Positions 1-64,000 of a DNA stretch of 64,000 nucleotides are shown piece by piece. Source of the DNA: Salegentibacter tibetensis (lineage in GTDB: Bacteria > Bacteroidota > Bacteroidia > Flavobacteriales > Flavobacteriaceae); contig NZ_JAIQZA010000002.1 of the NCBI RefSeq assembly GCF_020164485.1, positions 124,001-188,000 on the forward strand. The letters are read 5' to 3'. Position numbers and translations under genes: made by a program. Every line of letters starts with the position of its first letter. The stretch's first letter is position 1. The notes beneath the pieces are model-generated. The model was not told the origin of the DNA and ran no database searches. It worked only from the letters and a program-made list of their open reading frames with translations.

Positions 1-2
1 AT

Positions 3-761
3 AATGGAAAAGAATGGGATATCGCTAAAAAGGGTTTCAATTTTATCGATGGAAAAGTTCCTTATTCCTTTGCTTTGGGTAATCATGATATGGGAAGCGA
101 AAGCGGAAAATTTGCCGATACCAGAAATACTTCTTTAGCCAATGCGTTTTTTTCGGTTGATGATTTTCCTAATCTTATAACCTCTTTTCCGGAAGGCAAA
201 GTTGATAATTTATTAAGTGAATTTAAGACAGGCGGCCATAAATGGATGGTACTGTCATTAGAGTTTGGCCCCAGAAATAAAACCATTGCCTGGGCCAATG
301 AATTGATCGCTAAATACCCCGAACATAACTTTATTTTAATAACCCACGCTCACGTTTATGAAGACAGCACCCTTCACGATGGTGAAGACTGGTGGCTGCC
401 CGAAAACTACGGTATTGGAGAAGATACCGGCGAAGAAGCACCCAATAACGGCGGACAACTTTGGGAGAAATTGATTAAAAAGCATGATAATATCTCGATG
501 GTGTTTTCCGGGCATATTCTTAAATCCGGAGTAGGAACTTTAGTAAGCGAAGGAGAAAATGGAAATAAGGTGTACCAAATGCTCGCCAACTATCAGAAAG
601 GCGTTGAAGGTTCAGAAAATGGTGGAAATGGCTTTTTTCGAATCATTAAGGTTAATCCTGAAAATCAAAAGATTGCTGTAAAAACTTATTCTCCATGGCT
701 TGATGAATTTATGGAGGAAGAGGAACATGATTTTACCTTTGAAAATGTATTGTTTGAATAA
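3..761 (+). CDS. Calcineurin-like metallophosphoesterase, 5' end outside window
   Basis: The reading frame is open from the window edge, so the N-terminus is missing. A GNHD motif near base 80, a later ITHAHVYED stretch and a VFSGHILKSG stretch match the metal-binding blocks of calcineurin-like phosphoesterases. These enzymes hydrolyse phosphomonoesters or diesters with a two-metal centre. The substrate cannot be told from this fragment. It precedes a run of exported glycan-degrading genes on the same strand, so an extracytoplasmic location is plausible, but no signal peptide can be seen because the start is absent. An internal TTG near base 75 is not the true start: the frame continues upstream through sensible protein sequence. 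Confidence 0.85.
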   Translation, partial: NGKEWDIAKKGFNFIDGKVPYSFALGNHDMGSESGKFADTRNTSLANAFFSVDDFPNLITSFPEGKVDNLLSEFKTGGHKWMVLSLEFGPRNKTIAWANELIAKYPEHNFILITHAHVYEDSTLHDGEDWWLPENYGIGEDTGEEAPNNGGQLWEKLIKKHDNISMVFSGHILKSGVGTLVSEGENGNKVYQMLANYQKGVEGSENGGNGFFRIIKVNPENQKIAVKTYSPWLDEFMEEEEHDFTFENVLFE

Positions 762-825
762 TAGTAGTAAAGGTTTCTGCAAGGTATATAAAACCTTGTG
801 GTATCAGGTCTATGGCGTATAAACG

Positions 826-858
826 AAACCTCACAGGTTTCAAAAACCTGTGAGGTTT
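826..858. repeat. Perfect palindrome, terminator-like hairpin
   Basis: An inverted repeat built on ACCTCACAGGTTT and its complement, with a 3-5 base loop, lies between the phosphoesterase and the esterase. The same palindrome occurs at 10545-10575, so it is a dispersed element. It may end transcription of the upstream gene. Confidence 0.6.
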
Positions 859-878
859 ATATAAATGATAAATAAAAA

Positions 879-1676
879 ATGAAGAAGAGATTTTTATACA
901 TATTAGCGGTTTTTATTTTAATTCTGATGTTAGTTCCGTTTACGGTAGCGGCGCAGGAGCAGGAAGCCTTTAAAAAGCAACATTTTATAAAAGATGCTGA
1001 TACCTTGAATTATCGCATTTTATTTCCGAAGGATTTTTCTGAAGAAAAAGAATATCCTGTGGTTTTATTTTTACACGGTGCGGGGGAGAGAGGTAGTGAC
1101 AATCAATCGCAATTAATGCACGGCAGTGAATTATTTCTGAAGAATCAGGAGAAATTTCCGGCTATTGTGATTTTTCCGCAGGCTCCGAAAGATGATTACT
1201 GGGCAAAGGTTGAGGTGAATCGGGATACTGTTCCTTTTCAATTCGATTTTATGAATAAAAAGCCTGCAACTAAATCCTTGCAAATGGTGATGGATTTAAT
1301 GGATGAAATGACTTCCAAAGATTATGTAAATAAAGCCCGAATTTACGTGGGCGGGCTCTCTATGGGAGGAATGGGAACTTACGAACTCATTTATAAAAAA
1401 CCCGAAATGTTTGCCGCGGCCTTTGCTATTTGTGGTGGTGCAAATCCCGAAATAGCTAAAGAATATCCTCAAGGATTTAATATTTGGCTTTTCCACGGAA
1501 AAAAGGATGATGTAGTGCTCTCAAAATATTCTGAAGCAATGGCCCGCGCCATTAATCATTATGGCGGAAATGCTAAACTTTCGCTTTATCCGGACGATAA
1601 TCATAATAGTTGGGATTCGGCTTTTTCAGAGCCAAATTTATTGCCCTGGCTATTTTCGCATGAACAAACTGAATAG
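879..1676 (+). CDS. Exported alpha/beta-hydrolase esterase (COG4099-like)
   Basis: A 265-residue protein with an N-terminal signal peptide (hydrophobic to about residue 24, ending VAAQ). It shows the alpha/beta hydrolase pattern: an oxyanion-hole LHGAGERGSD block near residue 66, a nucleophile elbow GLSMGG with Ser161, an acid Asp210 or Asp211 in GKKDDVV, and His242 in DDNHNSWD. Family knowledge places it with predicted peptidases/phospholipase-carboxylesterases that often remove acyl groups from hemicellulose. It is followed 50 bp later by a GH43 gene and then GH3 on the same strand, which supports a role in deacylating a plant or algal glycan in the periplasm. Its exact substrate is unknown. 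Confidence 0.85.
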   Translation: MKKRFLYILAVFILILMLVPFTVAAQEQEAFKKQHFIKDADTLNYRILFPKDFSEEKEYPVVLFLHGAGERGSDNQSQLMHGSELFLKNQEKFPAIVIFPQAPKDDYWAKVEVNRDTVPFQFDFMNKKPATKSLQMVMDLMDEMTSKDYVNKARIYVGGLSMGGMGTYELIYKKPEMFAAAFAICGGANPEIAKEYPQGFNIWLFHGKKDDVVLSKYSEAMARAINHYGGNAKLSLYPDDNHNSWDSAFSEPNLLPWLFSHEQTE

Positions 1677-1726
1677 AGAAGGAGAAAAGAATTAGGCAAT
1701 TAGTAATCTATTTAAGACGGAAAGAG

Positions 1727-3532
1727 ATGAAAAGTTTAAAAAAAATACTTACAACAACGGCCTTTTTATGTAGTGCAATAATATCTGCACAGGAGGTGGT
1801 TCCGGAAACTTATATCAATCCTTTGGATATTGACTATTCCTATATGGTTTATAATTCAAGTAAGAATATTTCCTACCGTTCCGGGGCAGATCCTGCGGTA
1901 ATTGAATTTCGTGGCGAATACTACATGTTTGTCACCCGTTCTTTTGGTTATTGGCATTCCACCGATTTGATCAATTGGGAATTTATTAAACCAAAACAAT
2001 GGTTTTTTGAGGGATCCAATGCACCAACGGCTTTTAATTATAAAGATTCGCTGGTATATTTTGCAGGCGATCCCGCGGGTTACGGAAGTATTCTTTACAC
2101 AGATGACCCGAAAAGCGGTAATTGGACACCTACCGCATCAATTACCCATAATATTCAGGATTCAGAATTATTTATCGATGATGATGGGAAAACCTATTTG
2201 TATTGGGGCTCGTCAAATGTACATCCTCTTAAGGTGAAAATGCTGAATAAAGACGATCGTTTTCTTGAAACCGGGGTTGAAAAAGAACTTATCAACCTGG
2301 TTGAAGAAGAGCACGGTTGGGAACGTTACGGTGAAAATAATTTCCATCCAACTTTAAAGGAAGGATACATGGAAGGTGCCTCGATGACCAAACACGATGG
2401 TAAATACTATTTACAGTATGCGGCACCCGGTACACAATTTAATGTGTATGCCGATGCTGCTTATATTGGAGAAACCCCGCTTGGACCTTTTACTTACATG
2501 AAAAATAATCCAATGAGTTTCAAGCCCGGCGGTTTTGCGAATGGGGCAGGCCATGGGATCACAATGAAACAAACCAACGGACAATACTGGCATTTTGCCA
2601 CTATGGCCCTGGCTTCCAACTCTCATTGGGAACGCAGGCTATCTATGTTTCCCACCTATTTTGATGATGAAGGTTTGATGTACAGCATTACCAGTTATGG
2701 AGATTATCCGCTGTATGGTCCAAATCATCCCACTAAAGCTGGCCTGCATAATGGTTGGATGTTATTGTCCTACAAAGGAAAAGCCACTGTCTCCTCTTCT
2801 ATGAAGCAGACAAGAAAAAGTACTTCTACCGATGGGGATTTTGATATTACCGAAATGCCGCTGGAAAAAAATAGTGAAGGTGAAATTATTTCGAAGTTGT
2901 TAACCGATGAAAGCCCGAAATCCTTTTGGGTTGCTGAAGCTAATGATGATAAGCAATGGGTTGAGATCGAAATGCTTTCTCCCGGAAATATATATGCTTT
3001 TCAATTGAATTTTCATGATGAGGAGTCGGGCATTTATACCCGTACCGAAGGCCTGCGACACCGATTCACCCTGGAGGTTTCAGAAAATGGTACAGATTGG
3101 AAAACTGTTGTAGACAGAAGTAAAAGTTATAAAGATGCGCCGAATGCCTACATACCCCTAAATCAACCCGTAAAGGGAAAATACGTACGTTACAATAATG
3201 TGGAAGTTCCCGGGAAAAACCTGGCATTATCTGAAATAAGGGTATTTGGTAAAGGTTTAGGAAAGAAGCCTGCACCGGTGAAGGGGTTTACAGTATCCCG
3301 GGAGGAAGACCGAAGAGATGCTTCCTTTATGTGGAAACCGGTAAAAGGAGCTCAGGGCTACAATATCCGCTGGGGTATAGCACCAGATAAATTATACCAT
3401 TCCTGGTTAATTTACGATGAAAATGAACATTTTATGCGCAATCTGGACCGTGATACTGAATATTACTTCAGTGTTGAGGCATTCAATGAAAATGGAATTT
3501 CAGAAAGATCTGAAATATTACATATAGAATAA
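1727..3532 (+). CDS. Exported glycoside hydrolase family 43 with discoidin and FN3 domains
   Basis: A 601-residue protein. Residues 1-21 form a signal peptide. The five-bladed propeller (about 25-340) carries the GH43 acids: Asp55 in RSGADPAV, Asp145 in the HNIQDSELF strand and Glu216 in YMEGASM. A discoidin (F5/8 type C) carbohydrate-binding domain follows at about 385-510, then a fibronectin type III-like domain at 515-600. GH43 enzymes are mostly arabinofuranosidases, xylosidases or galactosidases; the subfamily is not assigned here. It sits 25 bp upstream of a GH3 beta-glucosidase-like gene and downstream of an esterase, an arrangement typical of hemicellulose breakdown. Secretion through Sec is clear; no lipobox or T9SS tail is seen. 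Confidence 0.85.
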   Translation: MKSLKKILTTTAFLCSAIISAQEVVPETYINPLDIDYSYMVYNSSKNISYRSGADPAVIEFRGEYYMFVTRSFGYWHSTDLINWEFIKPKQWFFEGSNAPTAFNYKDSLVYFAGDPAGYGSILYTDDPKSGNWTPTASITHNIQDSELFIDDDGKTYLYWGSSNVHPLKVKMLNKDDRFLETGVEKELINLVEEEHGWERYGENNFHPTLKEGYMEGASMTKHDGKYYLQYAAPGTQFNVYADAAYIGETPLGPFTYMKNNPMSFKPGGFANGAGHGITMKQTNGQYWHFATMALASNSHWERRLSMFPTYFDDEGLMYSITSYGDYPLYGPNHPTKAGLHNGWMLLSYKGKATVSSSMKQTRKSTSTDGDFDITEMPLEKNSEGEIISKLLTDESPKSFWVAEANDDKQWVEIEMLSPGNIYAFQLNFHDEESGIYTRTEGLRHRFTLEVSENGTDWKTVVDRSKSYKDAPNAYIPLNQPVKGKYVRYNNVEVPGKNLALSEIRVFGKGLGKKPAPVKGFTVSREEDRRDASFMWKPVKGAQGYNIRWGIAPDKLYHSWLIYDENEHFMRNLDRDTEYYFSVEAFNENGISERSEILHIE

Positions 3533-3557
3533 AAATTTTGTTGATTATATAAACCAA

Positions 3558-5837
3558 ATGAAAATGAGAAAAATATTTCTATTACTTGGCCTGATAATTT
3601 GTACAGGAACTTCGGTTCTGCAGGCACAAACGCAAATTCCCGAAGTAGAGGAATTACTGGGTAAAATGACCCTCGAAGAGAAGATTGGTCAGTTAAACTT
3701 ATTAACCCCAGGTGGTGGAGTTGCCACCGGATCGGTGGTGAGTGAAGATGTGGAAGCCAAAATAAGGGAAGGTAATGTTGGAGGCGTTTTTGGCGTTTCC
3801 AGCCCCGAAAAAGTTAGACAGGCCCAGAAGCTTGCCGTAGAGAATTCACGTTTGGGTATTCCATTGTTAATCGGATCTGATGTTATTCACGGTTATAAAA
3901 CCACATTCCCAATTCCACTCGGACTTTCTTCCAGCTGGGATATGGAATTAATAAAGGAAACCGCACAAATAGCTGCAAAAGAGGCGACGGCCGATGGAAT
4001 AAACTGGAACTTTTCTCCAATGGTAGATATAGCTCGCGATCCGCGTTGGGGTCGAATTGCAGAAGGCGCCGGGGAAGATCCTTATTTGGGTTCTCAGATA
4101 GCAAAAGCAATGGTAGAAGGCTACCAGGGTGATGATTTTACAGCGCCGCATACAATGATCGCCACTGTGAAGCATTTGGCGCTTTATGGAGCTTCTGAAG
4201 CTGGTCGCGATTACAACTCGGTAGATATGAGCAAGATTAAAATGTTCAATGAATATTTACCACCTTACAAAGCTGCGGTAGATGCGGGCGTAGCCAGTGC
4301 AATGACTTCCTTTAACGATATTCACGGGGTTCCGGCCTCAGGAAATAAATGGTTAATTACCGATTTGTTTCGGGAGCGTTGGGGTTTTGAAGGTTTTGTA
4401 GTCTCAGATTATACTTCGGTAAATGAAATGATTGCCCACGGAATGGGAGATCTTCAGGATGTTTCAGCATTAGCCATAAACGCCGGACTTGATATGGATA
4501 TGGTGGGTGAAGGTTTCTTAACTACATTGAAAAAATCTGTAGACGAAGGAAAAGTTTCCGAAGAACAAATTACCAAAGCGGCTCGTAGAATTCTGGAAGC
4601 CAAACATAAACTTGGACTTTTAAACGATCCTTATTTATATTCAGATGAAACCAGACCTGAAAAGGATATTCTTTCCGAAGAAAATAGAGCAGTAGCGCGA
4701 AAAGCCGCGAGGCAATCATTTGTTCTGCTTAAAAAACACGAAAATACGCTTCCATTGGCTAAGGATGCAAAAATCGCATTAGTAGGGCCATTGGCAAATA
4801 ACAAGAATAATATGCTGGGAACCTGGGCACCAACCGGGGATCCTCAGCTTTCTATTCCGGTTTTGGAAGGTTTAAAAAATGTAGCCCCGGATGCTGAAAT
4901 TTCTTATGCTAAAGGTGCAAATATTAGTAACGATACTACTTTTGCTAAAAATGTAAATGTTTTTGGTCCTCGGATCGAGATTTCAGAAGAATCTTCTGAA
5001 GCTTTGATTGAAGAAGCTTTACAGCTTTCTGAAAATGCCGATGTAATTGTTGCCGTGGTCGGAGAAGCGACCGAAATGAGTGGGGAAGCCGCTAGCCGAA
5101 CCAATCTTAATATTCCTGAAAGTCAGCAACAAATGATTAGGGAATTGGTGAAAACCGGAAAACCGGTAGTTTTAGTGCTTATGAGTGGTCGCCCGCTAGT
5201 GATTTCAGAAGAAATGGAAATGCCGGTAAGTATCCTTCAGGTTTGGCATCCCGGGGTGGAAGCAGGAAATGCGATAGCCGATGTGCTTTTTGGAGATTAT
5301 AACCCTTCAGGAAAACTAACAGCTACCTGGCCAAGAAATGTTGGGCAAATCCCAATTTATTATAGTATGAAAACCACCGGAAGACCGGCAGCTTCTCCAT
5401 CAGAATTCGAGAAATTTAAATCGAATTATTTAGATGTTGAAAATACACCGCAATTGCCTTTTGGTTACGGACTTTCCTATACCGATTTTGAATATGGCGA
5501 AACTATAGCGAGTGCCGATGAATTAAGTGAAACCGGAAGTATCACAATTACTACAACAATTACCAATACCGGAGATTATGATGGGGAAGAAGTAGTGCAA
5601 TTGTACACTCACGATAAGGTAAGAAGCATCACGCCACCAATGAAAGAATTGAAAGCGTTTAAAAAGGTGAGTTTAAAGAAAGGAGAATCTAAAGAAGTGA
5701 GTTTTGAAATTACCACTGAAGACCTGAAATTCTATAACGCAGATTTGGAATTTGTAGCTGAACCCGGGGAATTTGAATTTTTCGTGGCCGGAAGTTCAGA
5801 CCACGAATTTACTGGAACCTTTACTGTAGTGGAGTAG
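3558..5837 (+). CDS. bglX: Periplasmic beta-glucosidase/beta-xylosidase, glycoside hydrolase family 3
   Basis: A 759-residue protein of normal length for the BglX group, with a signal peptide ending LQAQ at residue 24. The N-terminal TIM barrel holds KHLALYGASEAGRDYN (about 205-220) and the nucleophile Asp284 in VVSDYTSVNE. The alpha/beta sandwich follows (about 400-600), with candidate acid/base Glu residues in GEATEMSGEAASR. A C-terminal fibronectin-like domain covers the last 110 residues. The enzyme releases terminal beta-linked glucose or xylose from oligosaccharides in the periplasm. It ends the plus-strand glycan operon (esterase, GH43, GH3) and is followed by a strong stem-loop terminator. 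Confidence 0.92.
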   Translation: MKMRKIFLLLGLIICTGTSVLQAQTQIPEVEELLGKMTLEEKIGQLNLLTPGGGVATGSVVSEDVEAKIREGNVGGVFGVSSPEKVRQAQKLAVENSRLGIPLLIGSDVIHGYKTTFPIPLGLSSSWDMELIKETAQIAAKEATADGINWNFSPMVDIARDPRWGRIAEGAGEDPYLGSQIAKAMVEGYQGDDFTAPHTMIATVKHLALYGASEAGRDYNSVDMSKIKMFNEYLPPYKAAVDAGVASAMTSFNDIHGVPASGNKWLITDLFRERWGFEGFVVSDYTSVNEMIAHGMGDLQDVSALAINAGLDMDMVGEGFLTTLKKSVDEGKVSEEQITKAARRILEAKHKLGLLNDPYLYSDETRPEKDILSEENRAVARKAARQSFVLLKKHENTLPLAKDAKIALVGPLANNKNNMLGTWAPTGDPQLSIPVLEGLKNVAPDAEISYAKGANISNDTTFAKNVNVFGPRIEISEESSEALIEEALQLSENADVIVAVVGEATEMSGEAASRTNLNIPESQQQMIRELVKTGKPVVLVLMSGRPLVISEEMEMPVSILQVWHPGVEAGNAIADVLFGDYNPSGKLTATWPRNVGQIPIYYSMKTTGRPAASPSEFEKFKSNYLDVENTPQLPFGYGLSYTDFEYGETIASADELSETGSITITTTITNTGDYDGEEVVQLYTHDKVRSITPPMKELKAFKKVSLKKGESKEVSFEITTEDLKFYNADLEFVAEPGEFEFFVAGSSDHEFTGTFTVVE

Positions 5838-5885
5838 ATTTTTTATTAATGCGAAACGCGGAGGTACCCTACTATCTCCGAGTTT

Positions 5886-5910
5886 AATCCCGCTTCGGCG
5901 GGATTTTTTG
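5886..5910 (+). terminator. Intrinsic terminator after the GH3 gene
   Basis: A perfect stem AATCCCGC with a TTCG tetraloop and GCGGGATT runs into a T tract. This is a textbook rho-independent terminator about 50 bp after the GH3 stop codon. Confidence 0.85.
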
Positions 5911-5949
5911 TTTTAGGCTTGAACCTGAGAAAAATGTTAAGTCCGGATT

Positions 5950-6358
5950 TATACCGCTCCTCTGGAGCTCCAGGAAAGCTTTTCTTTTTATAAATATATC
6001 GAGGCTGTCTATAAAGTAATTTTAATCGTCATTCTGAACTTGTTTCAGAATCTAAGTTGTTGATATTCAAAACATGTTAGAAGCTGAAACAAGTTCAGCT
6101 TGACGAAACTAGATCTTTTTAGACAGCCTCTTTCTATAGCTGAATTCCTTCAATTAATAGGCCCAAGGAAAAACCCTCATCCTTTTTTCTGTATGTAAAA
6201 TGCCACTCCTATGGGGCTCTGAAAACCTTATTGGTTTTTTTCTATAAATATGCCACTCCTACGGAGTTGATTCTTTATAAAAGCCTCAGCGAGGCGGTAT
6301 ATTTATAGAAATAGCAGATTGTTTTGAAAAGAGCTCCAGAGGAGTGAAATCATTTTCG
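5950..6358. repeat. Cluster of short REP-like hairpins between convergent genes
   Basis: This 400-bp spacer holds no gene. It contains several small hairpins with a CTCC/GGAG stem: GCTCCTCTGGAGC near 5956, two CACTCCTAYGG modules near 6202 and 6252, a CCTCAGCGAGG hairpin near 6284, and the inverse GAGCTCCAGAGGAGTG near 6331. Several are joined to TATAAATAT-like linkers. The outermost copies are inverted relative to each other. A separate long palindrome (6001-6130) sits inside. This looks like a REP/BIME-type array. Confidence 0.6.
6001..6130. repeat. Palindromic element copy 1 (MITE-like)
   Basis: A perfect 11-bp terminal inverted repeat (GAGGCTGTCTA and its complement at 6120-6130) encloses a second inverted pair. 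CGTCATTCTGAACTTG reads inward from the left and CAAGTTCAGCTTGACG from the right, and each arm is a small hairpin in its own right. Related copies lie at 32341-32480, 37856-38034, 44270-44371 (partial) and 57281-57434. Confidence 0.75.
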
Positions 6359-8956
6359 CTACAATTTCTCCAATTTAATCCCGGATAACAATGCCTTTCC
6401 TGAGTTCTCATCAAATTCTACTGAAATCCCGTTCTCGGATTTTATCTCATAAGAAATTTCCACAGCCCGAATTCTTCCGTAATCACGGGCAAGGTTGAGG
6501 TCTTTGGAAAGTGTTTTTCCATTGATCTTCACATCAAAACTTCTTAAACCTGTGGTTTCTTTCTTTTGGGCCTCACTTAGGTTATAAATATTCTCTTCGG
6601 AAGCATTGAATTCAGGTTCGGCAAAAAGCAGGGTGACACGGTATTTTCCTTTTTTTACATCGAACTTATAAGCCTCAATTCCTTCCCGCATTGTTTGATA
6701 TAGCGGATCGTTTTCTGTACCCTGAATATCTGAAGCAGTTCCCTGAAACTTACTGTCATTTTTCTGATAGATGCTACCACCAACATACCCAAAACTACCA
6801 TCCTTGTATTCCTGGTCACTAATCCAGATCTCTCCGGTGGTTTCATCGGTGAAATTTACGTGTGTCCCAAGGTTTACCAAAATGCTATTTTCATCAATTT
6901 CAGAAACAAGGTTTTTTCTGAATTTGACCTCAATTTCCCGGGAATGAGAAACGCTTCCATCAGTCACAATTAACTGATGTTTACCTTCTGGAAGGGAAAG
7001 TTCAAAAACAGCGATTCCGTCTTCAACTTCCGAAGTAAATTCAGTATCATTTACATTCAACTTTACTTCTTCGGCATTAGAAAATATGGTGATTTCCAGG
7101 CTGTCATTTTCATCTTTTGGATATCGTTTTTCGTAATTCTTCCCGGCGATATAAATAAAAGCTTCTTTGAGCAACCTCGCCTGGTAATAATGGTAAATAT
7201 CCTTTTTGCTACGATCTATATTAACCAAACCTTTCTGGTTAATGTACGGCCGTGAATCCTGCCTAAAGGACGATCCGAAATCGGCGAAATTCCACGCGGT
7301 CATTCCAAATACATAATCGCGTTCCTGCACCTGGTTTAAATAACTTCTATGTAGTTTTAACTGATAAGCTTCAGAAAAATCCCAGGGTTTTGGCTCATCG
7401 GTTTGTAATCTGGAATCGGCACCGGGACCGTATTCAGAAATAAATAATGGACGATTAGGATAGCGTCTGTGTTGTTTATCTAAAAACTCTCCAAAACTTT
7501 CAAGGCCCGGGGAGTACCAACCAAAATAAAGGTTCCAGCCAATAACATCTGGGATATCTGCAATTCCCGATTCGTTATATAATTCATTTTCGTGCAAAGC
7601 CATCACGCTTAATCGATTGGGATCCAGTTTTTTGGTTTCTTTCTCCAGTTTTTCGGCCAGTTCCACCGAAGTTTTGATCTTGGCTTCTTTTTCTTCTTCG
7701 GTTATCTGATTATTAAAAACCAGCCTGATAAAGATCTCGTTCATAATACCCCACATCACGATGGATGGATGATTAAAAAACTGCAGAATCTGTTCTCGCT
7801 GCATTTTAAGGGAAACCTCGTGATAAGCATCGGTATCGGTAACATCGTTGATAACGGGCACCTCGGTCCACACCAGCAAACCAAGCTCATCGCAAATTTT
7901 ATAAACCTCGGGATCTTGTGGATAATGGGCGGTGCGAATCACATTTGCCCCCATTTCCTTGATGGTTTTATAATCTGATCTATGAAGTTGGTTAGGCAAT
8001 GCGTTGCCTAAACCTTCAAAATCCTGGTGGCGGTTAGCGCCAATAAGTTTTATGGGTTCTCCGTTCAAGACAAAGCCTTTTTCGGTACTCACTTCAAACC
8101 ATCTTAATCCGAACCTTGAATCTATTTCGTCTAAAATTTCTTCTGAATTCTCCTCGGAGATCTTTGCTACCGCTTCATATAAATTTGGAGCTTCCGGTGA
8201 CCATAATTCGGGATTATTGATCTCTTTGCTGAAATTAACTGATTTAGTTTCACCCTGTGAAAGCTGAACTTTTTTGCTTAAAGTTTCAATTTTTAGTTTT
8301 TCAGGATTAAAAATATCGACGCTAACCTGAAGGTTCTTCGCTGCTTGAGAATGATTTACGATTTGAGTTTCAAAAGTTACATGGGCCTTTTCCGCAGAAA
8401 CTTCAGGGGTTTTAATCAGCATATTCCCGGTAGCTTCATTTTCGAGTTCAAAATGTATTTCGTCGGTAAGGATGAGTTCTAGATCACGATATATTCCGCC
8501 GTAAAAATTGAAATCGGCATCCAGAGGTGGAATATCAGTGTTATGGGTATTATCTACTTCAATCCTGATCTCGTTTTCTTCTCCGATTTTTAAAGTTTCA
8601 GAAATGTTGAAAACAAATCCGGTGTATCCGCCGCGATGTGCGCCCACCTTTTCATCATTAACAAAAACCGTAGTAATTTGATTACTACCTTCAAATTTTA
8701 AAAAGGCCCTTTTTTGCTCCCATTCCTGCGGAACAAAAATTGTTTTTTTATAAGTTCCTTTTCCGCGGAAATATTCTTTCCCATCCTGAAAGGCATCTTC
8801 AGCATTCCAGGTATGCGGAATATTGACGATCTCAGTTTTGTTATCTTTTTCCAAAGAAAATTCCCAGGCCGAATTAATGCTTTGAGTATTTCGTTGAGCA
8901 TGGAGGTTGGAACTCCAAATTAGACTTATAGCTAAAAAATAGAAAAAGGTTTTCAT
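6359..8956 (-). CDS. Exported glycoside hydrolase family 2 with C-terminal malectin-like domain
   Basis: An 865-residue protein with a signal peptide ending LHAQ at residue 21. It has a GH2 sugar-binding jelly roll (about 25-165), an immunoglobulin-like domain (170-285) and a TIM barrel (290-600). The acid/base is Glu407 in MWGIMNE and the nucleophile is Glu508 in FISEYGPGADS. The last 170 residues (FVNLGTHVNF-like start, then GSIYQK and a KINGKTL strand) resemble a malectin carbohydrate-binding domain. GH2 members are beta-galactosidases, beta-mannosidases or beta-glucuronidases; the motif set suits a beta-galactosidase-like enzyme. It lies 66 bp behind an esterase on the same strand and converges with the GH3 gene. 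Confidence 0.88.
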   Translation of the reverse strand: MKTFFYFLAISLIWSSNLHAQRNTQSINSAWEFSLEKDNKTEIVNIPHTWNAEDAFQDGKEYFRGKGTYKKTIFVPQEWEQKRAFLKFEGSNQITTVFVNDEKVGAHRGGYTGFVFNISETLKIGEENEIRIEVDNTHNTDIPPLDADFNFYGGIYRDLELILTDEIHFELENEATGNMLIKTPEVSAEKAHVTFETQIVNHSQAAKNLQVSVDIFNPEKLKIETLSKKVQLSQGETKSVNFSKEINNPELWSPEAPNLYEAVAKISEENSEEILDEIDSRFGLRWFEVSTEKGFVLNGEPIKLIGANRHQDFEGLGNALPNQLHRSDYKTIKEMGANVIRTAHYPQDPEVYKICDELGLLVWTEVPVINDVTDTDAYHEVSLKMQREQILQFFNHPSIVMWGIMNEIFIRLVFNNQITEEEKEAKIKTSVELAEKLEKETKKLDPNRLSVMALHENELYNESGIADIPDVIGWNLYFGWYSPGLESFGEFLDKQHRRYPNRPLFISEYGPGADSRLQTDEPKPWDFSEAYQLKLHRSYLNQVQERDYVFGMTAWNFADFGSSFRQDSRPYINQKGLVNIDRSKKDIYHYYQARLLKEAFIYIAGKNYEKRYPKDENDSLEITIFSNAEEVKLNVNDTEFTSEVEDGIAVFELSLPEGKHQLIVTDGSVSHSREIEVKFRKNLVSEIDENSILVNLGTHVNFTDETTGEIWISDQEYKDGSFGYVGGSIYQKNDSKFQGTASDIQGTENDPLYQTMREGIEAYKFDVKKGKYRVTLLFAEPEFNASEENIYNLSEAQKKETTGLRSFDVKINGKTLSKDLNLARDYGRIRAVEISYEIKSENGISVEFDENSGKALLSGIKLEKL

Positions 8957-9022
8957 AGTATTAGGATAAAAAAATTATTATTTCAGGATTTCAATTTGCT
9001 GTTTTTCATCATTTAAAAACAC

Positions 9023-9877
9023 CTAATTAAAGAATTCAAAAATTTTAGGGAAATAGTCAAAAGGCATTCCTGAATGTTCGTGTTTTCCGCCTTCAAAACT
9101 ATAAAGTAAATAAGAAGTATTCAATTTTCTCAGTTTTTCAGTAATCGTTTTGGAACCATCCAGCATAATATAGCCCGGTTTGTCGCGATCACACCAATGG
9201 TGCGGACCGGTTGCATAGGGCACGAGATTGTCTTTGGTTCCGTGGAAAAACACTCCTGGAATTGCATTTTCTTTAGTAATGTACCGAGCATCTACGATGG
9301 CGCCGGCAAGGGAAAAAACTCCGGCGAAATCGAAATTCTTATAATTTGAAAAATCCTCAAACATTAATCGTTCGTTATACACCGCGTTAAGAACCGCTTC
9401 GGCCCCGGCGCTGCTTCCACCAACAATTATTTTTGAAGGATCGATGTTATATTCTTTCTGATTTTGAACCATATAATTAACGGCGTCCATAAAATTTTCA
9501 GCAGCCAGTTTAAAGGTTTCCATTTTACCGGAAGCTTCATAATCGCAACCAAAAGACTCACCTTTTCTGGTTAATCTATAAGAAATCTGAACGATTACAT
9601 ATCCTTTTTTTGCAGCAATTTCGGCAAATTTAACTTCTGCCGGATTGGTACGGCTGCCCCCAGAAAATCCGCCGCCGTGCATAAAGATAATCAGTGGCCT
9701 CTGCTGCATCGTGTCTTTTTCGGGCTGATAAATATCCAGCTTTAATGCTTCCCCGCTTTTGTTGGCATAGGTTTTAGTTTCAGTATGTTTCAACGGAAAG
9801 GAATCATCTATAAATCGCTGTTGCGCTGAAATTGAAAAGCTTAGCAAAAACAGGCCGATTAAAATGGACTTTTTCAT
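9023..9877 (-). CDS. Exported alpha/beta-hydrolase carboxylesterase
   Basis: The start is placed at the ATG at 9875-9877, which begins a clean signal peptide (MKKSILIGLFLLSFSISAQQ); a longer frame adds nine residues without sense. The 284-residue product has an oxyanion-hole HGGGFSGG block near residue 67, a nucleophile elbow GGSSAG with Ser156, an acid in FHGTKDNLVP and a C-terminal His in GGKHEHSG. This resembles the BD-FAE/carboxylesterase group, which removes acetyl or feruloyl esters from glycans. Its position 66 bp upstream of the GH2 gene suggests a two-gene minus-strand operon acting on the same glycan as the plus-strand block. Confidence 0.85.
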   Translation of the reverse strand: MKKSILIGLFLLSFSISAQQRFIDDSFPLKHTETKTYANKSGEALKLDIYQPEKDTMQQRPLIIFMHGGGFSGGSRTNPAEVKFAEIAAKKGYVIVQISYRLTRKGESFGCDYEASGKMETFKLAAENFMDAVNYMVQNQKEYNIDPSKIIVGGSSAGAEAVLNAVYNERLMFEDFSNYKNFDFAGVFSLAGAIVDARYITKENAIPGVFFHGTKDNLVPYATGPHHWCDRDKPGYIMLDGSKTITEKLRKLNTSYLLYSFEGGKHEHSGMPFDYFPKIFEFFN

Positions 9878-9969
9878 AGGGTCAGATATTTTACACAGTC
9901 TCAAGATACTTAATTTTGCAGGGAGAATAAGTGGGGATTTTAATTTTAATATTTTATCTTCGCTGCAAA

Positions 9970-10073
9970 GATTACCGCCTTTACTGAAATAAATTCAGCA
10001 TAGGCCGCGAAAATGACACTATTAAGATTTCCGCCTATACTGAAATAAATTCAGCACAGGCTGCGGAAATGAC
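9970..10073. repeat. Two tandem 48-bp units with a hairpin core
   Basis: Two near-identical 48-bp units, 56 bp apart, each centred on the palindrome CTGAAATAAATTCAG (9984-9998 and 10040-10054). The same core recurs at 44350-44364, so it belongs to the dispersed repeat family of this genome. The repeat sits just before the YqeY-like gene. Confidence 0.7.
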
Positions 10074-10084
10074 AAAAGTTATAT

Positions 10085-10537
10085 ATGAGTTTACAGGATA
10101 AAGTAATGGCAGAGATGAAAGCTGCTATGAAAGCTAAAGACAGCGAAAAGCTGGAAGCTTTACGATCGGTTAAAAGTGCTATTTTACTGGCCAATACTGA
10201 AAGCTCTGAGAAAGATGGATTGACTGAAGATGAAGAGCTGAAGATTTTGCAGAAACTGGTAAAACAGCGCAAGGAGAGTGCTGTGATTTACAGGGAGCAA
10301 AACAGGGCAGATCTAGCCGAACCTGAAGAAAACCAGGCGGCTGTAATTGAATCTTTTTTACCAGAGCAGTTAAGTGAAGCTGAAATTGAAGCCAAAGTAG
10401 ACGAGATCATCACCAAAACCGGAGCCAGCGGAATGCAGGATATGGGAAAAATTATGGGGATGGCCAGCAATGAATTAGCCGGTAAGGCAGATGGCAGAAG
10501 GATTTCTACAATTGTTAAAAGTAAATTGAGTAAATAA
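10085..10537 (+). CDS. GatB/YqeY domain protein
   Basis: A 150-residue cytosolic protein. The whole length matches the YqeY family: a helical N-terminal half (MAEMKAAMKAKDSEKLEALRSVKSAI-like start, given in part) and a C-terminal half with the conserved GMQDMGKIMGMASNE and GKADGRRISTIVK stretches. YqeY proteins resemble the tail of the GatB subunit of the tRNA amidotransferase, but the biological role of the free protein is not settled. Length is normal for the family. It lies directly upstream of tRNA-Arg on the same strand, with only a palindrome between. Confidence 0.9.
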   Translation: MSLQDKVMAEMKAAMKAKDSEKLEALRSVKSAILLANTESSEKDGLTEDEELKILQKLVKQRKESAVIYREQNRADLAEPEENQAAVIESFLPEQLSEAEIEAKVDEIITKTGASGMQDMGKIMGMASNELAGKADGRRISTIVKSKLSK

Positions 10538-10544
10538 TTATCGA

Positions 10545-10575
10545 GACCTCACAGGTTTTCAAAACCTGTGAGGTC
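10545..10575. repeat. Perfect palindrome shared with 826-858
   Basis: GACCTCACAGGTTTT, one base, then its exact complement. It sits 8 bp after the YqeY-like stop codon and 5 bp before the tRNA, so it may terminate the upstream mRNA. It matches the palindrome at 826-858. Confidence 0.65.
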
Positions 10576-10580
10576 TAATA

Positions 10581-10654
10581 GGCCCCGTGGCGCAACTGAA
10601 TAGCGCATCAGATTTCGGCTCTGAGGGTTGCAGGTTTGAATCCTGCCGGGGTCA
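10581..10654 (+). tRNA. tRNA-Arg (anticodon TCG)
   Basis: A full cloverleaf is visible: acceptor stem GGCCCCG pairing with CGGGGTC, anticodon stem TCAGA/TCTGA around the loop TTTCGGC (anticodon TCG at loop positions 34-36), and T arm GCAGG/CCTGC around TTTGAAT. CCA is not encoded. Its 3' 15 bases (10639-10653) are repeated at 10810-10824 and 14896-14910. Confidence 0.95.
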
Positions 10655-10664
10655 CTTAAAACAG

Positions 10665-10693
10665 AAAGTCTACACGGGAGTGTAGACTTTTTT
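10665..10693 (+). terminator. Terminator of tRNA-Arg
   Basis: An 11-bp perfect stem (AAAGTCTACAC, GGGA loop, complement) followed by six T bases, 11 bp after the tRNA. Confidence 0.85.
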
Positions 10694-10824
10694 ATTTTCC
10701 GGAAAAGCTGAGCTTGCTCAACGCTTTGTAGGGAAATAAAAAAGTAAGCTGCCCGGATGGCAGGATGACTTTCTATTTTCATGCGGGAGCCCAAAGGAAA
10801 AACGAAGTTAATCCTGCCGGGGTC
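10690..10824. repeat. 135-bp direct repeat, copy A (putative att-flank)
   Basis: This stretch is about 96% identical, without gaps, to 14776-14910. Both copies end in the 15-nt sequence AATCCTGCCGGGGTC, which is the 3' end of the tRNA-Arg gene. The layout (tRNA, right-end copy A, cargo, right-end copy B) is what repeated site-specific integration at a tRNA gene leaves behind. Confidence 0.85.
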
Positions 10825-10846
10825 ATAACATGTCGAGAGAAGTAGG

Positions 10847-10882
10847 GCGCAACCACTTGTATTTAAAGAGGTTGCGCTTTTT
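10847..10882 (+). terminator. Terminator-like hairpin after repeat copy A
   Basis: Stem GCGCAACC with its complement GGTTGCGC around a 15-base loop, followed by five T bases. No gene is seen immediately upstream other than the tRNA-end repeat. Confidence 0.6.
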
Positions 10883-11496
10883 CTTTGGGGTTAATTCTGC
10901 TTTTTTAGTTCACATATAGTCCACAATTAATTTTTTTAGCTTTTTTCTGGGATCAGGCCTAAAGGGGATCAAGTCTAATTGTTGTGTTTATGCAAAAATT
11001 GTAGGTAATCTGTACAAAAAGAATTCTACATTTTTCACTCCTCTAGACTGACTTCTAACGGTTTTTATTTGGATCAAACCTAAATATTGCAAAATGATCA
11101 ATACGGGAAGAATTTAGTGGGCAACACATAGTTAATCTTAATTTTTTACTATAAAATTTTAATTATTTCTCAATTTTGAGAATGATCTCTGATTGATTTC
11201 TGTAAATACAATTATTCCTTCTCTTTCCTATTTCAAAGCTTTCTCCAGAGTATTATTCGAAACTAACAGGATGTATTCCCTATCAGAGGAGGTATAAATA
11301 CCGTTAATTATTATGTAAAGTTCATTGGGCTTATCGTACAACAAACAGTTAAAATCAAGCCAATAGGGGAATTCCCTCATTTCATCCCCTTGTGATTGAT
11401 ATTATCTTTAGAATGTCAAAAAAATACTTGAATTGATATCAAACGTAGGAATTACAATTAACCATTATAAATATTAATAACTAAATTTTATTAACA
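10883..11496. other. AT-rich spacer inside the putative island
   Basis: No supported gene. The stretch is AT-rich, lacks long frames on either strand and shows no clear repeat. It includes the leader of the lipoprotein gene that follows. Confidence 0.5.
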
Positions 11497-13017
11497 ATGA
11501 GAAATTTTAAATTAAAATTGATGTATTTGGCAGCGTTTGCCTTAATTTTTACCTCCTGTAGTAAGGATGAAAACACCGTGAACAACGATCAGGAAAGTGT
11601 TACGCTTACATTCGGAACTGCTCTCCAGGATTTCAGTAGAGCTATGACGAACAAAGAACATGCAGGAGCTGATGTAGGTGAATGTATTGACGGAAACCCT
11701 GCTTTTGCACAAATCACTATTGAACATGGAGATAATAATACAGAAGTAACGGTTGTAGTACCTATATTAGAGGATACCAACGGATATTCTACTGCTTATG
11801 ATGAAGATCTGGAAATTCCGGTAGCTTCAGGCGAAACACATGTTTCTGTTACTCTTATGGACTTTGTGGTTTGGACGGATGATGACAATGACGGGGAACC
11901 GGATAATGTTTTATGGGTCGCTCCTAAAGTTGGAAGTGAGTATGCCCATTTCGTTGCAAATCCTTTAGGTGGAGATGCCAGTACCTGGAATTTAAGGGCG
12001 GGATCAAAAACCTATCTTGATGTGGAAGTGCTATGTGTTGATGACAGAGATGTAAATCTATATGGATATCAATTCTTTGATATTGAAGCAACTGAAGCTA
12101 TCGAGTTCTGTATATTTGGAAACTACTGTGACGAAGACGGAAGACACTATCCCGCAATGTACAGTGTGAATGTATGGTCTTTTGAGAATGGAGAAAAAGG
12201 CGATATGCTTTACGAAAACCTTCAAAATACAATGGATATTGAGGACGGAGATTATTATACTTCCCCGATATGTATGTTTTTACCTGACAGGGCCGGTATG
12301 GACGAGTATTATTTTGAAATTACCTTGCGTAATTCAGATGCCTACGAAGATGTAGAAGAAAGAATAATAAGAGCCGGAGTTATCAACGATGGTGATGTAA
12401 GAGATCTAATGGATGGAGATGACAACGTAGACTACTACCACTTTCAAGCAGGAAATTGCGGTGATATTGAGGATTCCCCAGCATTATTAAATTCAGATAT
12501 CTATTTTACTCCTCTTTCTTCTATGAATAATAGTGGAGTAAACGGTACAGCAACTCTTTTGTTAATGGAAAATTCATTAACCGTAAAAATAAGGGCTACT
12601 GGTTATGAGTCAAACATGATACATCCTCAGCATATCCATGGTTTTGAAGATGGCTCCAATGCGGTTTGTCCTCCTCCATTTGGATCACCGGAATTTATGG
12701 CCGCCGATACTAATAATGATGGCGTAATAGATCTTGTGGAAGGTATACCATTTTATGGTCCGGTTTTACTTAATCTTTTTGAGCCTGTAAATACTTGGCC
12801 TGTAGCCGATGCCAGTGGAAATGTAGATTATGAGCGAACCTTTGAACTTGGAGAAGAAGAGTTTGAGGAAGAAGGTGAGGTTATCAGTTTGGAAAACCTA
12901 TTGCCATTGGAAAATCGTACAATTGTTCTTCATGGGATGACTTTTGAAGGAGAATATGACGCTACACTTCCCGTAGCCTGTGGAGAAATCATTCAGGTTT
13001 ACAATGGACAGGATTAA
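11497..13017 (+). CDS. Lipoprotein of unknown function with CHRD/SOD-like C-terminal domain
   Basis: A 506-residue lipoprotein: signal peptide with lipobox LIFTSC, so Cys at about residue 21 is lipidated, followed by an acidic tail. The middle part is an acidic beta-rich region with scattered Cys that I do not recognise. The last 180 residues contain GVNGTATLLLMEN, an HPQHIHGFEDG metal-ligand-like stretch, an EF-hand-like DTNNDGVIDLVEG loop and a LHGMTF strand. This resembles CHRD or Cu/Zn-SOD-like folds, though only loosely. It is the only intact gene between the two 135-bp direct repeats and so is probably cargo of an integrated element. Function is unknown. Confidence 0.75.
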   Translation: MRNFKLKLMYLAAFALIFTSCSKDENTVNNDQESVTLTFGTALQDFSRAMTNKEHAGADVGECIDGNPAFAQITIEHGDNNTEVTVVVPILEDTNGYSTAYDEDLEIPVASGETHVSVTLMDFVVWTDDDNDGEPDNVLWVAPKVGSEYAHFVANPLGGDASTWNLRAGSKTYLDVEVLCVDDRDVNLYGYQFFDIEATEAIEFCIFGNYCDEDGRHYPAMYSVNVWSFENGEKGDMLYENLQNTMDIEDGDYYTSPICMFLPDRAGMDEYYFEITLRNSDAYEDVEERIIRAGVINDGDVRDLMDGDDNVDYYHFQAGNCGDIEDSPALLNSDIYFTPLSSMNNSGVNGTATLLLMENSLTVKIRATGYESNMIHPQHIHGFEDGSNAVCPPPFGSPEFMAADTNNDGVIDLVEGIPFYGPVLLNLFEPVNTWPVADASGNVDYERTFELGEEEFEEEGEVISLENLLPLENRTIVLHGMTFEGEYDATLPVACGEIIQVYNGQD

Positions 13018-13054
13018 TAGTTAAATAATATATAAAGATTAGGTACGAAGAACA

Positions 13055-14773
13055 AGCTGTCTCATTAATTTGAGGCAGTTTTTTTGTTTTATAGCTGTAT
13101 TGGATTGCATTTTTACTGGGATTTTCGTATTTTTAAGTACTGATAATCACATAAATGAGCCATAAATTTAAGGATTACAACCAGCAACAAAATTGGCTAT
13201 TACCACCCTCCATTGAAGAATTGATTCCCTAAGACCATCCGGTTAGGATCGTCAATGGAGTAATTGAGCATTTGGATCTCCAGCCATTGATAAAAGCCTA
13301 TAGTCAAGACGGTCAACCCAGTTATCACCCTAAGATGATGTTGAAGGTGATGGTCTATGCTTATATGGATAATACCTATTCCAGTCGGAAGATTGAGAAG
13401 GCCATGCGTGAGAACATCAATTTCATGTGGCTTTCAAATAAACAGGTAGCCGATCATAATACCATAGCTCGCTTTAGGAGTAAAAAACTCAAAGATGTAT
13501 TTTAAGCAGGTAGTTTTGTTGCTTGCCCAGGAAGGCTTGGTTACTTTAAAGCAAGTGTATACCGATGGGACTAAGATCGAATCTGTGGCCGGACGATACA
13601 CTTTTGTCTGGGGTAACGCTATAAAGACCCGCAAAGAGAAAATGATGCAGCAACTTGAAGAAATGTGGGAGTATGCCCAGAGCATTGCTGATGAAGAAGA
13701 CCAGGATCCTACTCCTCCGGATTTTAAAAAAGTCGATAAAGAGAAGGTGGAGAAAACGGCTCAAAAGATTAATAAAATACTCAAAGGGAATGACAAGGCC
13801 AGTTCCAAGGCAAAAGCTAAAGCCCGTTACATTGTAAAGAACTTTGCTGCTAACCTGGAGAAGTATGAACAACAGAAAGAAGCTCTTGGTAATCGAAACA
13901 GCTATAGCAAGACCGATCCGGATGCAACCTTTATGCGCATGAAAGAGGATCATATGAAAAACGGGCAACTCAAGCCCGGTTATAATGTACAGATAAGCTC
14001 TGAAGACCAGTTTATTGTTAACTACACTTTGCATCAGGACACCAATGACATTCATACCTTAAAACCCCACCTGGAGCGTTATGAATATCTATACCAGAAT
14101 GCGCCTGAATCCCTTACTGCCGATGCTGGTTATGGAAGCCAGGAAAATTTTGAATTGTTATCCAATAAAGGGATCCATGCATATGTAAAGTTCAACACCT
14201 TCGATAAAGAACAGAATGTTGCGGGGAAGAAAAGAAAGAAAACTCCTTTCCACAGGGACACCCTTCATTATAATGAGAAGGAAGACCATTATGTATGTCC
14301 CATGGGACAGCGGATGGATAAAATATCTGAGAATACCAAAGCCACAAAATCCGGTTACAAGCAAACCTATAGCAAGTATAGAGCACAAAACTGCATGGGC
14401 TGTCCAATAAGAGGCGCCTGTTTTAAAGGGAAAAGCAATCGCATTGTCGAGCGCAATCATATCCTGGAGCAATACACAAAAAGCCAGGGAAGCCCTATTA
14501 TCTGAAATAGGGGAAATAAATCGAAGAAAACGGACAGCTGATGTGGAACCGGTCTTTGCACATATCAAATACAACAGAAATTTTAAAAGATTTACTCACC
14601 GATGGCTCGATAAAGTAGAATTAGAGTTCGGATTATACGCTCTGGCCCATAACATTAGAAAGAAGAGTGCTTAGAAACACTCATCTATATATTTTCTATC
14701 AAAAAAATCCAATGTCTAGTTGAAAAAATCTATCTAATAAAAAAACCGCCTCATTTTGGTAAATGAGACAGCT
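13055..14773 (+). mobile_element. Decayed IS1182-family insertion sequence
   Basis: About 1.72 kb bounded by imperfect inverted repeats of roughly 30 bp: 13055-13085 (begins AGCTGTCTCATTAATTTGAG) and the complement of 14739-14773 (begins AGCTGTCTCATTTACCAAAA). The transposase between them is IS1182-like. No target-site duplication is visible at the edges. The right end stops two bases before direct repeat copy B. Confidence 0.85.
13155..14674 (+). pseudogene. IS1182-type transposase with a stop and two frameshifts
   Basis: Translation from ATG 13155 gives MSHKFKDYNQQQNWLLPP, then an in-frame TAA at 13230-13232 interrupts the conserved HPVRIVNGVIEHL block. A second break near 13504 follows LKDVF at a run of four T bases; one extra T explains the switch to KQVVLLLAQEG. 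A third break near 14475 lies in a run of A bases before KAREALLSEIG. The remaining sequence holds the typical PSYHPKMMLKVMVYAY start, the TADAGYGSQENF catalytic region, the CMGCPIRGACF zinc-like cysteines and the VEPVFAHIKYNRNFKRF end. All parts are present, so the gene decayed by point changes rather than truncation. It is not expected to be active. Confidence 0.88.
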
Positions 14774-14775
14774 CC

Positions 14776-14910
14776 TTTTATTTTCCGGAAAAGCTGAGCT
14801 TGCTCAGCGATTTGTAGGGAAATAAAAAAGTAAGCTGCCCGGAGGGCGGGGTGACTTTCTATTTTCATGCGGGAGCCCAAAGGAAAAACGAAGTTAATCC
14901 TGCCGGGGTC
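14776..14910. repeat. 135-bp direct repeat, copy B (putative attR flank)
   Basis: Second copy of the 10690-10824 repeat, ending in the tRNA-Arg 3' sequence AATCCTGCCGGGGTC at 14896-14910. It follows the IS right end by two bases and is followed by a weak terminator-like hairpin at 14935-14967. Confidence 0.85.
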
Positions 14911-15163
14911 TTATACATTGTTATCCCAACAACTAAAACCCTTAAGCAATCATGGGGTTTTATTTTTAGCAAACCGTGGATCTTACCGTAGCCTACGTTT
15001 AATCGGTACTCCAGGGTTATATTGTTTTCCGGCTATAGTATTAAGACTGCTTGTTGGAAGAAAATGAAATTACAATGGGAAGATTTTTTCATTTGAAATT
15101 CACGGAGAAAAAAAAAATTCTTACATTATGATTTTTATTAGAAGAATGAATGACACCCCAGCT

Positions 15164-15190
15164 TATCTTTGTGGTAAATATCACAAAGAT
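15164..15190 (+). promoter_or_regulatory. Promoter with overlapping palindromic operator, moa operon
   Basis: TATCTTTG at 15164-15171 fits the Bacteroidota -7 element TAnnTTTG. It is built into a perfect 9-bp inverted repeat, ATCTTTGTG, 8-base spacer, CACAAAGAT (15165-15190). The inner TGTGG-N6-TCACA half-sites resemble a Crp/Fnr-family site. Such a position would suit a repressor, or a regulator acting close to the start of transcription, for the molybdenum-cofactor operon. Inference only. The rest of 14968-15270 holds no gene. Confidence 0.5.
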
Positions 15191-15206
15191 GAGGATGAAA
15201 TGAAAT

Positions 15207-15227
15207 ACCCCCTGATTTAATGGGGGT
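15207..15227 (+). promoter_or_regulatory. Leader hairpin before moaA
   Basis: ACCCCC, a 9-base loop and GGGGGT form a G/C-rich stem 44 bp before the moaA start codon. It could influence mRNA stability or translation. It does not resemble the known Moco riboswitch as far as can be seen. Confidence 0.35.
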
Positions 15228-15270
15228 GTTGAGCATTTGAAGAGGAAACCAGATACTAAACCAGGAGTGA

Positions 15271-16251
15271 ATGTTAGTAGACAAACATAAAAGAATACAC
15301 GATTATTTAAGGATTTCGCTTACAGATAGCTGCAATTTTCGTTGCCAGTACTGTATGCCCGATGAGGACATACAATGCTTACCCAATAAACATCTCATGC
15401 AGGTTGATGAGATTGAAAAAATTGCAAGCATTTTCGTGAATCTGGGAGTTAATAAAATTCGGCTTACAGGGGGGGAACCCCTTGTTAGAAAGGAGTTCAG
15501 GGAGATTTTATCCCGACTCTCAAAATTTCCGGTAGAAATAAGTCTTACCACCAATGCTGTTCTTGTTCATAAATTTATTGACGACTTTAAAGCCGCTGGG
15601 ATACGCTCAGTGAATGTTAGCCTAGACACCCTGAACGCAGAAACTTTTAAAAAGATCACCAAAAGAGATCAGTTTGATTTAGTATGGCGAAATATACAAT
15701 TGCTGCTGGAAGAAGGCTTTAGGGTAAAGATTAACGCAGTAGCTATTGAGGGTGTGATTGAAAAGGAAATCCTTGATTTTGTGGAAATCACAAGGGATTT
15801 GCCCTTACATGTTCGCATGATAGAATTTATGCCTTTTGAAGGAAATCACTGGAACAGCAAGAAAGTAATTACAGCGACGCAAATGCTGCAATGGGCGGAA
15901 GCGGAATATGATATGGTGAAATTAAAGGATAAACCTCATGCTACCGCCAAAAAATACAAAGCCATTGGCCACGAAGGTACCTTTGCCTTTATCACGACTA
16001 TGACAGAACATTTTTGTGGCGATTGCAACCGTATGCGGATCACAGCCGATGGAAAGATGAAGAATTGTCTTTTTGGGAAAGATGAGATGGATTTACTGGG
16101 GACCCTAAGAAAGGGCGAAGATATAGAACCGCTTATCAGGTTATCAGTTATACGCAAACACGCAGTGATGGGAGGGCAGTTTAATAAATCGTATAAAGAT
16201 ACTAGTACCTCTCAACTTGAGAACCGAAGCATGATTAGGATTGGCGGATGA
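15271..16251 (+). CDS. moaA: GTP 3',8-cyclase MoaA
   Basis: A 326-residue radical SAM enzyme that starts molybdenum-cofactor synthesis by converting GTP to 3',8-cyclo-GTP. The N-terminal cluster motif is Cys21, Cys25, Cys28 (SCNFRCQYC), followed by TGGEPL near residue 66. The second iron-sulphur cluster uses Cys249, Cys252 and Cys266 (HFCGDCNRMR to KNCLFG). The chain ends in the conserved double glycine (RIGG). Length is normal. It is the first gene of a seven-gene Moco operon and overlaps moeA by four bases (ATGA), which indicates coupled translation. A promoter-operator palindrome lies about 80 bp upstream. Confidence 0.95.
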   Translation: MLVDKHKRIHDYLRISLTDSCNFRCQYCMPDEDIQCLPNKHLMQVDEIEKIASIFVNLGVNKIRLTGGEPLVRKEFREILSRLSKFPVEISLTTNAVLVHKFIDDFKAAGIRSVNVSLDTLNAETFKKITKRDQFDLVWRNIQLLLEEGFRVKINAVAIEGVIEKEILDFVEITRDLPLHVRMIEFMPFEGNHWNSKKVITATQMLQWAEAEYDMVKLKDKPHATAKKYKAIGHEGTFAFITTMTEHFCGDCNRMRITADGKMKNCLFGKDEMDLLGTLRKGEDIEPLIRLSVIRKHAVMGGQFNKSYKDTSTSQLENRSMIRIGG

Positions 16252-17426
16252 TTTCAGTAGAACAGGCTAAAAAGATTCTTTCTGAAAACTCAGAAAGGGG
16301 ACAAATTAAAGAGATCGCTCTTGGGGAATGTCTTGGATTGGTGCTTTCAGAGAATATATATTCTCCCATTGATGTTCCCTCCTTTGATAATTCAGCTATG
16401 GACGGCTATGCAATGAATTTTGAAGGGCATAATGAGGAGTGGGAAGTTTCAAATGTGATCCAGGCAGGAGATACTTCAGAAACCATTATTTCCCCGGGTA
16501 AAGCAGCCCGTATCTTTACAGGAGCAAAGATTCCGAAGGGGGCCAATACCGTAATTCCGCAAGAGCTAATAGAAGTAATCAAAGAAGGCCAAATAGCCTA
16601 CAGTGGAGATAAGATATCTATTGGGAGTAATATAAGGCTAAAAGGATCCCAGTCTGAAAAGCATACACAAATACTTGAAAAAGGCCAGGTCCTGGGAGCC
16701 GGACAAATAGGCCTCCTCGCTTCGGTTGGGGTAGCAAAGGTAAAAGTTTGGACTACGCCCCGGGTAGGTTATATAGTTACGGGTAATGAGTTGAAAGAAC
16801 CGGGTACCCCTCTAAGAGAAGGTGAGATATATAATTCCAACGGGCCTATGCTTGAAGCTCTTTTAAAAGAGAATGGAGTTAAGCAAATCCAGGGATATAA
16901 AGCCTCTGATGACAAAAACAGCCTTCAAAAAATTATTGATCGCGCTCTTTCTGAAAATGATATTCTCTTGCTTAGTGGCGGAATTTCTGTTGGGGATTAC
17001 GATTTTGTTGAGGATTGTCTGAAAACAGCAAAGGTACGGGAGCTTTTCTATAAAATAAAACAGCGTCCGGGAAAACCATTGTTCGTCGGAAAAAAAGAGA
17101 AAAAGATGGTTTTTGCCCTACCTGGAAACCCGGCTTCGGTTCACAGTTGTTTTATACAATACGTTAGACCTTCCATAAGATTCTGGTTGGGTAAAAACGC
17201 AGTATGGGACGCCGACCACCAGTTAACACTTGCCGAAGACGTGGAGAAAAAACCGGGTTTAACTTATTTTATGAAAGGAAAAAAAACAGGGGGAGAAGTG
17301 TCACTTTTAAAAGGACAACAATCCTTTAATTTACAGGCCTTTGCCACTGCAGAATGCCTGCTCGAATTACCCGGGGAAAATGAGGTGGTAACTGCGGGAA
17401 CCATAGTAAACGTTTACGATCTTTAA
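16248..17426 (+). CDS. moeA: Molybdopterin molybdotransferase MoeA
   Basis: A 392-residue cytosolic enzyme that inserts molybdate into adenylylated molybdopterin. Recognisable blocks are PSFDNSAMDGYA near residue 45, the GDTSE...GKAARIFTGAKIPKGAN segment in domain II (given in part), the MoCF-biosynthesis fold with LLSGGISVGDYDFV near residue 245, and ALPGNPASVHSCF near residue 290. Length is typical. It starts inside the moaA stop codon. A 240-bp non-coding gap with two hairpins follows before mobA, so the downstream genes may be partly uncoupled. Confidence 0.95.
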   Translation: MISVEQAKKILSENSERGQIKEIALGECLGLVLSENIYSPIDVPSFDNSAMDGYAMNFEGHNEEWEVSNVIQAGDTSETIISPGKAARIFTGAKIPKGANTVIPQELIEVIKEGQIAYSGDKISIGSNIRLKGSQSEKHTQILEKGQVLGAGQIGLLASVGVAKVKVWTTPRVGYIVTGNELKEPGTPLREGEIYNSNGPMLEALLKENGVKQIQGYKASDDKNSLQKIIDRALSENDILLLSGGISVGDYDFVEDCLKTAKVRELFYKIKQRPGKPLFVGKKEKKMVFALPGNPASVHSCFIQYVRPSIRFWLGKNAVWDADHQLTLAEDVEKKPGLTYFMKGKKTGGEVSLLKGQQSFNLQAFATAECLLELPGENEVVTAGTIVNVYDL

Positions 17427-17664
17427 GTGTCTTTAGCTTTTAGGACAGTACGGGATTTAATTTAATTCTGATTATGGTCCCTTCGTTTTAATCCCTCATT
17501 GAGGGTTTAATTCCCCCGAGGCCTGCCCGAATCATTCAGGCGGGCTTGCCTCGAAATTATAAAATAGTTTTCCAATTTATACCTCATGGGCATGACCTGA
17601 GGTTTCTGATTATAAGGCTTTTGAAACAGCGGTTAACTCTCATTTTGACGGGATCACCTATTAA
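17427..17664. other. Spacer with hairpins and possible gene remnant
   Basis: No intact gene. A strong stem-loop lies at 17518-17552 (outer GAGGC...GCCTC, inner GCCCG...CGGGC) and a smaller CCTCA...TGAGG hairpin at 17582-17603. Just before mobA, codons 17596-17664 read PEVSDYKAFETAVNSHFDG and end in TAA, which looks like the tail of a lost protein; I do not recognise it. The interruption is odd inside an otherwise tight operon. Confidence 0.4.
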
Positions 17665-17676
17665 ATAAAACTCTTT

Positions 17677-18261
17677 CTGAAAAATTATCCAAACATAGAA
17701 GCCTTTGTACTCGCAGGAGGGAAAAGCAGTCGTATGGGGCGCGATAAAGGCCTGGTACGATTAAACGAACAGCCCATGATTTTACATGTGCTTAAGGAAT
17801 TGCAAATACTGGGAATATCCACTAAAATTATTGCGAACAATCCTGCCTATAAAAAGTTTATGCTTCCCGTTTATAGTGATGTCATTCCTAAAAAAGGCCC
17901 TATGGGTGGTTTGCTTACCGCTATGGAAAATACAAAGGCAAAAATGGTTATCCTCCTTGCCTGCGATATGCCTTTTGTTACCGCCGGAGCAATAGAATTG
18001 CTCCTGGAAAATGCAAATAATAGGCAGATAATCGCCTCTGTGTATAATCAAAAAATAAATCCCCTGTTTAGTATCTATCCTGTAATTTTAAAGGAAAATA
18101 TTAAGAAAAGCATAGCTGTAAGAGAACTAAAAATGACCGATTTCATTCTGAAAAATGAACACGTTTTGTTACCTTTCCAGAACGAGAGTTCGGGTAAGAT
18201 ATTCAAAAATATCAATACAGAAAAAGAACGAAAAGAAGCAGAAAAGAAATGGAAAAATTAA
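17677..18261 (+). CDS. mobA: Molybdenum cofactor guanylyltransferase MobA, start codon unclear
   Basis: The enzyme joins GMP to Moco. The nucleotide-binding loop LAGGKSSRMGRDKG is complete, but its first half lies upstream of the first ATG (17734), so that ATG cannot be the true start. Between the in-frame TAA at 17662-17664 and the loop there is no ATG, GTG or TTG. The best guess is CTG at 17677 or ATA at 17665; the listed start uses CTG. Further motifs are VYSDVIPKKGPMGGL and LLACDMPFV. Its 3' end overlaps moaD by 13 bases. Either an unusual start is used or a small mutation has removed the original start. Confidence 0.8.
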   Translation: MKNYPNIEAFVLAGGKSSRMGRDKGLVRLNEQPMILHVLKELQILGISTKIIANNPAYKKFMLPVYSDVIPKKGPMGGLLTAMENTKAKMVILLACDMPFVTAGAIELLLENANNRQIIASVYNQKINPLFSIYPVILKENIKKSIAVRELKMTDFILKNEHVLLPFQNESSGKIFKNINTEKERKEAEKKWKN

Positions 18262-18485
18262 CCGTAAAAGCTTTTGGTATAATCGCTGAAAAATTGCCGG
18301 AGCAGGAATTTTATTTTCCACAGCAGCAGGATACCGAAGAATTATTAAACAGTCTCTATGATGAATATCCGGATCTAAGGAATATGGACTTTTCCCTGGC
18401 GGTGAACCAACAGCTTATACAGCAAAATACTCGCCTGCGAGGGAACGAGGAAATTGCCCTATTACCACCATTTTCAGGGGGATGA
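18249..18485 (+). CDS. moaD: Molybdopterin synthase small subunit MoaD
   Basis: A 78-residue ubiquitin-fold sulphur carrier ending in the diagnostic PPFSGG tail; the terminal glycine is adenylylated by the MoeB-like partner and then turned into a thiocarboxylate. It begins inside the mobA 3' end and its stop overlaps the next gene by four bases (ATGA), so translation is probably coupled to its activating enzyme. Length is normal. Confidence 0.93.
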   Translation: MEKLTVKAFGIIAEKLPEQEFYFPQQQDTEELLNSLYDEYPDLRNMDFSLAVNQQLIQQNTRLRGNEEIALLPPFSGG

Positions 18486-19582
18486 ATAGATTTTCACGCC
18501 AAACCATATTGCCCGGTTTTGGGATAGAAGGACAGCAAAAACTCTCCGACGCCCGCGTTCTTGTGGTAGGAGCCGGGGGATTGGGTTGTCCTGCTCTCCT
18601 GCACCTTGCGGCTGCCGGAGTGGGTACTATTGGAATAGTTGATGGGGATACTATAAGTGAGTCTAACCTTAATAGACAAACGCTTTTTGGACACCAACAT
18701 ACAGGTAAGCCTAAATCCTCTACTGCAGCCGAAATTCTTAAGGAAAAATATCCGGATTTAAGTTTTGAAGTTTTTTCTGATTATCTGAATACGAATAATG
18801 CCCTGGAGGTAATCTCTTTGTTTGATGTAGTGGTAGACGGGACAGATAATTTTGGCACCCGTTATCTTATTAATGATGCCTGTGTACTACTTAAAAAACC
18901 CCTGGTAATGGGCGCTATTTATCAATATGAAGGGCAGGTGATGGCTTTTAATTTTGGGCAGATTGCATTGAACTATCGGGATATTTATCCCAATCCGCCC
19001 AGACGGGATCAAATTCCCAATTGTGCTGAGACCGGGGTTTTAGGTGTTCTTCCGGGTATTATAGGAACGCTTCAAGCCGCGGAGGTAATAAAAATACTTT
19101 CGGGAGTAGGAAAAGTACTTGCAGAAAAAATACTTTTTTTCAATCTTAAGAATTCATCATTTTACGAAGTGGCCATACAGGCTAATCCTAGCGGCAGGAA
19201 TAATCTTCCTGATTCTGAAGAAGATTTTCGTAGCAGGGATTACAACATCAACTGCGGACTCGCAGAGAGCATAAATTGGGAAAAGGCTATGGATTGGACG
19301 CTAAATATGAATGATAGCCTACTGGTAGATATCAGGGAAACCGGAGAAAAGCCATTACTGGAAAAGGAATTTTTAACCAGGATCCCAATGAAAAAAATAA
19401 AGGAGAACGCTGCAGCTCTCTCAGCTTATGAGAATATTCTTCTGGTTTGTGCGTCGGGGCAACGCAGCCGGCAACTGGCACACGAACTGAAACAGCAATT
19501 TCCCGAAAAGAAAATATTTTCGGTAGAAGGAGGTATTTTGCATCCTTCTTCACCTTTAAATTTGAATAAAAATGACACGTAA
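18482..19582 (+). CDS. moeB: MoeB/ThiF-type adenylyltransferase with C-terminal rhodanese domain
   Basis: A 366-residue two-domain enzyme. Residues 1-245 form the E1-like domain with GAGGLG at 30-35, the DGDTISESNLNRQ nucleotide block and IPNCAETGVLG. The first zinc CxxC pair seen in E. coli MoeB is absent (the matching stretch reads NYRDIYPNPP), so structural zinc is probably lost. Residues 270-366 form a rhodanese domain with active Cys323 in LLVCASGQRSR, which would deliver sulphur. The enzyme activates the C-terminus of MoaD, encoded directly upstream, and may sulphurate it in one polypeptide, as in eukaryotic MOCS3. It overlaps moaE by 11 bases. Confidence 0.88.
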   Translation: MNRFSRQTILPGFGIEGQQKLSDARVLVVGAGGLGCPALLHLAAAGVGTIGIVDGDTISESNLNRQTLFGHQHTGKPKSSTAAEILKEKYPDLSFEVFSDYLNTNNALEVISLFDVVVDGTDNFGTRYLINDACVLLKKPLVMGAIYQYEGQVMAFNFGQIALNYRDIYPNPPRRDQIPNCAETGVLGVLPGIIGTLQAAEVIKILSGVGKVLAEKILFFNLKNSSFYEVAIQANPSGRNNLPDSEEDFRSRDYNINCGLAESINWEKAMDWTLNMNDSLLVDIRETGEKPLLEKEFLTRIPMKKIKENAAALSAYENILLVCASGQRSRQLAHELKQQFPEKKIFSVEGGILHPSSPLNLNKNDT

Positions 19583-20012
19583 ACCTAAAAATATATTTGT
19601 AGAAGGACCTATTTCTTCAGAAAAGATAGCCCAATCTATTCAAAATCATAGCGCCAAAACCAATATAGGAGCTCATTCTATTTTTTTGGGGCAGGTGCGG
19701 GCCGATGAAAAGGAGGGTAGCGTAGTGAGCGCCATAGAATATACAGCTTATGAAGAGATGGCCCTTCTAAAGGCATTTGAAATTCGGGAAGCCATATTTG
19801 AAAAATATGAGCTTACCTGTATGCATATTTATCACAGCCTGGGGGAAGTGAAAACCGGGGAAATATGCCTGTTTGTATTTACATCCTCCAAACACAGGGA
19901 AATGGCAATAGATGCTTGTGAAGAACTGGTAGAAAGGATTAAAAATGAGCTACCGGTTTGGGGAAAGGAACTTCTTGAGAACCAGGGAGAAAAATGGAAA
20001 GTGAATACCTAG
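19572..20012 (+). CDS. moaE: Molybdopterin synthase catalytic subunit MoaE
   Basis: A 146-residue cytosolic protein that, with MoaD thiocarboxylate, converts cyclic pyranopterin monophosphate to molybdopterin. Family features are GAHSIFLGQVRAD near residue 37, the EYTAYEEMA strand, the YHSLGEVKTGEICLFV core and the C-terminal ERIKNELPVWGKELL helix. Length is normal. It starts within the end of the moeB-like gene and is followed 17 bp later by the moaC-mogA fusion. Confidence 0.93.
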   Translation: MTRKPKNIFVEGPISSEKIAQSIQNHSAKTNIGAHSIFLGQVRADEKEGSVVSAIEYTAYEEMALLKAFEIREAIFEKYELTCMHIYHSLGEVKTGEICLFVFTSSKHREMAIDACEELVERIKNELPVWGKELLENQGEKWKVNT

Positions 20013-20029
20013 ATATTGAATAGATAAAA

Positions 20030-20950
20030 ATGGTAAATATTACTCATAAAAGCAATACGCTTCGAAAGGCAATAGCGCAAGCTGTGGTTAAGGTAAGCAG
20101 CCTTGATACGATTAGGGCGGTGGAGGAGAAAAAAGTTCCCAAAGGGGATGTGTTTGAAATGGCGAAAACAGCAGGACTTTTTGCGGCAAAGCGCACCAGT
20201 GAAATGATTCCCGATTGCCATCCCTTACCGGTTGAATATACAAATATTACCTACAATATTGAAGACCTCGAGGTTTATATTAATGTTGAGGTACATACTA
20301 TTTATAAAACAGGGGTTGAGGTGGAAGCCATGCATGCAGCATCAGTAGTTGCCCTCACTATGTACGATATGCTAAAGCCTATAGATAAAGGAATAAGTAT
20401 TGAAAAAATTAAGCTTCTGGAGAAAAAAGGCGGAAAAACCGATTACCGCAAGGTAGTTGAGGAAAATCAAATTTCAGCAAGTGTCATTGTCTGTTCCGAT
20501 TCAATTTCAGCGGGGGAGAAGCAGGATAAGGCAGGAAAGGTTATCATGGAAAAGCTAAAAGCTTATCAGGTAATAGTAGAAGATTACCGGGTTATTCCAG
20601 ATGAGAAAGAAACAATTCAAAGCCTTGTAAAAGAAAAATGCCATAAAAAAGTAGATCTGGTGATTTTAACCGGGGGTACCGGCCTATCTCCCCGGGACGT
20701 AACCCCGGAAGCTATTCAACCATTACTAGAACGCCCTATCCCGGGAATTGAAGAGGCCATAAGAGCCTACGGACAGGATAGAACACCTTATTCTATGCTT
20801 TCGCGTTCGGTTTCGGGATTAATAGGAAACACCCTTGTACTTGCTCTGCCAGGCTCTACGAAGGGTGCTGAAGAATCTATGGATGCAGTTTTTCCCGCAA
20901 TCATGCATATTTTTAGAGTGATGGCAGCTTTTAAGCACGACCGGGACTAA
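20030..20950 (+). CDS. moaCB: Bifunctional MoaC-MogA/MoaB fusion
   Basis: A 306-residue fusion. Residues 1-145 are cyclic pyranopterin monophosphate synthase (MoaC), with the MIPDCHPLP block near 62 and GVEVEAMHAA near 100. Residues 150-306 are a MoaB/MogA-type molybdopterin adenylyltransferase with ILTGGTGLSPRDVTPEA, YSMLSRSVSGLIGNT and ALPGSTKGAEESM. Such a fusion is known in several bacteria. Together the operon then covers every common Moco step from GTP to the guanine dinucleotide form. It is the last gene of the operon; no molybdate transporter or molybdoenzyme follows within the window. Confidence 0.93.
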   Translation: MVNITHKSNTLRKAIAQAVVKVSSLDTIRAVEEKKVPKGDVFEMAKTAGLFAAKRTSEMIPDCHPLPVEYTNITYNIEDLEVYINVEVHTIYKTGVEVEAMHAASVVALTMYDMLKPIDKGISIEKIKLLEKKGGKTDYRKVVEENQISASVIVCSDSISAGEKQDKAGKVIMEKLKAYQVIVEDYRVIPDEKETIQSLVKEKCHKKVDLVILTGGTGLSPRDVTPEAIQPLLERPIPGIEEAIRAYGQDRTPYSMLSRSVSGLIGNTLVLALPGSTKGAEESMDAVFPAIMHIFRVMAAFKHDRD

Positions 20951-20970
20951 ATAATTCTTTTTTATAAATT

Positions 20971-21214
20971 CTAAAAATATCTCAAAAGCCTCAATTTAAC
21001 CTGGTGGTCAGGAACATGGGGGCATAATTTAATTTCTTCCGGTTTTTTAGGAATACTTCAATTTTAGTTTTTACTATTTCAGAATCGCGGGGAGGGGGGG
21101 AGTCTATCGGCCGCATGTAATCAATATTCCCCCTTAAAATTTCCAGCATCATTTTATTAGGGAAGTCAATATCTTTTCGGCTGAGCCGTGGTATTGGCAC
21201 CTTCAATAGTATAA
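20971..21214 (-). pseudogene. Remnant of a luciferase-like monooxygenase gene
   Basis: This stretch is a decayed copy of the 3' part of the intact gene at 36159-37169. Shared runs include AATATCTCAAA and CCTCAA near the end, GATTTTAGTTTTTA-like text in the middle, and ATATCTTTTCGG plus CTGAGCCGTGGTAT near 21180. Translation gives NKMMLEILRGNIDYMRP, matching IKMMLGVMSGNIDYMQP of the intact protein, then an internal deletion before IVKTKIEVFLK. It has the same orientation as the intact gene 15 kb away. Confidence 0.8.
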
Positions 21215-21454
21215 GTTCTTATGCTTATTTTAAGCTTGCTCCTCTCTTCTTTCTTTCTGATTAGAATTAAAAATGAGCCAACTTAACTTCCAACGAATTT
21301 AAACTTCGAAAAATTAAAATCTTCAAACCTAAATTTTGCATTTATTTTTTATTCTAATTTATTGTTAAAAAGTGTTTTTATAAGTGTTAAATAAAGCAAT
21401 ATTATATGAATAATGTTATAGTAGTTAATAAATTGTTGTAAAAATAATATTATT

Positions 21455-22480
21455 ATGGCAACAAAGTATACGAACACCGGAGGTTTTGAGGAAAAAATTA
21501 GAAGAAATTCCTGGGGAGCAATTTTCGCTGGCGCACTTACTGCACTCGCAGTAGCCTTCTTATTAAATTTATTAGGACTTGGTATTGGCTTAAGTTCTAT
21601 AAACCCGATGACAGAATCTGATCCTCTCGCGGGATTGGGCACCGGAACAATAATTTGGTGGGGTTTGTCTAATCTTGCTGCACTTTTCGTTGGGGGTATG
21701 GTAGCAGGCAGGATGTCTGGATTTACTTCGGGAGCAGATGGGGGTCTACACGGATTTTTGGCCTGGGCACTATATGCCGTTGTTACATTTTATTTTCTTA
21801 CTTCTACAGTAGGTTCTATAATGAGTGGTTTGGGTAACACCGTATCTTCATTGTTTGGTGGAGATAACTCACAGCAGATAACCGTACAGGTAGATGAGGC
21901 AGAGCAGCAATCACAGGAAAAAGCTAACTTAACTTTAGAAAAAGTAAAGCAAGAAGTATTGCAGGTTGTTAGCACAGCAGAGCGATACGATGTATTGCCA
22001 GAGGATGCTACTGAGGAAACCCGAGAAAGTATTTCGGAAACCGATTCAAAGGTAAAAGGCTTAATAAGATCTATGGATATAGAAGAGTTCTTTAACGACC
22101 TGGAATTTGATATTAATGAAGAAGGTGGCCTGGAAATAAACCTTGAGGGTGATGGTGAATATCTAAAGAAAGAGGAGCTTAAAGAATACCTCACCCAAAA
22201 TAGCGATCTAAGCGAGACTGAAATTGACCGAATGGTCCAGAATTGGGAACAGCAAATTGAGGAAGCAATAAATGATGCCGAAGAATTTTACGCAGATGCT
22301 AAACAGAAAGCGGTAGAGTTTAGCGACAAATTCACTGATGCCGTAGGTACTTTTAGTATCATTGCATTTGGTGTGCTACTGCTTGGGGCCTTAGCTGGTT
22401 TCTTTGGAGGAACTTTTGGTTCACCCGAATATACCGTAACTAAAGAACGCCGTGTAAAGGAACAAAAGGGAACATACTAA
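21455..22480 (+). CDS. Membrane protein of unknown function
   Basis: A 341-residue inner-membrane protein I do not recognise. After about 20 residues there is a first membrane segment (WGAIFAGALTALAVAFLLNL), a second around 70-90 (WGLSNLAALFVGGMVAGRM), and a third around 97-118. A long acidic, charged region of about 170 residues (130-290) follows, with probable helices and coiled-coil character. A last membrane segment near 300-325 (FSIIAFGVLLLGALAGFFGG) precedes a short basic tail. The design suggests a periplasmic or cytosolic helical domain held between membrane spans. Glycine-rich membrane segments recall small stress or channel-like proteins, but that is a guess. A strong terminator follows directly, so it is probably a single-gene unit. 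Confidence 0.75.
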   Translation: MATKYTNTGGFEEKIRRNSWGAIFAGALTALAVAFLLNLLGLGIGLSSINPMTESDPLAGLGTGTIIWWGLSNLAALFVGGMVAGRMSGFTSGADGGLHGFLAWALYAVVTFYFLTSTVGSIMSGLGNTVSSLFGGDNSQQITVQVDEAEQQSQEKANLTLEKVKQEVLQVVSTAERYDVLPEDATEETRESISETDSKVKGLIRSMDIEEFFNDLEFDINEEGGLEINLEGDGEYLKKEELKEYLTQNSDLSETEIDRMVQNWEQQIEEAINDAEEFYADAKQKAVEFSDKFTDAVGTFSIIAFGVLLLGALAGFFGGTFGSPEYTVTKERRVKEQKGTY

Positions 22481-22521
22481 ATAATGATTTAACAGAATAA
22501 ATGTATTTAATTGAAACTTTG

Positions 22522-22559
22522 AAAGCGGGATTTTCTAAAAAGAAAACCCCGCTTTTTTT
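22522..22559 (+). terminator. Terminator after the membrane protein gene
   Basis: A 15-bp stem (AAAGCGGGATTTTCT with one mismatch to its partner ending CCCCGCTTT) followed by a T run. Confidence 0.85.
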
Positions 22560-23082
22560 GATTAAATGCTAGTTCTTCAGGATGGACCACCTTCAGGTAT
22601 AAAAACAGGAGTCATGATATTTTGATTAAAACCGGGTTTATGCCTTTATTGTTGAAGCTCCCCAACCAGTGAGCAAGGAAATGTTGGAGGTTTTTACAGT
22701 GCCGTCAGGCAGATAATGTAAAGGTGCATCCTTACAAAAAGATCATTAGCAAAAGTTAATGATCTTTTTGTTCTTATTTATTAAACACTTGATGCATAGT
22801 TTCGATGTAACCTCTTAAGATTTATTCAACTATCTACATTTTAGTATATTAGATCAAATATTCCTGTCGAGGCCATTTTAATCCCTACACTTTTTCTCGC
22901 AGGTTGGAATTTTAGGGCTATTCTTCTGCCCTTTGCCTGAAAGTATTTTTTAAACCCCAATTGAAAAAACATTTTTAATACGCAGGTCATGATTTTTAAT
23001 TCAGATTTAAAAGGGAAGTGAGACGGAAAAAACCACAACTTTAAAAAAAAACCGATAGATCAATATTTTAAACCTATATGCC
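22560..23082. other. Spacer with gene remnant and a second terminator
   Basis: No intact gene. Codons 22630-22716 read NRVYAFIVEAPQPVSKEM and end LEVFTVPSGR plus stop, which looks like the C-terminus of a lost protein. A second terminator (AAAAAGATCATTA stem with its complement, 22736-22769) lies behind it, as expected if a gene once ended here. The remaining 300 bp before the cupredoxin-like array show nothing I can name. Confidence 0.45.
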
Positions 23083-24030
23083 ATGGAAACAATATTTAAA
23101 AATTATTTCGTATGTATCATTTTTTTGGTTTCTCTGCTGTTTTCCGGTACAAATTCTTGGGCCCAGGAAGCAAGAGTACAGAAAACAATAGCATATGAAC
23201 AGGATACTCTATCTGATGTAGTAGAAATAACTGCAACAGATTACGCCTTTGATGCACCTAAGGAAATAGAATCCGGGTGGACAACTTTCGAGTACAAAAA
23301 TGAAGGGAATGAACCACATTTCCTGTTCCTGACTAAGATACCGGAAGGTTTAACTTTTGATGCATATGCGGGGGATGCACTTGTGCCATTTAACGCAGTC
23401 TGGTATGCGATGAGGGATGAAGGAATAAGCACTGAGGAAGTTATGGAGAGACTGGGAGCACAAATGCCCGAATGGTTCTGGACTCTGGAGTTTGCAGGAG
23501 GGGCCGGTCTTATATCTCCCGGCAGGATCACAAATGTGACCCTGAACCTGGAACCCGGTATATACGCTATGGAGTGTTATATGAAAACCGAAGATGGAGA
23601 ATTACACTCCATGGAAGGAATGCTGCGAGAGCTCAAGGTAACCGATACGCCATCAGAGGCAGCTGCCCCAGAGGCAGATATCGCCATCACGCTTTCAAAT
23701 TTTGAAATGGCAATCGATGGCAATCTCTCTCCCGGTAATCATACCATCTCCGTTCATGTGGCAGAGAATCCGGAAGAAGGATATGGCCATAATGTACATG
23801 TTGCTCGCCTTACAGAAGACACTGACGCACAAGAGGTGGCTGAATGGATGAACTGGTTTGATGTTAATGGCCTGCAAAACCCCAGTCCGGTAATTTTTAT
23901 TGGAGGTATGCAACTGCTTCCTGAAGGTGGTACCGGCTACTTTAGTTTGGATCTGGAACCTGGCCAATATCTATTCTATTCCGAATACACCGGTTATTTA
24001 GGAGTTGCAAAGGAAGTAACTGTGGAATAG
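23083..24030 (+). CDS. Exported two-domain cupredoxin-like protein, paralogue 1
   Basis: A 315-residue protein with a signal peptide ending SWAQ near residue 28. Two beta-rich domains of about 130 residues follow. Domain 1 keeps a full type-1 copper set: His in GNEPHFLFL, then Cys-x9-His-x4-Met in ECYMKTEDGELHSMEGM. The spacing is close to the Cys-x8-His-x4-Met of copper nitrite reductase. Domain 2 keeps GHNVHVARL but has no Cys, so it probably does not bind type-1 copper. It is the first of three tandem paralogues (then 24208 and 25252), a truncated fourth and a multicopper oxidase. Likely a periplasmic copper or electron-transfer protein; I know of no name for this family. Confidence 0.75.
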   Translation: METIFKNYFVCIIFLVSLLFSGTNSWAQEARVQKTIAYEQDTLSDVVEITATDYAFDAPKEIESGWTTFEYKNEGNEPHFLFLTKIPEGLTFDAYAGDALVPFNAVWYAMRDEGISTEEVMERLGAQMPEWFWTLEFAGGAGLISPGRITNVTLNLEPGIYAMECYMKTEDGELHSMEGMLRELKVTDTPSEAAAPEADIAITLSNFEMAIDGNLSPGNHTISVHVAENPEEGYGHNVHVARLTEDTDAQEVAEWMNWFDVNGLQNPSPVIFIGGMQLLPEGGTGYFSLDLEPGQYLFYSEYTGYLGVAKEVTVE

Positions 24031-24207
24031 AAGAGAGTTTAGAAGGTTTTATATCATTCCATTATGGTTGTTTAATAGGAATTTAAGCTGTGACAAAAGT
24101 CATTGATACAAAGCCTTTTTATTAGTGACTTGAATTTCTAAATATATTATAGTACGATAACTTATTGTTTAATAAGGAGATAATTAAATAACTAAGTACA
24201 GGATTAT

Positions 24208-25146
24208 ATGAAAAGTATAAAAATGATAAGAAGTATAATTCCAATTGTTACTATCCTTCTAATATTATGCTACCCTCTATTACAAGCACAGAATTCAACA
24301 ACCGTTAGGGCAAATGGCGAAAGTGAAGTAGTAGTAATAACTGCAACAGATTACGCCTTTGAAGCCCCGGATGAAATAGAATCCGGGTGGAGGAATATCC
24401 GATTCAGCAATGAAGGTGAGGATCCCCATCTTATTCTTTTTAGTCGTTTACCTGAGGGCAAAACAGTAGATGATTATTTAACTGAGGCCGGTCCCCCATT
24501 CAACAAGGCGTGGTATCAACTTAGGGATGGAAAAATTACTCCCCAGGAGATAACTGGTATATTAGGTAAGACTGTTCCTGAATGGTTTTGGGGCGTAGAA
24601 AGAATGGGTGGAGCAGGTCTTGTAATGCGGGGTGGAGTAGCAGAGACTACTATCAACCTGCCTCCGGGTAATTATGCTATGGAATGTTATATTAAAACGG
24701 AAGATGGGGAAATCCACTTTATGGAAGGAATGGCCAGACCAATTCGGGTACTCGATAAAAATTCCGGTGGAACTGCGCCAAAGGCTGACTTGCTAATCAA
24801 AGTTTCCAATACTGAGCTGGAAGTTCATGGAGATCTTACTGCCGGAAAGCGAGTAGTGGAGGTGCAAATAACCGAAAAACCTGATAAGGGTTTAGGTCAT
24901 GATGTTCATGTAGCACGATTAGGTGCCGGCGCGAACCTGCAGGAAGTGGTACAATGGATGAACTGGTATTCTCCGAACGGCATGCGTGAACCCACTCCCG
25001 ATCACGCAACTTTTATTGGAGGGATGCATTTCCTGCCATTAAACAGCCCGGGATATTTTACGATAGATCTTTCGCCGGGTCGGTATCTGTTCGTTTCGGG
25101 GGCTGCGGCGGATAAGGGTATATTTCAGGAAATTAGGGTGAAATAG
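24208..25146 (+). CDS. Exported two-domain cupredoxin-like protein, paralogue 2
   Basis: A 312-residue paralogue of the preceding gene, sharing the stretch ITATDYAF and ESGW at the start of domain 1. The signal peptide ends LLQAQ near residue 28. The copper ligands are conserved: His in GEDPHLILF and Cys-x9-His-x4-Met in ECYIKTEDGEIHFMEGM. Domain 2 has LGHDVHVARL and FIGGMHFLPL but no Cys. Its closeness to paralogue 1 at the DNA level in the first domain suggests recent duplication. The 177-bp gap upstream contains no gene. It is followed 105 bp later by the likely start of paralogue 3. Confidence 0.75.
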   Translation: MKSIKMIRSIIPIVTILLILCYPLLQAQNSTTVRANGESEVVVITATDYAFEAPDEIESGWRNIRFSNEGEDPHLILFSRLPEGKTVDDYLTEAGPPFNKAWYQLRDGKITPQEITGILGKTVPEWFWGVERMGGAGLVMRGGVAETTINLPPGNYAMECYIKTEDGEIHFMEGMARPIRVLDKNSGGTAPKADLLIKVSNTELEVHGDLTAGKRVVEVQITEKPDKGLGHDVHVARLGAGANLQEVVQWMNWYSPNGMREPTPDHATFIGGMHFLPLNSPGYFTIDLSPGRYLFVSGAAADKGIFQEIRVK

Positions 25147-25251
25147 TCATAGTAAATCATTATGAAGCATTCCTCATTTTCAGTAATAATCTCAGGAACA
25201 GCAATAAGGAATTCAAAAATAGTACTAACAATTAAAAAAAAAGAAGAAAAG

Positions 25252-26181
25252 ATGTCGAATTTATTTAAAGGATTAATGTTTAACATAACAACCATTATTA
25301 TGAGTTTAGTCTTTTTGATGTCCAGCCTGGTACACGGACAATCTCAGGAAACGGTCGTTCATGTGGAGGCTATTGATCACGCGTTTGATGTTGATGCACC
25401 CAATCAACTTCCATCCGGATGGGTTACATTTATTTTAAGTAACCAGATGGCCAGTGAAACGCATGAGATAAGTTTGGTAAAGCTTCCCGATGGAGTTACC
25501 CATGAAGATTATCTTACGGATTATATGATCGCCTGGGAAACCTTGTTACGTGAATATCAGGATGGGGTTTTAGAGCGCTCTGGAATTAGCGACAGAGGAA
25601 ATGAAATTTTGCCCGCCTGGTCCGACGGCCTCCGTTATTTAAATGCTCGCGGACTGGCATCTCCAGGAACAACTGCAGAAAGAACGGTTTACCTGGAACC
25701 GGGGGAATATCTGTTGATCTGTTGGCTGAAAACGGAGGAGGGAATTATCCATATAATGAAGGGAATGCACTGGGAGTTCACGGTCAGGGAAGATACTGCA
25801 GACAGCCCTGTACCAAATCCGGAATCACGAATTACCCTGCACGAAAAAGAAATTGAAATAGATTGGGCCCCAGTAACAGGAAAGCATGCCTTTGAAGTTG
25901 AATTAAACAAGAATGGGAATGGACGATCCTACCACAACAATCTGCACCTGGTGCGCCTGGAAGAGGAAACAGACCTAAATGAAGTAAATGAGTGGATGGA
26001 TTGGTATAAAATTGGAGGGTTGAAATCCCCTTCTCCTGTTGAATTTCTTGGCGGTATCGAAGTCGAGAGAGTGGCAGACAACGCATACTTTTCAGTGAAT
26101 ATAACAGAACCAGGGGATTATGCATGGATTGTTTTTGTATCTCAAGGCCAGGGTTTGTATAAAACATTTACTGTAGATTGA
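25252..26181 (+). CDS. Exported two-domain cupredoxin-like protein, paralogue 3
   Basis: The start at ATG 25252 gives a 309-residue protein, matching its sisters, with an A-rich leader and a signal peptide ending VHGQ. A longer frame from 25162 adds 30 residues that look like a decayed copy of the leader of the multicopper oxidase gene (both DNA stretches share TTTTCAGTAAT/TTTTAGTAAT followed by CTCAGGAA), so it is rejected. The protein is more diverged but keeps His in SETHEISLV and Cys-x9-His-x4-Met in ICWLKTEEGIIHIMKGM. Domain 2 has NNLHLVRLEEE and LGGIEVERV. Function is inferred as for the other two copies. Confidence 0.72.
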   Translation: MSNLFKGLMFNITTIIMSLVFLMSSLVHGQSQETVVHVEAIDHAFDVDAPNQLPSGWVTFILSNQMASETHEISLVKLPDGVTHEDYLTDYMIAWETLLREYQDGVLERSGISDRGNEILPAWSDGLRYLNARGLASPGTTAERTVYLEPGEYLLICWLKTEEGIIHIMKGMHWEFTVREDTADSPVPNPESRITLHEKEIEIDWAPVTGKHAFEVELNKNGNGRSYHNNLHLVRLEEETDLNEVNEWMDWYKIGGLKSPSPVEFLGGIEVERVADNAYFSVNITEPGDYAWIVFVSQGQGLYKTFTVD

Positions 26182-26242
26182 AGAAAACTGCCGTAACACA
26201 GTGGATGCTACATGCACAATGTGAATAAAGGGAATCGATTAG

Positions 26243-26425
26243 GTGTACCGGCTAAACAATAGCGGCCTGTGGCTACCCGCACCTGCCACTTTTCTCGGAG
26301 GTATGCATATCCTGCAGCTGGGTAAAACAGGTTATTTAACGGTGGATCTGGATCCGGGGCGATATCTCTTTGTTTCCGAGATGACCGGTTCCCGGGGTGT
26401 TTTGAAAGAAATAACAGTAAAATAG
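26243..26425 (+). pseudogene. Truncated fourth cupredoxin-like paralogue
   Basis: Only the last 50 codons survive, reading PAPATFLGGMHILQLGKTG and then DLDPGRYLFVSE to VLKEITVK. This matches the C-terminus of paralogue 2 (FIGGMHFLPL, DLSPGRYLFVSG). The rest of the gene is gone; the 60 bp before it show no recognisable frame. It is direct evidence of duplication and loss inside the array. Confidence 0.8.
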
Positions 26426-26439
26426 TTAAAATAAATTAT

Positions 26440-27908
26440 ATGAAGCAGATATTAATTTTAGTAATCTCAGGAATAGCAATATTAGTCACAATCGTTTTCA
26501 TCACAGCGGGAGGTGCTGAGTTGACTGTCTATGGGCAGGAAAAAGAACCTGAAAACCCTTCCACTATTGTTAGAAGTGGAAAGAAAATAGCCGGACATCC
26601 GGTGTTAAAAACATTTCTTCTGAACCGGGAATTGTGGAAGTGGAACTTTCTGCTTCCCCGGAGCGTCTTTCCCTGAAGCCCGGCAGCGAATCAGATGTTT
26701 TTGCTTATAATGGAACGGTTCCCGGGCCTATGCTGGAGGCATTTGAAGGCGATAGTATTATTGTTCATTTCACAAATAATCTTTCTGAGATGACTACTGT
26801 ACACTGGCACGGCCTGCATTTGCCTTTTATTATGGACGGCAGTCCGTTTCACCCAATCGCAGCCGGTGAATCCTTTACCTACACATTTAGATTGCATGAA
26901 GGCACAGCAGGTACTTACTGGTATCATCCACATCCTCATCACCGCACTGCCTGGCAGGTGGGGATGGGACTTTACGGGGGAATTATCGTGCGCGATCCAA
27001 ACGATCCCCTGCCAGGTTCCCTGACGGAACATCTCCTGATCCTGTCTGATAACCGGTTTGATGAAAATGGGCAGATTGAATTTGCAGAGGCGAATTCGCG
27101 GCAGAAGAAAATTGACGATATGAATGGCCGGGAAGGAAATGTTTTGTTTGTCAATGATGAAATCATGCCAAGCCTAACTATTCGAAGCGGGGAAGTGCAG
27201 CGATGGAGAATAGTCAATGCCTCCGGAGCCAGAACCTACAGGCTTGCATTAAAAGATCATACTTTTACACTTATTGGTAGCGATGGTGGTTTATTTGAAC
27301 ATCCGGAAGAGGTGGAAGAGATTCTATTAGGAAACGGGGAACGCGCAGAACTTCTTGTGCGGGCCACCGGGAAACCCGGAAGTGAAGCGGTACTGCAGGC
27401 ACTTCCTTACGATCGTTATATGCCAATGTTCAGACCTGAAGATTGGGATAAGACGCGGGAACTTTTGAAACTCAGTTACACTTCTGAACCAGCGGTTGAA
27501 GAACAATTTGTAGTGCCAAAAACCCTGCGTAAAATTCCAACATTAAAAATTGAAGATGCGACAGAGACCAGAATAATGCGTATGAGCAACGGAAAGATCA
27601 ACAGCAAAACTATGGACATGAAACGTATTGATGAAACCGCAGAACTGGGAGCGACCGAAATATGGGAGATTAGGAACCTGGTAGGAATGGATCATCCATT
27701 TCACCTACACGGTTTTCAGTTCCAGGTGATTGATCGTAACAATGTTCCGGTATCTCAACGGAAATGGGAGGATGTAGTAAATGTTCCCGGTTTTGAAAAG
27801 GCCCGCTTTATTGTGCGTTATGATAATTACAAAGGAAAATGGATGTATCACTGCCACATCCTGGATCATGAAGATCAGGGTATGATGGGGGTACTGGAGG
27901 TTAAGTGA
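26440..27908 (+). CDS. Multicopper oxidase with a frameshift near the N-terminus
   Basis: Start ATG 26440 gives a signal or anchor segment (ILILVISGIAILVTIVFI). At 26607-26611, a run of five A bases, the frame must slip back by one to continue as NISSEPGIVEVELSASPERL, the normal oxidase start. The remaining 430 residues are intact, with all four copper-ligand blocks: HWHGLHLP, WYHPHPHH, HPFHLHGF and YHCHILDHEDQGMMG. Total length would be about 489 residues, normal for a three-domain laccase-like enzyme (copper or metal oxidation, or phenol oxidation, in the periplasm). The slip may be a one-base deletion, a sequencing error or programmed frameshifting. Its place after the copper-protein array suggests that the proteins exchange electrons or copper. 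Confidence 0.85.
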
Positions 27909-28124
27909 AATATGAAAACACAAAGGTCAATCTTGAAGATATTAGGCTGATACGGAAGTTTGCAGAGTGAGAATAAGACGGGATTCATCTAATTTCTAAT
28001 CTCAATGATGGTTTAACAATATCTGATTTTTTTTTCTTATAAGGCGGTAATTTAGATTTTAAGAAGTTAAATTACCGGCACCCGGAATTTTCTATTGTTC
28101 CATTCATATTTCACATTTTAATCC

Positions 28125-28859
28125 TTAATGATCATTTCTTCCCTTCACCCATATCCAGCCTTCTTCTTTAATGTCCGAATCTATCTTTGCCGGTGGCAGT
28201 GATTTTCCTTCTATAAAATCCACACAGGCCAGGCAGCAAACCAGGGCATCAAAATCATGATCTATGGTTGTCAAATCAATGCTTTCAAAATTGTTGAAAT
28301 TGTAAATTTTTTTCAGCTGATCGTAAAGCTTATCACGCGCAGGGGCATTATCTTTTTTATATCCTTTTATAGAAAATCCAAGGGAGAGTAGTGTTGCGGC
28401 AGGATACACTTCCAGCATTCCGTATTTTTCCAGATCCTGTATTGACCACAGTAAATTAAGTTTGTAATCTAAGTCTTTTTCGATTTTACCAATCCTGTTC
28501 AGGGTAAAAAATGCCGTTCGCGCGATCCTGTCCGCACTTATCTCAAGCGGCCATTTCTTAAACCGTTGGCGTATATCCAGATCTGTTTGTCTTTTAAAAA
28601 ACAGCTCAGGATCTGTATCCAGTGATAGGCCGGCAGAGTGTGTATTTAATATTTTTCTGAAAGAAACTGGCCATCCAAGTGGAGCATCTATAGCCAGAAT
28701 TGCTTTTTCCGATTCTTTTATTCCATCCGTTATAAAATCGGTAAGCGGTTGTTTTCTTTCCCATTTACCTAATAATTTTAATGATCCTTCGCTATAATTT
28801 CCAAGTACACAACCTATATCTTTATCCTGAACCGCAGCATCTAATCCAATGATGATCAT
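28125..28859 (-). CDS. DUF429 domain protein
   Basis: A 244-residue cytosolic protein. It starts MIIIGLDAAV and contains AILAIDAPLGWP near residue 55, LDTDPELFFKRQTD, EVYPAATLLSLG and TIDHDFDALVCCLA, the acidic blocks typical of DUF429, a family predicted to have an RNase H-like fold and nuclease activity. The biological substrate is unknown. It stands alone on the minus strand between the multicopper oxidase and a beta-lactamase-like gene. A palindrome at 28045-28077 (CGGTAATTTA and its complement) lies beyond its 3' end. Confidence 0.82.
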   Translation of the reverse strand: MIIIGLDAAVQDKDIGCVLGNYSEGSLKLLGKWERKQPLTDFITDGIKESEKAILAIDAPLGWPVSFRKILNTHSAGLSLDTDPELFFKRQTDLDIRQRFKKWPLEISADRIARTAFFTLNRIGKIEKDLDYKLNLLWSIQDLEKYGMLEVYPAATLLSLGFSIKGYKKDNAPARDKLYDQLKKIYNFNNFESIDLTTIDHDFDALVCCLACVDFIEGKSLPPAKIDSDIKEEGWIWVKGRNDH

Positions 28860-29384
28860 TTTGAAAATTTTGTGTAAAGGTCACTATATAAAAACGATCT
28901 CTAAAATTGAGGTGAATTGAAGACGCATTGAATTCCTGATATTTTTATATCAGCTTTTTACCTTTTCTGTTGGAATAGTCTGTAAAAAGCTAAATATCGC
29001 TTTTTTAAGAAAGCTTTAAAATTTCACAATAATATCTTTTTTTACTGCTGGTCAGCTATTTATAATTTGTATTTTAACAATTATTCTAATATATTTAAGA
29101 AATCAAAAAATAGAAAATAGTCAGGAACTACTTTTATTTTCTCCCCCCACGGCCCTTCCCGCTAGGGAATTTTTGATTTATATACCCGGCTAAAAAACTG
29201 TGAAAGTAATCATAGAAAAAAGATATACATCTCTAATTGAGAAATCACGGATCCGGTATCGCTGTGATATCAGCAATTAACCGGCCCTGATTTTTATCGT
29301 TTTCTGTGATCTCTTCCTGTCAATAAACATTAAAAGCAAGGACTGGAAGAATTATTACGTGCTAACCATTAAACCATTTTACTA
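28860..29384. other. Spacer without visible genes
   Basis: About 520 bp of AT-rich DNA with no supported frame and no clear repeat. It probably contains the promoter of the DUF429 gene (minus) but no convincing TAnnTTTG box was picked out. Confidence 0.4.
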
Positions 29385-29535
29385 ATGAAAAACTTCTATT
29401 CTCTTATTCTTTTACTGGTGGCCTTCTGTTGGGTAAAGATCATGTATTAGCACAGGAAATCAAATTTTAAAAGAAAAGCAGGATCGATTGAGAACGATGG
29501 ATAGGGAATATGAGCGGGTAGAGCAGAAAGAGTAA
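29385..29535 (+). pseudogene. Remnant of a small secreted protein gene
   Basis: ATG 29385 opens a signal-peptide-like sequence (MKNFYSLILLLVAFCWV) that stops after 21 codons. A one-base shift restores KDHVLAQEIKF, a normal signal cleavage end. After another stop, a charged tail (KEKQDRLRTMDREYERVEQ) continues to a TAA at 29533. This looks like a short exported coiled-coil protein that has decayed. Confidence 0.45.
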
Positions 29536-29575
29536 AGCATAATAAATTTAATCAAGTAAATCAAATAAACGGATA

Positions 29576-31189
29576 ATGAAAAATCAAAAACTGAAAATCC
29601 AGTCAAAACAGATGTCTATAATTCACCTCGGTTCGTTTAAGTTGTTGCTAGGGATAATAGTTCTTTTTACCCTCCAACCTCTCCAGACACAAGCTCAAAC
29701 CGCGCCTGTTCATTTTGATGTGATAGAATTTGATGTCTATGTACAGCAGGCAATAAAAGACTGGGATGTGCCCGGGCTTTCTATTGCAGTCGTAAAAAAT
29801 GATTCGGTAGTTTTTCTCAAAGGTTATGGTGAGCGTGAGGTGGGTAAACCGGGAGCTGTTGATGAAAATACATTGTTCTCTGCCGGCTCAACAACAAAGG
29901 CATTCACAGCTGCCGCCATTGGCATGCTGGTGGATGAGGATAAACTAAAATGGGATGATCCCGTCATAAAGCACGTTCCTACCTTTAGGCTGGCAGATCC
30001 TTATCTAACAGCTAATATTACGGTGAGAGACTTGTTAACACACAGGGCGGGCCTGCCAAATACCGATTTTTTCTGGTTCGATCCGGAAACTTCGGCCCGG
30101 GAGATGTTCGATCGTCTGGTGCATACCGAAGCGGCCTATCCACTACGCGATGGATTTATTTACCAGAACATCATGTACGCTCTTGCCGGGCAGGTAATAG
30201 AAAATGTAAGCGGTATATCCTGGAACGATTTTGTGCAGACCCGGATCTTCGATCCGCTTAAGATGCAACGCAGCACCACCCGCCTGGCTGATACCGGTGA
30301 GATGAACAATGTGGCCAGTCCTCATGACTATATAGATAAGGAACTGCAGCCCATCGGGAATATGAGTGCTGATGCCATTGGAGCAGCGGGCTCCATCTGG
30401 ACGAGCGCTACAGACATGTCGCGCTGGATCGCTTTCCTTTTGCGGGAATGCCAGACTAGAGAAGGAAAGTCCCTTTTGGAAAAATCCACCTGCGATGAAT
30501 TGTTTAACCCGCAGACGATTATTCCTGGCGATGCATTTTACCCGACCACCCAGATTACTCATCCCAACTGGACCACATACGGGCTCGCCTGGTTTCAGCA
30601 CGACTATGAGGGCAGAAAGATCGATTTCCATACGGGAAGCATCGCAGGCCTTGTTGCCATTGCCGGGATGATTCGGGAGGAGAACGTGGGAGTTTACGTC
30701 TTAGCAAACCGGGACCACGCTGAACTTCGCCATGCACTGATGTATCGTGTTTTCGACCTGTATGATGATGAACCGGCACGCGATTGGAGTGAAGACTTAA
30801 AAACAATTTACGAAAATCTGGCGAAAGAAGGCGAAGAGAAGCAGAACCAGCGGATCATGAAAATGCAGGAGGCTCGGCAAACAAATACGAAACCGGGCCT
30901 TCCCCTTAAAGACTATACCGGCATTTATAAGGATCCGCTTTATGGTGTAGTAGAAGTTACTTCCGACGATGGCATACTGAATTTACATTGGGGTGATTAT
31001 GTTTCCGGAACCCTGGAGCATTGGCAGCATGATACTTTCAAGTTCACCTTCGACAGGCCGGAGTGGGCAGACAGATGGGTACTCTGGACCTTTAATCTTG
31101 GTTCTGACGGAAAACCTGAGCGGCTGCGCCAGAAAGGGACCCCATGGCCCGAAGCGGAATTTTATCTTGAAGAGAAAAAGGGGGAATAA
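29576..31189 (+). CDS. Exported serine hydrolase, beta-lactamase class C-like, with DUF3471 tail
   Basis: A 537-residue protein with a hydrophobic signal segment (residues 23-40). The class C beta-lactamase/penicillin-binding motifs are Ser105-x-x-Lys108 in SAGSTTKAF, Tyr196-x-Asn198 in IYQNIMY, and HTG in DFHTGSIAGL replacing KTG. The C-terminal 100 residues, from LKDYTGIYKDPLYG, fit DUF3471. These proteins are usually esterases or D-amino peptidases rather than drug-resistance enzymes. The middle of the gene is visibly richer in G and C than its neighbours, which may point to transfer. It is followed 40 bp later by an epimerase-like gene. Confidence 0.88.
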   Translation: MKNQKLKIQSKQMSIIHLGSFKLLLGIIVLFTLQPLQTQAQTAPVHFDVIEFDVYVQQAIKDWDVPGLSIAVVKNDSVVFLKGYGEREVGKPGAVDENTLFSAGSTTKAFTAAAIGMLVDEDKLKWDDPVIKHVPTFRLADPYLTANITVRDLLTHRAGLPNTDFFWFDPETSAREMFDRLVHTEAAYPLRDGFIYQNIMYALAGQVIENVSGISWNDFVQTRIFDPLKMQRSTTRLADTGEMNNVASPHDYIDKELQPIGNMSADAIGAAGSIWTSATDMSRWIAFLLRECQTREGKSLLEKSTCDELFNPQTIIPGDAFYPTTQITHPNWTTYGLAWFQHDYEGRKIDFHTGSIAGLVAIAGMIREENVGVYVLANRDHAELRHALMYRVFDLYDDEPARDWSEDLKTIYENLAKEGEEKQNQRIMKMQEARQTNTKPGLPLKDYTGIYKDPLYGVVEVTSDDGILNLHWGDYVSGTLEHWQHDTFKFTFDRPEWADRWVLWTFNLGSDGKPERLRQKGTPWPEAEFYLEEKKGE

Positions 31190-31228
31190 GTAAAATAGAA
31201 AATCTCAATTTAAATTAAAAATCATCCT

Positions 31229-32233
31229 ATGAAACAATCAAATTTATCAGACTCCCGTGTATTGGTAACCGGAGCTACCGGCTTTATAGGATCCCGTCTT
31301 TCCGAACGACTGGCTAATAAAGAAAATGCACAGGTTGTGGGGGTTGGTAGAGATCTTAAACGGGCCAAAGCTCTTAAAAAACACAATGTGGAGTTTAAAA
31401 AATTAGATCTTACAGATCCCATTGTTCTTAAGGAAAGTCTAAAAGGGGTAGAAATTTTATTCAATTGCGCAGGAGCCCTCTCGGCAGATCCTTCAATTGC
31501 TGAACTCGTTAATGTTAAGGCAACAAATGAGATGATAAAAGCAGCTTCAGAAGCTGGAGTTAAACGGTTTGTCCATATCAGCACTGTAGGTGTTTATGAT
31601 ATGAAGGGTATTTCTGTGGTAGACGAATCCACTCCTTTGGCTCTTGATCATCCTTCCTCTTACCCCCGAACCAAAGCTCGTGGTGAGAAAATTGCATTTG
31701 AGCAGGCGCAGAAATATGGAATTGAACTAACGGTCTTACGTCCTTCAATGGTATACGGGCCTGGAAATGGTATATGGACAACCACAATGTTCAATAATGT
31801 GTGTTCGGGTAAACCTGTTTTTTTGGGAGACGGAGAATCGAATTTTAACCCGGTTTACATCGATGATGTGATTGATGCCCTCGTGCGTGCTGCAACTTAT
31901 CCTGAGGCACCCGGGGAGGCCTTTAATATTTCTTCTGAAGTCACTACCTGGAAAATATTTATGAATTACTATGGAGAATTATGTGGAAAAGAACCAAAAG
32001 GAATACCGGTTTTTATAGCACGTATCATGGCAGCGGCAAATAAAATTCCCGGAATTCAGGCGCCAATAGACAAGGGATTTATAGAAATGGCTACAGGTAA
32101 TAAATTCTTTCCTATAGGTAAGGCTCAAAATTTATTAGGGTGGAAACCTCTGGTTAATTTGGATGAAGGTATGGAAAAGACTGCTGCCTGGCTAAAAGAG
32201 CAGGGTTTACTCTCGCAAAATAAAAATAATTAA
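31229..32233 (+). CDS. NAD(P)-dependent epimerase/dehydratase (extended SDR)
   Basis: A 334-residue cytosolic oxidoreductase. It has the Rossmann motif VTGATGFIGSRL (residues 11-22), the HISTVGVYD strand, the catalytic Tyr-x3-Lys in SYPRTKARGEK, and RPSMVYGPGNG. The pattern fits 3-beta-hydroxysteroid dehydrogenase/nucleoside-sugar epimerase relatives. The substrate is not clear. It is followed by palindromic element copy 2 and then the convergent Asp-box protein gene. Confidence 0.85.
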   Translation: MKQSNLSDSRVLVTGATGFIGSRLSERLANKENAQVVGVGRDLKRAKALKKHNVEFKKLDLTDPIVLKESLKGVEILFNCAGALSADPSIAELVNVKATNEMIKAASEAGVKRFVHISTVGVYDMKGISVVDESTPLALDHPSSYPRTKARGEKIAFEQAQKYGIELTVLRPSMVYGPGNGIWTTTMFNNVCSGKPVFLGDGESNFNPVYIDDVIDALVRAATYPEAPGEAFNISSEVTTWKIFMNYYGELCGKEPKGIPVFIARIMAAANKIPGIQAPIDKGFIEMATGNKFFPIGKAQNLLGWKPLVNLDEGMEKTAAWLKEQGLLSQNKNN

Positions 32234-32340
32234 TGCAATTAAACCTGTTGCTAAATCGTCTTGACTATAGACCGGGAGAGGGAGGTATTATAAAGTTTGA
32301 TCTTAAAAATTTTATCGGGCATGTCACTGAACAATAAAAA

Positions 32341-32480
32341 GAGACTGTCTGAAAAGTTTTTTAAATCGTCAACATGTCCCGAAAATTTTCGGGATTGTTT
32401 CAGGATATAACACGTTAGATTTTAAAACATGTTAGAAGCTGAAATCAGCTTGATAAAATTAGAACTTTCCAGACAGTCTC
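32341..32480. repeat. Palindromic element copy 2 (MITE-like)
   Basis: A perfect 11-bp terminal inverted repeat GAGACTGTCTG with its complement at 32470-32480. Compared with copy 1 two positions differ in each arm, and both arms changed together so that pairing is kept. The interior has TTAGAAGCTGAAATCAGCTT on the right and a CCCGAAAATTTTCGGG hairpin on the left. It lies between convergent genes. Confidence 0.75.
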
Positions 32481-32502
32481 GTTAATCTGTAATATTAAAA
32501 TC

Positions 32503-35500
32503 TTAGTCCGGAATTTCCTGACCCTCGATCCAGGGTGCTCCCGCAGATTTAAGTTGTTTTTCTAATTCAGGAATAACCTGTTGGTTCATTTCCTTAAGTT
32601 CTGTCGTTATTCTCTCCAGTTGATTTTTTGCTGCCTGAAAAGCAGCTTTATGATTAGCCGTTGGCCCATAAGTGGTATTTAACGCTGAAGATGCAATACG
32701 TCTTGCATTGCCTGGGGTAGGATTAGAACGTTCCCCAACTTCTCCTTTCACTTTATCCCCTTTCAAAGCCTTTTCCAGGTCCAATAAACGTTCTCTTACC
32801 TGATGCAGTTGAGTAAAAATATCATTATTGGGATTTGAAGCTTTTTGTAAGGCTTGTTTCATGGCATCGATTTTTTGTAAATTTTTATCCAGAACAGTAT
32901 TCGCCGCTGTTAACTTCTGGTTAAAATCTTCATACTGTTTCCTGAACTCTTCAATCTCCGCATTAGAAGCTCCATCCAAAGCTCCTTTGGTTAAGGGTAC
33001 GACTTGAAAAACCTCCGGCCCCGCAAGTTTTTGAAAGGTTCCGTTCTCATTGAGATCAAGGCTTACGGTATATTCCCCGGTTGTTACAAGGAGGCCTGAA
33101 TTTTCTTCGGACTCTCCTAACATAACTCCGCTTTTATCTGCATAATCAAGTTTCCAGTTAGCACGGTTGAAACCCTGCTCATTTGTACCTTTTACCCTGT
33201 TCACAACCTTACCATCCTTATCTTTTACGGTTAGAAAGATAGCAGGGGCTTCCTGTCTTACTTCCTCTTCCAGTTGTTCCCATCCCGCAAAAGGAGTGGG
33301 TTCTTTTTCCTCGGCTAATTCTTTTTCTTTCTCCTGTCTCAGTTCTTTTGCCGACTTGAATTTTTCAGGCAAAAAGTATGTGAAAACAGCACCATAAGGG
33401 GGATTTTCGGCAGCATATTCTGTAGCTCCCTGAGCGTAAAGAGCATCCTTTTCAATGTACCTATAAGCTGGCTTGACATCAAATAAGCTTGCATCCCCAG
33501 TAAGCATATTAGGATTAAACTCCCTAATTGGACTCAGGTCATCCAGAATAAAAATTCCTCTTCCAAAACTGCCTCCAACAAGATCATCTTCCCTGCGCTG
33601 TATAGCGATATCCCGGAAAGAGATAACAGGTAAATTTCCTTTCAACTGTATCCAGTTATTGCCTCCATTTTTAGTGAAATAGATTCCATATTCGGTAGCA
33701 GCAAATAAAAGATCCTTTTGTTTGTGATCCTGTACCAGGCGCCAGGTAATCAAATTTTTCGGAAGATCCCCATTCATGCTTTTCCAGCTTTTTCCTTTAT
33801 CCGTACTTTTTAATAAATAAGGTTTATAATCTCCATACTTGTGATTATCTAAAGCGGCATAAACAGTATTAGCATCAAAAAGATCGGCCCGCAGGTCATT
33901 TACAAAGGCAGTGGCCGGTATTTCCGATATTTTTCCTACTTCTGTTTTTCTCCACGTATTACCTCCGTCTTCACTTACCTGTATTATTCCGTCATCTGTT
34001 CCTGCATATAATAAACCTTCCTGTTTGGGAGATTCTGCAAGAGAGGTGATTGTATTGTAATTAGACATCGCGCCAACATCCCAGGGATTATCCCAGCTTT
34101 GTTGCGCACCCATAATTGGTAAAGTAAGGCGATCCTGGTTTCGAGTAAGATCACTGGATATTGCTGTCCATTCATCTCCCCGGTTCTCTGATCTCCAGAC
34201 ACGTTGTGAGGCGAAATATAAGCGTGTAGGTTTATGCGGACTTACGAGAATGGGAGCATCCCAGTTAAACCTTTCATAAGGCTCTCCTTCGCCCGGTTGA
34301 GGTTGAATCAATACTTTTTCACCTGTGGTTTGATCTATCCTGAACAACATACCTTGTTGATATTCTCCATAGGTGATGTCAGGATTTCCCGGCTCTATAG
34401 CAGACTGGTGACCATCTGCACCCAGAGTTATCCACCAGTCAGAATTTTTTATTCCAGATTCGCTTAGCGTGCGTGAGGGACCGCCATGAGAACCGTTATC
34501 CTGAGTACCCCCATAAATATTATAAAAAGGTTCTGAATCGTCAACCGCTATTTTATAATACTGGGTAATGGGCAGATTTCTCACATAACGCCAGGTTTTG
34601 GTATGATCAAAGCTTTCATATAAGCCACCATCTGTTCCAAAAAGTAGATAACTGGGATCAGACATTTTAAAAGCCATGGCATGGCTGTCTACATGCTTTG
34701 TTTCCTCATTCATAAATTCAAAGGTCTTACCATGATCCTCAGATATCTGAACGTAATTGCTCATTAAGTATAATCTTCCTTCCTGGTGAGGGGAAGCATA
34801 AAGTTCCTGATAATAATGTGGACCTGTACCTCCGGAAACTGCGTCAGACATTTTAGTCCAGGAAGCACCTCTATTGGAAGACATAAATACTCCTCCTTTC
34901 TTTCGGTCCAGCTCTATGGCTGCATAAATAATTTCAGGATCAAAGGGTGAGATGGCCAGTCCTATTTTACCGAGATTAGATTCTGGAATTCCTTTGGTAA
35001 GTTTTTTCCAGGTCTCACCACCATCTGTGCTTTTGTGTAATCCGGAACCCGGACCACCTCCCATATAGGCTGCAACATTTCTATGCCTTTGCCAGGTGGC
35101 TGCATATAATACGTCAGGATCAGTTGGGTCTATTACCAGGGAAGTAGTTCCTGTCCATTCATTCCCGCCCAGTGTTTTTTTCCAGGTCTTACCGCCATCA
35201 TTAGATTTGAAAACTCCGCGTTCCCCGCCTTTACTCCATAAAGGACCTTCTGCGGCTACCCAGATGATATCAGAATTTTCCGGATGAACAATTATTTTTC
35301 CTATATGTTCAGATTTTTTGAGACCCATACTTTCCCAGGAGTCTCCATTATCATGGCTTACATATACTCCGTCGCCATAAGCCACGTGCCTACCGCCAAC
35401 ATTTTCTCCGGTTCCTATCCAGATGGTGTTGCTGTTATTTGGATCTATAGTTACGGCTCCTATAGAATAGCTGCCCTGATCATCGAAAATGGGTTTCCAG

Positions 35501-35736
35501 GTGGTACCGGAATTTTCAGTTTTCCAGACCCCGCCGGAACCGACTCCTACATACCATAGATTTTCATCTTCAGGATCAATAGCAATATCTGCTATTCTTC
35601 CTGAAGTAAAAGCAGGGCCAATTGCCCTGAAATCGAGACCGTTAAAATTTTCTGATGTTAATTGTTGCGCCTGAACAGGCAAAGAAATACTTAAAAAGAT
35701 TTGGCATAAAAACGCCAATAGAAAAGATATTTTCAT
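32503..35736 (-). CDS. Large exported Asp-box (BNR/VPS10-like) propeller protein
   Basis: A 1077-residue protein with a signal peptide ending VQAQ near residue 24. At least ten Asp-box motifs (pattern S-x-D-x-G-x-T-W) are spread over residues 60-720, for example SENSGTTW, SHDNGDSW, SNDGGKTW, STDGGETW, SEDGGNTW and STDKGKSW. This fits two or more beta-propellers as in sortilin/VPS10-type or xyloglucanase-like proteins. Residues 790-930 form another beta domain, and 930-1077 are helical and charged, probably coiled coil. Such proteins are common in Bacteroidota and usually annotated as glycosyl hydrolase-like, but the catalytic role is unproven. It stands alone on the minus strand. Confidence 0.82.
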   Translation of the reverse strand: MKISFLLAFLCQIFLSISLPVQAQQLTSENFNGLDFRAIGPAFTSGRIADIAIDPEDENLWYVGVGSGGVWKTENSGTTWKPIFDDQGSYSIGAVTIDPNNSNTIWIGTGENVGGRHVAYGDGVYVSHDNGDSWESMGLKKSEHIGKIIVHPENSDIIWVAAEGPLWSKGGERGVFKSNDGGKTWKKTLGGNEWTGTTSLVIDPTDPDVLYAATWQRHRNVAAYMGGGPGSGLHKSTDGGETWKKLTKGIPESNLGKIGLAISPFDPEIIYAAIELDRKKGGVFMSSNRGASWTKMSDAVSGGTGPHYYQELYASPHQEGRLYLMSNYVQISEDHGKTFEFMNEETKHVDSHAMAFKMSDPSYLLFGTDGGLYESFDHTKTWRYVRNLPITQYYKIAVDDSEPFYNIYGGTQDNGSHGGPSRTLSESGIKNSDWWITLGADGHQSAIEPGNPDITYGEYQQGMLFRIDQTTGEKVLIQPQPGEGEPYERFNWDAPILVSPHKPTRLYFASQRVWRSENRGDEWTAISSDLTRNQDRLTLPIMGAQQSWDNPWDVGAMSNYNTITSLAESPKQEGLLYAGTDDGIIQVSEDGGNTWRKTEVGKISEIPATAFVNDLRADLFDANTVYAALDNHKYGDYKPYLLKSTDKGKSWKSMNGDLPKNLITWRLVQDHKQKDLLFAATEYGIYFTKNGGNNWIQLKGNLPVISFRDIAIQRREDDLVGGSFGRGIFILDDLSPIREFNPNMLTGDASLFDVKPAYRYIEKDALYAQGATEYAAENPPYGAVFTYFLPEKFKSAKELRQEKEKELAEEKEPTPFAGWEQLEEEVRQEAPAIFLTVKDKDGKVVNRVKGTNEQGFNRANWKLDYADKSGVMLGESEENSGLLVTTGEYTVSLDLNENGTFQKLAGPEVFQVVPLTKGALDGASNAEIEEFRKQYEDFNQKLTAANTVLDKNLQKIDAMKQALQKASNPNNDIFTQLHQVRERLLDLEKALKGDKVKGEVGERSNPTPGNARRIASSALNTTYGPTANHKAAFQAAKNQLERITTELKEMNQQVIPELEKQLKSAGAPWIEGQEIPD

Positions 35737-36158
35737 TTGTGATGGGGTTTATTTTTCCGCGTTAATTTAAGGGTTTTGTTATAAAATTGCATGAATTTTT
35801 AAAAATTAATGCCAGTAAAAGGATTTTTTTGAATCTTGTCCATTAAAAAACCTAAAACAGTTTTTGTCACCCTGTAGCCTTTCGACTTCGCTCAAGAAAA
35901 GCTTTAGTCGAAGGTCAAACAAAAACGTCTCGACTGCCCGCCAGTACCTGGTCGGGCTGGCGCTCGACGTGACACTTTAAACCCGGTAAAGGATGAATGA
36001 GAAGAAATTAATCTGGTGAATCGATGGCAACCGGCCTATTCCGTGGGATGTAACTCCTAAGGTTATTTGATCTCTATTGAATACTTATTTGTGGATGTTA
36101 AGTAAATAATAGCTTAACTATTTTATTGTATTTTTTGATTGGTTCGGGATTAAGCAGT
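35737..36158. other. Spacer with a structured repeat
   Basis: No gene. At 35866-35973 there is a G/C-rich structured repeat starting GTCACCCTGTAGCCTTTCGA and ending GCTCGACGTGAC. It holds a GCCCGCCAG...CTGGTCGGGC hairpin and a CTTCGACT/AGTCGAAG pair. It resembles other dispersed flavobacterial intergenic repeats but is not a copy of the long palindromic family here. Confidence 0.5.
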
Positions 36159-37169
36159 TCAAATATCTCCTTTCATTATATCAGAAAATATCTCAAACGA
36201 CCTCAATCTATCCTGGTGATTATAGATATGGGAAACGGCCATGATTTCATTTACACCGGTATCTTTTAAAAATGCTTCTGTTTTAGTTTTTATAATTTTT
36301 GGATCGCCAATAAAAGCATATTGAAGCATTCGCTGAAAACCGGGATGTGCCAGAATCTCCCTGTGTTCCTTAGTAAAGTCTACCGGGGGCTGCATATAAT
36401 CAATATTCCCGCTCATTACTCCTAACATCATTTTTATTAGAGAAGTCGATATCTTTTCGGCCTGAGCCGTGGTATCGGCAGCAATTATATTTACACCGGT
36501 CATAGTATAGGGTGCGGTTAGAAATTTTGAAGGCTTGAAATTATTATGATAAATACTAAGCGCCTGGTGTAATTGGGCCGGGGCAAAATGGCTGGCAAAT
36601 ACATAAGGTAATCCCTGTTCCGCAGCAAGATGAGCACTATCGGTACTGGAGCCCAGAATATAAATAGGGACATCTACCCCTTCAGCTACCGCAGCCCTTA
36701 CCTGTGCCTGAGCGTTTTCTATAGAAAAATATTGCTGAATTTCTTTTACTTCCTCCGGAAATTTGAAAACCGATTTCATCCGGTCTGAACGAATGGCCTG
36801 CGCAGTAACCTGATCGGTGCCGGGAGCTCTTCCCAGTCCCAGATCTATTCTGTTTGGATATAGGGTGCCTAAAGTTCCAAATTGTTCAGCAACGATTAAA
36901 GGAGAGTGATTGGGAAGCATGATCCCGCCAGAACCTACTTTAATCTTTTTAGTGCCTCCTGCAATATGGCCTATCAAGACAGAAGTAGCTGAACTGGCAA
37001 TACTCACCATATTATGATGTTCGGCGAGCCAGAATCGGGTATATCCCATTTCTTCTGCCTTTTGAGCCAGGTCAAGACTTTGGTCAAAAGTTTCTTTTAC
37101 GCTGGAGTCTTTAGCTACAGTTGCCAGTTCAAGAATAGAGTAGGGGAAATCACTTAATTTAAAACCCAT
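36159..37169 (-). CDS. LLM-class flavin-dependent oxidoreductase
   Basis: A 336-residue cytosolic TIM-barrel flavoenzyme. It begins with FPYSILELATVAK and has YTRFWLAEHHNM near residue 45, IKVGSGGIMLPNHSPL near 75, and DLGLGRAPGTDQ near 108, which are hallmarks of the bacterial luciferase-like monooxygenase group (MsnO8/YhbW type). The substrate is unknown; such enzymes use reduced FMN supplied by a separate reductase. A fragment of a second copy survives at 20971-21214 in the same orientation. The gene has no close partner. Confidence 0.9.
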   Translation of the reverse strand: MGFKLSDFPYSILELATVAKDSSVKETFDQSLDLAQKAEEMGYTRFWLAEHHNMVSIASSATSVLIGHIAGGTKKIKVGSGGIMLPNHSPLIVAEQFGTLGTLYPNRIDLGLGRAPGTDQVTAQAIRSDRMKSVFKFPEEVKEIQQYFSIENAQAQVRAAVAEGVDVPIYILGSSTDSAHLAAEQGLPYVFASHFAPAQLHQALSIYHNNFKPSKFLTAPYTMTGVNIIAADTTAQAEKISTSLIKMMLGVMSGNIDYMQPPVDFTKEHREILAHPGFQRMLQYAFIGDPKIIKTKTEAFLKDTGVNEIMAVSHIYNHQDRLRSFEIFSDIMKGDI

Positions 37170-37472
37170 ATTGGTTAGATTTAATGCTTACACATAGCCG
37201 AAATGATCCTGGAATCCTTACAGAAACCCCTGGGAATTCTTTGTTTGCGACTTTTTTCTGAATTTGTATTAATAGAAAGTTAAGAAGAAAATAGCAGATT
37301 GTCTTGAATCCTTTAAAACGAAAAGGTTTTCGTTTATTTTTTTTATAGCAAAAATTGATTTATTTTAGATATATTAACAATACGAAGTTAAACTCCGCAT
37401 AAAAAATTTTCGCCCTTCAGGTTTACACATAATTTAGCCTTAGAATTAGAAACCTAACAAAACCTAACACCT
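37170..37472. other. Spacer between divergent genes
   Basis: About 300 bp between the oxidoreductase (minus) and a small hypothetical gene (plus), so both promoters should lie here. It is AT-rich; I see no convincing TAnnTTTG box and no repeat. Confidence 0.4.
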
Positions 37473-37838
37473 ATGGCATCTTATTTAAACACTAACGAAA
37501 TTAGGCTAAGCCTCCGGCAATTGGTAAAACAATATGTGGAACACTGTGAAACCTGTCAGGAACTTCCGGAAGAATTTATAAGTCTTATAAAACACAATTT
37601 TCTCGCGAAGTATGTATATTATAATAAACAGAAAAAACAAATCGAAATTGGTATCGATGAATCTAATTCCCCGGAAAGCTATCCTGAAATTAAGGTTTAT
37701 AAATTTCCTGTGAGCAAAGCTGCAAAATGGCTGGACAAATCTTTTAAAGATAGTCAAAGTGATCTTGTGTTCTACGGAAGATTATTGAACCGTAATGAAA
37801 TCTTTAACTCATCAGATGTAATTTTGTTGAGTAGATAA
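37473..37838 (+). CDS. Hypothetical protein, 121 residues
   Basis: I do not recognise this protein. It is soluble, with no signal peptide or membrane segment. The first third is helical and holds a C-x2-C pair (EHCETCQELP), followed by a strand-rich middle with many Tyr and Lys residues (KYVYYNKQKKQIEIGIDE) and a helical end. An A-rich leader before the ATG is typical of Bacteroidota. It is followed by palindromic element copy 3. It could be a small regulatory or phage-derived protein; no evidence decides this. Confidence 0.6.
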   Translation: MASYLNTNEIRLSLRQLVKQYVEHCETCQELPEEFISLIKHNFLAKYVYYNKQKKQIEIGIDESNSPESYPEIKVYKFPVSKAAKWLDKSFKDSQSDLVFYGRLLNRNEIFNSSDVILLSR

Positions 37839-37855
37839 AACAATTCTTAATATAT

Positions 37856-38034
37856 AAAAAGCCGTCTGGATAGTCTTGTTCTCGTCAAGCTGAACTTATT
37901 TCAGCTTCTAATATGATTTAATTAATATTAGCTTAGATCTCCGAATAAATTTCGAAGCAGGCTCTGAAATATACCCGCCTGATCGGACGGGCAGGTTCAG
38001 GATGACGTGTTAATAACTATTTAGACGACTTTTT
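37856..38034. repeat. Palindromic element copy 3 (MITE-like, enlarged)
   Basis: A 19-bp imperfect terminal inverted repeat (AAAAAGCCGTCTGGATAGT against AAAAAGTCGTCTAAATAGT, read inward). The left arm holds CGTCAAGCTGAACTTATTTC, matching copies 1, 4 and 5. The right half contains a CCCGCC...GGACGGGC hairpin module not seen in copies 1 and 2. Confidence 0.7.
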
Positions 38035-38046
38035 ATTTCCATTTTT

Positions 38047-38390
38047 ATGAATATAGAGATCGCAAGAATCTATGAAAATAAAGAGGCTTCAGATAATATC
38101 AGGATTCTAGTCGATAGGCTATGGCCGCGGGGGATATTTCTAAAGAAAATGCACACTCAGATTATTGTCTTAAATACTGGGCTCCCAGCGATGATTTACG
38201 AAAGGAGTTTCATCAGGACAAAATTTCCTATAAGGAATTCAGTGAAAATTATAAGAAAGATATGTAAGAACAAATTCTGATTGATTTAAATTACCTGGAT
38301 AAATGAAAAAGCTTTATGCTTTTATATGGCTCGAAAATTAAAACTAAGAATCATGCAGTTTTGCTAAAAGAGTTTTTGGAAAACCTCTAA
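38047..38390 (+). pseudogene. DUF488 family pseudogene
   Basis: The N-terminus reads IEIARIYENKE and IRILVDRLWPRGI, the hallmark of DUF488 proteins. After the G run near 38130 the frame shifts: the family sequence continues in another frame as SKENAHSDYCLKYWAPSDDL, then LRKEFHQDKISYKEFSENYK to a stop at 38265-38267. Beyond this stop and one more, the expected C-terminus MLLYGSKIKTKNHAVLLKEF is still readable up to 38390. At least one frameshift and two stops make this a dead gene. Confidence 0.85.
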
Positions 38391-38391
38391 A

Positions 38392-39375
38392 CTAATCTTG
38401 TTTCTTCTTAACTAAATCTTCCATAATCATTTCTGCATGTACCCTGGAGTTTTCTATAAACCATTTATGGGTTTCTACGCCGCCACAAATAACCCCTGCC
38501 AGGTAAATTCCTTTAACATTGGTTTCCATAGTTTTATCATCATACTGCGGAATCTTTCTCCCGTCATCAGATAAATTAATTCCCATTTTTTTCAGAAACT
38601 CAAAGTTTGGCCGGTACCCGGTAAGCATCAGCACAAAATCGTTTTCCAGAATTTTTTCGCCCTCAGGAGTTTCAATAATCACATCTTCTTCCCTAATTTC
38701 CTTCAAATTAGCATTGAAAAGCGCTTTAATGCTTCCTTCCTTAATTCGGTTATCAATATCCGGACGTACCCAGTATTTTACCCTTCGGCCAATTTCTTCT
38801 TTTCTAACAATCATAGTAACATCGCCGCCTTTCCGGTATATTTCCAAAGCTGCGTCTACTGCCGAATTACTCGCACCAACCACTATGGTTTTTTGAGTAG
38901 CGTAATAGTGAGGATCGCCATAATAGTGCGCTACTTTTGGTAGATCTTCCCCGGGGATATTCAGGTAATTCGGGATATCGTAAAATCCGGTAGCAATTAC
39001 CACATTTTTCGCTCTGTATGTGCCTTTTATGGTGGTTACCCTATGTTCGTTTCCTTCAGCTTCAACCTGGGTAACCTTTTCAAATAAATTGATGTTTATA
39101 TTATTTGAAGTTGCTATCCTCCGGTAATATTCCAGAGCCTCGGCTTTTCTTGGCTTTGGATTATTACTGATAAACGGAATCCCATTGAGCTCCAGTTTTT
39201 CAGAAGTAGAAAAAAAGGTCATATTGGTAGGATAGTAATATAAAGAATTTACCAGGCAGCCTTTTTCGAGGATGAGGTAAGAAAGATCTTTTTTTTCAGC
39301 TTCAAGGGCACAGGCAATGCCAATAGGGCCGCCGCCAATAATTATAACATCGTAAGTGTTCTTAGGAGTTTGCAA
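38392..39375 (-). CDS. ypdA: YpdA-like FAD/NAD(P) disulfide reductase
   Basis: A 327-residue cytosolic flavoprotein. The FAD-binding motif is IIIGGGPIGIACALEA (residues 10-25), and the NAD(P) motif is VVGASNSAVDAALEIYRKGG near 160. The stretch LILEKGCLVNSLYYYPTNM and FFSTSEKLELNGIPF match the YpdA group, proposed bacillithiol-disulfide reductases in Firmicutes and Bacteroidota. It lacks the CxxC of thioredoxin reductase, as YpdA proteins do. It overlaps rpe by 14 bases on the same strand, so the two are probably co-transcribed. Confidence 0.88.
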   Translation of the reverse strand: MQTPKNTYDVIIIGGGPIGIACALEAEKKDLSYLILEKGCLVNSLYYYPTNMTFFSTSEKLELNGIPFISNNPKPRKAEALEYYRRIATSNNININLFEKVTQVEAEGNEHRVTTIKGTYRAKNVVIATGFYDIPNYLNIPGEDLPKVAHYYGDPHYYATQKTIVVGASNSAVDAALEIYRKGGDVTMIVRKEEIGRRVKYWVRPDIDNRIKEGSIKALFNANLKEIREEDVIIETPEGEKILENDFVLMLTGYRPNFEFLKKMGINLSDDGRKIPQYDDKTMETNVKGIYLAGVICGGVETHKWFIENSRVHAEMIMEDLVKKKQD

Positions 39376-40024
39376 GTTGTTTCAGATCTTTTATGGTTTC
39401 CAGTTGGTCTTTAGCTTTAAAAACATAACTACCGGCCACCAGCACATCTGCGCCGGCTTTTATTAGCTGAGAAGCATTTTCGTTAGTTACCCCACCGTCT
39501 ATTTCAATTAAAGTAGAGGCATTGTGAGTAACAATTAGCTCCTTTAAGCGCTGAATTTTGTGATAGGTGTTCTCTATAAAACTTTGTCCGCCGAATCCAG
39601 GATTTACGCTCATTATGCATACTAAGTCGATATCCTGTATCACATCTTTCAATAAATCTACACTTGTATGCGGATTAATTGCCACTCCTGCTTTCATTCC
39701 TTCGGCTTTAATAGCCTGCAGGGTTCTATGCAGGTGCGTGCAGGCTTCGTAATGTACGGTAAGGTTATCTGCTCCCAGCCTGGCGAATTCTTTGATGTAT
39801 CTATCGGGATCTATGATCATAAGGTGAACATCAATAGTTTTTTCGGCGTGTTTGGTAATGGCCTGAAGAACCGGCATTCCATAAGAGATATTTGGAACAA
39901 AAACACCGTCCATAATATCTATATGAAACCAGTCGGCTTCACTTTGGTTAACCATTTCAATATCACGCTGAAGATTGGCAAAATCGGCAGCGAGGATAGA
40001 TGGGGCAATAAGTTTTGTTGTCAT
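39362..40024 (-). CDS. rpe: Ribulose-phosphate 3-epimerase
   Basis: The start is set at the ATG 40022-40024, giving MTTKLIAPSILAADFANLQ, the normal N-terminus; an eight-residue longer frame lacks support. The 220-residue TIM barrel converts ribulose 5-phosphate to xylulose 5-phosphate in the pentose phosphate pathway. Metal and acid residues are in WFHIDIMDGVFVPN near 33 and IDVHLMI near 66; SVNPGFGGQSF near 138 and IDGGVTNENA near 173 bind phosphate. A TATTTTTG box lies at 40050-40057 (minus). It is the first gene of an operon with ypdA. Confidence 0.95.
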   Translation of the reverse strand: MTTKLIAPSILAADFANLQRDIEMVNQSEADWFHIDIMDGVFVPNISYGMPVLQAITKHAEKTIDVHLMIIDPDRYIKEFARLGADNLTVHYEACTHLHRTLQAIKAEGMKAGVAINPHTSVDLLKDVIQDIDLVCIMSVNPGFGGQSFIENTYHKIQRLKELIVTHNASTLIEIDGGVTNENASQLIKAGADVLVAGSYVFKAKDQLETIKDLKQLANS

Positions 40025-40049
40025 AAGTGTGGTGCTGTAAGTGTGCACA

Positions 40050-40057
40050 CAAAAATA
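40050..40057 (-). promoter_or_regulatory. Putative -7 box upstream of rpe
   Basis: On the minus strand the sequence reads TATTTTTG, matching TAnnTTTG, 26 bp before the rpe start. No clear TTG -33 element. A perfect GTGTGCACAC palindrome lies just downstream (40041-40050). Confidence 0.45.
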
Positions 40058-40069
40058 ACAAGATTATAC

Positions 40070-40480
40070 TTAATTGATGCCTTCTGTAAAATTATTTAGG
40101 ATGTACTTTACCGAACTTTGAATAGAGGGGTCTAAAAGGCTGATATGAGCGAAGTAGATGTCAAAATGCTCATCCTTATACCTGTCATCCAGCGAGATAA
40201 AATCTGCTTCATAGGTCTCGAACTTTGTACCGGGAATTTGCTTTTGAAAAATCGGGATGATATTGTTATGGCGCTCGTCGGCTTTTATTCTGCAAAAGAG
40301 GTCTTTTAGCAACTGCTCTCCGCCTTCTAAAACCTGGAAGAAATTGCCTTCAGAATACAAAAGAATACCGGTAATACCGTTATCGTTGTTCCAGTTTTTG
40401 CTAAATTCTAAAGCTTTCTGAATTTCAGTTTCTGAAAGTGCCGGGTTAACGGTGCTTACATAACATATTGCGTATCGCAT
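40070..40480 (-). CDS. BLUF-domain blue-light sensor protein
   Basis: A 136-residue protein made of a single BLUF domain, which binds FAD and senses blue light. The key residues are present: Tyr7 (AICYVST), Asn34 (NNDNGITG) and Gln49 (GNFFQVLEGG), followed by the family RIKADERHNNI helix. No effector domain is attached, so it must act through a partner protein, perhaps one encoded elsewhere. It ends 46 bp before the rpe start and is on the same strand. Photolyase or carotenoid-type functions are plausible neighbours; a phytoene-desaturase-like gene lies just upstream. Confidence 0.9.
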   Translation of the reverse strand: MRYAICYVSTVNPALSETEIQKALEFSKNWNNDNGITGILLYSEGNFFQVLEGGEQLLKDLFCRIKADERHNNIIPIFQKQIPGTKFETYEADFISLDDRYKDEHFDIYFAHISLLDPSIQSSVKYILNNFTEGIN

Positions 40481-40600
40481 ATTGAGTTAAGAATTGTTGA
40501 GCCCAAAAATAGCAGAATTTAAGAGTTGTTGAAATTTTAAACAGTGAAAGTTAGTATAAAAATAAAGAATCAGGAGGTTCATCCTATTAAGCGAGTGTTT

Positions 40601-42022
40601 TTAAAAATGATCTTTTATGACTGCTTTGGCCGCATTGAAACCACACATGCCGTGCACGCCTCCCCCGGGCGGGGTAGAGGCAGAGCAAATATAAATTCTT
40701 GGATCTGGGGTGGCATAGGGGGATAACTTCGCGATTGGTCTGGTAAAAAGCTGAGTGATATCCTGCTTGCCACCGTTAATATCACCACCAATTATATTCG
40801 GATTAAAGGCTTCCAGCTGTACAGAATTCATAGTAGATTTCTTCAGAATACATTCCTTAAATCCGGGTGCTGCTCGTTCAACCTGTGCTTCTATTATTGC
40901 TGAAAAATCGGCAATGCTGCCATTTGGTACGTGGCAATAAGCCCAGGCGGTGTGATTTCCTTCCGGTGCCCTTGTGGTATCAAAAATACTATGCTGGGCC
41001 ACTAGAACATACGGCGTATCGGTCATCTGTTTATGGTGTATTACTTTTTCTGAATTCTCCATTTCTTCTTCCGAAAACCCTATATGCACTGTCCCCGATT
41101 TTCGGCATTTTTCATTGGTAAAAGGTATAGGTTTATCCAGCGCCCAATCTATTTTAAAAACTCCTGCCCCGTATTCAAAGGAACTCATCCTTTTGCGGTA
41201 AAGGTCTGAAAAATCTGTTCCTTTTATTTTTAATAACTGCTTCGGGGTTAAATCGAATAAATATGTTTTTGACTTTGGAAGTTCTTCGAGGTGAGTTATA
41301 TTTTTATTAAGATATAATTCCCCGCCAATTGATTTATAGTAACTCAACATACTATTTATAAAATTCTGGGCTCCCCCTTTTGGGAAGGGCCAGTTATATT
41401 TATGCGCCATAGTACTTAACACAAGTCCAAAGGAGGCGGAAGCCATGTTATCAAGCGGTAAAGTTGAATGTGCTGCCGAACCATAAAAAAATATTCTTGA
41501 CTTTTCATTTTTGAAATAATGCTTTGCCAGCATTTTAGCCGAAGGCAATGCTTTCATTCCAAATTTTATAAAATCCAGCGGATGTTCCGGAATTCCTAAA
41601 GGGCCGAGAAGATCATTTTCTAATTTCCCCCAGTTTTTGACCAGGGGTTCAAACAAATTTAAATAAGAAGCCTCATCATCGCCTAATTGGGCAGCGGTTT
41701 TTCTTATATCTGTATAGCAGGAATAGGCGGTGCCGTCACTAAAGGGATGGGAATAGGGGATTTCGGGAAAGATCCATTCCAGGCCATGTTTTTCTAAAGG
41801 CAGTGATCTCAAAAATGGAGATCCAAAACCCATGGGTAATATGGCTGAGCCGACGTCGTGTTTAAATCCTGGTAAGGTTAATTCCTGGGTTCGGGTGGAT
41901 CCTCCCGGGGTAGAAGCCTGTTCAAAAATTGCCGTTTTTAAGCCTTTCTGCTGCAAATATATTGCCGCTGAAATTCCATTAGAGCCGCTTCCAATAATTA
42001 TAGCATCGTAGCTTAAAGGCAT
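40601..42022 (-). CDS. FAD-dependent oxidoreductase, phytoene dehydrogenase-like
   Basis: A 473-residue protein with the dinucleotide-binding start AIIIGSGSNGISAAIYLQQKG (in part) and the C-terminal FAD block STPPGGGVHGMCGFNAAK, as in phytoene dehydrogenase-related amine-oxidase-fold enzymes (COG1233). It lacks the full carotenoid operon around it, so the substrate is uncertain; retinoid or carotenoid saturation has been proposed for relatives. It is directly coupled to the upstream SDR gene (one-base overlap at 42022), suggesting that both modify one substrate. Confidence 0.85.
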   Translation of the reverse strand: MPLSYDAIIIGSGSNGISAAIYLQQKGLKTAIFEQASTPGGSTRTQELTLPGFKHDVGSAILPMGFGSPFLRSLPLEKHGLEWIFPEIPYSHPFSDGTAYSCYTDIRKTAAQLGDDEASYLNLFEPLVKNWGKLENDLLGPLGIPEHPLDFIKFGMKALPSAKMLAKHYFKNEKSRIFFYGSAAHSTLPLDNMASASFGLVLSTMAHKYNWPFPKGGAQNFINSMLSYYKSIGGELYLNKNITHLEELPKSKTYLFDLTPKQLLKIKGTDFSDLYRKRMSSFEYGAGVFKIDWALDKPIPFTNEKCRKSGTVHIGFSEEEMENSEKVIHHKQMTDTPYVLVAQHSIFDTTRAPEGNHTAWAYCHVPNGSIADFSAIIEAQVERAAPGFKECILKKSTMNSVQLEAFNPNIIGGDINGGKQDITQLFTRPIAKLSPYATPDPRIYICSASTPPGGGVHGMCGFNAAKAVIKDHF

Positions 42023-42912
42023 TAAGTCAGTTTTTTAAGGTCAAGACCGCCAAGATATTCCCGGAAGGAAATACTACCATTGGCTTCCCCAATCATATCG
42101 TTTGTAGTAATAAAAGTAAAATAATCCAGTTTATCGTGAATTCCTTTACCGAATATTTTCGGTAATCCTAACCTGGCGCTTAATTTAGCTATGGGTTCGG
42201 GGATTGTAATAATTCTTCCCCCAATAATTTCTTTGACCATTTGGGCCATTTCTAGCCTGGTATGGGTATTTGGCCCGCCGACTTCTATTATTTTCGGTCC
42301 TTTTTCCCGGAAAGAAACGATGACTTTTGCCAGGTCTTTAGGATGTATGCTATTGGTTTTTGCTTTTCCAGATCCAATTAGTGGAATGAACTTTCGTTTG
42401 GCCATAATGGCCAGGTCATTCAATCCGGAATAAAAGCCCACGGGCCTTAAGATCGTATAATCTATACCTGAGGCTCTCAATTCATTTTCAAATAATTTAT
42501 GGGCCCGTGCAACGCTGTATTCTTTTGGGGAATCTACTCCCTTTATAGATACATATATAAATCTTTGAACCCCATTTCTAACTGCATCATCCAGTAGGTT
42601 TTTATTGGCTTTAAAATCGTTTTCGTAAAAAGATACTTCAGGGGTGGCGAAAAGGCTAATACTTTTTCCAAGTGCTGAAATTACTGTGTTAACGTTTTGG
42701 GTAATATTTTTAATACCGCCAGCATCCTGGGCTGCATCTACGTTCCAAATATCATCACTAAACTTAGAAAGTCTTGATACTCCTTCATCGGAATGGGTGA
42801 GCACCCGCAAATTTCTTCCTTCTTCCTTAAGTAATTTTACAATTTCTGAACCCAGGGCACCTGAGGCTCCTACTACTAAAATCTTTTGTTCCGCTATCAT
42901 CATCCCCATCAT
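42022..42912 (-). CDS. NmrA-like/SDR NAD(P)-binding protein
   Basis: A 296-residue atypical short-chain dehydrogenase. The motif ILVVGASGALGSEIVKLLKEEG (in part, residues 11-30) binds NAD(P); later blocks are RFIYVSIKGVDSP, LRPVGFYSGLNDLA and the NmrA-type VGGPNTHTRLEMA. A canonical Tyr-x3-Lys is not obvious, so it may act as a redox sensor or an isomerase rather than a dehydrogenase. The start may lie at any of three ATG codons within the first six residues. It shares one base with the FAD oxidoreductase gene. Confidence 0.85.
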   Translation of the reverse strand: MMGMMIAEQKILVVGASGALGSEIVKLLKEEGRNLRVLTHSDEGVSRLSKFSDDIWNVDAAQDAGGIKNITQNVNTVISALGKSISLFATPEVSFYENDFKANKNLLDDAVRNGVQRFIYVSIKGVDSPKEYSVARAHKLFENELRASGIDYTILRPVGFYSGLNDLAIMAKRKFIPLIGSGKAKTNSIHPKDLAKVIVSFREKGPKIIEVGGPNTHTRLEMAQMVKEIIGGRIITIPEPIAKLSARLGLPKIFGKGIHDKLDYFTFITTNDMIGEANGSISFREYLGGLDLKKLT

Positions 42913-43048
42913 TTAATATAAGTACAAAAGATACTTAGAAAAGAGCATAAAATAAAAAGGCAGGCTTTTGATTAACAAAGTATTGGCTTATGTTATTAAT
43001 TTTTATCTCAGGAGAATTTAAATCTTAATTAAGAGAGGGGTAGGAACG

Positions 43049-43077
43049 AAAAAACCCCGGTTCATCACGCCGGGGTC
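43049..43077 (-). terminator. Terminator after rpoD
   Basis: On the minus strand: stem ACCCCGG, 9-base loop, CCGGGGT and a T run. A second long hairpin (43098-43136, GCCGGC stem inside an AACAGTTA/TTAACTGTT stem) lies between it and the stop codon and may protect the mRNA end. Confidence 0.85.
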
Positions 43078-43150
43078 ATTCATCAATCAAAAAACGAACA
43101 GTTATGTTAGCCGGCCGTCGCCGGCATTAACTGTTGTCATCTTAAATATC

Positions 43151-44014
43151 TTATCCTAAATAAGTTTTCAGGATCTTACTTCTAGAAGTATGTTTCAACC
43201 TTCTAATCGCTTTTTCTTTAATTTGTCTAACTCTTTCTCTTGTAAGATCAAAAGTCTCGCCAATTTCTTCAAGCGTCATTGGGTGCTGGTCTCCAAGACC
43301 AAAGTACAAACGAATAACATCTGCTTCACGCGGAGTCAAGGTTTCTAAAGCACGCTCAATCTCAGTTCTAAGAGACTCGTGTAAAAGCTCTTTATCCGGA
43401 TTTGGAGACTCACCAGAACGAAGTACATCGTAAAGGTTAGAATCTTCACCTTCAACCAAAGGAGCATCCATAGAGACGTGACGGCCAGAATTCTTCATAG
43501 ATTCCTTAACGTCATTAATCGTCATGTCAAGCTCTTTCGCGATTTCTTCAGCACTTGGAGGTCGCTCATGAGATTGCTCTAAGAAAGCAAAAGTTTTATT
43601 GATCTTGTTAATAGATCCAATTTTATTTAGTGGTAAACGAACAATACGTGATTGCTCGGCCAGTGCCTGAAGAATAGACTGACGAATCCACCATACAGCA
43701 TAGGAAATAAACTTAAAACCACGAGTTTCATCAAAACGTTTCGCAGCTTTTATAAGGCCTAAGTTTCCTTCGTTAATAAGGTCGGGTAGGGTTAAACCCT
43801 GATTTTGATATTGTTTTGCAACCGACACCACAAAACGTAAATTAGCTTTGGTTAATTTTTCCAAAGCGCGGTCATCACCCGCTTTAATTCGTTGTGCTAA
43901 TTCTACCTCTTCATCGGCAGTAATTAAATCAACTTTACCAATTTCTTGCAAATACTTATCTAGCGAAGCAGTTTCACGGTTTGTTACCTGCTTCGTAATT
44001 TTAAGTTGTCTCAT
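43151..44014 (-). CDS. rpoD: Primary sigma factor RpoD/SigA
   Basis: A 287-residue sigma-70 factor, the short form typical of Bacteroidota that lacks the long acidic region 1.1 and the non-conserved insert. Region 1.2 starts at [13 protein letters not shown], region 2 contains [21 protein letters not shown] and [20 protein letters not shown], region 3 covers 130-210, and region 4 carries [16 protein letters not shown] and the helix-turn-helix [20 protein letters not shown]. It directs housekeeping transcription from TTG/TAnnTTTG promoters, of which several examples occur in this window. It is a single-gene unit with a double hairpin at its 3' end. Confidence 0.97.
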
Positions 44015-44111
44015 CTATCTTCTCCCTGGATTTTAATTATGAATAGCTCTTGTACTAGTTTATACGCAAGAAGTAGTCGAAATGTTACAAAGAACCTTAA
44101 TTAATTTTATT

Positions 44112-44210
44112 TGGGCGTTTCCTCCCGACCAATCGGGAGGCCGGGCTTTACGATACAAGTCCTCGCTCGCTTCTCTCGTTGCGGGCTTTTCATTGCAATC
44201 CCTAACGCGG
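44112..44210. repeat. Flavobacterial structured intergenic repeat
   Basis: Begins TGGGCGTTTCCTCCCGACCA with a CTCCCG...CGGGAG hairpin, then CCGGGCTTTACG, a CCTCGCTCGC/GCGGGCTTTT middle and ends GCAATCCCTAACGCGG. I recall very similar sequences (GGGCGTT...GTCGGGCT...CAATCCCTAACG) scattered between genes in other Flavobacteriia; that recollection was not checked. It lies upstream of rpoD. Confidence 0.5.
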
Positions 44211-44269
44211 TACAAGATTTAAAAAATAAATAAAAGGTTGACTGAAGAAGTATTCGCTTATCGTTAAAA

Positions 44270-44371
44270 GATGGCTTAAAAGTTTTGGTAGCGTCAAGCT
44301 GAACTTGGTTCAGCTTCTAACATGATATTAATTCTTATTGTATTAGATCCTGAAATAAATTCAGGATGACG
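44270..44371. repeat. Palindromic element copy 4 (partial)
   Basis: Left arm GCGTCAAGCTGAACTTGG followed by CAGCTTCTAACATG, right arm TTAGATCCTGAAATAAATTC then AGGATGACG. The terminal inverted repeats seen in the other copies are not clear, so this is an incomplete or diverged member. It lies between rpoD and the pnp terminator. Confidence 0.55.
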
Positions 44372-44480
44372 ATTTCAGTCATACTTATAAGAATCTTGAA
44401 GTCAATTCGGAATGAACTCTTAAATAATCCCGAAGCTTCGAGACAGGGTGACGACTCTAATTTTTAAAAAAAAAAAACAC

Positions 44481-44515
44481 AAAAAAATCCCCGGAAACTA
44501 ATTCCCGGGGATTTC
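44481..44515 (-). terminator. Terminator after pnp
   Basis: On the minus strand: stem AAATCCCCGG, short loop, CCGGGGATT and a T7 run, 22 bp after the pnp stop codon. Confidence 0.85.
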
Positions 44516-44536
44516 ATTATTTAAGCTTAAGACTTT

Positions 44537-46786
44537 TTAGTCGTTGTCTTTACGGTCTCTGTTGTCTCTACTTCTGCGGTCATCACGGCCACGGTTGTCT
44601 CGAGAACCACGATTATCACGACCTCTGTCGTTACGATCGTTCTCTCTTGGCGGGCGAGGCTGGTAGCCTTCGGGTTTGTCAAGCAATGCTTTTCTAGAAA
44701 CTTTTTCCTTACGGGTTTTAGGATCTACACCAAAGTATTTCACATCAATTACATCACCCATATTTACAATATCGGTCACATTATCGGTGCGTTCCCAGGC
44801 TAGTTCAGAAATGTGTAATAAAACCTCGTTGCCGGGAGCATCAAGATATTCTACTACAGCTCCAAAGTCAAGAACCTTAATTACTTTTACTTCGTAAACG
44901 CTTCCTTTTTCAGGTTTGAAGGTAATAGATTCTATTTTAGCAAGAACCTTATCAATTCCTTCCTGTTTTGTTCCAAGGATTTCAACAATTCCTTCTTCGG
45001 TTACAGGATCTTCGTTGATTACGATTTCTGTTCCTGTAGTTTTCTGAAGTTCCTGGATCACTTTTCCTCCAGGTCCTATCAATGCACCAATAAATTCGTT
45101 AGGAATTCTTCTGGTGATGATTTTTGGAGCGTGAGCTTTTACGTTTTCGTTTGGCTCAGAAATGGTTTCATTAAGTTTCTCAAGAATATGAAGTCTTCCT
45201 GCGCGAGCTTGTTTTAGCGCTTTTACTAAAATCTCGTAAGGAAGTCCTTTTACTTTAATATCCATCTGGCAGGCGGTAATCCCGTCAGCCGTTCCGGTTA
45301 CTTTAAAGTCCATATCTCCAAGGTGATCTTCATCTCCAAGAATATCTGAAAGAACTGCGTGACGCTCACCGTCAGAAATTAATCCCATAGCGATACCAGA
45401 AACCGGCTTCGTCATTTTAATACCTGCATCCATCATAGCCATAGTACCAGCACAAACCGTTGCCATAGAAGAAGAACCGTTAGATTCCAATACTTCAGAA
45501 ACTATTCTTACAGTATAAGGGTTGTTTTCTGGAATCATTCCTTTTAATGCCCGTTGTGCAAGGTTTCCGTGTCCAATCTCACGTCTTGAAGTACCTCTAA
45601 TTGGGTAAGCTTCTCCTGTACAGAATGGAGGGAAGTTATAATGTAAATAGAAAGTTTCTTCGCCCTGGTGGGTTGGCATATCAATGGTGTTCGCTTCTCT
45701 GGAAGTTCCCAAAGTAACGGTTGCCAATGCCTGAGTCTCCCCACGGGTAAAGATAGCCGAACCGTGTACCGATGGTAAATAATCGGTTTCACACCAGATA
45801 GGTCTTATCTCGTCAGTTTTTCTACCATCTAATCTTAAACCTTCAGCAAGCGTAAGTTCCCTTACTGCTTCTTTTTCGGTTTTATTGAAATATTTTTTGA
45901 TCAACTTTTCGTTTTCTTCGAGCTCTTCTTCAGAAAACAAAGCTAAAACTTCGTCTTTTACGGCTGAAAATGCTTCGCCACGGTCTCTTTTGCTGTGACC
46001 ACCTTTAGCAATTTCGTATATCTTATCGTAAGCAGTATCGTGAACTTTTTTCTCGATATCTTCTTTTTCTTCAGCAGTAGCATATTCCCTTACCGGTTTT
46101 TTGCCAAAAGCTTCTGCTAAACGCAATTGTGCGTCTACTTGTTTTTTGATATGCTCGTGAGCGAATTGAATGGCCTCTGCCATTTCTTCTTCTGAAATTT
46201 CTTTCATCTCACCTTCAACCATCATAACAGAATCTGCAGAAGCACCAATAATCATATCGATGTCTGATTCTAAAAGTTGGCTGCGGCTTGGGTTAATGAT
46301 AAACTCACCATTTACTCTACCTACACGGGCTTCAGAAATAGCGGTTTCAAAAGGAATGTCCGAAAGCTGAATAGCTGCAGATGCGGCAAGTCCTGCCAAA
46401 GCATCTGGCATTACCTCTTCATCGTGAGACATCAACTGGATCATAACCTGAGTTTCGGTTCTGTAGCCTGCAGGGAATAATGGACGTAATACACGGTCTA
46501 CAAGTCTCATTGTTAACACTTCACCGTCGCTTGGTCTTGCTTCTCTTTTGAAGAAACCACCCGGGTAACGACCCGCTGCAGCAAATTTTTCTCTGTAATC
46601 TACTGTTAATGGAAAGAAATCCAATGTGCTCTCTTTATAAGAAGACACTACAGTACAAAGCAACATAGCGTCGCCCATTTGAACAACAACCGACCCGTGG
46701 GCCTGTTTTGCTAATTTTCCGGTTTCGATGGAGATTTCTCTTCCATCTCCTAAATCGATAACCTCTTTAAATGTTTGTGGAATCAT
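44537..46786 (-). CDS. pnp: Polynucleotide phosphorylase
   Basis: The start is set at ATG 46784-46786 ([18 protein letters not shown]), the usual N-terminus; a 13-residue longer frame is unlikely. The 749-residue enzyme degrades RNA 3' to 5' with phosphate. It has two RNase PH-like domains (about 10-215 and 315-540, with FSVPPFCTGE-like text [23 protein letters not shown] in part near 395), a KH domain ([20 protein letters not shown]) and an S1 domain ([19 protein letters not shown]). The tail is a low-complexity Arg/Asp/Asn-rich stretch of about 45 residues that probably binds RNA. It lies downstream of rpsO, the widely conserved rpsO-pnp order. Confidence 0.97.
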
Positions 46787-47001
46787 AATAATTTTGAATT
46801 CTTCTAATGATCTGAATAACTTCACCAGATCTTTTGTTATACAATGGTCTCCGTCTATACCGGACGGCCGGTAGTTGTGTGTTGTTGTGTATTGTGTAGA
46901 CCAATGAAAAACTACTCTCGTTGAGCGACAATTTTACTCACTAAGTGAGATTTAATCCCGAACTATCGGGGCTGCAAGTAATTTACAAATTACTTTTATA
47001 T

Positions 47002-47029
47002 AAAAAAAGGGGGCGTAAAGCCCCCTTTT
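47002..47029 (-). terminator. Terminator after rpsO
   Basis: Minus-strand stem AAAAGGGGGC, 5-base loop, GCCCCCTTTT and T run, directly behind the rpsO stop. pnp is then likely to have its own promoter in the 240-bp spacer, which also holds a CCGGACGGCCGG-type hairpin near 46858 and two more stems near 46940-46975. Confidence 0.85.
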
Positions 47030-47034
47030 GAAAT

Positions 47035-47304
47035 TTATTTTCTTAATCCTAATTCTTTAACGATAGCACGATATCTCATAATATCCTTCTTCATTAAGTA
47101 ATCAAGCAAGCTCCTTCTTTTACCAACCAATCTTACCAAAGAACGCTCTGAGTTGTAGTCTTTACGATTCTTTTTTAAGTGATCAGAAAGGTGAGAGATT
47201 CGGTAGGTGAACAAAGCAATTTGTCCTTCAGCAGAACCGGTGTCGGTTTTGCTTTTTCCGTGCTTCTCAAAAATTTCTTCTTTTCTTTCTTTGGCTAAAT
47301 ACAT
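47035..47304 (-). CDS. rpsO: 30S ribosomal protein S15
   Basis: An 89-residue ribosomal protein with the normal S15 pattern: TGSAEGQIALFTYRISHL, the HLKKNRKDYNSERSLVRLVG-type 16S rRNA-binding helices (given in part) and RRSLLDYLMKKDIMRYRAIV. It binds the central domain of 16S rRNA early in 30S assembly. The promoter box TATCTTTG lies at 47358-47365 (minus). A TGACAG/CTGTCA hairpin in the leader (47336-47352) may be involved in the autoregulation known for S15 in other bacteria. Confidence 0.97.
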   Translation of the reverse strand: MYLAKERKEEIFEKHGKSKTDTGSAEGQIALFTYRISHLSDHLKKNRKDYNSERSLVRLVGKRRSLLDYLMKKDIMRYRAIVKELGLRK

Positions 47305-47335
47305 TCCAATATTAATTTTAATGATTTTTATGTAT

Positions 47336-47365
47336 TGACAGTTTTTCTGTCAGGCGGCAAAGATA
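47336..47365 (-). promoter_or_regulatory. rpsO promoter box and leader hairpin
   Basis: Minus strand: TATCTTTG at 47358-47365 fits the -7 element; the transcript would start with or near a TGACAG-AAAAA-CTGTCA stem-loop (47336-47352), 32 bp before the start codon. Confidence 0.5.
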
Positions 47366-47415
47366 CTACTTTCTAAATAATTACCTACTTTAAGAATATC
47401 TTTTTCTATTTTATT

Positions 47416-48273
47416 TTAAGCCCTTACCGGTTGATTTTGAATAAGATCTATATAAAGGTTTACCTTATTCTTAAGCTCAGACCTTTTGGTTATGAAATCT
47501 AAAAAACCTTTTTCTTTAAGGAATTCTGATGTTTGGAAATCTTTTGGCAGGTCTTTTCCGGTGGTGTCTTTCACTACTCTTGGTCCGGCAAAACCAATTA
47601 AGGCACCTGGTTCAGAAATATTTATGTCTCCCAACATAGCAAAAGATGCTGTGGTTCCTCCGGTAGTAGGATCGGTTGCCAGGGAAATATAGGGAATACG
47701 GGCATCTGCAAGCTGTGCTAATCTCACCGAAGTTTTTGCCAGCTGCATTAAAGATAAGGCGGCTTCCTGCATTCTGGCTCCACCAGATTTAGAGATAACC
47801 ATTAAAGGAATTTGATTTTTTAAAGCATAATCTGCCGCACGTGCAATTTTTTCACCTACTACAGATCCCATAGAACCTCCAATAAACCTAAAATCCATAC
47901 AGGCTATTACCAGTTCTTTTCCTTTAGATTTTCCAACAGCAGTACGAACCGCGTCTTTAAGTTCGGTTTTTTCCTGGGCATCCTTTAAACGATCGGTATA
48001 TTTTTTGGTGTCTTTAAAGTTTAAAGGATCTTTAGAGGTAATATCCTTATCCAGTTCTTCGAACTCATTATCATCAAAAAGGATTTTGAAATATTCTTTA
48101 CTTCCAATTCTTACATGATAACCATCTTCGGGGCTCACATAAAAATTACTTTCCAGTTGCTCTGCATCTACAATCTTGCCGGTTGGCGATTTGTACCAAA
48201 GTCCCTTTGGTACATCTTTTTTATCTTCGGTTGGGGTTTGAATTCCTTTTTGTGTTCTTTTAAACCAAGCCAT
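47416..48273 (-). CDS. accD: Acetyl-CoA carboxylase carboxyltransferase subunit beta
   Basis: A 285-residue crotonase-fold subunit that, with AccA, transfers the carboxyl group from biotin to acetyl-CoA, the first step of fatty-acid synthesis. Conserved blocks are [15 protein letters not shown] near 130, [18 protein letters not shown] near 160, [17 protein letters not shown] near 205 and [13 protein letters not shown]. The N-terminal zinc ribbon of most AccD proteins (four Cys) is changed: the region [18 protein letters not shown] and [15 protein letters not shown] has no cysteine, so no zinc site can form. I believe this is common in Flavobacteriia. It stands between rpsO and fbaA. Confidence 0.95.
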
Positions 48274-48339
48274 TTTTTTCAGGTTTCAGGTTTCAGTCTA
48301 TTGTTTGAGAGAATAAACCGAAAGATTACTTAAAATAAA

Positions 48340-48371
48340 AACAGCCGGAATTTTAAGAAATTCCAGCTGTT
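48340..48371 (-). terminator. Terminator after fbaA
   Basis: Minus-strand stem AACAGCTGGAATTT, short loop, AAATTCCGGCTGTT, then a T-rich run, 14 bp after the fbaA stop codon. Confidence 0.8.
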
Positions 48372-48384
48372 CAAAAAATTAAAT

Positions 48385-49452
48385 TTATAAGGTATTTACG
48401 TTGTTAAGGTCTTCAAAAGCCTTTTTAAGTCGGGTTTTAAAAGTAAGTTCTCCTTCACGTACCCATTTTCTTGGATCGTAATACTTTTTATTAGGAACAT
48501 CATCTCCGTCAGGATTTCCAATTTGAGTGGCAAGATAATCTTTTTTGCTGCTCATATAATCACGAATTCCTTCCAGATATGCGTATTGAAGATCGGTATC
48601 GATATTCATTTTAATTACCCCGTAGCTAATTCCTTCGCGAATTTCTTCAACGGTAGAACCACTACCTCCGTGGAATACAAAATCAATATGGTTTTCTTCC
48701 ACACCATACTTTTTGGTTATGTACTCCTGAGAGTTTTTAAGAATTACCGGGGTAAGTTTTACGTTACCTGGTTTGTAAACTCCGTGTACATTTCCGAAAG
48801 CGGCAGCGATAGTGAACTGATCACTTACTTTGCTTAATTCTTCATAAGCATAAGCAACCTCTTCTGGCTGGGTATATAATTTAGAGGAATCGATGTCTGT
48901 GTTATCCACACCATCTTCTTCACCACCTGTAACCCCTAGTTCAATTTCAAGGGTCATTCCCATTTTGCTCATTCTTTCAAGATACTTCTTGCAGATTTCA
49001 ATATTTTCTTCAATAGGTTCTTCAGAAAGATCTATCATATGGGAGCTGTACAATGGTTTCCCGAACTGCTCAAAATGTTTTTCACTGGCATCCAGCAAAC
49101 CGTCTATCCACGGAAGCAATTTTTTAGCACAATGATCAGTATGTAGAATTACTACAGCGCCATAAGCTTCAGCAAGTTCATTAATGTGTTTTGCACCCGC
49201 AACGGCACCTGCGATTGCGGCTTTTTCACCATCGTTGGAAAGTCCTTTTCCAGCGTTAAACTGGGCACCTCCGTTAGAAAATTGAATAATTACCGGTGAA
49301 TTTAGTTCTGCAGCGGTTTCCAATACTGCATTTGCGCTACTGGAACCTATAATATTTACTGCCGGCAGGGCAAACCCCTTTTCCTTAGCATAATTAAATA
49401 TTTCTTGTACTTCTTTTCCTGTGGCTACGCCTGGTTTAATGTTGTGACTCAT
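48385..49452 (-). CDS. fbaA: Class II fructose-bisphosphate aldolase
   Basis: A 355-residue zinc-dependent aldolase of glycolysis and gluconeogenesis. Zinc and substrate blocks are VILHTDHCAKKLLPW near 105, the MTLEIELGVTGGEEDGVDN loop near 175 (in part), AAAFGNVHGVYKPGNV near 220 and DFVFHGGSGSTVEEI near 265, followed by KMNIDTDLQYA. Length fits the FbaA (class IIa) group. A TATTTTTG -7 box lies at 49475-49482 (minus). It ends at its own terminator. Confidence 0.97.
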   Translation of the reverse strand: MSHNIKPGVATGKEVQEIFNYAKEKGFALPAVNIIGSSSANAVLETAAELNSPVIIQFSNGGAQFNAGKGLSNDGEKAAIAGAVAGAKHINELAEAYGAVVILHTDHCAKKLLPWIDGLLDASEKHFEQFGKPLYSSHMIDLSEEPIEENIEICKKYLERMSKMGMTLEIELGVTGGEEDGVDNTDIDSSKLYTQPEEVAYAYEELSKVSDQFTIAAAFGNVHGVYKPGNVKLTPVILKNSQEYITKKYGVEENHIDFVFHGGSGSTVEEIREGISYGVIKMNIDTDLQYAYLEGIRDYMSSKKDYLATQIGNPDGDDVPNKKYYDPRKWVREGELTFKTRLKKAFEDLNNVNTL

Positions 49453-49474
49453 AATTTTAGTTGAATTAGAAATA

Positions 49475-49482
49475 CAAAAATA
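49475..49482 (-). promoter_or_regulatory. Putative -7 box upstream of fbaA
   Basis: Minus strand TATTTTTG, matching TAnnTTTG, about 23 bp before the start codon. No clear TTG -33 element. Confidence 0.45.
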
Positions 49483-49497
49483 AGAAAATATGTTGGC

Positions 49498-52077
49498 TTA
49501 GAAAGGATAATTGATCCCTACATTGTATACCGCGTGGTTAAAGTTGTAATTTTTAAACCAGCGATCCCCTTCGGGAAGGGCAGGATCATAGGTTTTGAAA
49601 CCAATATCAAACCTGAATACAAAAAAGTTAAAGTCGTATCTAAGTCCGAAACCGGAGCCAACAGCTATGTTTTTTAAGTCGGAAAACGACTCGAAAGTAG
49701 CATCTTGATCTTCAACGATATCGAGCACATTCCATATATTCCCAACATCTACAAAAACCGCCGAATTTAGGGCGCCAAAAAGGTTATAGCGGTACTCGGT
49801 ATTGAAGGCCAGCTTCATGTTTGCTTCATTAAATTCGTTTCGTCCACCACTGCTTCCCGGTCCCAGATCGTAAGCCTGCCAGGCACGATTATCGTTGGGG
49901 CCACCACCGAAGAAACTTCGTACAAACGGAATGCTGTTGGCATTTCCATAAGGAATAGCTACCCCGCCAAAAGCACGAAAAGCCAAAATGTCGTCCTGGC
50001 CCATATCCCAATGCTTAATAAAATCGAGTTCGGTTTTAATGTATTGAGAAAAATTCACCCCCAATAAATTATAGTTGTCGTTTTGATTCTTTTCAAATCC
50101 GGCTAAAGAGGAGACTGCGGAAAGTACATTTCCGGCGGCCTCTATTTTAAACCTGAAACGCGTGAATTCCTGGTCGTAAAGATTCTTCTTTGTATTCCAC
50201 AGATAAGTGTAGTTTGATGCGAAAATGAGGTTGTTTTCGGTTAAACGGTTTTTTCGTTCCCCTATATTATTTACCAGTTGAATTTGATCTTCATTCAGGC
50301 CTGTAGTGCCTCCGGTATCATTGGAGATATCCCTGATAAAATTTTCGGCCCCGGTTGGGATACTTAACAAACCTTGCTCATTTAAATATGCCGGATCGGT
50401 AACTATACTTCCAGATTGGACGATCTCGTTTAAGTCGTTATAAGAACTTCGGTAAACATTGAAATAGTTGTCGGTATTCAGGTTTCTTACGTATTGAATA
50501 TTTAATAGATCCAGCCGGTTAGAAAGTTGGCGTGAAGGGTTCCAACGGTAATTCATAATCCCGGAAAGGTTTCTTTTATCCAGGCCAATATTATTTTGTG
50601 TGCTTACTCCCAAACTTAATGAGGTAAACGGTTGCATGTATTTAGGAATAAAACTATCGGTATTAATGGGTAAAAATATCCGGGGAAAAGTTAGTTTAAG
50701 GTCAGCTCCAACTTCTGAAATGTCAAAAAATTGATCATCACTCCCGCTTATTGCAGCATCTGTAGAAGAGCCTATACTGCCCCGGCCAGAAATCTCAAAA
50801 TTCTCAGCGCCTCGAAAAACATTTCTTATTAAGAGGGAGCCTCCAAAACCAATTCCGAATTTCTGAATATTGCTTTGAGAAACATCAAAATCGAAACCCA
50901 GGGAATATTTTGGTTGGGGGGTTAGAAAAATATTCGCTACAAGATCGGTGCGGGTAGAATCTGCCGGATCTGGAGTAAACTGGACATTAGGGTATTTGAA
51001 AACCCGCAAGGAATTTAACCGATTATAGGTTCGGGAACGGGCAATATCACTATAAGTATTTCCTGGTCTTATAAATATGGCATCGGTAATGGCTTCAGGT
51101 TTATAACGCAGTTCTTCAAAACTATATAGCGTATATCCTTCTTCGGTTGTTATACTATCGGTTAAAGGCTGATTTCGATTCGCATACTTATAATCGGTAA
51201 AAATATTAACCTTGCTAATTTCGTGAATTTTAAAAGGTACTCTGGAGGTTGTGTCTTCTTCAGAAGCAAAGCGGTTTTTTATAATTAAGTTGGTATTTAC
51301 CTTTCCGCCGGTATTAATGGTATCGGCATCAAAACTTATATATTCCTGGTCAAAATTATAAACCCCGTTATTTCTAAAAAGCGCAGTTAATCGGTCCCGT
51401 TCTTCATTGATATCCAGTGTTCTGTATTGCATGCCTTCTTTAATGATAGATTCGTTTTTATGAAGTTGGTACAAGGAATCTATGACTTTTGAAGAAATGA
51501 TAGTGGTGATGGAGTCTAAATAATATGGTTTTCCGGTATTGACTTCGTATTCTACCCGGGCGCGTTTCTTTTTCCTTTCTGAAACAATAATTTCATAATC
51601 GGTTTCAACATTAAACCAGCCATTGTTCCAGTACCAGGAGTTGAGACGATTAACCGATTTCCTGCTTTCTTCTTCACTGACAATAACGGGTTCCTCGCCG
51701 GTATTTTTAATCCATTGATTAAAAGCTTTTCGCGAATGCAGGAATTTTTCGAATTGTTTGTAAGAGAGAATATCTACCAGTGTATTTTTCTTACTTTCAT
51801 TTTCCAGGTATTTTTCGCTTAAAATAGAATCGATTCCTGGACGAGCAAGGTTGTAGAAATGTAGCCTTAGCGGGTTACCTAAAAATCTTGTATTTGGTTC
51901 CTGGTATAGCTGATTATAAATACGGGCTTCCTTGATCTTTTCGTCATTTACGAAAATTTCATTCTCTGTGAGCAGTTTATCATCACCCTCTACGCGTTTA
52001 ACGGCATTACAGGAAATTAAAAAAAGCAGGCTTAAAAAAAATATTGATATTTTTGCGAAATGCCGATTCAAACACAA
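49498..52077 (-). CDS. tamL: TamL, BamA-family outer-membrane lipoprotein
   Basis: An 859-residue protein with a lipoprotein signal (FFLSLLFLISC, Cys near residue 23), POTRA-like domains up to about residue 450 and a C-terminal 16-strand-type barrel ending in GINYPF. Hallmarks of the Omp85 fold are the RSFFGGGPNDNRAWQAYDLG stretch near 705 and the final aromatic residue. In Bacteroidota the lipidated TamA form is called TamL and works with TamB in envelope assembly. The start appears to be TTG at 52075-52077 or a TTG two codons on; no ATG is available before the signal peptide and TGA stops lie just upstream. It is divergent from a SpoU methylase gene, a common flavobacterial arrangement. Confidence 0.9.
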   Translation of the reverse strand: MCLNRHFAKISIFFLSLLFLISCNAVKRVEGDDKLLTENEIFVNDEKIKEARIYNQLYQEPNTRFLGNPLRLHFYNLARPGIDSILSEKYLENESKKNTLVDILSYKQFEKFLHSRKAFNQWIKNTGEEPVIVSEEESRKSVNRLNSWYWNNGWFNVETDYEIIVSERKKKRARVEYEVNTGKPYYLDSITTIISSKVIDSLYQLHKNESIIKEGMQYRTLDINEERDRLTALFRNNGVYNFDQEYISFDADTINTGGKVNTNLIIKNRFASEEDTTSRVPFKIHEISKVNIFTDYKYANRNQPLTDSITTEEGYTLYSFEELRYKPEAITDAIFIRPGNTYSDIARSRTYNRLNSLRVFKYPNVQFTPDPADSTRTDLVANIFLTPQPKYSLGFDFDVSQSNIQKFGIGFGGSLLIRNVFRGAENFEISGRGSIGSSTDAAISGSDDQFFDISEVGADLKLTFPRIFLPINTDSFIPKYMQPFTSLSLGVSTQNNIGLDKRNLSGIMNYRWNPSRQLSNRLDLLNIQYVRNLNTDNYFNVYRSSYNDLNEIVQSGSIVTDPAYLNEQGLLSIPTGAENFIRDISNDTGGTTGLNEDQIQLVNNIGERKNRLTENNLIFASNYTYLWNTKKNLYDQEFTRFRFKIEAAGNVLSAVSSLAGFEKNQNDNYNLLGVNFSQYIKTELDFIKHWDMGQDDILAFRAFGGVAIPYGNANSIPFVRSFFGGGPNDNRAWQAYDLGPGSSGGRNEFNEANMKLAFNTEYRYNLFGALNSAVFVDVGNIWNVLDIVEDQDATFESFSDLKNIAVGSGFGLRYDFNFFVFRFDIGFKTYDPALPEGDRWFKNYNFNHAVYNVGINYPF
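52048..52055 (+). promoter_or_regulatory. Putative -7 box of the SpoU methylase gene
   Basis: TATTTTTG matches TAnnTTTG 54 bp before the ATG; it lies inside the first codons of the divergent tamL gene. Confidence 0.4.
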
Positions 52078-52108
52078 ATTTTTAAGAGATCAAAATTACA
52101 TTTTTTGT

Positions 52109-52843
52109 ATGGTTAGTAAAAGCCAAATTAAGTTAATAACCAGTCTTGCACAAAAAAAATACCGTTATACACACGGACTTTTTGTTGCCGAAGGTTTTAA
52201 GACAATTAGCGAGTTAGTAAATTCAAATTTTAAGCTAAATAGACTTTTTTCTTTAGAGGCAGATTTTGGAATTAAACCTGATGAATTTCAAAAAATTGAT
52301 GAGCGGGAGCTTAAGAAAATAAGTTTTCTAAAAACACCCCAAGCTGCTTTGGCTTTGTTTGAAATTCCCAGGGAGAATATAGTGCAGGATGAGAGTTTGA
52401 TACTCGCTTTAGATGGTGTTCGCGATCCCGGAAATTTGGGAACTATTATTCGGCTTTGTGATTGGTTTGGGATAAAAAATCTGGTTTGTTCCCAGGATTC
52501 GGTAGATTGTTTTAATCCGAAAGTGGTACAGGCAACTATGGGGTCTTTGGCCAGGGTTAATGTTTCATACTGCGATTTAAAAACCTATCTTGAAAATTCT
52601 AGATTGCCCGTATATGGAGCTTTTATGGAAGGAGAGAATATTTATAAAAGTAAAACTGAAGAAAATTCAATTTTGGTTATGGGAAATGAAGCCAATGGGG
52701 TTTCAGCTGAAATTGAAGCCTTGATACAAAAGAAAATAAGTATCCCGCGTTTCGGAGATTTAAAGGAAACAGAAAGCCTTAATGTGGCAACCGCAACAGC
52801 AATTCTTTTAAGTGAATTTAAAAGAAAGGATTTTTCTCACTAA
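52109..52843 (+). CDS. TrmH/SpoU-family RNA 2'-O-methyltransferase
   Basis: The start at ATG 52109 gives a 244-residue protein beginning MVSKSQIKLITSLAQKKYR, the usual N-terminal RNA-binding (L30e-like) domain; the frame upstream runs antisense through tamL and is not coding. The SPOUT knot motifs are ALDGVRDPGNLGTIIRLCDW (motif 1), SILVMGNEANGVS (motif 2) and KETESLNVATATAILLSEF (motif 3). It methylates ribose in rRNA or tRNA; the site cannot be deduced. It converges with porT. Confidence 0.92.
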   Translation: MVSKSQIKLITSLAQKKYRYTHGLFVAEGFKTISELVNSNFKLNRLFSLEADFGIKPDEFQKIDERELKKISFLKTPQAALALFEIPRENIVQDESLILALDGVRDPGNLGTIIRLCDWFGIKNLVCSQDSVDCFNPKVVQATMGSLARVNVSYCDLKTYLENSRLPVYGAFMEGENIYKSKTEENSILVMGNEANGVSAEIEALIQKKISIPRFGDLKETESLNVATATAILLSEFKRKDFSH

Positions 52844-52876
52844 CAGCATTTATAAAATCTTGAAGATTTACTGGTT

Positions 52877-53539
52877 CTACTGAAAAGTAAAATTAAGGAA
52901 TACGGCTTGTGAGCGCATTGCATCTACTTTAGAGAACTTCGTTTCTACCATTTCATTATTTATATTGAAAACTCCTCTTATGGAAGGTGAAAACTTAAAA
53001 TAGAATAGGTAAAGATCAATACCTAAACCAACTTCATAGTGATAGTTGTTGGTCCTTAAACGGGTATCTGCATCGGGATTATTCTGGTTACTTGAAAGGT
53101 TTATTGAAGTAGAAACCCCGCCAACCACAAAAGGTTTAAAGTTATTATGCCTATCGGCTGAAAATTTCAGTAATAATGGGATATGAACATAAGTGGCGTT
53201 TATTTCTTCAATATCCATAGTATAGGGAGGTCTGAAATTACGGGTATTAAAAGTAACTCCGGGTTCCAGCCGAAGATCCAGGTTATTATTTAATCTTAAA
53301 TTTCCTACCAATCCAACATTAAAACCAAGGGTTTTTTCAATAATAAGGTCATTACCGTTAGGCGCTATTTCATCATTGTATTTAAATTTAAAATCGTAGG
53401 TGTTTAATCCCAGGTAATATCCCCAGGACCATTGTTGCCTATCAAAGTTCTCGTTATTAACAATTTTATCTCCTCCAAAAATCTGCGCATAACCTAATTG
53501 AACGCAAAAAAGTAAGACGATAACAAAAAATTTCTTCAT
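52877..53539 (-). CDS. porT: PorT, type IX secretion/gliding outer-membrane protein
   Basis: The start at ATG 53537-53539 gives MKKFFVIVLLFCVQLGYAQ, a clean signal peptide, and a 220-residue outer-membrane beta-barrel of the PorT family. PorT (SprT) is needed for the Bacteroidota type IX secretion system. Supporting blocks are WSWGYYLGLNTYDFKFKY, the LRLEPGVTFNTRNF strand and the final VFLNFTFQ strand ending in an aromatic-type terminus. It follows ubiE with a 6-bp overlap of coding sequence, the same ubiE-porT order as I recall for Flavobacterium johnsoniae. Its presence fits the T9SS-secreted protein at the end of this window. Confidence 0.88.
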   Translation of the reverse strand: MKKFFVIVLLFCVQLGYAQIFGGDKIVNNENFDRQQWSWGYYLGLNTYDFKFKYNDEIAPNGNDLIIEKTLGFNVGLVGNLRLNNNLDLRLEPGVTFNTRNFRPPYTMDIEEINATYVHIPLLLKFSADRHNNFKPFVVGGVSTSINLSSNQNNPDADTRLRTNNYHYEVGLGIDLYLFYFKFSPSIRGVFNINNEMVETKFSKVDAMRSQAVFLNFTFQ

Positions 53540-53543
53540 AGTT

Positions 53544-54272
53544 TTATTTTGAAGCAGTATAAATGGTGGCAACCCCAAAAGTTTGTGGTTTGTCTTCTAC
53601 ATTTATAAACCCCGTTTTCTTTAAAATATTGTTGAAGGCTTCTCCATAAGGAAATGCTGCTGCACTTTTACTTAGATAAGAGTAAGCTTCCCGGTCTTTG
53701 GAAAATACCCGCCCAATTAAGGGTAGCATATAGCCAGAGTATAATTTATAACCTTGTTTGAACGGAAATCTGGTAGGGACAGAAGTTTCCAAAACTACAA
53801 AAATTCCACCGGGTTTTAGAACCCTTTGAATTTCGGATAATCCTTTTTCTAAATTTTCAAAATTGCGTACTCCAAATGCAACGGTTATAGCATCAAATGA
53901 ATTATCTTCAAAAGGTAATGCTTCAGAGTCTCCCTGAATCATTTCAATCTTATCGGTTAATTGCTTTGCGGCTATTTTCTTACGGCCAACCTTCAGCATT
54001 CCTTCAGAAAGATCAAGGCCAACAATTTTTTCAGCATTAATATCGGCCATTTGTATAGCGAGATCCCCGGTGCCTGTAGCGATGTCTAAAACAGCTTTTG
54101 GTTGCTGGGCTTTAACCAGTGCAATCACCTTTTTTCGCCATTTCACATCGGTTCCCATAGATATAACCCGATTTAGCCCATCGTAGTTGTCAGATATTTT
54201 ATCAAACATCTGTTCAACCTGCTTTTTCTTATTAAGGCCGGAGTCCTGATAAGGAGTTACCTTTTTACTCAT
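53544..54272 (-). CDS. ubiE: Demethylmenaquinone/ubiquinone C-methyltransferase
   Basis: The start at ATG 54270-54272 gives a 242-residue SAM methyltransferase ([20 protein letters not shown]). The SAM motif is [16 protein letters not shown] near 62, with [15 protein letters not shown] and [17 protein letters not shown], all typical of UbiE/MenG. In menaquinone-using Bacteroidota it performs the last methylation of menaquinone. A -7 box TATCTTTG is present at 54289-54296 (minus). It is co-transcribed with porT. Confidence 0.95.
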
Positions 54273-54288
54273 AGTAACAATTTTGGAC

Positions 54289-54296
54289 CAAAGATA
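54289..54296 (-). promoter_or_regulatory. Putative -7 box of ubiE-porT
   Basis: Minus strand TATCTTTG, 17 bp before the ubiE start codon; matches TAnnTTTG. The short leader suggests a short 5' UTR. Confidence 0.5.
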
Positions 54297-54356
54297 CACG
54301 ATATGAAATAATTGAGGTTGAAACTTTTAGAATTTGTTGTTGGGCGCTTTTGGTTT

Positions 54357-54384
54357 TTGTTTTGTCTAAAATACTGTACCTTTG
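54357..54384 (+). promoter_or_regulatory. Promoter of trkA-trkH
   Basis: TTG at 54357-54359, 17-bp spacer, TACCTTTG at 54377-54384, then 27 bp to the trkA ATG. This matches the Bacteroidota -33/-7 consensus. Confidence 0.6.
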
Positions 54385-54411
54385 TTCTTCTTTTCAATTT
54401 CAAGCTGTTAT

Positions 54412-55761
54412 ATGAAGATAATTATTGCCGGAGCGGGTGAAGTAGGCTTTCATTTGGCAAAATTGCTTTCTTTTGAGTCCCAGGATATCACACTAATTGA
54501 TACCAGCCGGGATAATCTCACTTACGCCGATACGCATTTAGATATCAGGACGATTAAGGGAGATGCAACTTCTATTGCGATTCTCAAAGATGCACAGGTT
54601 AAGCATGTAGATATGCTTATAAGTGTTACTTCCAGTGAGGCAACCAATATTACCTGTTGTGTATTGGCAAAACAGCTGGGTGCAAAAAGGACCATAGCCC
54701 GTATTTCTAATACTGAATTTCTTGAAAATAAGGAAGAATTAGGTTTCACCAGTTTTGGGATAGACGAATTAATTTCTCCCGAAGCCCTTGCAGCAAGGGA
54801 AATTTCACTGCTGCTGAATCAATCTGCTTTTAACGATAGCTACGAATTTGAGAATGGTGCTTTGACCATGATAGGTCTTAGCCTTTCCAGAAATGCACTT
54901 TTTGTAGGGAAAACGGTAAAAGAAGCAGCAAATATTTTTTCAGATCTAAACTTTGTTCCAATTGCCATTCAACGCTATGGAACTCAATATACACTCATTC
55001 CGCGGGGAGATACCCAGTTTAAAGAGGGAGACCAGGTGAATTTTGTCACTTTAAAGCGTGGAGTAGAAAATCTCTATAAGCTTACCGGGAAGACCAAACA
55101 TGCCATTAAAAATATAATGATATTGGGCGGAAGTAAAATTGGTAAAAAAACAGCCATAGATCTTTGCAGAAATAACTTTCACGTAAAACTGGTGGAAAGC
55201 GACAAGGAGAAAGCTTATGATCTTGCCGATGAGCTTCCTAATGCACTTATTATCCACGGTGATGGCCGTAATGTAGAGCTGCTGGAAGAAGAAAATGTGC
55301 ACGATATGGATGCTTTTATCGCAGTTACCGGTAATTCTGAAACCAATATAATGTCCTGCCTGGTAGCCAAATCTAAGAGTGTAAAGAAAACCATTTCTTT
55401 GGTAGAAAATATGGATTACTACCAGTTAAGTCATTCTATAGGGATTGATACTTTGATCAATAAAAAGCTGCTAGCTGCCAATAACATTTTTAGATATGTT
55501 AGAAAAGGGGAAGTAGTGGCGATGACGAAGATCAATAATATGAATGCAGAATTGCTGGAATTTATCGTAAAGCCAAATTCCCAGGTTTGTAACAAAAAAA
55601 TTAAAGACCTCGATTTTCCCAGATCGGCTATTATCGGTGGAATTATAAGAGATGGGGAAGGAATTATAGCCCTTGGGGATTTTAAAATAACCCAGGGCGA
55701 CCGTATTGTTGTTTGTTGCTTACCAAGATCTATAAAAAAGGTTGAAAAACTCTTTCTCTAA
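54412..55761 (+). CDS. trkA: Trk potassium transporter regulatory subunit TrkA
   Basis: The start at ATG 54412 gives MKIIIAGAGEVGFHLAKLL, so the ten residues upstream in frame are not used. The 449-residue cytosolic protein has two Rossmann/RCK units: the first with GAGEVGFHLAKLL and DATSIAILKDAQV, the second from IMILGGSKIGKKTAIDL (about 233) with IHGDGRNVELL, each followed by a RCK-C domain. It binds nucleotides and gates the TrkH channel. The stop codon overlaps the start of trkH (TAATG), so the pair is translationally coupled. Confidence 0.95.
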   Translation: MKIIIAGAGEVGFHLAKLLSFESQDITLIDTSRDNLTYADTHLDIRTIKGDATSIAILKDAQVKHVDMLISVTSSEATNITCCVLAKQLGAKRTIARISNTEFLENKEELGFTSFGIDELISPEALAAREISLLLNQSAFNDSYEFENGALTMIGLSLSRNALFVGKTVKEAANIFSDLNFVPIAIQRYGTQYTLIPRGDTQFKEGDQVNFVTLKRGVENLYKLTGKTKHAIKNIMILGGSKIGKKTAIDLCRNNFHVKLVESDKEKAYDLADELPNALIIHGDGRNVELLEEENVHDMDAFIAVTGNSETNIMSCLVAKSKSVKKTISLVENMDYYQLSHSIGIDTLINKKLLAANNIFRYVRKGEVVAMTKINNMNAELLEFIVKPNSQVCNKKIKDLDFPRSAIIGGIIRDGEGIIALGDFKITQGDRIVVCCLPRSIKKVEKLFL

Positions 55762-57257
55762 TGCCAAGACTTAACAACCAGATTATTCTGCACGTTATGG
55801 GACTGTTGCTTTTATGCAACGGTGGTTTTATGCTTTTAGCAGTTTTGGTGAGTTGGTTTTACGAAGATGGAGTAACCCTGGACATTCTAGGGGCTGCATT
55901 TATTACTTTATTTCTTGGAGTGCTATTTATGTTTTCCACCAAAGGCCACCGAAAAGAAGTAAAGAAGCGGGAAGGTTATATTATTGTGACTTTCGGGTGG
56001 ATCTTTATGGCCTTGAGTGGAACGCTTCCTTATGTAATTAGCGAGTCAATTCCCGATTTTACCAATGCTTTTTTTGAAACCATGTCTGGTTATACCACGA
56101 CCGGGGCTTCAATTTTAAATGATATTGAATCTATCCCTAAAGGAATTCTATTCTGGCGAAGCCTAACACATTGGATTGGTGGGATGGGAATTATAGTATT
56201 GGCCATTGCAATTTTACCGCTATTGGGAATAGGAGGGATGCAGCTTTTTGCCGCGGAAGCTCCCGGCCCCAGCGCCGACAAGCTAAAACCCAGGATCACC
56301 GATACCGCCAAGCGTCTTTGGCTTATCTATGTAAGCTATACTGTAGCTGAAACGATTTTACTAAAAGTAGCAGGGATGAACTTTTTTGATGCGGTGAATC
56401 ATTCTATGAGTACGATGTCTACCGGCGGATTTTCTACAAAAAATATAAGTTTAGCTTACTGGAATGAGCAACCCATCATACAATACATCGTAATCCTGTT
56501 TATGTTTTTGGGGGGGAGCAACTTTGTATTAAGTTACTTTAGTTTTAAAGGCAGGATCCAAAAAGTACTGCACGACGATGAATTTAAGTGGTATTTCTAT
56601 TTTATAGCCGGGTTTACAGCTATTGCCTCGCTTCTTATTTATTTTGAAGCAGATGTAAGTCTGTCTCAAATAGACCATCCCATGGTTTGGGGTGAAGCAG
56701 AAAGTGCTTTCAGACACGCCCTATTTCAAGTGATCGCGATTATCACCACCACCGGTTTTGTGAGTGCAGATTACACCATGTGGACTCCTTTTTTAACGAT
56801 TTTCTTCTTCGGAATGTTCTTTTTGGGAGGTTCTGCCGGGTCTACTTCGGGTGGGGTAAAAGTGATGCGCCATATTATCATGATTAGAAACGGAGGAATA
56901 GAATTTAAACGTGCTTTGCACCCTAATGCAATCCTTCCGGTGCGATTTAACGGAAAATCTATTGGAAAAGGGGTGACTTTTAATATTCTTGGTTTCTTTA
57001 TTCTTTATATGCTTTCCTTTATAATTGGATCTCTTGTTTTAGGAGGTTTGGGGCTCGATTTCGAAACTGCAATTGGGGGCGCTGCCTCCTCGCTTGGGAA
57101 CGTGGGGCCTGCTTTGGGAGCCCTGGGCCCAGTGAATAATTTTGATATTCTACCCGATTTTGGTAAATACTGGTGTGCTTTTCTTATGCTAATTGGAAGG
57201 CTGGAACTCTTTACTGTGCTTATTTTATTTACTCCGTTCTTCTGGAGGAATAGGTAA
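55761..57257 (+). CDS. trkH: Trk potassium uptake membrane subunit TrkH
   Basis: A 498-residue inner-membrane transporter with about ten membrane segments and four pore-loop repeats. Selectivity-filter regions are visible as ETMSGYTTTGASIL near 112, SMSTMSTGGFSTKN near 215, TTTGFVSADYTMW near 330 and SSLGNVGPALGALGP near 448. Potassium is taken up with TrkA as the regulatory partner encoded directly upstream. Length and order are normal. The gene ends 24 bp before palindromic element copy 5. Confidence 0.95.
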   Translation: MPRLNNQIILHVMGLLLLCNGGFMLLAVLVSWFYEDGVTLDILGAAFITLFLGVLFMFSTKGHRKEVKKREGYIIVTFGWIFMALSGTLPYVISESIPDFTNAFFETMSGYTTTGASILNDIESIPKGILFWRSLTHWIGGMGIIVLAIAILPLLGIGGMQLFAAEAPGPSADKLKPRITDTAKRLWLIYVSYTVAETILLKVAGMNFFDAVNHSMSTMSTGGFSTKNISLAYWNEQPIIQYIVILFMFLGGSNFVLSYFSFKGRIQKVLHDDEFKWYFYFIAGFTAIASLLIYFEADVSLSQIDHPMVWGEAESAFRHALFQVIAIITTTGFVSADYTMWTPFLTIFFFGMFFLGGSAGSTSGGVKVMRHIIMIRNGGIEFKRALHPNAILPVRFNGKSIGKGVTFNILGFFILYMLSFIIGSLVLGGLGLDFETAIGGAASSLGNVGPALGALGPVNNFDILPDFGKYWCAFLMLIGRLELFTVLILFTPFFWRNR

Positions 57258-57280
57258 GACTAATAGATTCAAAAAATAGA

Positions 57281-57434
57281 AAAGCTGTCTTATAAGTATT
57301 TAAAATCGTCATCCTTAATTTATTTCAGAGCTTGCTCCGGAAATTGTTCGGAGATCTAAGATGTTAGAATTAACAATAAGTTAGAAGCTGAAACAAGTTC
57401 AGCTTGACGGAAATATGACTTATAAGACAGCTTT
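57281..57434. repeat. Palindromic element copy 5 (MITE-like)
   Basis: A perfect 17-bp terminal inverted repeat, AAAGCTGTCTTATAAGT with its complement at 57418-57434, flanked by A and T/A runs. The interior right arm is TTAGAAGCTGAAACAAGTTC then AGCTTGACG, identical to copy 1. The left arm holds GTCATCC and a GCTCCGGAAATTGTTCGGAG-type insert. It lies between the convergent trkH and aminotransferase genes and would make a strong two-way terminator. Confidence 0.8.
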
Positions 57435-57458
57435 AAAAAATTCTACTAAGCTGAATAA

Positions 57459-58652
57459 TTATGCTCCAGATAAAGCTGATTTAATTCGCTTCATTGCTTC
57501 TTCAATTTGAGATTCACTTGCTGCATAAGAGATTCTTATACAATCTGGATTTCCGAAGGCATCACCGGTTACGGTAGCAACCAGGGCTTCTTCCAGTAAA
57601 AACATAGAAAAATCTGTGGCGTTCTCAATCTTATGGCCTTTAATTGTTTTTCCGAAGAAATTCGAGATATTAGGAAAAACGTAAAAAGCACCTTCAGGCT
57701 CTGTAGTTACAAAACCTTCAATATTATTTAAAAGATCTATGATGAGCTTTCTCCTTTTCTTAAAGGTGTCTACCATATAGCTAATCTTGCTTACGGGAGC
57801 TCCCAGCGCAGTGATTACGGCACGTTGCGCGATACAATTAGCGCCACTGGTAATCTGGCCCTGCATTTTATTGCAGGCCCGGGCAATCCAGGTAGGAGCA
57901 CCTATGTAACCAATTCTCCAGCCCGTCATTGCAAATGCTTTAGAAACACCATTCACCGTAACTACACGATCGTACATATCTTCGAATTGAGCCATAGAAG
58001 CATGACCACCAACAAAATTGATATGTTCGTAAATTTCATCACTTACAATAATAACATCCGGATGTTTCTTTAAGACATCTGCAAGGCCTCTTAATTCTTC
58101 CTTGCTGTAAACCATCCCGCTGGGATTGCAGGGAGAGCTGTACCAGATCATTTTGGTTTTAGGAGTGATAGCGGCTTCCAGCTGTTCGGGAGTCATTTTA
58201 AAATCGGTTTCTACCGAAGTTGGAACTTCTACCGGAACACCTTCAGCAAGCTTTACTATTTCAGCATAGCTTACCCAGTAAGGACAGGGTAAAAGTACTT
58301 CATCACCCGGATTTAATAAAACCATAGCAATATTTGCCAGAGATTGCTTGGCACCTGTAGAAACTACAATTTGAGAATGATCGTAGGTGAGCTCGTTATC
58401 CCGCTTAAATTTGTTGATTATCGCATCTTTTAATTCTGCATATCCGTCTACGGGGGTGTAAGAATTATAGTTGTCGTTAATTGCCTGTATCGCGGCATCT
58501 TTAATAAAATCTGGGGTATTGAAATCTGGTTCTCCCAGGCTTAATCCGATAATGTCTTTCCCTTCGGCTCTAAGTTCACGCGCTTTAGCAGCCATAGCCA
58601 GGGTTTGCGAAGTTGCTAAATTGTTAATTCGGTTGGATAAATGTTCTTGCAT
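57459..58652 (-). CDS. Class I/II aminotransferase, aspartate aminotransferase-like
   Basis: A 397-residue PLP enzyme of fold type I. Blocks are IIGLSLGEPDFNTPDFI near 35, YTPVDGYAELKDAI near 65, YSSPCNPSGMVYS near 171, SDEIYEHINF near 204 and the PLP lysine Lys238 in VNGVSKAFAMTGWRIGY. This fits the Ib aspartate aminotransferase group, which makes aspartate from oxaloacetate and glutamate. It lies 26 bp after the desaturase gene on the same strand, probably one operon. Confidence 0.92.
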   Translation of the reverse strand: MQEHLSNRINNLATSQTLAMAAKARELRAEGKDIIGLSLGEPDFNTPDFIKDAAIQAINDNYNSYTPVDGYAELKDAIINKFKRDNELTYDHSQIVVSTGAKQSLANIAMVLLNPGDEVLLPCPYWVSYAEIVKLAEGVPVEVPTSVETDFKMTPEQLEAAITPKTKMIWYSSPCNPSGMVYSKEELRGLADVLKKHPDVIIVSDEIYEHINFVGGHASMAQFEDMYDRVVTVNGVSKAFAMTGWRIGYIGAPTWIARACNKMQGQITSGANCIAQRAVITALGAPVSKISYMVDTFKKRRKLIIDLLNNIEGFVTTEPEGAFYVFPNISNFFGKTIKGHKIENATDFSMFLLEEALVATVTGDAFGNPDCIRISYAASESQIEEAMKRIKSALSGA

Positions 58653-58678
58653 TCTTTTAATTGGTTACTAATTAGTTA

Positions 58679-59785
58679 CTAAGACGAAATTGCAGGTTTC
58701 GCACCCATTTCTTTTAAATGTTTAAAATGGGCAATTATTGCTGCGCGTGTGGTTTTGTATTCATGGTAAGGAAGGTTGCATTCTGCAGCGGTTTCCTTAA
58801 CGATTTGAGCTATTTTACCGTAATGAATATGACTAATATTCGGAAAAATATGATGTTCTACCTGGTGGTTTAAGCCGCCGGTAAACCAGTTTACAATTTT
58901 ATTATTGGTAGCAAAATTAACCGTAGTAAACAACTGATGAATTGCCCAGGTGTTTTTCATAGATCCGGTTTCATCGGGTAAAGGCATTTCGGTTTCTTTT
59001 ACTACATGTGCAAGTTGAAACACGATACTAAGGATTAAACCAGCGGTATAATGCATCACAAAAAAGCCAATTAGAATCTTCCACCAGGAAATTGATAAAA
59101 TCAACATAGGAATTACAATCCAAATAGAAACATAAATCAGTTTTGTGATTGCGATAATGCTCCATTGTGTTACTGGATTTGGCATTTTTCCGTAAGACAA
59201 TTTTCTTTTTAGATAGCTTTTGGTTTGTTTAAAATCGGTAGTCAAAGCCCAGTTAAAAGTTAACAGGCCATATAAAAATACAGAATAATAATGCTGAAAA
59301 CGGTGAAAGCTATACCATTTGGCGTGTTCAGAAAATCTAATAACTCTACCGGCGTCCAGATCTTCATCGTGCCCATGAATATTGGTGTAGGTATGGTGTA
59401 ATACATTGTGCTGTACCTGCCAGTTATAAACATTGCCGGCCAGCACATAAATAGTACCGCCCATAAATTTATTCACCCATTTTTTTGAAGAATAAGACCC
59501 GTGGTTACCATCGTGCATAATATTCATTCCCACTCCGGCCATTCCGGCGCCCATTACCACGGTAAGAAGCAGCATCCACCACTGTGAAATGTCTAAGGTT
59601 AAAATTAAGAAATACGGAGTTAGAAACAAGGAAAACATAACGATTGCTTTAAGATGCAGTTTCCAGTTTCCTGTCTTTTTAAGGTTGTTTTCTTTGAAGT
59701 AATTATTCACCCTTTTGTTGAGTAACCTAAAGAATTTGGTGGAATCCTTTCGGGAGAACTTTATGTGATTTTGAACGTTTTCCAT
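58679..59785 (-). CDS. Membrane fatty-acid (acyl-CoA/lipid) desaturase
   Basis: A 368-residue membrane protein with the three histidine boxes of integral-membrane desaturases: HDGNHGS (His91, His95), HNVLHH (His126, His130, His131) and QVEHH (Gln308, His311, His312). The Gln in the third box is typical of front-end (delta-5/delta-6 type) desaturases; the N-terminal cytochrome b5 domain of eukaryotic forms is absent. Two pairs of hydrophobic segments flank the boxes. It introduces double bonds in fatty acids, adjusting membrane fluidity. A TATCTTTG -7 box lies 18 bp upstream. Confidence 0.92.
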   Translation of the reverse strand: MENVQNHIKFSRKDSTKFFRLLNKRVNNYFKENNLKKTGNWKLHLKAIVMFSLFLTPYFLILTLDISQWWMLLLTVVMGAGMAGVGMNIMHDGNHGSYSSKKWVNKFMGGTIYVLAGNVYNWQVQHNVLHHTYTNIHGHDEDLDAGRVIRFSEHAKWYSFHRFQHYYSVFLYGLLTFNWALTTDFKQTKSYLKRKLSYGKMPNPVTQWSIIAITKLIYVSIWIVIPMLILSISWWKILIGFFVMHYTAGLILSIVFQLAHVVKETEMPLPDETGSMKNTWAIHQLFTTVNFATNNKIVNWFTGGLNHQVEHHIFPNISHIHYGKIAQIVKETAAECNLPYHEYKTTRAAIIAHFKHLKEMGAKPAISS

Positions 59786-59803
59786 TTAATTTTTTGTAAG
59801 TGG

Positions 59804-59811
59804 CAAAGATA
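59804..59811 (-). promoter_or_regulatory. Putative -7 box of the desaturase gene
   Basis: Minus strand TATCTTTG matches TAnnTTTG. No clear -33 TTG. Confidence 0.5.
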
Positions 59812-59879
59812 AAATTTTTATATAGTTATTCTATATCCTATTCCATATTAATACGCTGCAATTTCAGCACCAAATTATG

Positions 59880-59887
59880 TATTTTTG
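59880..59887 (+). promoter_or_regulatory. Putative -7 box of rsmG
   Basis: TATTTTTG, 17 bp before the TTG start; divergent from the desaturase promoter about 70 bp away. Confidence 0.45.
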
Positions 59888-59904
59888 TCGCAAATTAGAA
59901 AACT

Positions 59905-60534
59905 TTGGATTTAATTAAGAAATACTTCCCGGATTTAACAGATGACCAGTACTCAAAGTTTGAGAAAATGGATTCGCTGTATAAAGATTGGAACCTTAAA
60001 ATTAACGTGGTGTCGCGTAAGGATATAGATGAAATTTACCTTAGACACGTTTTACACTCGCTGGGAATTGCAAAAATTCAGGAATTTAAACCTGGAGCAA
60101 ATATATTAGATGTTGGAACGGGGGGCGGATTTCCTGGAATTCCACTTGCCATATTATTTCCTGAAACCAATTTTCATTTAGTAGATTCCATAGGGAAGAA
60201 AATGAAAGTGGTAGATGGGGTTGTAGAAGGTTTAAAATTAGCCAATGTAAAAACTACAAACGCAAGGGTAGAGGAGGTTAAAGGAACCTACGATTTTATA
60301 GTGAGCAGGGCAGTAGCAGCAATGCCTACTTTTGTACATTGGACCAAAGGGAAAATAGCTAAGAAAAGTCAGCATGAACTCAAAAACGGAATTCTTTACC
60401 TAAAAGGTGGTGATCTTACTGTTGAACTTCGTGAGTTTCCAAAAGCAAGAATACACGAACTCTGCGATTATTTTAGCGAAGAATTTTTCCTGACTAAGAA
60501 AGTGGTTTACCTGCCTCTAAAATATAAGCCTTAG
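59905..60534 (+). CDS. rsmG: 16S rRNA (guanine527-N7)-methyltransferase
   Basis: A 209-residue SAM methyltransferase that modifies G527 of 16S rRNA. Blocks are YKDWNLKINVVSRKD near 27, the RHVLHSLGIAK helix, the SAM motif ILDVGTGGGFPGIPLAI near 67, LVDSIGKKMKVV and VSRAVAAMPTFV. The start must be TTG at 59905 because an in-frame TAG lies three codons upstream and no ATG precedes the conserved part. Its stop codon overlaps the stop of the convergent T9SS gene by four bases. Confidence 0.93.
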   Translation: MDLIKKYFPDLTDDQYSKFEKMDSLYKDWNLKINVVSRKDIDEIYLRHVLHSLGIAKIQEFKPGANILDVGTGGGFPGIPLAILFPETNFHLVDSIGKKMKVVDGVVEGLKLANVKTTNARVEEVKGTYDFIVSRAVAAMPTFVHWTKGKIAKKSQHELKNGILYLKGGDLTVELREFPKARIHELCDYFSEEFFLTKKVVYLPLKYKP

Positions 60535-63500
60535 TCTTTTATAATCACTTTTTTAGCATAATCTCCTGCGCTGGTATAGACCTTTACAATATAAACCGAG
60601 GAACTTAAAGATTTTTTCTGCGGAATATGGATTTGCTTAACATTAGGAATTCCAAAATGCTGATCTACCAATTGACCTCCAATACTATAAATATTTATAT
60701 GCTCAATTTCATGAAGTTCGGGATTGTTAATCACAAATTCCCGATTGTCTAATGAGTAATAGTAATCAATAGGTCCTTCGCCAGGTTCTTTATCTTTTCT
60801 GGATGATGTAACATCATGAAAAACAATTTCATATAATTCCTGATACTCTCCTGCAGGTAAAGTCGCTTTAAAAGCGTCTTTTCGTAAATCATGATAGGTA
60901 CTGTCTTTTTTGTGATATAGATAGATATTCGTGATATCGGGAACATTTTCAAGTTCCCCAATTTCTATGCGGAATTCTTTTTCTTCAGCAATCTTAACGC
61001 CTATTGGTAATTTTTGATCTAAATTAAAATTAGGCACTGCCTGTATAACAAATTGAGATTTTTCCATCATCCAAAACATATCTTCCACATTATTATCTAT
61101 AAGTGGTGCATCATAGCCAAGATCGAACTGGTTGGTAGTTTTTGAATCTGCAGTTACTAATATTTGACGGTGATAACCTTTAGGAGAATGAAAATTCAAC
61201 CTTATTTTATAGCGCGTGTCTTCGGTGTATTTTGCTTGCTCAACTTTAGCTTTCTCTTTTTCAGAATTATCTGGTTTTAAGAATTGAGAATTAGCCGATG
61301 ATTCTTTCACAAAAACCCTTTGTCTATTTCTAAAAGTTATATCTCCCCCATCTATAGTATAATTACCGGAAATAGCATCATCTATAACACTGTTCACAAA
61401 AAATCCCTGCGCTACCGGAATGTATCTTCCCGGAGTTTTATTTCCTACGGCTCCAGTAGCGTTTATTCTGCTATCTGTAGAGGCCGCTTTAACCCCTCCG
61501 GCAAGCGAATAGGTGGCATATCCTCCAACATATTCTCTTAATACGTGGCTGTTTTCCTGCCCAAAATGATCCCAGAAATACAATGCACCATTGAATACAT
61601 TTATGTTTCGGGTACCTCCGTCAACATCCTTTAGATTATCTCTTATAAACTGATCGGCATCAATAGCAGAAGGGTATGGGTTTCCTACCAACCGGTTTTC
61701 CTGATTGAGAATATTTAAGGCGATGGTACCATTATGTGGTTTTCCGTTGAAAACATAATTTTGTTGATCGCTTATTAGGGCTTGTCCGGAAGTTCCTTTC
61801 ATTGTAAAACCTTCACCGGTTTTTAATTCGCCCGTATGCCCAATATATCGCCAATGTCCGTAAGAATTTGCATCTCCATGGAATTTAAACAGCCAATAGG
61901 TGCTTATTCGTTTATTTCCGGTGTAGTTAGCATCGGCGTGGGTATGAGCATAAGCAAAAGAAATATCTTGTGGGTTTTTAGTACTGGTACCATCCCTCAT
62001 AACTCCTTTTACAGTATAATTGGCATTATTATTAGTGCCTTTAGGGCTTGCCGGAGATGTCCAATAATTATAATTGTAAGAATTTTCGGTTCCTTGCTGG
62101 TCACGTTCTATGCTGCCACTGCTGTTCTCTGCCAGAATGCTTCCTTCGGTTTGCACTAACTGGGATTCTCCATCCAGATCTATAAATCCATCCAGTTCCA
62201 GGTAATGGGTGATACGCAATTCATTGCCCGAATTGTTATTTACACCTTCCATAATTAATTCTGTTCCGGTTCCGGAAAACAATCCTAATAATTTAATGTC
62301 CTTATTATTAGAGTTAATATTATGATTTTGTTTTGCAATATTCCATTCTATAACCGTTCCGTTAATGCCAATGTCGTTGGGAAAGGTCCAGAATTTTGTG
62401 GAATTTAAATCCCAGGTATTTCGGTTATGCCATGTGCCTCCCTGATCGGATTCGTAGGGGAGGGGAGCGGTATTTTCCTGATCGGTCTCAATATTTTTTA
62501 ATTCTCCGTCCATTGAATTTAAAATCAGGTTGGGAGTTATACCGTTTCCACTTTCGGTAACTTTCATCTGGAGATAAGCTTTAAGATTATCCCAGCCCAG
62601 ATTTCCGGGAACATCTAAAGGTAAAACATCGCCTCTAATAGGGTTTTGATTAACAATAAGCCTTTGGTTCATCATAAACCTTAGCTGCTCTTCGCTAAGT
62701 GCAGTTCCCCATAAACGCACTTCTTCTATCCAGCCATGGAAATAGTTTACGGGTAGGTCGGGACTGTCGGCGTTATACATTGCTCCAATAAGGGCAGGAG
62801 CATTAACTACTGCAGGATTAGTCGCAGTAGCATTACCAACTTGAATTCCGTCTACGTATAAGCTAATATTTCCACTATTGTAAATAGCCGCAATATGATG
62901 CCAGCGATCAGCAGTTACCTTATGTGAAGTAGAAATAGAATTATTACCCCATCTAAAAGTGGGTGCTCCACTGTTTATAATAAGATCAAAACCTTTGCTA
63001 AGGTCTTTGCTGTTTCTTTTACTGATAATTGTTCTGGTATTGTTAACCGATTTTGGTCTTATCCAGGCTTCAATACTAAAGTTTCCTGTAGTGAAACCAT
63101 AATTATCACCTAAATATACGTGGTCATCTATTCCGTCAAAATCCAGGGTGCTGCAGTCTCCAACAAAGGTGATCTTCACTTCATCAAAATTAGCACAGGA
63201 ACCATCAGCGTGGGCAATTGTCCATCTTAGTGTATGAATGCCGGCAGGGGCGGTGAAAGCTGAAGCAGGGTTGTTCGGCTCGGCGATAGTCCCTCCGTTT
63301 GCAGAAGTTATTGTCCAGGTTCCTACCCCAGTTCCAGGGGTATTGGCAGAGAGCGTTGTGGTATTAAAACCACAATTGAAACTCTGGTCCGGCCCGGCAT
63401 CGGCCACTGTAAGTTGCGCGGGCTCAGTAATTGTTATTGATTCTATGAACTGGCAACCATTTGCATCAGTAACTGTCAAAGTGTAATCTCCGGCAGTAAG

Positions 63501-64000
63501 ACCGGTTGCTTTCTTAAAAGTTTGATTGTTAGGATCATTCCAGAGGTATTCGTAGTAGTTGTTTCCGTTCTCGTCAACAAAGGGAGTTCCTCCCTTAGCG
63601 TTTGCCGAGGCTTCCCCAGTTTCACCAAAGCATAAAGGGTTTGTGATCACGAAATCAGCTGAAATAGGTTCCAGTGGCTGTGTAATTGTTACTGCCTCAG
63701 ATTGGTATTTGGTGCCTTCACTGTCTTTTACCCATACGGTATAAGTGCCTGCGGTAAGGTTGTTAAATTCATCACTGTTTTGATAAGTACCGTTTTCGCC
63801 TGTTATGCTGAATGTGTAAGGAGAAACACCGCCTGTAGCTTTTGCCTTTACCGTTCCCAGACTGGAACCATGGCATAAAAGTTCATTTGCTGTAGCCGAG
63901 ACAAAGAGAGGAGCTTCAACAGTTTCCGGATTGTTAGTTGAATAACATTTAGGGTTAGACCCTTGTCCACAACCCCATTTTATATTGTTGGAAAAGGTAA
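60531..64000 (-). CDS. Large T9SS-secreted adhesin-like protein, 5' end outside window
   Basis: The minus-strand frame is open to the window edge, so at least 1155 residues are visible. From the N-terminal side: two SprB-type repeats (about 64000-63400; YTVWVKDSEGT and DYTLTVTDANGCQF ends), a PKD/Ig-like stretch, then a laminin-G-like domain at about 63155-62640 (LDFDGIDDHVYLGDNYGF, WHHIAAIYNSGNISLYVDG, EEVRLWGTALSEEQL). A long beta-rich region with many Asn and Thr follows. The last 75 residues, from NPELHEIEHINIYSIGGQLV to YAKKVIIKD, form a type A T9SS sorting domain. It is probably a cell-surface or secreted adhesin exported by the T9SS that needs PorT, encoded 7 kb away. Confidence 0.9.
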   Translation of the reverse strand, partial: TFSNNIKWGCGQGSNPKCYSTNNPETVEAPLFVSATANELLCHGSSLGTVKAKATGGVSPYTFSITGENGTYQNSDEFNNLTAGTYTVWVKDSEGTKYQSEAVTITQPLEPISADFVITNPLCFGETGEASANAKGGTPFVDENGNNYYEYLWNDPNNQTFKKATGLTAGDYTLTVTDANGCQFIESITITEPAQLTVADAGPDQSFNCGFNTTTLSANTPGTGVGTWTITSANGGTIAEPNNPASAFTAPAGIHTLRWTIAHADGSCANFDEVKITFVGDCSTLDFDGIDDHVYLGDNYGFTTGNFSIEAWIRPKSVNNTRTIISKRNSKDLSKGFDLIINSGAPTFRWGNNSISTSHKVTADRWHHIAAIYNSGNISLYVDGIQVGNATATNPAVVNAPALIGAMYNADSPDLPVNYFHGWIEEVRLWGTALSEEQLRFMMNQRLIVNQNPIRGDVLPLDVPGNLGWDNLKAYLQMKVTESGNGITPNLILNSMDGELKNIETDQENTAPLPYESDQGGTWHNRNTWDLNSTKFWTFPNDIGINGTVIEWNIAKQNHNINSNNKDIKLLGLFSGTGTELIMEGVNNNSGNELRITHYLELDGFIDLDGESQLVQTEGSILAENSSGSIERDQQGTENSYNYNYWTSPASPKGTNNNANYTVKGVMRDGTSTKNPQDISFAYAHTHADANYTGNKRISTYWLFKFHGDANSYGHWRYIGHTGELKTGEGFTMKGTSGQALISDQQNYVFNGKPHNGTIALNILNQENRLVGNPYPSAIDADQFIRDNLKDVDGGTRNINVFNGALYFWDHFGQENSHVLREYVGGYATYSLAGGVKAASTDSRINATGAVGNKTPGRYIPVAQGFFVNSVIDDAISGNYTIDGGDITFRNRQRVFVKESSANSQFLKPDNSEKEKAKVEQAKYTEDTRYKIRLNFHSPKGYHRQILVTADSKTTNQFDLGYDAPLIDNNVEDMFWMMEKSQFVIQAVPNFNLDQKLPIGVKIAEEKEFRIEIGELENVPDITNIYLYHKKDSTYHDLRKDAFKATLPAGEYQELYEIVFHDVTSSRKDKEPGEGPIDYYYSLDNREFVINNPELHEIEHINIYSIGGQLVDQHFGIPNVKQIHIPQKKSLSSSVYIVKVYTSAGDYAKKVIIKD

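Follow-up and report, generated by a model that had tools for sequence, protein, structure and literature searches.

A tandem array of genes for predicted exported proteins, each with two cupredoxin domains and a predicted type-1 copper site in domain 1, precedes a multicopper oxidase gene in Salegentibacter tibetensis. The same pairing recurs in other bacteria, suggesting that the cupredoxins are partners of the oxidase. Judged from sequence, the chance that these soluble, exported type-1 proteins are dedicated electron carriers that hand electrons to the oxidase is about even. The folds and enzyme types are already known; the family, its long Cys-His loop and the module with one oxidase lineage did not turn up in the literature searches made.

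The array and the adjacent oxidase gene

The window, which is the whole 64,000-nucleotide stretch of DNA that was analysed, carries every part of the locus on its forward strand. Copy 1 (23083..24030), copy 2 (24208..25146) and copy 3 (25252..26181) encode proteins of 315, 312 and 309 aa, in agreement with an earlier sequence-only reading that described three exported paralogues, and signal sequences judged by eye suggest their export route. Copies 1 and 2 belong to clade A of the family tree and copy 3 to clade B. The start of copy 3 was placed at 25252, as its Gillisia orthologue begins at the same residue; a longer open reading frame from 25162 begins inside a relic of an oxidase gene. A truncated fourth copy had also been reported, and was found to be a 60-aa C-terminal remnant (26243..26425) of a gene that is intact (10059-10976) in locus L010 of the MAG Gillisia sp. 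LH_M85. Two further family copies are present in the same genome as the window, on contig C67. Just upstream of the array, molybdenum cofactor genes were recognised using Pfam/NCBIfam at 18482 (MoeB-like) and 20030 (MoaC/MoaB), and the genes at 15271, 16248, 17734 and 19572 resemble further molybdenum cofactor genes by eye (region 15271-20950).

The multicopper oxidase gene (26440..27908) consists of a leader from 26440 and a body (26634-27908) in another frame. Three Pfam Cu-oxidase domains above cut-off in the body confirmed the identity given earlier; the frameshift between leader and body, detected by comparison with L010, was absent from that account. The copper motifs HWHG, HPHP, HPFHLHG and HCH were found in the body and in an alignment of 11 relatives. 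The three domains and four motifs are shared with oxidases of the CueO/CopA type, but the best NCBIfam score, to CueO, was 252 bits against a cut-off of 525 (PRK10965 equivalog), and no Met-rich insert was seen on reading the sequence of the body.

Both copy 4 and the oxidase gene are intact in L010. In addition, copies 2 and 3 are separated in both genomes by a 54-base relic from the start of an older multicopper oxidase gene (25153..25206 in the window, 8940-8995 in L010). Its local alignment score was 44 in the window, where the highest of 300 shuffles reached 31, and 57 in L010, against 28. A second oxidase gene was thus probably once part of the array. The dN/dS values relative to Gillisia were 0.35, 0.21 and 0.20 for copies 1-3, 0.56 for the copy 4 remnant (58 codons) and 0.09 for the oxidase, suggesting that the frameshift is recent or an assembly error. 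The decay noticed previously is real, and comprises the copy 4 remnant, the oxidase frame and the older oxidase relic.

Conservation of the predicted copper site

Domain 1 of each window copy contains an upstream His and Cys-x9-His-x4-Met, as had been proposed. In copy 2 (P0002) these residues are H74, C160, H170 and M175, which are identical in 56/56 aligned members, and in a set of 77 the full ligand set is present in 76, including the three window copies. In the sole exception, a Deinococcus ficus protein, all four are gone at once, which suggests that the four residues constitute one site. Its gene (L149, 5857-6711, plasmid pDFI1) adjoins an oxidase gene with its own amicyanin-like domain. 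The Cys-His spacing is 9 residues in 73 members, 8 in three and 10 in one. The residue preceding the Cys (ECY, ECY and ICW in the window copies) is Glu in 62 members, Asp in six, His in one and another residue in eight, indicating that type-2 and type-3 copper ligands are missing at this position.

Structure prediction had been proposed as a check, and the AlphaFold model of copy 2 (m4264b210e045) has two cupredoxin folds, with the four residues placed where type-1 ligands sit. In the predicted beta-sandwich the Cys lies near a strand end and the His and Met before the next strand, and a helical insertion is predicted at about 87-129. The highest-ranked fold matches of domain 1 include the cupredoxin domains of EfeO and FtrB. 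Ligand conservation together with profile and fold comparisons supports the type-1-like site that had been assigned to domain 1, where copper would be bound; the profile-profile probabilities, at just 21-22%, count against the electron-carrier reading.

No Cys is present in domain 2 of copies 1-3, as previously described, but a Cys occurs somewhere in this domain in 4/56 family members. One protein from genome G494 (L138, 12802-14025), which lies outside the alignments, has a second Cys-x9-His near its C-terminus and perhaps two copper sites. Its gene is one of four further family genes that are oriented divergently to the oxidase gene in this locus (L138, 10639-15289); another of the four (10639-11481) is without the motif.

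Relationship to known proteins

No Pfam or NCBIfam model matched copies 1-3 above cut-off. Against the gathering cut-off of 27 bits for Pfam Cupredoxin_1 (PF13473), copy 1 scored 14.2 and copy 3 scored 14.3, and copy 2 was not listed; at E<=0.1 this model matched 25/77 family members (best 1.9e-7). The family also has weak similarity to the EfeO profile. The window copies differ from EfeO, FtrB and other Cupredoxin_1 domain proteins in scoring far below that cut-off (14 versus 27 bits) and in the predicted helical insertion. Copies 1-3 did not match TIGR02376 (copper nitrite reductase) at E<=1, nor any Cu-oxidase Pfam domain. They also lack the His residues that flank the Cys for the trinuclear centre (HCH) in two-domain laccases and multicopper oxidases. 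A phmmer search with copy 2 found no solved relative; its hits were to designed propellers across a stretch of 27 residues (best E 3.1e-05) and were taken as chance matches.

A close resemblance is to domain 1 of NirK, especially AniA: NirK likewise has a pair of cupredoxin domains, carries its type-1 ligands in the first of them and has a long Cys-His loop, and the Cys, His and Met of the family align with its own. However, the spacing is 9 residues in the family and 7-8 in NirK, and the type-2 His that precedes the type-1 Cys in NirK is replaced by the predominant Glu. PMC4059628 lists Cys-His spacings of 7-8 in green nitrite reductases, of 6 in AcoP and of 2-4 in the blue and red cupredoxins, and the Cys-x9-His spacing of the family is longer than all of these. 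AcoP, a green cupredoxin of Acidithiobacillus, further differs in having a single domain and in its partner, a cytochrome oxidase rather than the multicopper oxidase that neighbours the array. When 100 genomes were sampled from the taxonomic family of the window's genome, 25 had NirK, 20 had the cupredoxin family and only one had both (Fisher p 0.021, kinship ignored), leaving an accessory role for NirK unsupported.

Linkage to one oxidase lineage

Family matches were also found in 31/92 genomes of family f24, 23/395 of the phylum and 2/15 of the genus, where the array is confined to the genome of the window and the other genome has a single match of 35% identity. Five plasmid records of Deinococcus and Gemmatirosa also carry family matches, and a scan of genome contigs found one relative.

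Close oxidases, defined by at least 63% identity to that of the window, were detected in 2/395 phylum genomes at E 1e-130 and in 7/92 f24 genomes, with one more that is partial at a contig end (G526, L140). The 11 close-oxidase loci are those of the window, L010, G308 (two loci), G521, G511, G501, G525, G494, G507 (broken) and G526, and the genus labels among the G handles (g1, possibly Gillisia, g222, g191, g270 and g183) indicate at least five genera. A family gene is adjacent to the oxidase gene or one gene away at all 11, and was found at none of 15 distant-oxidase loci, where flanks extended up to about 1.5 kb. G494 has one close and one distant oxidase. Assuming correct gene starts, the cupredoxin and oxidase genes touch or overlap in L083, L134 and L138.

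This recurrence, in a survey that the sequence-only reading had called for, upholds the proposed link with multicopper oxidases, but for part of the family only: an oxidase is present at 13 and absent from 48 of the 61 family loci examined, which were picked non-randomly from similarity-search matches and represent part of all matches. In a tree of 77 members, the 18 rows of clade A (support 99/93) are all at oxidase loci, as are four of the ten rows of clade B, and the oxidase-locus label requires five changes on the tree, compared with 22.5 on average when labels are shuffled. Two plasmids of Deinococcus, p_2 (D7000) and pDFI1, have a family gene directly beside an oxidase of a different type, with a C-terminal amicyanin-like domain, apparently an independent pairing. 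Two BTAD regulators take the place of the oxidase on a third Deinococcus plasmid, and neither of the two Gemmatirosa loci has an oxidase.

No common neighbour was found for members away from the oxidase. One gene cluster, which from the protein starts we take to be ribB-lptF-lolA-ftsK, is common to 6/43 loci, and ten neighbours examined using Pfam had unrelated functions or no match. An apparently recurrent upstream gene (~190 aa) had no common Pfam family among six looked up. BTAD-type regulators recur near family genes (L009 and L148 by Pfam; L083, L135, L136 and L140 by similar protein starts), as do SnoaL/NTF2-like genes (L082, L083 and L150 by Pfam), with similar protein starts by eye in L135 (5538) and L139 (9175); L135 3980-4510 had no Pfam match. 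A gene for a 742-aa protein that appears catalase-peroxidase-like by eye (L135, 9888-12116, G511) is located ~2 kb downstream of the oxidase.

Soluble and lipid-anchored members

A relaxed lipobox pattern was matched by 46/48 Bacteroidota members away from the oxidase, among which the remaining six clade B rows are counted, but by 0/18 clade A rows, one of which (L136:743) begins without a leader and is uninformative, and 0/4 clade B array rows. A stricter pattern tried first had matched 34/48 before it was relaxed. The lipobox was found in 3/3 other array copies, near BTAD-like genes, and in 0/4 plasmid rows. Oxidase-adjacent copies are therefore predicted to be mostly soluble, with exceptions.

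Age and origin of the module

Copies 1 and 3 share 45-49% and 29% identity, respectively, with copy 2. Identity to the Gillisia orthologue is 83% for copy 1, 89% for copy 2 and 80% for copy 3, and in the tree each copy is the orthologue of a separate L010 gene. Type 3 and type 4 copies also have orthologues in family f24. The low identity and the placement in separate old branches rule out recent tandem duplication, and leave unsupported the earlier suggestion that copy number has been under recent selection.

Between the two taxonomic families the oxidases share 79% identity, and the flanks of the window and Gillisia loci do not match. The G+C content of the module is 43.3%, against a mean of 39.5% (sd 1.4) for window stretches of the same size. 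It is probable that the module was acquired horizontally, and acquisition as one block would be the simplest reading. However, dS relative to Gillisia (23083-27905 versus L010) was 0.29, 0.26 and 0.53 for copies 1-3 and 0.75 for the oxidase, and this unevenness along the block suggests that parts of the array may have been exchanged separately, against a single history.

Possible roles of the cupredoxins

In the proposed module, soluble exported two-domain proteins with one type-1 centre in domain 1 would work beside an exported three-domain oxidase. Each cupredoxin would be a one-electron carrier that takes its electron from a substrate or from a further carrier and gives it up at the oxidase, which would pass four electrons to oxygen. 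Domain 2, which appears to have kept the cupredoxin fold and lost the copper site, probably serves in docking or stability. The direction of electron flow and the substrate are, like this role of domain 2, putative. Computation established the predicted fold, ligand conservation, clade-specific adjacency, the lipobox difference, old paralogy and the damage to copy 4 and the oxidase in this genome. The ligand set, which is of electron-transfer type, the clade-specific pairing and the old, separate paralogues count in favour of a carrier role. Against it are the 48 family loci without an oxidase, both Gemmatirosa places included, and the D. ficus protein, which is beside an oxidase despite the loss of its ligands. 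As copies 1-3 stay open in the window where the oxidase is frameshifted, they may also have a role without the oxidase.

The chief alternative to electron transfer, though rather unlikely, lies in copper delivery or buffering: the cupredoxins would be periplasmic copper donors or buffers that hold Cu(I)/Cu(II) and load the oxidase or shield other sites, within a system for copper tolerance. The conserved ligands argue against this, as His-Cys-His-Met is the set of an electron-transfer site, not of an exchangeable Met/Cys copper site, and no copper exporter or sensor was recognised among the few neighbours looked up. It would fit with a copy number that varies (seven members across the two G308 loci) and with the leader sequences of both oxidases, in the window and in L010, where no twin-arginine motif was seen by eye, implying that the oxidase would be metallated outside the cytoplasm. 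There are also precedents for dedicated partners and cupredoxins in copper handling. CutF (PMC8456105, PMC9973294) resembles the array proteins in being exported, related to copper and encoded together with a periplasmic oxidase, CutO, but is a CxxxC protein and translational copper sensor; CopI (PMC7558416) is a periplasmic cupredoxin of copper defence, but is plastocyanin-like and found with copA.

The matches of domain 1 to EfeO and FtrB, and the weak EfeO profile similarity, would accord with iron or manganese oxidation, in which the oxidase would be a metal oxidase and the cupredoxins accessory metal binders as in EfeO/FtrB iron uptake. This is improbable, and no iron permease was recognised among the subset of neighbours looked up or annotated. 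Slightly more doubtful still is that the cupredoxins and the oxidase simply moved as parts of one mobile block, with no functional tie between them. The presence of the array in one of 15 genomes of the genus, the raised G+C, the unlike flanks and the open cupredoxin copies beside a broken oxidase are consistent with such passenger linkage, but the tie is kept at all 11 close-oxidase loci in different contexts, pairing is also seen in Deinococcus, and cupredoxin and oxidase genes overlap.

Multicopper oxidases usually draw electrons from small molecules or metal ions. If electron transfer from the cupredoxins is correct, protein-fed oxidase chemistry could be tested on a module that brings an array of partner proteins of its own. 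Tentatively, and with clearly less than even confidence, the family, which is found in at least three phyla and has a Cys-His loop longer than those of the cupredoxins listed above and perhaps a green copper centre, may include one branch that lost its lipid anchor, turned soluble and joined one oxidase lineage as a mobile periplasmic redox module, in which anciently diverged paralogues would provide several separate electron inlets. With the family as a natural experiment, the effect of loop length on colour and potential at type-1 copper sites could be tested, and anchored and soluble forms of one protein could be compared.
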